14,810 bases of DNA from Nanoarchaeota archaeon (GTDB lineage Archaea; EX4484-52; LFW-46). The notes below the pieces were generated by a model. It searched no databases. It worked only from the letters and a program-made list of their open reading frames with translations, and had not been told where the DNA came from. Positions 1 to 14,810 of the stretch are shown here, piece after piece; position 1 is the first letter of the stretch, and each line of letters starts with the position of its first letter. The stretch spans positions 1-14,810 of the forward strand of contig JAHILE010000009.1 in assembly GCA_018897155.1 (NCBI GenBank), written 5' to 3'. The translations under genes and the position numbers were made by a program.

Positions 1-43
1 CGCATTTCTGCCGTTTTGGCGCGGAATTTTAGATTATTCATAA

Positions 44-610
44 TCATTCACTTACGCATATTCTAGTTCCCAAATCCAGCTTATCCACCATATCCTGACG
101 TTTCTTATATATTGGAGTATCGCTTATACCGAGATTTGTTCCAAACTCAGATGCAGTGATAGGCTTATTCAATAAATCACCCGCAAGTTTTATTGCAGCT
201 GCTGTTGTCACGGATGGGCTTCCCTTGTAGTAATCTTGAGGGTATTTTTCTTTATATTTCAACAAAACACCTTTTGCCTCTTCAGCAAAGCAATTATCAA
301 GTTTCAGAAATCTAACCATCGCATCAACCTTTTCAAGCGGTTCGGATTGGTCCATATGTGTTTTTCTCCTTGCAGCTACAAGCGATGACATATTAGGTTG
401 CGGAAGGATTCTTGTTATGGCGCATGAATATTTATCACATGCCAGAAATACGGCATCTTTAGCCAGTTCTTTTCGAGTTCCAGGCACAGTCTCGCCTAAT
501 TGCCCGTAAATTAACAAAGATTCACTTAATAAAGTCTGTTTTGAGTCTTCTGATAATCCTGTGAAATCCAACCAAGATTTTATTTCTTTTTCAGCATCGT
601 AATTTGACAT
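44..610 (-). CDS. TFIIB-like cyclin-fold protein lacking the zinc ribbon
   Basis: The second half resembles the C-terminal cyclin repeat of archaeal TFB. It has a G-S-P..AAAI.LA segment, then P-I-T..E..LGISD and a closing helix with KKRQDM, matching TFB's SP..AAA.YLA..TQ.E.A...V...T.R pattern. The N-terminal half is helical and could be the first cyclin repeat, but it is weaker. At 188 aa the protein is far shorter than TFB (about 300 aa) and has no CxxC zinc ribbon or B-finger, so it cannot be a full initiation factor. It may be a TFB-related regulator. The frame opens at a GTG (634) overlapping the stop of the upstream HMG-CoA synthase gene. I prefer the ATG at 610 because GGGTG lies 8 nt before it. 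The overlap with the HMG-CoA synthase gene implies co-transcription. Family is inferred from pattern only. Confidence 0.6.
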   Translation of the reverse strand: MSNYDAEKEIKSWLDFTGLSEDSKQTLLSESLLIYGQLGETVPGTRKELAKDAVFLACDKYSCAITRILPQPNMSSLVAARRKTHMDQSEPLEKVDAMVRFLKLDNCFAEEAKGVLLKYKEKYPQDYYKGSPSVTTAAAIKLAGDLLNKPITASEFGTNLGISDTPIYKKRQDMVDKLDLGTRICVSE

Positions 611-630
611 AAACATAACACCCTGAAATA

Positions 631-1752
631 TCACTGCCCTCCATAATGCAGTTTCCCCTTCATCTTCGCATACTGCGCGTATGAGATATATTCTTTGTTT
701 TTGATATAATCCTCGACAAGCGGCGCGTCTTTTCGCACTGCATCAAGCCTGTCTGTGGTCCTGAAAACAAATGAATCTGAGCCTGCGCCAGAACCGTATG
801 ATGTCATAAGTATTAATTGATTCGGCTTTGCGATATCTAGGGTTGCGCAAAGACCGAGAATCGATGAACCTGAATAAGTATTTCCGATTCTTTTGACAAC
901 AAGACCCGGTGCGATTTTTTCAAATGGAATGCCGAATTTTTTCGCCATGCCTGTTGCGAATTTGCCATTAGGCATATGGAACACCACATAATCAAAATCT
1001 TCAATCTTGTAGCCTGTTCGGTCAAGCAGGCCTTGAGTTGCGGAAAAGACGTGTTTCATATACGCCGGCTCTCCTGTAAATCTGCCTCCGTGGCTCGGGT
1101 ACGTCGCATGCTGGCGCCTCCAAAAGTCCGGAGTATCTGAAGAATATGAATAAGTTGCCTCCATTTCGGCAAGAATCTGCTTTTTGTCAGAACCAATAAT
1201 GAAAGCCGCACCTCCTGCTGCTGCCGAATATTCCAATGCATTTCCCGGAGCTCCTTGCGCAGTATCTGCGCCTATCGCCAAGCCGTATTTAACATAACCT
1301 GCCTTGACGAGCCCTGCGCACATCTGTATCGCCGCAGTGCCTGCCTTGCATGCGAATTCAGTGCTTGCTGCAGTGTAATTATGCCCTACATTTAACGCAT
1401 CGCCGACAATTGTGGCGGTTGGCTTTACTGCATAAGGATGGGATTCCGAACCCACATAAATCGCGCCTATTTCATTTGCTTTTATCTTTGCGCGCAAAAG
1501 AGCGTTTTGTGCCGCGGCTACGGAAATCGTAGCCGTATCCTCATCAATTGCCGGAACTGCTTTTTCTTCGATCATAAGGCCGTTTTTTATGTCGTCAGCA
1601 TCCTTTCCCCAGACTTCGGCAATTGTCTCGACTTTTATGCGGCGTTTTGGAATGTATGCGCCATAGCCTATGATGCCGACGCCTCCTTGAAGCGTTTTTT
1701 TCGCACCGGAGTCTTTAGAAGGCTCTTTAGAAAAATCTTTGGAGGAATCCAT
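631..1752 (-). CDS. Hydroxymethylglutaryl-CoA synthase (archaeal type)
   Basis: The enzyme condenses acetyl-CoA with acetoacetyl-CoA to HMG-CoA, the first committed precursor of the mevalonate route to archaeal isoprenoid lipids. The thiolase-fold protein shows the archaeal N-terminal pattern ([17 protein letters not shown], residues 24-40). Catalytic candidates are Glu103 in [11 protein letters not shown], Cys135 in STEFACKAG and His259 in VVFHMPNGK. The C-terminal [12 protein letters not shown] loop is present. Length (373 aa) is slightly above the family norm because of about 24 extra N-terminal residues, rich in Ser, Lys and Asp, ahead of the conserved start. No ATG, GTG or TTG lies between that extension and GVGII, so the extension must be translated. 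A TATA box lies about 42 nt upstream. The next gene overlaps its stop. The acetoacetyl-CoA thiolase and DUF35 partners often found beside archaeal HMG-CoA synthase are not in the window. Confidence 0.96.
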
Positions 1753-1784
1753 AAATCATTCAACTTGTCAAATATTAGATGGAA

Positions 1785-1796
1785 TATTTATAAATA
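1785..1796 (-). promoter_or_regulatory. TATA box for the HMG-CoA synthase operon
   Basis: The palindromic TATTTATAAATA is a strong archaeal TATA element. Counting about 30 nt from its first T in minus orientation puts transcription start near 1764, giving a leader of roughly 12 nt before the ATG at 1752. No Shine-Dalgarno is evident in that leader. Confidence 0.6.
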
Positions 1797-1914
1797 CCTT
1801 TGAGAGAATTCACTTAGTTCGACGATTGACGAACGCGGGTTTGATTAAAAATGAAATGAGATGAAATGACTCATCCCATACGAAGCATCAAACTAGAGCT
1901 GCAATTACCAAATC

Positions 1915-1969
1915 TTTATATTCTCAAAAGTTACAATAGTAACTAACATAATGCTACGATAGTAACTAA
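1915..1969 (+). promoter_or_regulatory. TATA box and operator-like repeats before the HEPN/MNT pair
   Basis: A TATA-like TTTATATT (1915-1922) predicts transcription start near 1945. Between the box and the gene are two 15-bp direct repeats differing at one base, TACAATAGTAACTAA (1932-1946) and TACGATAGTAACTAA (1955-1969), 23 bp apart start to start. The first overlaps a perfect inverted repeat AGTTAC-AATA-GTAACT (1929-1944). Repeated symmetrical sites just at and after the start point fit autoregulation of a toxin-antitoxin-type operon. GGAG at 1971-1974 is the ribosome binding site for the TTG start at 1981. Confidence 0.5.
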
Positions 1970-1980
1970 AGGAGATTGCA

Positions 1981-2379
1981 TTGAAAGAAGAATTGCATAA
2001 AAGAAATTTTGAAGAAAGCCTTGCAGTCATAAACGACTGCATTGAAAAAGGCCTGATTTCCTAACGGCAAAGAACTATAGGATTTCATTGCTCTGCCGCA
2101 GCCGTTGACCTGCTTGAAATCATCCTGCATAAACACCATTTGATAAGCCCGGGCACGCAGCTCAAACATGATTGGTTTGGTTCAGAGAACAAAATAAAAG
2201 AAAAACTTAGCTTTGATTTTCCGCACAAAAAAGACATAATCGCGCTCATCATGGCTGTTGAGAAAAACAGAAACCTGCTGTGCTATGGAAAGCCTCAGCC
2301 TGAAAAAGAAATAGAGCAGCTCATTATCAATTTCAAAAAACTTGTCAAAATAGCTGAAGAAGAAGGTGTTCTACCATGA
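1981..2379 (+). pseudogene. HEPN-domain protein gene interrupted by a TAA codon
   Basis: From TTG 1981 (GGAG six nt upstream) the frame runs 132 codons to the TGA at 2377-2379, interrupted only by TAA at 2062-2064 (codon 28). The sequence on both sides reads as one helical HEPN protein. The residues after the stop (RQRTIGFHCSAAAVDLLEI) fit directly onto those before it, and a Tyr codon at the stop would restore the frame. HEPN proteins are typically RNases or toxins paired with MNT nucleotidyltransferases, as here. The usual R-x4-6-H motif near the last helix appears as R97-NLLC-Y102, with Tyr in place of His, so even the restored product might not be a standard RNase. A TTG at 2140 could restart translation and give a 79-aa C-terminal fragment. 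The 3' end overlaps the MNT gene by ATGA. Confidence 0.65.
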
Positions 2380-2987
2380 AAGAAAACTTAGTAATATCCT
2401 ATGCAGCTGATTTCGTTTCATTTGTTTTATCGCGGCCAAAAACATTCAAAAAAATCGATGAAATCGTGCTTTTCGGGTCTGTTGCGCGCAAAGAAGCGGG
2501 CGAAAATAGCGATGTTGATATTTTCATAAACACGCCAGAAGAAAAAACAGTAGAGCTTGAAATTGAGATTGCAAAAAAAGAGTTTTACGAAAGCGTAAAG
2601 TTCAAAAAATACTGGAAACTTCTTGGAGTAGAAAACGACATCCGCTGCGTTGTTGGCAAACTGGAAGAATGGAATGACTTAAAAGGAAGCATACTTTCGG
2701 ACGGCATAGTACTTTATGGAAAATACAAAGAATCCGCCGAACCGGCAAAACTGTTTGCGATATTTGACTGGCGCGCCATAAAGCCGGAAACAAAACGTGC
2801 GCTTTTCAACAAAAGGATGTTTGGCTATAAGCAAAAAGGAAAAAGTTACGCAGGCATGCTGCAAAAATCCGGCGGCCAAAAGCTTGACAATTCCGTGCTT
2901 GTGCCTGTTGAAAATTCAAAAGATATGTTGAAGCTGTTCAGGGATATGAACATCTCAGTCAAAATCAGGAATGTAAATGAGTATTGA
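2376..2987 (+). CDS. MNT-type nucleotidyltransferase, HEPN partner (antitoxin-like)
   Basis: The minimal nucleotidyltransferase signature is complete: GS at residues 34-35 in VLFGSVARKE, then ten residues to D46-V-D48, the GS-x10-DxD pattern that binds metal and NTP. A third carboxylate probably lies in the strand around ENDIRCVVG. The 203-aa protein has a C-terminal extension (from about residue 115) rich in Lys, Arg and Tyr that resembles an extra domain of some archaeal members. In HEPN/MNT pairs the MNT protein neutralises the HEPN toxin, in studied cases by adenylylating a Tyr near the HEPN active site. The ATG sits in an ATGA overlap with the HEPN stop, with AAGGTG seven nt before it, so translation is coupled. 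It is intact although its partner is interrupted. Confidence 0.85.
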   Translation: MKENLVISYAADFVSFVLSRPKTFKKIDEIVLFGSVARKEAGENSDVDIFINTPEEKTVELEIEIAKKEFYESVKFKKYWKLLGVENDIRCVVGKLEEWNDLKGSILSDGIVLYGKYKESAEPAKLFAIFDWRAIKPETKRALFNKRMFGYKQKGKSYAGMLQKSGGQKLDNSVLVPVENSKDMLKLFRDMNISVKIRNVNEY

Positions 2988-3028
2988 GCGGGATTGGTTT
3001 TGTTATACGCAAACGCCATCACTCACCA

Positions 3029-3238
3029 TTAAACTTTTTTCTTTTTCCAGAAAAACCCGACTTTGGCTTCAAGCTTTTCAATTTTACCCTCATGAGATAA
3101 TTCGAGAAGAACGCGATATATCATATGCCAATTAATGCTTTGACCTGTAAGCGCTTCTATTTCCTTAACGACTTCATTAGTGCTCTTGATTTTCTTATCG
3201 GATAGAATGCTAAAAACAATTTTATCATACTTGCTCAT
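3029..3238 (-). CDS. Small winged-helix DNA-binding protein
   Basis: This 69-aa protein reads as a bare winged-helix domain: helix 1 (KYDKIVFSILSDKK), helix 2 (STNEVVKEIEALTG), recognition helix (NWHMIYRVLLELSHEG), then a two-stranded wing (KIEKLEAKVGFFWKKKK) with a basic tail. There is no sensor or dimerisation domain. It is transcribed divergently from the OB-fold/membrane gene pair, and the shared upstream region carries two GTTRTAAC sites, so it may repress itself and that pair. Exact family is not recognised; the fold assignment rests on the helix and wing pattern. Confidence 0.65.
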   Translation of the reverse strand: MSKYDKIVFSILSDKKIKSTNEVVKEIEALTGQSINWHMIYRVLLELSHEGKIEKLEAKVGFFWKKKKV

Positions 3239-3258
3239 GCAATGGTTTTATCCAAGGT

Positions 3259-3303
3259 GTTATAACTAAGAATATCCAAAACGTTGTAACAAATCTTTAT
3301 ATA
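3259..3303. promoter_or_regulatory. Divergent promoter region with two GTTRTAAC sites and a TATA box
   Basis: GTTATAAC (3259-3266, a perfect palindrome) and GTTGTAAC (3283-3290) are 24 bp apart start to start. The TATA-like TTTATATA (3296-3303) is followed about 30 nt later by a predicted start point near 3326 for the plus-strand gene at 3336. Read on the minus strand, the same symmetrical box could serve the winged-helix gene starting at 3238. The two 8-mers lie between the box and the minus-strand gene, where a repressor would block its transcription. The operator role is inferred. Confidence 0.45.
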
Positions 3304-3335
3304 CTTTGTGCTCAAATGAATTGTAAGTTGGTTTT

Positions 3336-3830
3336 ATGGGTTTGTTAAAAAAAATAGGAATTGGACTTCTTGCACTCATAGTGCTTGGGATGATTTTTGG
3401 AGGAAACTCCAATAAGCCGGGCGCACCAACTTCAACGGATAATTCTAAATCATCAACACAAGCAACGCCAGTGCAGAAAACGTTAATGAGTAATTCTTTT
3501 GAGAGTGATTATGAAGATATTTACTGTGATGAAGACGCTACCGCGTTGCAAAAAAAGACACTATTTGAAGAAAAATTTAAAGGTCAATATGTGAATTGGA
3601 CTGGAGAAGTATCGCGTGTTGCAGAATCTTATGGTAATTATGTGCTGAATGTAAAACATTGTCCGGATACTTTTACTTCCGACATACGCATCACTATGAA
3701 AAAAGACCAGAAAGATAAACTCCTGAAATTAACGGAAGGTGATGAAGTCACATATATTGCAAAATTAACCGATTTTGGCGAAATAATGGGACTCTCCGCT
3801 AACGATGGTGAGATAGTCAGCATTCAGTAA
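3336..3830 (+). CDS. Membrane-anchored protein with OB-fold-like domain
   Basis: The N-terminus has Lys residues followed by one hydrophobic segment (about residues 7-22, IGIGLLALIVLGMIFGG). A Ser/Thr/Pro/Gln-rich linker (25-50) comes next, then a compact domain of about 100 residues. That domain (YVNWTGEVSRV..YGNYVLNVKH..TSDIRITMKK..LKLTEGDEVTYIAKLTDFG) has the spacing of a five-stranded OB-fold of the tRNA_anti-like type. Two Cys residues (DIYCDE and VKHCPD) could form a disulfide. Topology is N-in with the domain outside. It is followed after 15 nt by a small membrane protein gene, probably in the same transcript. There is no catalytic motif and the role is unknown. Confidence 0.7.
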   Translation: MGLLKKIGIGLLALIVLGMIFGGNSNKPGAPTSTDNSKSSTQATPVQKTLMSNSFESDYEDIYCDEDATALQKKTLFEEKFKGQYVNWTGEVSRVAESYGNYVLNVKHCPDTFTSDIRITMKKDQKDKLLKLTEGDEVTYIAKLTDFGEIMGLSANDGEIVSIQ

Positions 3831-3845
3831 AAACGGTTGGTTTAT

Positions 3846-4175
3846 ATGGCAAGGACAGCTGAACTTATTTTAGGATTACTTGGAGGAATAATAGGCTTAG
3901 TAGCCTCAGCAGCAGCACTATTCTTTGGTGGATTAGGTGGCGCCCTTGGTGCCGAAGGCGCTTCTCAAATTGTCGGTCTTGGATGATTAGCTGTTTTAGC
4001 ATCGATTGTAGGAATTATTGGCGCAGCTCTCGTAAAAAGCAAAACAAAACTTGGAGGACGGCTAATGCTAATAAGTGCTATTGTTGGGTTGATGGCGATA
4101 AGCGCATTTTATATTAGTTCAACCATTTTACTCGGAATTGCTGGTCTTTTGGCATTATTGAGAAAGAATGATTAA
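3846..4175 (+). pseudogene. Small four-helix membrane protein gene interrupted by TGA
   Basis: From ATG 3846, with GGTTGG just upstream, the frame runs 109 codons to TAA 4173-4175, broken only by TGA at 3984-3986 (codon 47). The product is very hydrophobic with four likely membrane helices (about residues 7-30, 40-62, 70-90 and 92-105) and Gly/Ala-rich turns, resembling DUF4064-like membrane proteins. The stop sits in VGLG-stop-LAVLASI, where a Trp (TGG) would read naturally, so a single G-to-A change explains it. TGA is used as a normal stop by at least five genes in this window, which argues against UGA meaning Trp. It follows the OB-fold-like gene by 15 nt. Confidence 0.6.
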
Positions 4176-4480
4176 GGCATTTAACAAAAATAATCGTTGA
4201 AAGTCATCCAACAAATATAATTCTATGGCAACGAAATTTCGTTGAACTTACGCATTTATAAATCTTTAATTCCAATATATTTCGTTGAAGAAAAGGATAA
4301 TAGGGATACCCACATAACACATAACAAATATTTGTAATATATAAGATTGTACGCATAATAAAAACTGTTGTTATTGACGCTTGTTCTCTATTATTTTAAT
4401 TAACATTTATTTAAAAACAACATTAACAACATGAGTTGTTTTTTGATAAATTATACCCTAATTATTGATTAATATTTGAA
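4176..4480. other. AT-rich non-coding region before the exosome genes, with repeated TCGTTGAA
   Basis: No convincing gene was found in these 305 nt. TCGTTGAA occurs three times in the same orientation (4194-4201, 4239-4246, 4282-4289), 45 and 43 bp apart, near four helical turns. The middle copy lies in a perfect 16-bp palindrome CAACGAAATTTCGTTG (4229-4244). The last two copies extend to 11 identical bases (ATTTCGTTGAA) and flank a TATA-like TTTATAAAT (4254-4262), whose predicted start point (about 4284) falls in the third copy. A second box, TTATACC at 4451, suits a leaderless rrp4 start at 4481. Confidence 0.5.
4413..4443 (+). repeat. Alternative hairpins upstream of rrp4
   Basis: AAAAACAAC (4413-4421) is perfectly complementary to GTTGTTTTT (4435-4443) with a 13-nt loop. 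A second AACAAC (4425-4430) can instead pair with GTTGTT (4435-4440) across ATGA. The two structures exclude each other. The stems are AT-rich and weak, so this may be chance in a biased region. Confidence 0.3.
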
Positions 4481-5308
4481 ATGGTGAAACGCATGATGCA
4501 AACACAAACACAATTAGACACGCAGCCTGAGGCAACTACTGAAGGCGCGCAAAAAGATGTAAAAGAACAAAAAATCGTTCTTCCGGGCGATTTTCTTGTT
4601 GAAAGCAAGGAGATACTTCCAGGATACGGAACATATCGCGTCGGTGATAAAATATATGCAAAGCTCGTTGGAATACAAATGCACGGGCCAAGAGTGGTTT
4701 ATGTAGTCCCTCTTGCAGGATCTTATGTTCCTAAGCCGGGTGATTATGTGGTGGGTGAAATAAAAGAAGCTGCATTCTCATTCTGGAATATCGACATAAA
4801 CTCCCCATACAGCGCGGCAATGTCATCGATGGACACAAATGATTTCATACCTAAAGCAGCTGACCTCTCGAGATACTTCAATGTCGGCGACCTGATTTTC
4901 TGCCTTGTCTCAGGCGTGACACAAAGCAAATACACAAATGTCTCAATGAGGGACCCGAAAGCAAGAAAGCTTGTTGGCGGCGTGGTTATCGAGATGACTT
5001 CAAGCAAAATTCCAAGGCTCATCGGAAAAGAAGGCTCGATGATAAATCTCATAAAGGACAAGACAAAATGCTTTCTTACAGCAGGCCAAAATGGCAGAGT
5101 CTGGATAAAAGGAGAACATGAAGACATCGCTGTTGAAGCAGTGCAGATGATTGAGAAATTTGCGCACACGCAAGGGCTGACAGACAGGATGAATACTTTT
5201 TTGATTGACGCGCTTGCCAAAAAAGGTGTTCATGTTTTGGCTCAGGCACTTGTGAAAGCGCCGGAAAACAAGATTGCGGAAAACGCGGAAGGAGAGGTAA
5301 TTGAATAA
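4481..5308 (+). CDS. rrp4: Exosome cap subunit Rrp4 (S1 and KH domains)
   Basis: Rrp4 forms part of the RNA-binding cap over the Rrp41-Rrp42 hexamer of the archaeal exosome. The expected domains are in order. First is an N-terminal beta domain (VLPGDFLVESKEILPGYGTY), then an S1 domain with its usual opening (GDKIYAKLVGI and VYVVPLAGSYVPKPGDYVVG). The KH domain carries a GxxG-type loop (LIGKEGSMI) near residues 180-190. The C-terminal Glu-rich tail is variable. The first 25 residues are an unconserved Gln/Thr-rich stretch, so the start is uncertain. ATG 4481 lies 30 nt after the first T of TTATACC, the leaderless spacing of other genes here. ATG 4493 and 4496 are alternatives served by GGTG at 4483. 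TAA at 5306-5308 is followed by rrp41 after 12 nt. Confidence 0.95.
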   Translation: MVKRMMQTQTQLDTQPEATTEGAQKDVKEQKIVLPGDFLVESKEILPGYGTYRVGDKIYAKLVGIQMHGPRVVYVVPLAGSYVPKPGDYVVGEIKEAAFSFWNIDINSPYSAAMSSMDTNDFIPKAADLSRYFNVGDLIFCLVSGVTQSKYTNVSMRDPKARKLVGGVVIEMTSSKIPRLIGKEGSMINLIKDKTKCFLTAGQNGRVWIKGEHEDIAVEAVQMIEKFAHTQGLTDRMNTFLIDALAKKGVHVLAQALVKAPENKIAENAEGEVIE

Positions 5309-5320
5309 ACGGTGGTCATT

Positions 5321-6043
5321 ATGAAAAATAAAGAAACAACATTCAATCCAAGCGATCCCAGGCCTGACGGAAGGCGAAACGATGAAATGCGGCCGCTGAA
5401 AATCGAAGTCGGAATAATTGAGCGGGCAAATGGCTCTGCTTATGTCGAATTCGGAAATACGCATGCAATAGCAGCAGTTTATGGACCGAGCACAGTGCAT
5501 CCAAGGCACCTTGAAGACACGCAAAAGGCGGTCATAATGTGCAAGTACAATATGATCCCATTCTCAGTAGCTGATAGAAAGAGGCCGGGATACGACAGAC
5601 GCTCGATTGAAATTTCAAAAGTCATAAAAGAAGCGCTGGAACCGGCAATTTTTGTGGAAGAGCTCCCAAAAACAATGATTAATATAGAAATGGAAATAAT
5701 TCAGGCAGATGCAGGAACAAGAGTTACTGCACTTACAGCAGCGTCTGTCGCACTCGCAGATGCAGGAATTCCGATGAGGGATCTTGTTTCAGCTATCGCA
5801 GTAGGGAGGGCAAACGGCAAGATTGTTGTAGACCTCACAAAAGAAGAGGAAGACGCATCAGATGCAGTTGACATGCCTCTTGCAATAATGCAGAACTCTG
5901 GCAAAATCTCTCTTTTGCAGATGGATGGTGACATAACTCCTGCAGAAATTTCAGAGGCTCTTGAACTTGGAAAAAAGGTCTGCGCAGAAATCTGCCAAAA
6001 GCAGAAAGAAGCCCTGAAAAAGAAATACGATGTAAACGAATAA
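5321..6043 (+). CDS. rrp41: Exosome catalytic subunit Rrp41 (RNase PH fold)
   Basis: Rrp41 is the catalytic subunit of the archaeal exosome and degrades RNA 3'-5' with phosphate, or adds tails in reverse. The RNase PH fold is complete over 240 aa, starting with the conserved RPDGRR (residues 14-19). Active-site residues are visible: Arg93-Arg94 in GYDRRSIEIS, the ADAGTR motif (129-134), and Asp184 in AVDMPLAIM, the likely general acid/metal ligand. The protein therefore appears active. An in-frame GTG at 5312 exists, but ATG 5321, with GGTGG just upstream, is preferred. The gene follows rrp4 by 12 nt and is separated from rrp42 by 126 nt holding a large stem-loop. Confidence 0.97.
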   Translation: MKNKETTFNPSDPRPDGRRNDEMRPLKIEVGIIERANGSAYVEFGNTHAIAAVYGPSTVHPRHLEDTQKAVIMCKYNMIPFSVADRKRPGYDRRSIEISKVIKEALEPAIFVEELPKTMINIEMEIIQADAGTRVTALTAASVALADAGIPMRDLVSAIAVGRANGKIVVDLTKEEEDASDAVDMPLAIMQNSGKISLLQMDGDITPAEISEALELGKKVCAEICQKQKEALKKKYDVNE

Positions 6044-6082
6044 TTGGGGAGGTTTTAACCCAAAACATATTGTGAATGGTTA

Positions 6083-6127
6083 AAAATCTTGAAATTGATT
6101 TGTATAACGAGCCAATTTCAAGCTTTT
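6083..6127 (+). repeat. Inter-cistronic stem-loop between rrp41 and rrp42
   Basis: CTTGAAATTG (6088-6097) and CAATTTCAAG (6113-6122) are perfect 10-bp arms with a 15-nt loop. Past one mismatch (6087/6123) four more A-T pairs (6083-6086 with 6124-6127) extend the stem to 14 of 15 pairs. The loop contains TGTATAAC, which also looks like a weak TATA box for rrp42. The element may act as an RNA hairpin (processing, attenuation) or as a DNA operator around a promoter. Confidence 0.6.
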
Positions 6128-6169
6128 CAAACCAAAGATAATAAAAATGGTTAATGGAGATGTTTGAAA

Positions 6170-6979
6170 ATGATAACAAAAATTACAAGCAATTATGTAA
6201 TTAATCTGATAAAAAATGGAAAGCGATTTGACAAGCGAAAGCTTGACGAGATGCGCGACTTAAAAATCGAATACGATATTTCAAGAAACGCCGAAGGCTC
6301 AGCAAAAGTAACGCTCGGAAAGACAGTAATCATAGCAGGCGTTAAGCTCGGGCTATCGACACCATATCCGGATTCACCTGATAAAGGAGTTCTTACGACA
6401 TCTGCGGAATTCCTCACAATTGCAGCGCCCGAATTCGAACCGGGGCTTCCTGGCGAAGAAGCTGTTGAACTCGCGCGAGTCGTTGACAGAGGCATCCGTG
6501 AAGGCCATGCAATTGATCTTGGCAAGCTCTGCATAAAGGAAAAAGTAAAGGTCTGGATGGTCTTCCTTGATATAATGGTAATAAACCATGATGGAAATCT
6601 AATAGATGCTGCAGGCATTGCGGCTCTTGCTGCGCTGACGCATGCAAAAATGCCGAACCTCATTGTTGATGGCGAAGAATACACTACAAACAGGGATAAT
6701 ATGACCGAGCCAGTTCCTTTGCAGGATCTTCCGATACCGGTCACAATCCGAAAAAACGGAGGCGCGCACATTGTTGACACAACAGCTATTGAAGAAAACG
6801 CAATTCATGGAAGGATTACAGTCACCACAAAAGCCAATGGCAACATATGCGCAATGCAGCAGGGCGGAGCAAACGCTTTCACAATTGAAGAAATCAATAG
6901 CATTGTCGCGATGTCGCAGAAAATTGGAGAGGAGATTAGGAAAGAGCATTTTCATCCATCAAAACATAAATTGGGATGA
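6170..6979 (+). CDS. rrp42: Exosome ring subunit Rrp42 (inactive RNase PH fold)
   Basis: Rrp42 alternates with Rrp41 in the hexameric exosome ring; it binds RNA and shapes the Rrp41 active site but lacks catalytic residues itself. The 269-aa protein opens with a helix and GKRFDKRKLDEMRDLKIEYD, then EGSAKVTLGKTVIIAGVK, the Rrp42 form of the RNase PH fold. The signature LTTSAEFLTIAAPEFEPG..EEAVELARVVDRGIRE is present. The position equivalent to Rrp41's ADMP reads IVDTTAIEE, the non-catalytic form. The start is ATG 6170 with GGAGATG seven nt upstream; a TTG at 6164 is less likely. Distance from rrp41 (126 nt) is larger than usual for these genes, so rrp42 may have its own promoter. Confidence 0.96.
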   Translation: MITKITSNYVINLIKNGKRFDKRKLDEMRDLKIEYDISRNAEGSAKVTLGKTVIIAGVKLGLSTPYPDSPDKGVLTTSAEFLTIAAPEFEPGLPGEEAVELARVVDRGIREGHAIDLGKLCIKEKVKVWMVFLDIMVINHDGNLIDAAGIAALAALTHAKMPNLIVDGEEYTTNRDNMTEPVPLQDLPIPVTIRKNGGAHIVDTTAIEENAIHGRITVTTKANGNICAMQQGGANAFTIEEINSIVAMSQKIGEEIRKEHFHPSKHKLG

Positions 6980-7172
6980 AAAGCCTAGAGCGAACGAAGT
7001 GAAGCGAAAGGATTTTGGGCATGTGAAGCATCATAAGGGCTGAAATTATTTCCTTAGTTATTGAGAATTTTGAATCATCTGTAAAGTTTATTAGATTGGA
7101 AAGCAGCTTATAGTAATTATTGAGTGGTGAAGAGAACATAGGTTTATAAATCTTAACGCGCCATCAAATAAT
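6979..7172. other. Spacer after rrp42 with a purine-rich stem-loop
   Basis: Immediately after the rrp42 stop, AAAAGCCT (6979-6986) pairs 7 of 8 with AGGATTTT (7009-7016) around a purine-rich loop (AGAGCGAACGAAGTGAAGCG). It could be an rrp42 3'-end structure or a dispersed repeat copy. The remainder to 7142 shows no gene. Confidence 0.35.
7143..7151 (+). promoter_or_regulatory. TATA box for a leaderless gene
   Basis: TTTATAAAT begins exactly 30 nt before the ATG at 7173. Predicted transcription start therefore coincides with the start codon, giving a leaderless mRNA; no Shine-Dalgarno is present. Confidence 0.7.
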
Positions 7173-7544
7173 ATGCCTGAAAATTCCGGATATCTATATG
7201 TTCTAGAAGAATGCCTAAAACGCAAAGTTCCAAAAGGAGAGTATATTGATTCTTGCGATATCCTATTTAATACTGCTCGGGCAAATACATTCGAAATCGG
7301 TAATCTAGATACACCACGTCAAGTCCGTTCAGTATTAGCTGCGTTTATGGAACATTACCATTATTTTGTTAAGAGTGTAACGATAACATCCAATCCCGAA
7401 AAAAAAGGAGCTACTGTTATTTTAGAAGTTCCTGAAGACAAACAATATGAATTCGTTAAAGTATTGGATGCAATATATTCTGGAGTTAAAAACGAAGTTA
7501 AGGAAGCTGAAGCAGTTCTTGAGAACGCAAAAAAGAATCTTTAA
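7173..7544 (+). CDS. Hypothetical 123-aa protein
   Basis: I do not recognise this family. The protein is soluble, with no membrane segment or signal. It shows helix 1 (SGYLYVLEECLKRK), a stretch with one Cys (YIDSCDILFNTARANTFEIG), then RQVRSVLAAFMEHYHYF. Two strands separated by a turn follow (VKSVTITSNPEKKGATVILEVP), and a long charged C-terminal helix (EFVKVLDAIYSGVKNEVKEAEAVLENAKK). The beta-turn-beta-helix arrangement could be a small ligand- or dimer-forming fold. It has its own strong leaderless promoter and is followed directly by a T-run, so it is probably a single-gene transcript. The clean frame and promoter make it a real gene. Confidence 0.75.
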   Translation: MPENSGYLYVLEECLKRKVPKGEYIDSCDILFNTARANTFEIGNLDTPRQVRSVLAAFMEHYHYFVKSVTITSNPEKKGATVILEVPEDKQYEFVKVLDAIYSGVKNEVKEAEAVLENAKKNL

Positions 7545-7545
7545 A

Positions 7546-7553
7546 TTTTTTTT
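7546..7553 (+). terminator. T-run terminator
   Basis: Eight consecutive T residues follow the stop codon of the 123-aa gene by one base. Oligo-T is the usual signal for archaeal intrinsic termination. The last T overlaps the stop codon of the convergent remnant. Confidence 0.6.
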
Positions 7554-7819
7554 CACGCAGCATCCTTCACTTCAATCCCGTTCTTTATCGCTTCGCTGAC
7601 TATGGATATCTTTTTTGCGCGCTCTTTAAACTCCTCAGGAGTAAAGCAAAGAAAATCTGCAGGATAATTCAAATTCCAGTAGTCGTACATTCTCGCACCC
7701 CGCTCGATAAAGTCCAGCTTTCTGAATTTCGGGCTCACAATAATCAAATCTATATCGCTCCACTTATGCGGCTTTTTTGAACCATTCGCCAATTTCTTTG
7801 GGTTCAAATCCTTTCGCAA
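7553..7819 (-). pseudogene. Nucleotidyltransferase remnant with damaged GS motif
   Basis: The C-terminal part is a clear MNT-type nucleotidyltransferase: KPHKWSDIDLIIVSPKF, then ERGARMYDYWNLNYPADFLCFTPEEF and a closing helix. Where the family has a strand and FGSxARG ahead of KPHKWSDID, this reads PKKLANGSKKPHKW. That leaves only seven residues between GS and the DxD instead of ten, and the preceding strand is missing. The frame stays open to 8047, but those residues lie antisense to the C39-like gene and look like shadow sequence. TTG 7819 is the only reasonable start near the domain. A different minus frame also reads protein-like up to a stop at 7764-7766 (AEKAYSNKVAKGFEP). That supports a deletion or frameshift in the 5' part. 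Probably an inactive remnant. Confidence 0.55.
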
Positions 7820-7833
7820 CTTTGTTGCTATAG

Positions 7834-7859
7834 GCTTTTTCAGCTTTGCTGAAAAAAGC
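7834..7859. repeat. Tight inverted repeat at the junction of two damaged genes
   Basis: GCTTTTTCAGC (7834-7844) and GCTGAAAAAAGC (7848-7859) form 11-bp arms with a single bulged A and a three-base loop. It lies exactly between the nucleotidyltransferase remnant and the broken 5' end of the C39-like gene. Hairpins of this kind promote deletion and can also end transcripts. Confidence 0.5.
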
Positions 7860-7897
7860 TTCGAGCGCGAGCGAGATGATCCTGCGGCGCGGCTGCC

Positions 7898-8512
7898 TTG
7901 CGCTCCATTCTGGATTTTTTCGGCAAAACCATGAGCGAAGAGGAAATACTGCTTTCTGCCGGAGGGTTTTACAACAGCGAAGGATATTATGGCATGCTTT
8001 CGATTCGCGCGGCAGTCATACTTCATAAAATGGGATTTGAAACCCACATACGCACATACAACACAGAAATTCTTAAGCCGGAATGGTCAACTATCGGCAA
8101 CATTGCATTGATTAAACGCCTTGAAGCGTTGAATAAAAAGCTTGTAAAGGAAAAAAGAAAGGCAAACGTAACTGTAGTTGACTCCATGCTTTATCTTCTA
8201 AAGAACGGGCAGGACTTGAAAATCAAGTTTCCTGAAACAAAAGACATAATACAATTTCTTGAAAGGAAAATTCCTGTCTTGATTTCGGTATGGGCAAAAA
8301 CAATTTATGGAAATTCAGACACCCTTGCAACTGGCGGCCATTATCTTGTTGTAATTGGATACGACGGCAAAAATTTCATAGTGCTGGATCCGTATAACGG
8401 GAAAGAGCGCAAAATTGACGAATCACTCCTGCTTCTTGCGTGGTGCAACAATGCGCTTAATTCAACGGATTTTCTTCTTGCAATAAAGCCAAAAAAGAGG
8501 GCGCGGCGTTGA
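7898..8512 (+). CDS. C39-like cysteine peptidase, 5' end damaged
   Basis: The fold is papain-like C39: a long helical N-terminal part, GGHYLVVIGYDGKNFIVLDPYNG holding the catalytic His148 and Asp164 (numbered from TTG 7898), and a C-terminal strand. No signal peptide or transporter domain is attached. The expected catalytic Cys is encoded just upstream in the same frame (TCC TGC GGC GCG GCT GCC at 7880-7897, reading SCGAAA). However, TGA at 7877-7879 blocks the frame and no ATG, GTG or TTG lies between. The available starts (TTG 7898, ATG 7931) both omit the Cys. One inserted base before the TCC would join the frame to an upstream GAT GAT, giving DDSCGAAALRS. The gene is therefore either frameshifted or a pseudogene. 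C39 domains usually cut leader peptides at double-Gly sites. Confidence 0.6.
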   Translation: MRSILDFFGKTMSEEEILLSAGGFYNSEGYYGMLSIRAAVILHKMGFETHIRTYNTEILKPEWSTIGNIALIKRLEALNKKLVKEKRKANVTVVDSMLYLLKNGQDLKIKFPETKDIIQFLERKIPVLISVWAKTIYGNSDTLATGGHYLVVIGYDGKNFIVLDPYNGKERKIDESLLLLAWCNNALNSTDFLLAIKPKKRARR

Positions 8513-8534
8513 TTACTGATAATTATAACAGTAA
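8513..8534. repeat. 22-bp palindromic element, copy 1 (upstream of minD-like gene)
   Basis: TTACTG-N10-CAGTAA, extending to ATTACTG/CAGTAAT (8512-8535). It begins right after the stop of the C39-like gene and 31 bp before the minD TATA box; a T5 run follows at 8544. A second copy is at 10496-10517, differing at three positions, all in the spacer. Confidence 0.65.
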
Positions 8535-8564
8535 TTCAGTAGCTTTTTGCCATAAAACAAAACC

Positions 8565-8571
8565 TTATATA
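8565..8571 (+). promoter_or_regulatory. TATA box for the minD-like gene
   Basis: TTATATA starts exactly 30 nt before ATG 8595, the same spacing as the gene at 7173, predicting a leaderless mRNA. No Shine-Dalgarno precedes the ATG. Confidence 0.65.
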
Positions 8572-8594
8572 GAACCTTTTACAATATAGAAACT

Positions 8595-9365
8595 ATGCGC
8601 GTCATCTCAGTAGCTTCTGGAAAGGGCGGTGTCGGAAAAACAACAGCGGTTGCGAATATTGGAATAATCCTTGCGTCAAAATACAAGAAGAACGTAATCC
8701 TGGTGGATTGCAATATCACAACGCCGCACCTCGCACTCTACATGGGAATAGACCATCATCCGGTTACTTTGAATCATGTTCTTAAAGGAAAAGCCCGCGT
8801 TTCAGACGCAGTATATCCGCACCACAGCGGCGCGAAAATCATACCGTCATCACTCTCATTAAAAGATCTTGATGGCGTTGATGTAGCGAACATGAAACAG
8901 GTAATAAATAAGATAAAAAAAGCATATCCTGAAACCGATTTTCTGATAATTGACTGCGCGCCCGGGCTTGGCAGGGAAGCAATGGCAGGAATACGATCAA
9001 GCGAAGAGATACTTTACATCACAACACCTTATTTTCCAATAGTTGTTGATATGGTCAAATGCAACCAAGTTGCAAGCGAATTAGGCCTTAAAAAAATCGG
9101 TGCTGTAGTAAACATGAAAAAGAATAACAAGCACGAACTTTCAGATATGGAAATTGAACACATCTCAGAAATATCCATTATCGGATCTGTGCCGCATCAT
9201 CACGATGTTCTAAAGAGCCTTCATAAGAGAATTCCTGTTTCAATCCATTCACCTCGTTCTATCGCCAGCCTTGAATTTGACCGAATAGCTGCAAAAATCG
9301 CCGGAGAAAAAGTTCCTACCGGAGGCTTTTTAGGGCTGGTGCTGAGGATATTCGAACAGAATTAA
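8595..9365 (+). CDS. MinD-like ParA-family ATPase
   Basis: The deviant Walker A motif is complete (ASGKGGVGKTT, Lys at residues 10 and 15), which marks ParA/MinD dimer ATPases. The switch regions follow: ILVDCNITTPHLALYMG (near 36-51) and FLIIDCAPGLGREA (near 116-129). Late residues ISIIGSVPHHHDVLKSLHKRIPV match the MinD C-terminal half. The last segment, GGFLGLVLRIFEQN, is short and amphipathic, like the membrane-targeting tail that lets MinD bind membrane when ATP-bound. Length (256 aa) is normal. It is read from its own leaderless promoter. The next gene, encoding a coiled-coil SepF-like protein, begins within 25 nt and is probably co-transcribed. That suggests a role in placing division or membrane proteins rather than DNA partition. 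Confidence 0.93.
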   Translation: MRVISVASGKGGVGKTTAVANIGIILASKYKKNVILVDCNITTPHLALYMGIDHHPVTLNHVLKGKARVSDAVYPHHSGAKIIPSSLSLKDLDGVDVANMKQVINKIKKAYPETDFLIIDCAPGLGREAMAGIRSSEEILYITTPYFPIVVDMVKCNQVASELGLKKIGAVVNMKKNNKHELSDMEIEHISEISIIGSVPHHHDVLKSLHKRIPVSIHSPRSIASLEFDRIAAKIAGEKVPTGGFLGLVLRIFEQN

Positions 9366-9386
9366 TTAAAAATGAGGATGCGTGAA

Positions 9387-10472
9387 ATGACTGATGAAAC
9401 TGCTCCACAACCAACTCCTTCACCAAACGACAAAGAAAAGGAAATCCAGCAGCTAATAACTGAAAAAAAGGCGCTTGAGGAAAAAAACAAGCGTCTTGCA
9501 TCAATTCTTGAAATTACTGCAAAAAATGTTTCTAAGCTCAAAGCACAGGAAGGTGCCGAGAACAAAACGGGTGCGAACCTAACAAATGATGTGATATCTC
9601 AAGTAGCTTCGATAAAAAAAGAGATAGGCACTCTTGAGCGCAAAATAGAAAAATCGAAAGCAGCGCAGAGTTCGGAGCAGCTTAATGCAGTTATCGAAGA
9701 AATTAAAACGCGGTTTGAAAAAGTTGATGAACGATTGAACATTCTTGATAAGGTAATTACGCTTGAGAAAAAACTTGGAGAAATTGAAGACTCAATAACG
9801 CTCCGCAAAAAAAGCAGCTCCAATCTTTTTGGAGGCCTTGGAACAATAGGCGGCGCAAGCCCTGAAACCGAAAACATTGAAGAGATTGAAAACGCAACAG
9901 ACGATTTTGGCAAACTTGATGAAATAAATCTGAAGATTGATGCAATCATGAAAAAACTGGAAAATCTGCCGGCCGGGGAAAAGCGTTCGCTTTCAGACAG
10001 CCTGAAAAAAATGATTTCTTTAGGAGGAACTTCTGAAAAAAAGAAGCAGGATATTCTTGAAGTAAAGCAAAAAATGAGTGAAGACGACAATCCGGATACC
10101 GGCGATGTTTCAGGAATATCTTTTCGAAAAATAGATAATTTACATGACTCTGAAGAAGAGAATAATGAGGTTTCATTCAAGTCCAACATCAAAGGAATAG
10201 AATCTTTGGAAGGTATGAAGCTCAAGGTTCATACCCCGGAACATTTTTCAGACTTCAAAAAAATACCTGAAGATATACGAAGCGGGCACGTAGTTCTTTT
10301 GAATGTGAAACCGCTTAAAGAAGAAAACATTAGCGAGCTAAGGCATTTTGTCGAAAAAATAAAAAGGATTTCCGACGGGATAAGCTCAAAAATAATGGGC
10401 ATCGGAGAGCACCATATAATAATACTTCCAAAAAAAATAGGCGTGCATCACGATTCTGATAACGCGCAGTAG
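9387..10472 (+). CDS. Coiled-coil protein with C-terminal SepF-like domain
   Basis: Numbered from ATG 9387 (361 aa). Residues 1-15 are Pro/Thr-rich and disordered. About 16-140 is charged heptad-like coiled coil (KEKEIQQLITEKKALEEKNKRL, then several more stretches). A Ser/Gly-rich break (143-157) and a second coiled-coil or linker section to about 275 follow. Residues 277-353 match the SepF/DUF552 fold: LKVHTPEHFSDFKKIPEDI, SGHVVLLNVKPLKEENISEL and SKIMGIGEHHIIILPK. SepF anchors FtsZ to the membrane in archaea that use FtsZ. Ordinary archaeal SepF is about 150 aa with an N-terminal amphipathic helix, and neither the length nor that helix is seen here. The start is chosen for GAGG nine nt upstream; in-frame ATGs at 9372 and 9378 are alternatives. 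It follows the minD-like gene within 25 nt. Confidence 0.8.
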   Translation: MTDETAPQPTPSPNDKEKEIQQLITEKKALEEKNKRLASILEITAKNVSKLKAQEGAENKTGANLTNDVISQVASIKKEIGTLERKIEKSKAAQSSEQLNAVIEEIKTRFEKVDERLNILDKVITLEKKLGEIEDSITLRKKSSSNLFGGLGTIGGASPETENIEEIENATDDFGKLDEINLKIDAIMKKLENLPAGEKRSLSDSLKKMISLGGTSEKKKQDILEVKQKMSEDDNPDTGDVSGISFRKIDNLHDSEEENNEVSFKSNIKGIESLEGMKLKVHTPEHFSDFKKIPEDIRSGHVVLLNVKPLKEENISELRHFVEKIKRISDGISSKIMGIGEHHIIILPKKIGVHHDSDNAQ

Positions 10473-10495
10473 CTGTGTTTTCCTTAAGAATATTT

Positions 10496-10517
10496 TTACT
10501 GGTAGTTATAGCAGTAA
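10496..10517. repeat. 22-bp palindromic element, copy 2 (downstream of SepF-like gene)
   Basis: TTACTG-N10-CAGTAA with spacer GTAGTTATAG. It differs from the copy at 8513-8534 at three spacer positions, and similarity extends into the ATTTCAG that follows. It sits between the ends of two convergent genes, 23 nt past the SepF-like stop. Confidence 0.65.
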
Positions 10518-10519
10518 TT

Positions 10520-10897
10520 TCAGAAAAATTCGTTTTTTGATGCATCTTCAGGCATGTTTACGGGCCTTTCATGCAGTTTCTGGACGTCAGAATGGAGAAG
10601 GACTATTTCGCGCATAAAAACATCGGCATTGTATTTCCTAAGGAACTTCATAACTTCTTCAGAATCATCCAAACAGACAATTATCAACCCCCTTAAAAGG
10701 TTGATGTGCCTGAATTTTGATATGAATCCGGACCGTTCATAACAATACTTACCTTTATTCGACTTATCAGTATAACCGTAAAATTCGCGGCAAAAACGGT
10801 TTATTGACGAATGCGAATTAGTATGCGATATCTTGAAAGCAATAAGCGCTCCTGTGTGCGTTTCTATCACCTCGGAAAATTTCCCGAAAAAAGATAC
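10520..10897 (-). CDS. Conserved-looking small protein, start codon unusual
   Basis: No named family is recognised. The 116-aa product from GTG 10870 reads as a compact globular protein. It has THTGALIAFKISHTN, a basic SINRFCREFYGYTDKSNKGKY segment, then a strand and helix (LLRGLIIVCLDDSEEVMKFL) and a second strand (ADVFMREIVLLHSD). The protein-like frame continues upstream of the GTG (SFFGKFSE) to a stop at 10904-10906 with no ATG, GTG or TTG. The TATA box at 10918-10927 predicts transcription start at about 10896-10897, exactly at a GTA codon in this frame. Translation may begin at GTA (product about 125 aa), or a G-to-A change has destroyed a GTG start. The boundary given here uses the GTA. 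It converges on the SepF-like gene. Confidence 0.65.
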   Translation of the reverse strand, partial: VSFFGKFSEVIETHTGALIAFKISHTNSHSSINRFCREFYGYTDKSNKGKYCYERSGFISKFRHINLLRGLIIVCLDDSEEVMKFLRKYNADVFMREIVLLHSDVQKLHERPVNMPEDASKNEFF

Positions 10898-10917
10898 TAA
10901 TACTTATGTTCAGTAAC

Positions 10918-10927
10918 GTATATATAC
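10918..10927. promoter_or_regulatory. Symmetrical TATA box
   Basis: GTATATATAC is fully palindromic, so it could act in either direction. On the minus strand it predicts a start at about 10896-10897 for the small protein gene. On the plus strand it would fire into the region ahead of the surface protein gene. Confidence 0.55.
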
Positions 10928-11174
10928 TTTCAGCATATTTCTGCGGCATTATGTTAAAAATACGATATGCTTCGAACTTAAATGCCCGAAACAGTAAAAA
11001 TATGCGGCTAATTTTCGTGTGACCGAAACCTTAATTAACCCCTTTGACACATATATAATATCATTATATCTATGTGCATTTTGCAAATAACAAAGAATAC
11101 CAAAACTGCATAAAAATCAATAGCCATCGGTAGGGGAGATTCCTTAGATATTCTATAAAACTGGGGAGTTTTAG
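10928..11174. other. Non-coding region before the surface protein, with promoter candidates
   Basis: No gene found. A TATA-like ATATATAATA (11051-11060) predicts a start near 11081 and a 90-nt leader; a TATAAAA at 11154-11160 would instead start near 11184, after the first ATG. The leader contains two copies of GGGGAG followed by TTAGAT (11133-11149 and 11163-11176), the second forming the ribosome binding site and start region of ATG 11175. Which promoter is used decides between starts 11175 and 11202. Confidence 0.4.
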
Positions 11175-14100
11175 ATGGGGAGGGACTTAAAAGGAAGTAG
11201 CATGAAGAGCAGATATTCTGCTCCGACGGGCTTTGCCGCTCTACTTCGAAAAATCAAGAGTTCTGCATTCGGAATAAAGAAATCTTTCGTAAACTTCAAA
11301 TCGCAGGCAAGCGCAGTTTCTATCATTCTTGCCGCGGCATTTATCGTGGTGCAGTCCCTCATTCTGGCAGTAAATATCACAAATATGACATACGGCAACA
11401 GCTCATTAATTACAGGCAATTTCCTTGCAGGATTAGTAAACGAAACAAACATGACCTATGAAAATGGCTCTTCAATCATAAGCATTCTTGAAGAAAATGC
11501 AACGAATACTGAAATAATTATCAGTAATGCTTCTCAGTCCAATTCCTCTTTTAATGTTGTTAACGAATCGCAGGATAATCTTCTGCAAAACTACTCTGCG
11601 CCCGGAATCTCCCCTCCGGGTGCAGAGCAGGCTAATTCTACAGAACCTGCGGCAAATGAGGGTCTGAATGAAACAATAGAAAATATCTCGCAGCAAAATC
11701 AAAGCGTTGCTTATGGAATACAAAAGAACAACCAAAATGAAACTAATGAAAACAAATCTATTGAAAACAAAACGTTCAGTAAACTGTCCGCAACTGAAGA
11801 AAGCAGCCACGAACCCGCAGAAGTAGGAAAACCCGTAAAATGGCATAAAACAATCCAAATACAAAACAACAGGAACATAAACTCAATAAATCAGGAGATT
11901 GAACTGAGCATACCTGCATCTGCAGAAAATATTCAAGTATTCGAAAATAACAAATTAAAGGCATCGGGCAGAAAATGGATTGAGCCGCTCATAAAAGCAA
12001 AGGAAACAAAGGAATACTATATTGAGTATGAAACGCCTGCGCCGGAGATGAATATAAAAGGCCTTTCTGAAAAAGAGCGCCCGCAAGACACAAACCGATA
12101 TGATGTTATAAACATCTACCATGATGACGAGAACGGCACCATGCATTACTACAACGTAACTGTCAAGATACCCTATGATGAAAAATATGATGTTCTCTGG
12201 AAGAACGGCTTCATGGACATTGTATGGCTGAACGGCACTGAAAAGTTCTTCAGTGAACCGACATCGGTTATGAAAGATCCCGCGCATAACGTCCATTTCA
12301 TAGACTCAAACGGAAACGGCATTAACGATACGCTCGTATTTACTGTTCCCGAACTTTCTGCGGCAGATTACGGCCTGCCGGGATATAGCTGCGAGGAATA
12401 TGACCAGACTGTAGGGTACACAGCAATCAGATCAGAGACAAAAAATTATAACTGGACGCCTAATTACAACTGCCTTGGAAGCGGCCTTAACTGCCAGATG
12501 GTGAATTTCACCATAAATCGAAGGTATGCTGACGTTGGAAATGCTGTAGCGGCATATGTCCAGCTGGTCCATCCAAACACCACTTCGTATTATGTTAGCT
12601 ATGCTGCTGATATAGATTCTGTGGGATGCACGCCTCCTTATAATGCAACCACTGAATTAATTGACTGGAATTGGACATGTAGGGACTCATGTGGTGGAGT
12701 AGTCTCGCCTCTTGGGACGTGCAACATGTCGAAAATGGGATTTAATGCAAGCAGTTACACCGTCCGCCTTGTTGCAGGTAACTTCGTTCTTGTAGATGTA
12801 CTTCAGATAAAGCACACATGGTGCTGGCAGGAGGCAAAACCTCAACTAAGCAATCCGCTTTTGAAGTCTGAAAGCGCCGCTTCCTGGGGCGCTACAACAA
12901 CAGGCGGATGGGGAGAAAGATTCTATTTCAACATAAGCGTAGTAGATCCGCAGGGTGACAATGTAAACCTGACGCTAAAATGGAATCATAGCGCAAATCC
13001 TGCGAATAATTTTGAGTATCTGAACAACACATTATGTACATCATGCACTCCTGAAAGAAATGCAACTCTGAATTACAAAGGTTTTGCCTGTACCAATGCA
13101 GACACAAGCGTATTAGACACAGATGTCTTTTTTAGGATTAATGCGTCGGACAATTCAACAACAACCGAGAACAACAGCTGGGGACCGGACTTAAACTATT
13201 ATTTCACAATAGATAAAGATGACATAAACTCAAACAATATAACGCCTGCATGGAACATGACTGTAAACAGAAGCCAGGCATACAACTTCACAATACAACT
13301 TATAGATAGTGACCGGGCGGTAAGCCCCACAAGCAGCGAGATACAAAGCACTGAAACGCCGATATACATCTCAAAATTCGGAAGCAACGAAACATTCGAA
13401 ACATATTATGTCGCCATCAACTCGTCAGGCTACCTAAACAAAGAGATGAAAAACATATCAACCAGCTGGTGCCAGGACTTCTTTTACGTTGGACAAAATT
13501 ACTGGAAAGGCGGTGTAAGCAGCGCAGCCTGCTTCAAGAACAACCTAACCCAGCCTTCGCCGTCAAACGCGATTCCATTCATGCTCTACGGAAGCTTTAA
13601 GAATACGCTTATATTCCCCGACGGTTCAGCCAATTTTTCGCGTGGAACTGATACAATAACATTCAACGGAAGCGTTTATGACGACTGCGGAGCAGAAGTC
13701 ACAAGCGGAGTTTCGGTCACCTTCAAAATGAAACAAGGGGTAACAGAATATACCTGTTCCGCAAGTTATGTAGGAAGTGTCTGGAAATGCTCAATATCGC
13801 CGGACTATAGTTACACAACAGGGTATTACAACGTGACTATGATGTCAAACAAAACATACTATTACAACGGCTCTGCAAACCGGACAAATGCATTTTATCT
13901 AAAATCAATACCCTTGCTTGAGAATACTGCAGTAACTCCTTCAGCAGACGGATGGGGCTCTGAGCGAAATTTCTCAGTAAATGTTACGGATAATACAGGA
14001 GACACTGTAACCGTTTACCTATGGGAAGAAGTGCCTGCAAGCTCCGGAAACTGGATTCAAATAGGCAATTCTCAGCAGTGCAACAGCCCTTGTTCTGGAA

Positions 14101-14810
14101 ATATTTTATGGTGGACTAAAAATTATACTTGCACGAATTTTGTGGATTATCCATCGAGAAACTTCAAATTTAATGCCACTGACACTCCGGAAGGAAACGT
14201 CCAACAAACGTCATCAACTCCATTCACTCTGCAAAAAGACAATATAAGAATAGATTATGTCTCAGGGAATGAAACAACTGCAACGCTTTCAATACCTACA
14301 AATTTTAGTTTAAGGGCATTTGACATAACCCGCAACAACTACAACATATCTGAAGCACTCTATATGAAATTTAATGTCACAAAGGCAGGGCAGAGCAGCC
14401 CATACTACACTTTGACGCCAGCCTCTTTAAGCAATACAACAGGACATGCAAATTATTCATTTTTACCTGACGGTTCTTTCAGTATCGGAAAGCAGAATTG
14501 GACGGGATTCATTGACACGGTTTCCAGTGGCTGTTATAATTACAATGAATCTCAAGCATATAATGTAACTACAACAGGAACAAACATCCCGCAGATATGG
14601 GGCGAATTTGTGGATGTTGTTGTCGGAGGATGGGGAGATACAAGAAGATTCAATGTAACTGTAAATGACTCTGCAAGCAATGCAACCGTGCGTTTGTGGA
14701 AGTCCACATCAACAGGAGGGCCTTGGACTCAGGTGAACTGGTCGTATTACAACAGTTCGGGATCGGCTGAGAATATCAGCTTTGTGCAGAACTTCCCATG
14801 CACTGCTCCG
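11175..14810 (+). CDS. Large signal-anchored, N-glycosylation-rich surface protein (3' end outside window)
   Basis: One frame is open from ATG 11175 to the window edge (1212 codons without a stop), so the gene is longer than shown. ATG 11202 is an in-frame alternative start. Residues 1-44 are basic, and residues 45-66 form one hydrophobic helix (ASAVSIILAAAFIVVQSL), which by the positive-inside rule acts as an uncleaved anchor with the rest outside. An Asn/Ser-rich low-complexity segment full of N-x-S/T sequons follows to about residue 210. A beta domain with EYYIEYETPAPEM, of a kind I recall from DPANN surface proteins, comes next. A motif GGWGxxRxFxVxVxD...VxLxW recurs at about 12906, 13950 and 14628, so the ectodomain is built of large Ig-like repeats rich in Trp and Cys. 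It is probably an S-layer, adhesin or host-contact protein. Not recognised more precisely. Confidence 0.85.
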   Translation, partial: MGRDLKGSSMKSRYSAPTGFAALLRKIKSSAFGIKKSFVNFKSQASAVSIILAAAFIVVQSLILAVNITNMTYGNSSLITGNFLAGLVNETNMTYENGSSIISILEENATNTEIIISNASQSNSSFNVVNESQDNLLQNYSAPGISPPGAEQANSTEPAANEGLNETIENISQQNQSVAYGIQKNNQNETNENKSIENKTFSKLSATEESSHEPAEVGKPVKWHKTIQIQNNRNINSINQEIELSIPASAENIQVFENNKLKASGRKWIEPLIKAKETKEYYIEYETPAPEMNIKGLSEKERPQDTNRYDVINIYHDDENGTMHYYNVTVKIPYDEKYDVLWKNGFMDIVWLNGTEKFFSEPTSVMKDPAHNVHFIDSNGNGINDTLVFTVPELSAADYGLPGYSCEEYDQTVGYTAIRSETKNYNWTPNYNCLGSGLNCQMVNFTINRRYADVGNAVAAYVQLVHPNTTSYYVSYAADIDSVGCTPPYNATTELIDWNWTCRDSCGGVVSPLGTCNMSKMGFNASSYTVRLVAGNFVLVDVLQIKHTWCWQEAKPQLSNPLLKSESAASWGATTTGGWGERFYFNISVVDPQGDNVNLTLKWNHSANPANNFEYLNNTLCTSCTPERNATLNYKGFACTNADTSVLDTDVFFRINASDNSTTTENNSWGPDLNYYFTIDKDDINSNNITPAWNMTVNRSQAYNFTIQLIDSDRAVSPTSSEIQSTETPIYISKFGSNETFETYYVAINSSGYLNKEMKNISTSWCQDFFYVGQNYWKGGVSSAACFKNNLTQPSPSNAIPFMLYGSFKNTLIFPDGSANFSRGTDTITFNGSVYDDCGAEVTSGVSVTFKMKQGVTEYTCSASYVGSVWKCSISPDYSYTTGYYNVTMMSNKTYYYNGSANRTNAFYLKSIPLLENTAVTPSADGWGSERNFSVNVTDNTGDTVTVYLWEEVPASSGNWIQIGNSQQCNSPCSGNILWWTKNYTCTNFVDYPSRNFKFNATDTPEGNVQQTSSTPFTLQKDNIRIDYVSGNETTATLSIPTNFSLRAFDITRNNYNISEALYMKFNVTKAGQSSPYYTLTPASLSNTTGHANYSFLPDGSFSIGKQNWTGFIDTVSSGCYNYNESQAYNVTTTGTNIPQIWGEFVDVVVGGWGDTRRFNVTVNDSASNATVRLWKSTSTGGPWTQVNWSYYNSSGSAENISFVQNFPCTAP

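Follow-up and report, generated by a model that had tools for sequence, protein, structure and literature searches.

The window, meaning the whole stretch of 14,810 nucleotides that was analysed, is contig C9 of a 1.43-Mb genome that is 96% complete. It is of the same genus as the MAG LFW-46, whose genome is described as reduced and host-dependent and which is placed in the GTDB phylum EX4484-52, a DPANN sister lineage of Nanohaloarchaeota (PMC8561730); the window's genome therefore belongs to that phylum too. The features relevant to this study are as follows.

2140-2987, forward strand: gene with a nucleotidyltransferase domain (PF01909).
4481-6979, forward strand: operon of the archaeal exosome (Rrp4, Rrp41, Rrp42), located 5' of the gene pair.
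7553-8047, reverse strand: a further gene with a nucleotidyltransferase domain (PF01909).
8595-9365, forward strand: minD-like ATPase gene of the 'MinD-CC' subfamily, 256 aa, matching TIGR01969; assigned to the subfamily by score and pairing.
9315-9362, forward strand: hydrophobic amphipathic C-terminal tail of MinD, a candidate membrane-targeting sequence, GGFLGLVLRIFEQN.
9387-10472, forward strand: coiled-coil protein with a C-terminal SepF domain (long SepF), 361 aa (PF04472, AlphaFold2).
9423-9548, forward strand: first coiled-coil helix of long SepF, residues 13-54, the proposed MinD contact (alignment of 11 homologues, AlphaFold2).
9573-9827, forward strand: predicted second and third helices, residues 63-90 and 96-147 (AlphaFold2).
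9828-9842, forward strand: F-G-x-x-G motif 3' of the coiled coil, residues 148-152, with F148, G149 and G152 invariant in 11 homologues.
9843-10217, forward strand: variable linker, residues 153-277, with short helices 173-192 and 196-212; mostly low-confidence, with long stretches of pLDDT below 50.
10218-10436, forward strand: SepF domain (residues 278-350), in which residues 308-313 form the archaeal eta1 helix (PF04472, model and structure matches).
10520-10870, reverse strand: conserved orphan protein of about 114 aa, the convergent neighbour of the pair in families f1 and f5.
11175-14810, forward strand, running off the window: first part of a giant protein of secreted or surface type, which in f1 and f5 is the conserved neighbour downstream.

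The two central genes lie 21 nt apart (minD stop to the ATG at 9387), in line with the sequence-only reading, which had placed the partner gene of 361 aa within 25 nt of minD. The stop codon of long SepF ends at 10472, and its start aligns with the ATG at 4272 of a relative (locus L036), which supports the choice of start. An Rrp42 homologue also lies upstream of the pair in that relative. The orphan protein had no match in Pfam or NCBIfam. The giant protein is hydrophobic in a segment at its N terminus, contains an ITGNxL motif and is rich in N-x-S/T sites; its homologues at the same position in f5 reach 2714 aa or more. Since both neighbours are conserved in f1 and f5, a role of the pair at the cell surface is possible. 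The small gene that precedes the one at 2140-2987 may, as a guess from its look only, be a HEPN-type partner.

The window MinD scores 207.6 bits against the archaeal MinD model TIGR01969 (curated cut-off 201.75). Its deviant Walker A motif, SGKGGVGKTT, has the signature lysine intact, and GKGGVGKTT is invariant in the 12 MinD sequences aligned. The protein had been described from the sequence as membrane-tailed. Its C-terminal tail, GFLGLVLRIFEQ, is indeed hydrophobic and moderately amphipathic, with a 12-mer helical moment of 0.56 that falls just below the 90th percentile of random-window controls (0.58); membrane targeting by this tail is consequently no more than plausible. A second MinD, 40% identical to the paired one, is encoded on contig C10.

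The AlphaFold2 model of long SepF consists of three long helices (13-54, 63-90 and 96-147), two shorter ones (173-192 and 196-212), a low-confidence linker and a SepF fold at the end. The SepF core domain (PF04472) was matched at residues 278-350, approximately, with 39-41 bits (E about 1e-10; cut-off 27). The modelled fold at 279-348 follows the order beta-alpha-beta-eta-alpha-beta-beta with pLDDT about 90, and includes a predicted helix at 308-313 that corresponds to eta1, which in archaeal SepF is inserted after strand 2 and before helix 2 (PMC8178401). Foldseek aligned the full model with archaeal SepF (E 3e-5, target TM 0.83), and a separate model of the domain matched the solved archaeal SepF structures 3zie, 3zig and 7al1 (Z 12.3-13.6; Archaeoglobus 13.6, Pyrococcus 12.9, Methanobrevibacter 12.3). 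We also searched long SepF for the N-terminal amphipathic helix of canonical SepF; the best 12-mer moments in the two genomes that encode the protein were 0.28 and 0.35, against a control median of 0.41 and a value of 0.61 in the ordinary SepF of the same genomes. The architecture proposed in the sequence-only reading, that is, an extensive coiled coil, a SepF-like C-terminal domain and the lack of an N-terminal amphipathic helix, was thus recovered, and the structure prediction it had suggested returned a SepF fold.

Profile searches establish which part of this arrangement is widespread and which part is confined to one lineage. The pair is kept in the one other genome of the genus that was covered, the MAG LFW-46 (G030; L036/L041), with minD at 3480-4244 and long SepF at 4272-5495, so that the conserved pairing expected from the sequence was found. 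The window protein used alone had no matches among the named genome contigs, and an alignment of the two long SepF sequences matched LFW-46 only. A profile of the two reached further families within the phylum, but matched them only over the coiled coil, at loci where a MinD is followed by a protein sharing the first 160 residues. With a profile of the coiled-coil region, 11 genomes scored 166-235 bits and the next best match, outside the phylum, 28.7 bits; matches outside the phylum at this level and below were taken as generic coiled coil, and some 360 further archaeal genomes yielded no instance of the unit of MinD and coiled coil. The same 11 genomes were set apart by a MinD profile (421-475 bits, other MinD 348 or less). 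In all 11, and hence for every MinD of this subfamily found in the phylum, the gene immediately precedes one for a coiled-coil homologue, except in genus g4 of family f2, where one 75-aa gene intervenes. The pair occurs in three families: f1 (2/2 genomes), f5 (7/9, the two genomes without it being 68-72% complete) and f2 (2/2 genomes of g4). Note that six of the seven f5 genomes belong to one genus, and the sample therefore represents about four independent genera rather than 11.

The C-terminal parts of these partners differ from lineage to lineage. A SepF tail was seen in two of the 11 genomes, both of the window's genus in f1, bearing in mind that the coiled-coil genes of G021 and G010 end at contig ends, with their tails outside the data. 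Tails in f5 are lysine-rich or acidic and of low complexity, most of them ending in a short amphipathic helix (e.g. ISKTFGHIVDILHKH), and the f2 partner (G011) is a coiled coil of 1048 aa; no clear Pfam domain was detected in the non-SepF tails examined. Conservation over the 11 homologues is highest at residues 13-38 (0.70-0.77, against 0.35-0.68 elsewhere), and D15, L23, E26-K27-K28, N34 and A38 of the first helix are invariant. The conserved unit is this MinD together with the coiled coil, the SepF end being a C-terminal addition specific to one lineage. The proposal of a MinD-SepF module is consequently supported as to the reality of the pair, but not in the form in which it was put: the pair is not primarily a MinD-SepF module, SepF being seen in only 2/11 genomes.

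Two further long SepF candidates, a frame of 405 aa in G172 and one of 267 aa in G357, were rejected as probable read-through frames upstream of ordinary SepF; the extra N-terminal residues in G172 look unlike protein, and neither has a MinD nearby. Among 99 stretches with SepF, some of them overlapping, MinD was also present only in the window, in L036 and in L013. In the last of these (G029, family f6; 859-2593), an ordinary MinD precedes an ordinary SepF by two genes.

Long SepF is not the only SepF of the organism. An ordinary SepF gene lies at C50:19608-19832, with an N-terminal amphipathic helix, MVVRGFLERLKKEEN, and its product is 93% identical to that of G030. Elsewhere in the phylum, 27 of 32 other genomes have one ordinary-length SepF each, and the five in which a SepF match was absent are 71-82% complete. 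Two ordinary-length SepF genes each were observed in other archaea, at L085, L086, L121, L122 (G157, G360), L123 and L124 (G226); these genes do not adjoin MinD. The window genome has two FtsZ genes, on contigs C38 and C55, and G030 likewise has two. Three FtsZ genes rather than two, one of them with a longer reading frame, were noted in each of the f5 genomes G020, G025 and G019 (L143, L144, L146), where the MinD partner is without SepF. Archaeal SepF binds FtsZ C-terminal tails around a GID motif (PMC8178401), and both tails in the window genome (LGIEFI and LGISVIR) carry LGI, which is close to it. The sequence-only reading had held that a canonical sepF beside ftsZ would count against it. 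Such a second gene exists, on C50, and it lies on neither of the ftsZ contigs. The MinC C-terminal domain (PF03775) was found in none of 34 genomes of the phylum (6/14 controls positive) and is not among the Pfam matches of long SepF; MinE was likewise not found in the 34 genomes, with control genomes positive.

Sequence divergence between the two f1 species indicates that the SepF domain is constrained. Both the domain (pN 0.116, pS 0.744) and MinD evolve under purifying selection, the values for the two being pN 0.12-0.13 and pS above 0.7. Identity is 78% for the SepF domain and 78% for MinD, against 44% for the fast-evolving linker. A G-D pair kept by nearly all other SepF of the phylum is however replaced by SK in long SepF, and the two long SepF sequences sit on a very long branch (2.95) in a tree built from 76 rows and 85 columns of aligned SepF domains. 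Loss of the pair and the long branch imply that FtsZ binding, or the binding partner itself, may have changed. In M. smithii SepF the FtsZ-contact residues are K115, R118 and R130.

The constant part of the partner tracks MinD and the variable part does not, which is most simply explained by a MinD-binding coiled coil and a cargo-bearing tail. We therefore lean, by a modest balance of probability, towards a positioning ATPase of the ParA/MinD type that works through a modular coiled-coil adaptor; in this genus the adaptor's cargo end would be an FtsZ-binding SepF domain. MinD would act as the ATP switch, its ATP-bound form dimerising and binding the membrane through the C-terminal tail. The ATP-bound form would be met by the conserved helix 13-54 of the partner, which would probably also stimulate hydrolysis. 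Oligomers would form through the coiled coil, and cargo would be held at the C-terminal end, here a SepF domain that would bind the FtsZ tails LGIEFI and LGISVIR. From the modular adaptor, the SepF tail, the LGI tails and the pairing of a SepF that has no helix of its own with a hydrophobic MinD tail, we infer an ATP-controlled placement of the scaffold: MinD would place it, or keep it away, alongside the ordinary SepF that anchors the Z-ring. The contact of MinD with the coiled coil, membrane recruitment, ATPase stimulation and FtsZ binding are all inferred here.

This explanation is supported by the 11/11 pairing, the conservation of the first helix and the lineage-varied tails; by the SepF fold and family match, purifying selection, the LGI tails and the retention of ordinary SepF; by the lack of detectable MinC and MinE in 34/34 genomes; and, by analogy, by the precedent of modular MinD/ParA adaptors, in which a short N-terminal activator is grafted onto an unrelated interaction or cargo part (PMC7993993). 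Several observations weigh against it. Gene adjacency is the only link between MinD and the partner. The N terminus of the coiled coil has no net positive charge, unlike known activators, the first 45 residues of the 11 homologues being balanced or acidic (7-10 K/R versus 8-12 D/E). The SK replacement and the long branch could mean altered FtsZ binding, the MinD proteins of Haloferax have no division role (PMC11588486), and the conserved surface protein adjoining the pair fits a cell-envelope cargo equally well.

An unlikely variant, which is one sign of the preferred explanation and was separated from it since it predicts inhibition, would have MinD act as a Min-like negative regulator that keeps long SepF at non-division sites, where it would compete with ordinary SepF for FtsZ tails. 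MinC likewise couples MinD to the FtsZ tail, neither MinC nor MinE was found in the 34 genomes of the phylum, and ordinary SepF is available as the competitor. However, the long coiled coil resembles a scaffold more than it does MinC, and the sequence does not discriminate between attraction, repulsion and anchoring of FtsZ, no feature of it telling inhibition from stimulation.

The sequence-only reading had suggested that the MinD tail supplies the membrane anchor that SepF lost. In that case the pair would be an accessory FtsZ anchor, MinD attaching long SepF to the membrane and the two bundling and anchoring FtsZ as SepF does. The underlying observation stands, in that a SepF domain without a membrane helix adjoins a MinD with a hydrophobic tail. 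The need for such an anchor does not: each of the two genomes retains an ordinary SepF whose amphipathic helix is intact, so that long SepF is not the sole FtsZ anchor and an anchor supplied by MinD is not needed to attach the Z-ring. The MinD-coiled-coil pair moreover occurs without visible SepF in nine genomes. We regard this proposal as improbable; the retention of ordinary SepF makes regulation or positioning likelier than anchoring. Very improbable is a system that has left FtsZ altogether, the pair positioning other cargo, for instance a surface structure whose genes lie nearby or the giant surface protein itself, with SepF captured as a dimerising or polymerising fold. In its favour are the orphan gene and the surface protein that follow the pair in f1 and f5, the lack of visible SepF on 9/11 partners, the very long branch of the domain and the effect of Haloferax MinD2 and MinD4 on shape and motility rather than division (PMC11588486). 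Against it, the domain retains both the SepF core positions and the eta1 helix that belongs to the FtsZ pocket, with strong purifying selection.

The preferred explanation, a MinD-specific adaptor with a SepF cargo end, bears on how archaea may place their division site. MinD proteins are numerous in archaea. To our knowledge, no archaeal MinD has been tied to division, and we know of no such direct MinD-FtsZ link from archaea. A MinD partner with an FtsZ-binding fold makes the question of archaeal MinD in division testable with three purified proteins. The variation of adaptor tails on one positioning ATPase within a phylum fits the modular-adaptor idea, and the SepF-ended partner in one genus suggests an archaeal means of placing the division site that would have evolved independently. 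The broader proposition, an independently arisen archaeal Min-type division-site system in which MinD and a coiled-coil adaptor with SepF make a direct MinD-FtsZ link and cargo domains are exchanged, we hold tentatively, at somewhat short of an even chance. Taken singly, MinD, SepF and coiled-coil adaptors are familiar; new to us is a MinD-specific adaptor that ends in SepF and whose tails vary within a phylum. No combination of MinD, coiled coil and SepF turned up in the titles and abstracts of the literature searched, which covers archaeal SepF and archaeal MinD separately and excludes most subscription papers and preprints, and this agrees with the sequence-only reading, which knew of no such system.

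Comparison with known systems delimits the pair. Long SepF shares with archaeal SepF (PF04472; Methanobrevibacter smithii, PMC8178401) the fold, the eta1 insertion and a family score over the cut-off, and differs in lacking the membrane helix and the G-D pair, in a coiled coil and linker that add about 275 residues, and in coexisting with a normal SepF. Haloferax volcanii offers archaeal MinD proteins, MinD2 with HVO_0596 and MinD4, of which one is followed by a conserved partner gene; HVO_0596 is however not described there as a coiled-coil or SepF protein, and deletion of all four MinD left division unaffected (PMC11588486). PomX/PomZ of Myxococcus xanthus are alike in joining a MinD/ParA ATPase to a modular coiled-coil partner tied to FtsZ, but no homology was seen, and the positively charged N-terminal activating peptide of PomX is absent here (PMC7993993). 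Bacterial MinCD(E) is alike in that MinD has a partner that reaches the FtsZ C-terminal tail, as the partner in the present pair would; the phylum differs in that MinC and MinE were not found and the partner is a coiled coil with SepF. PomZ acts on the nucleoid and not on the membrane, and PomX is not known to have a SepF domain; PomX attracts FtsZ, whereas MinC keeps it away. Long SepF is thus neither a canonical SepF, since it has no membrane helix, nor MinC nor PomX, and the MinD-coiled-coil pair is best read as an analogue, rather than a homologue, of MinCD or PomX/PomZ.
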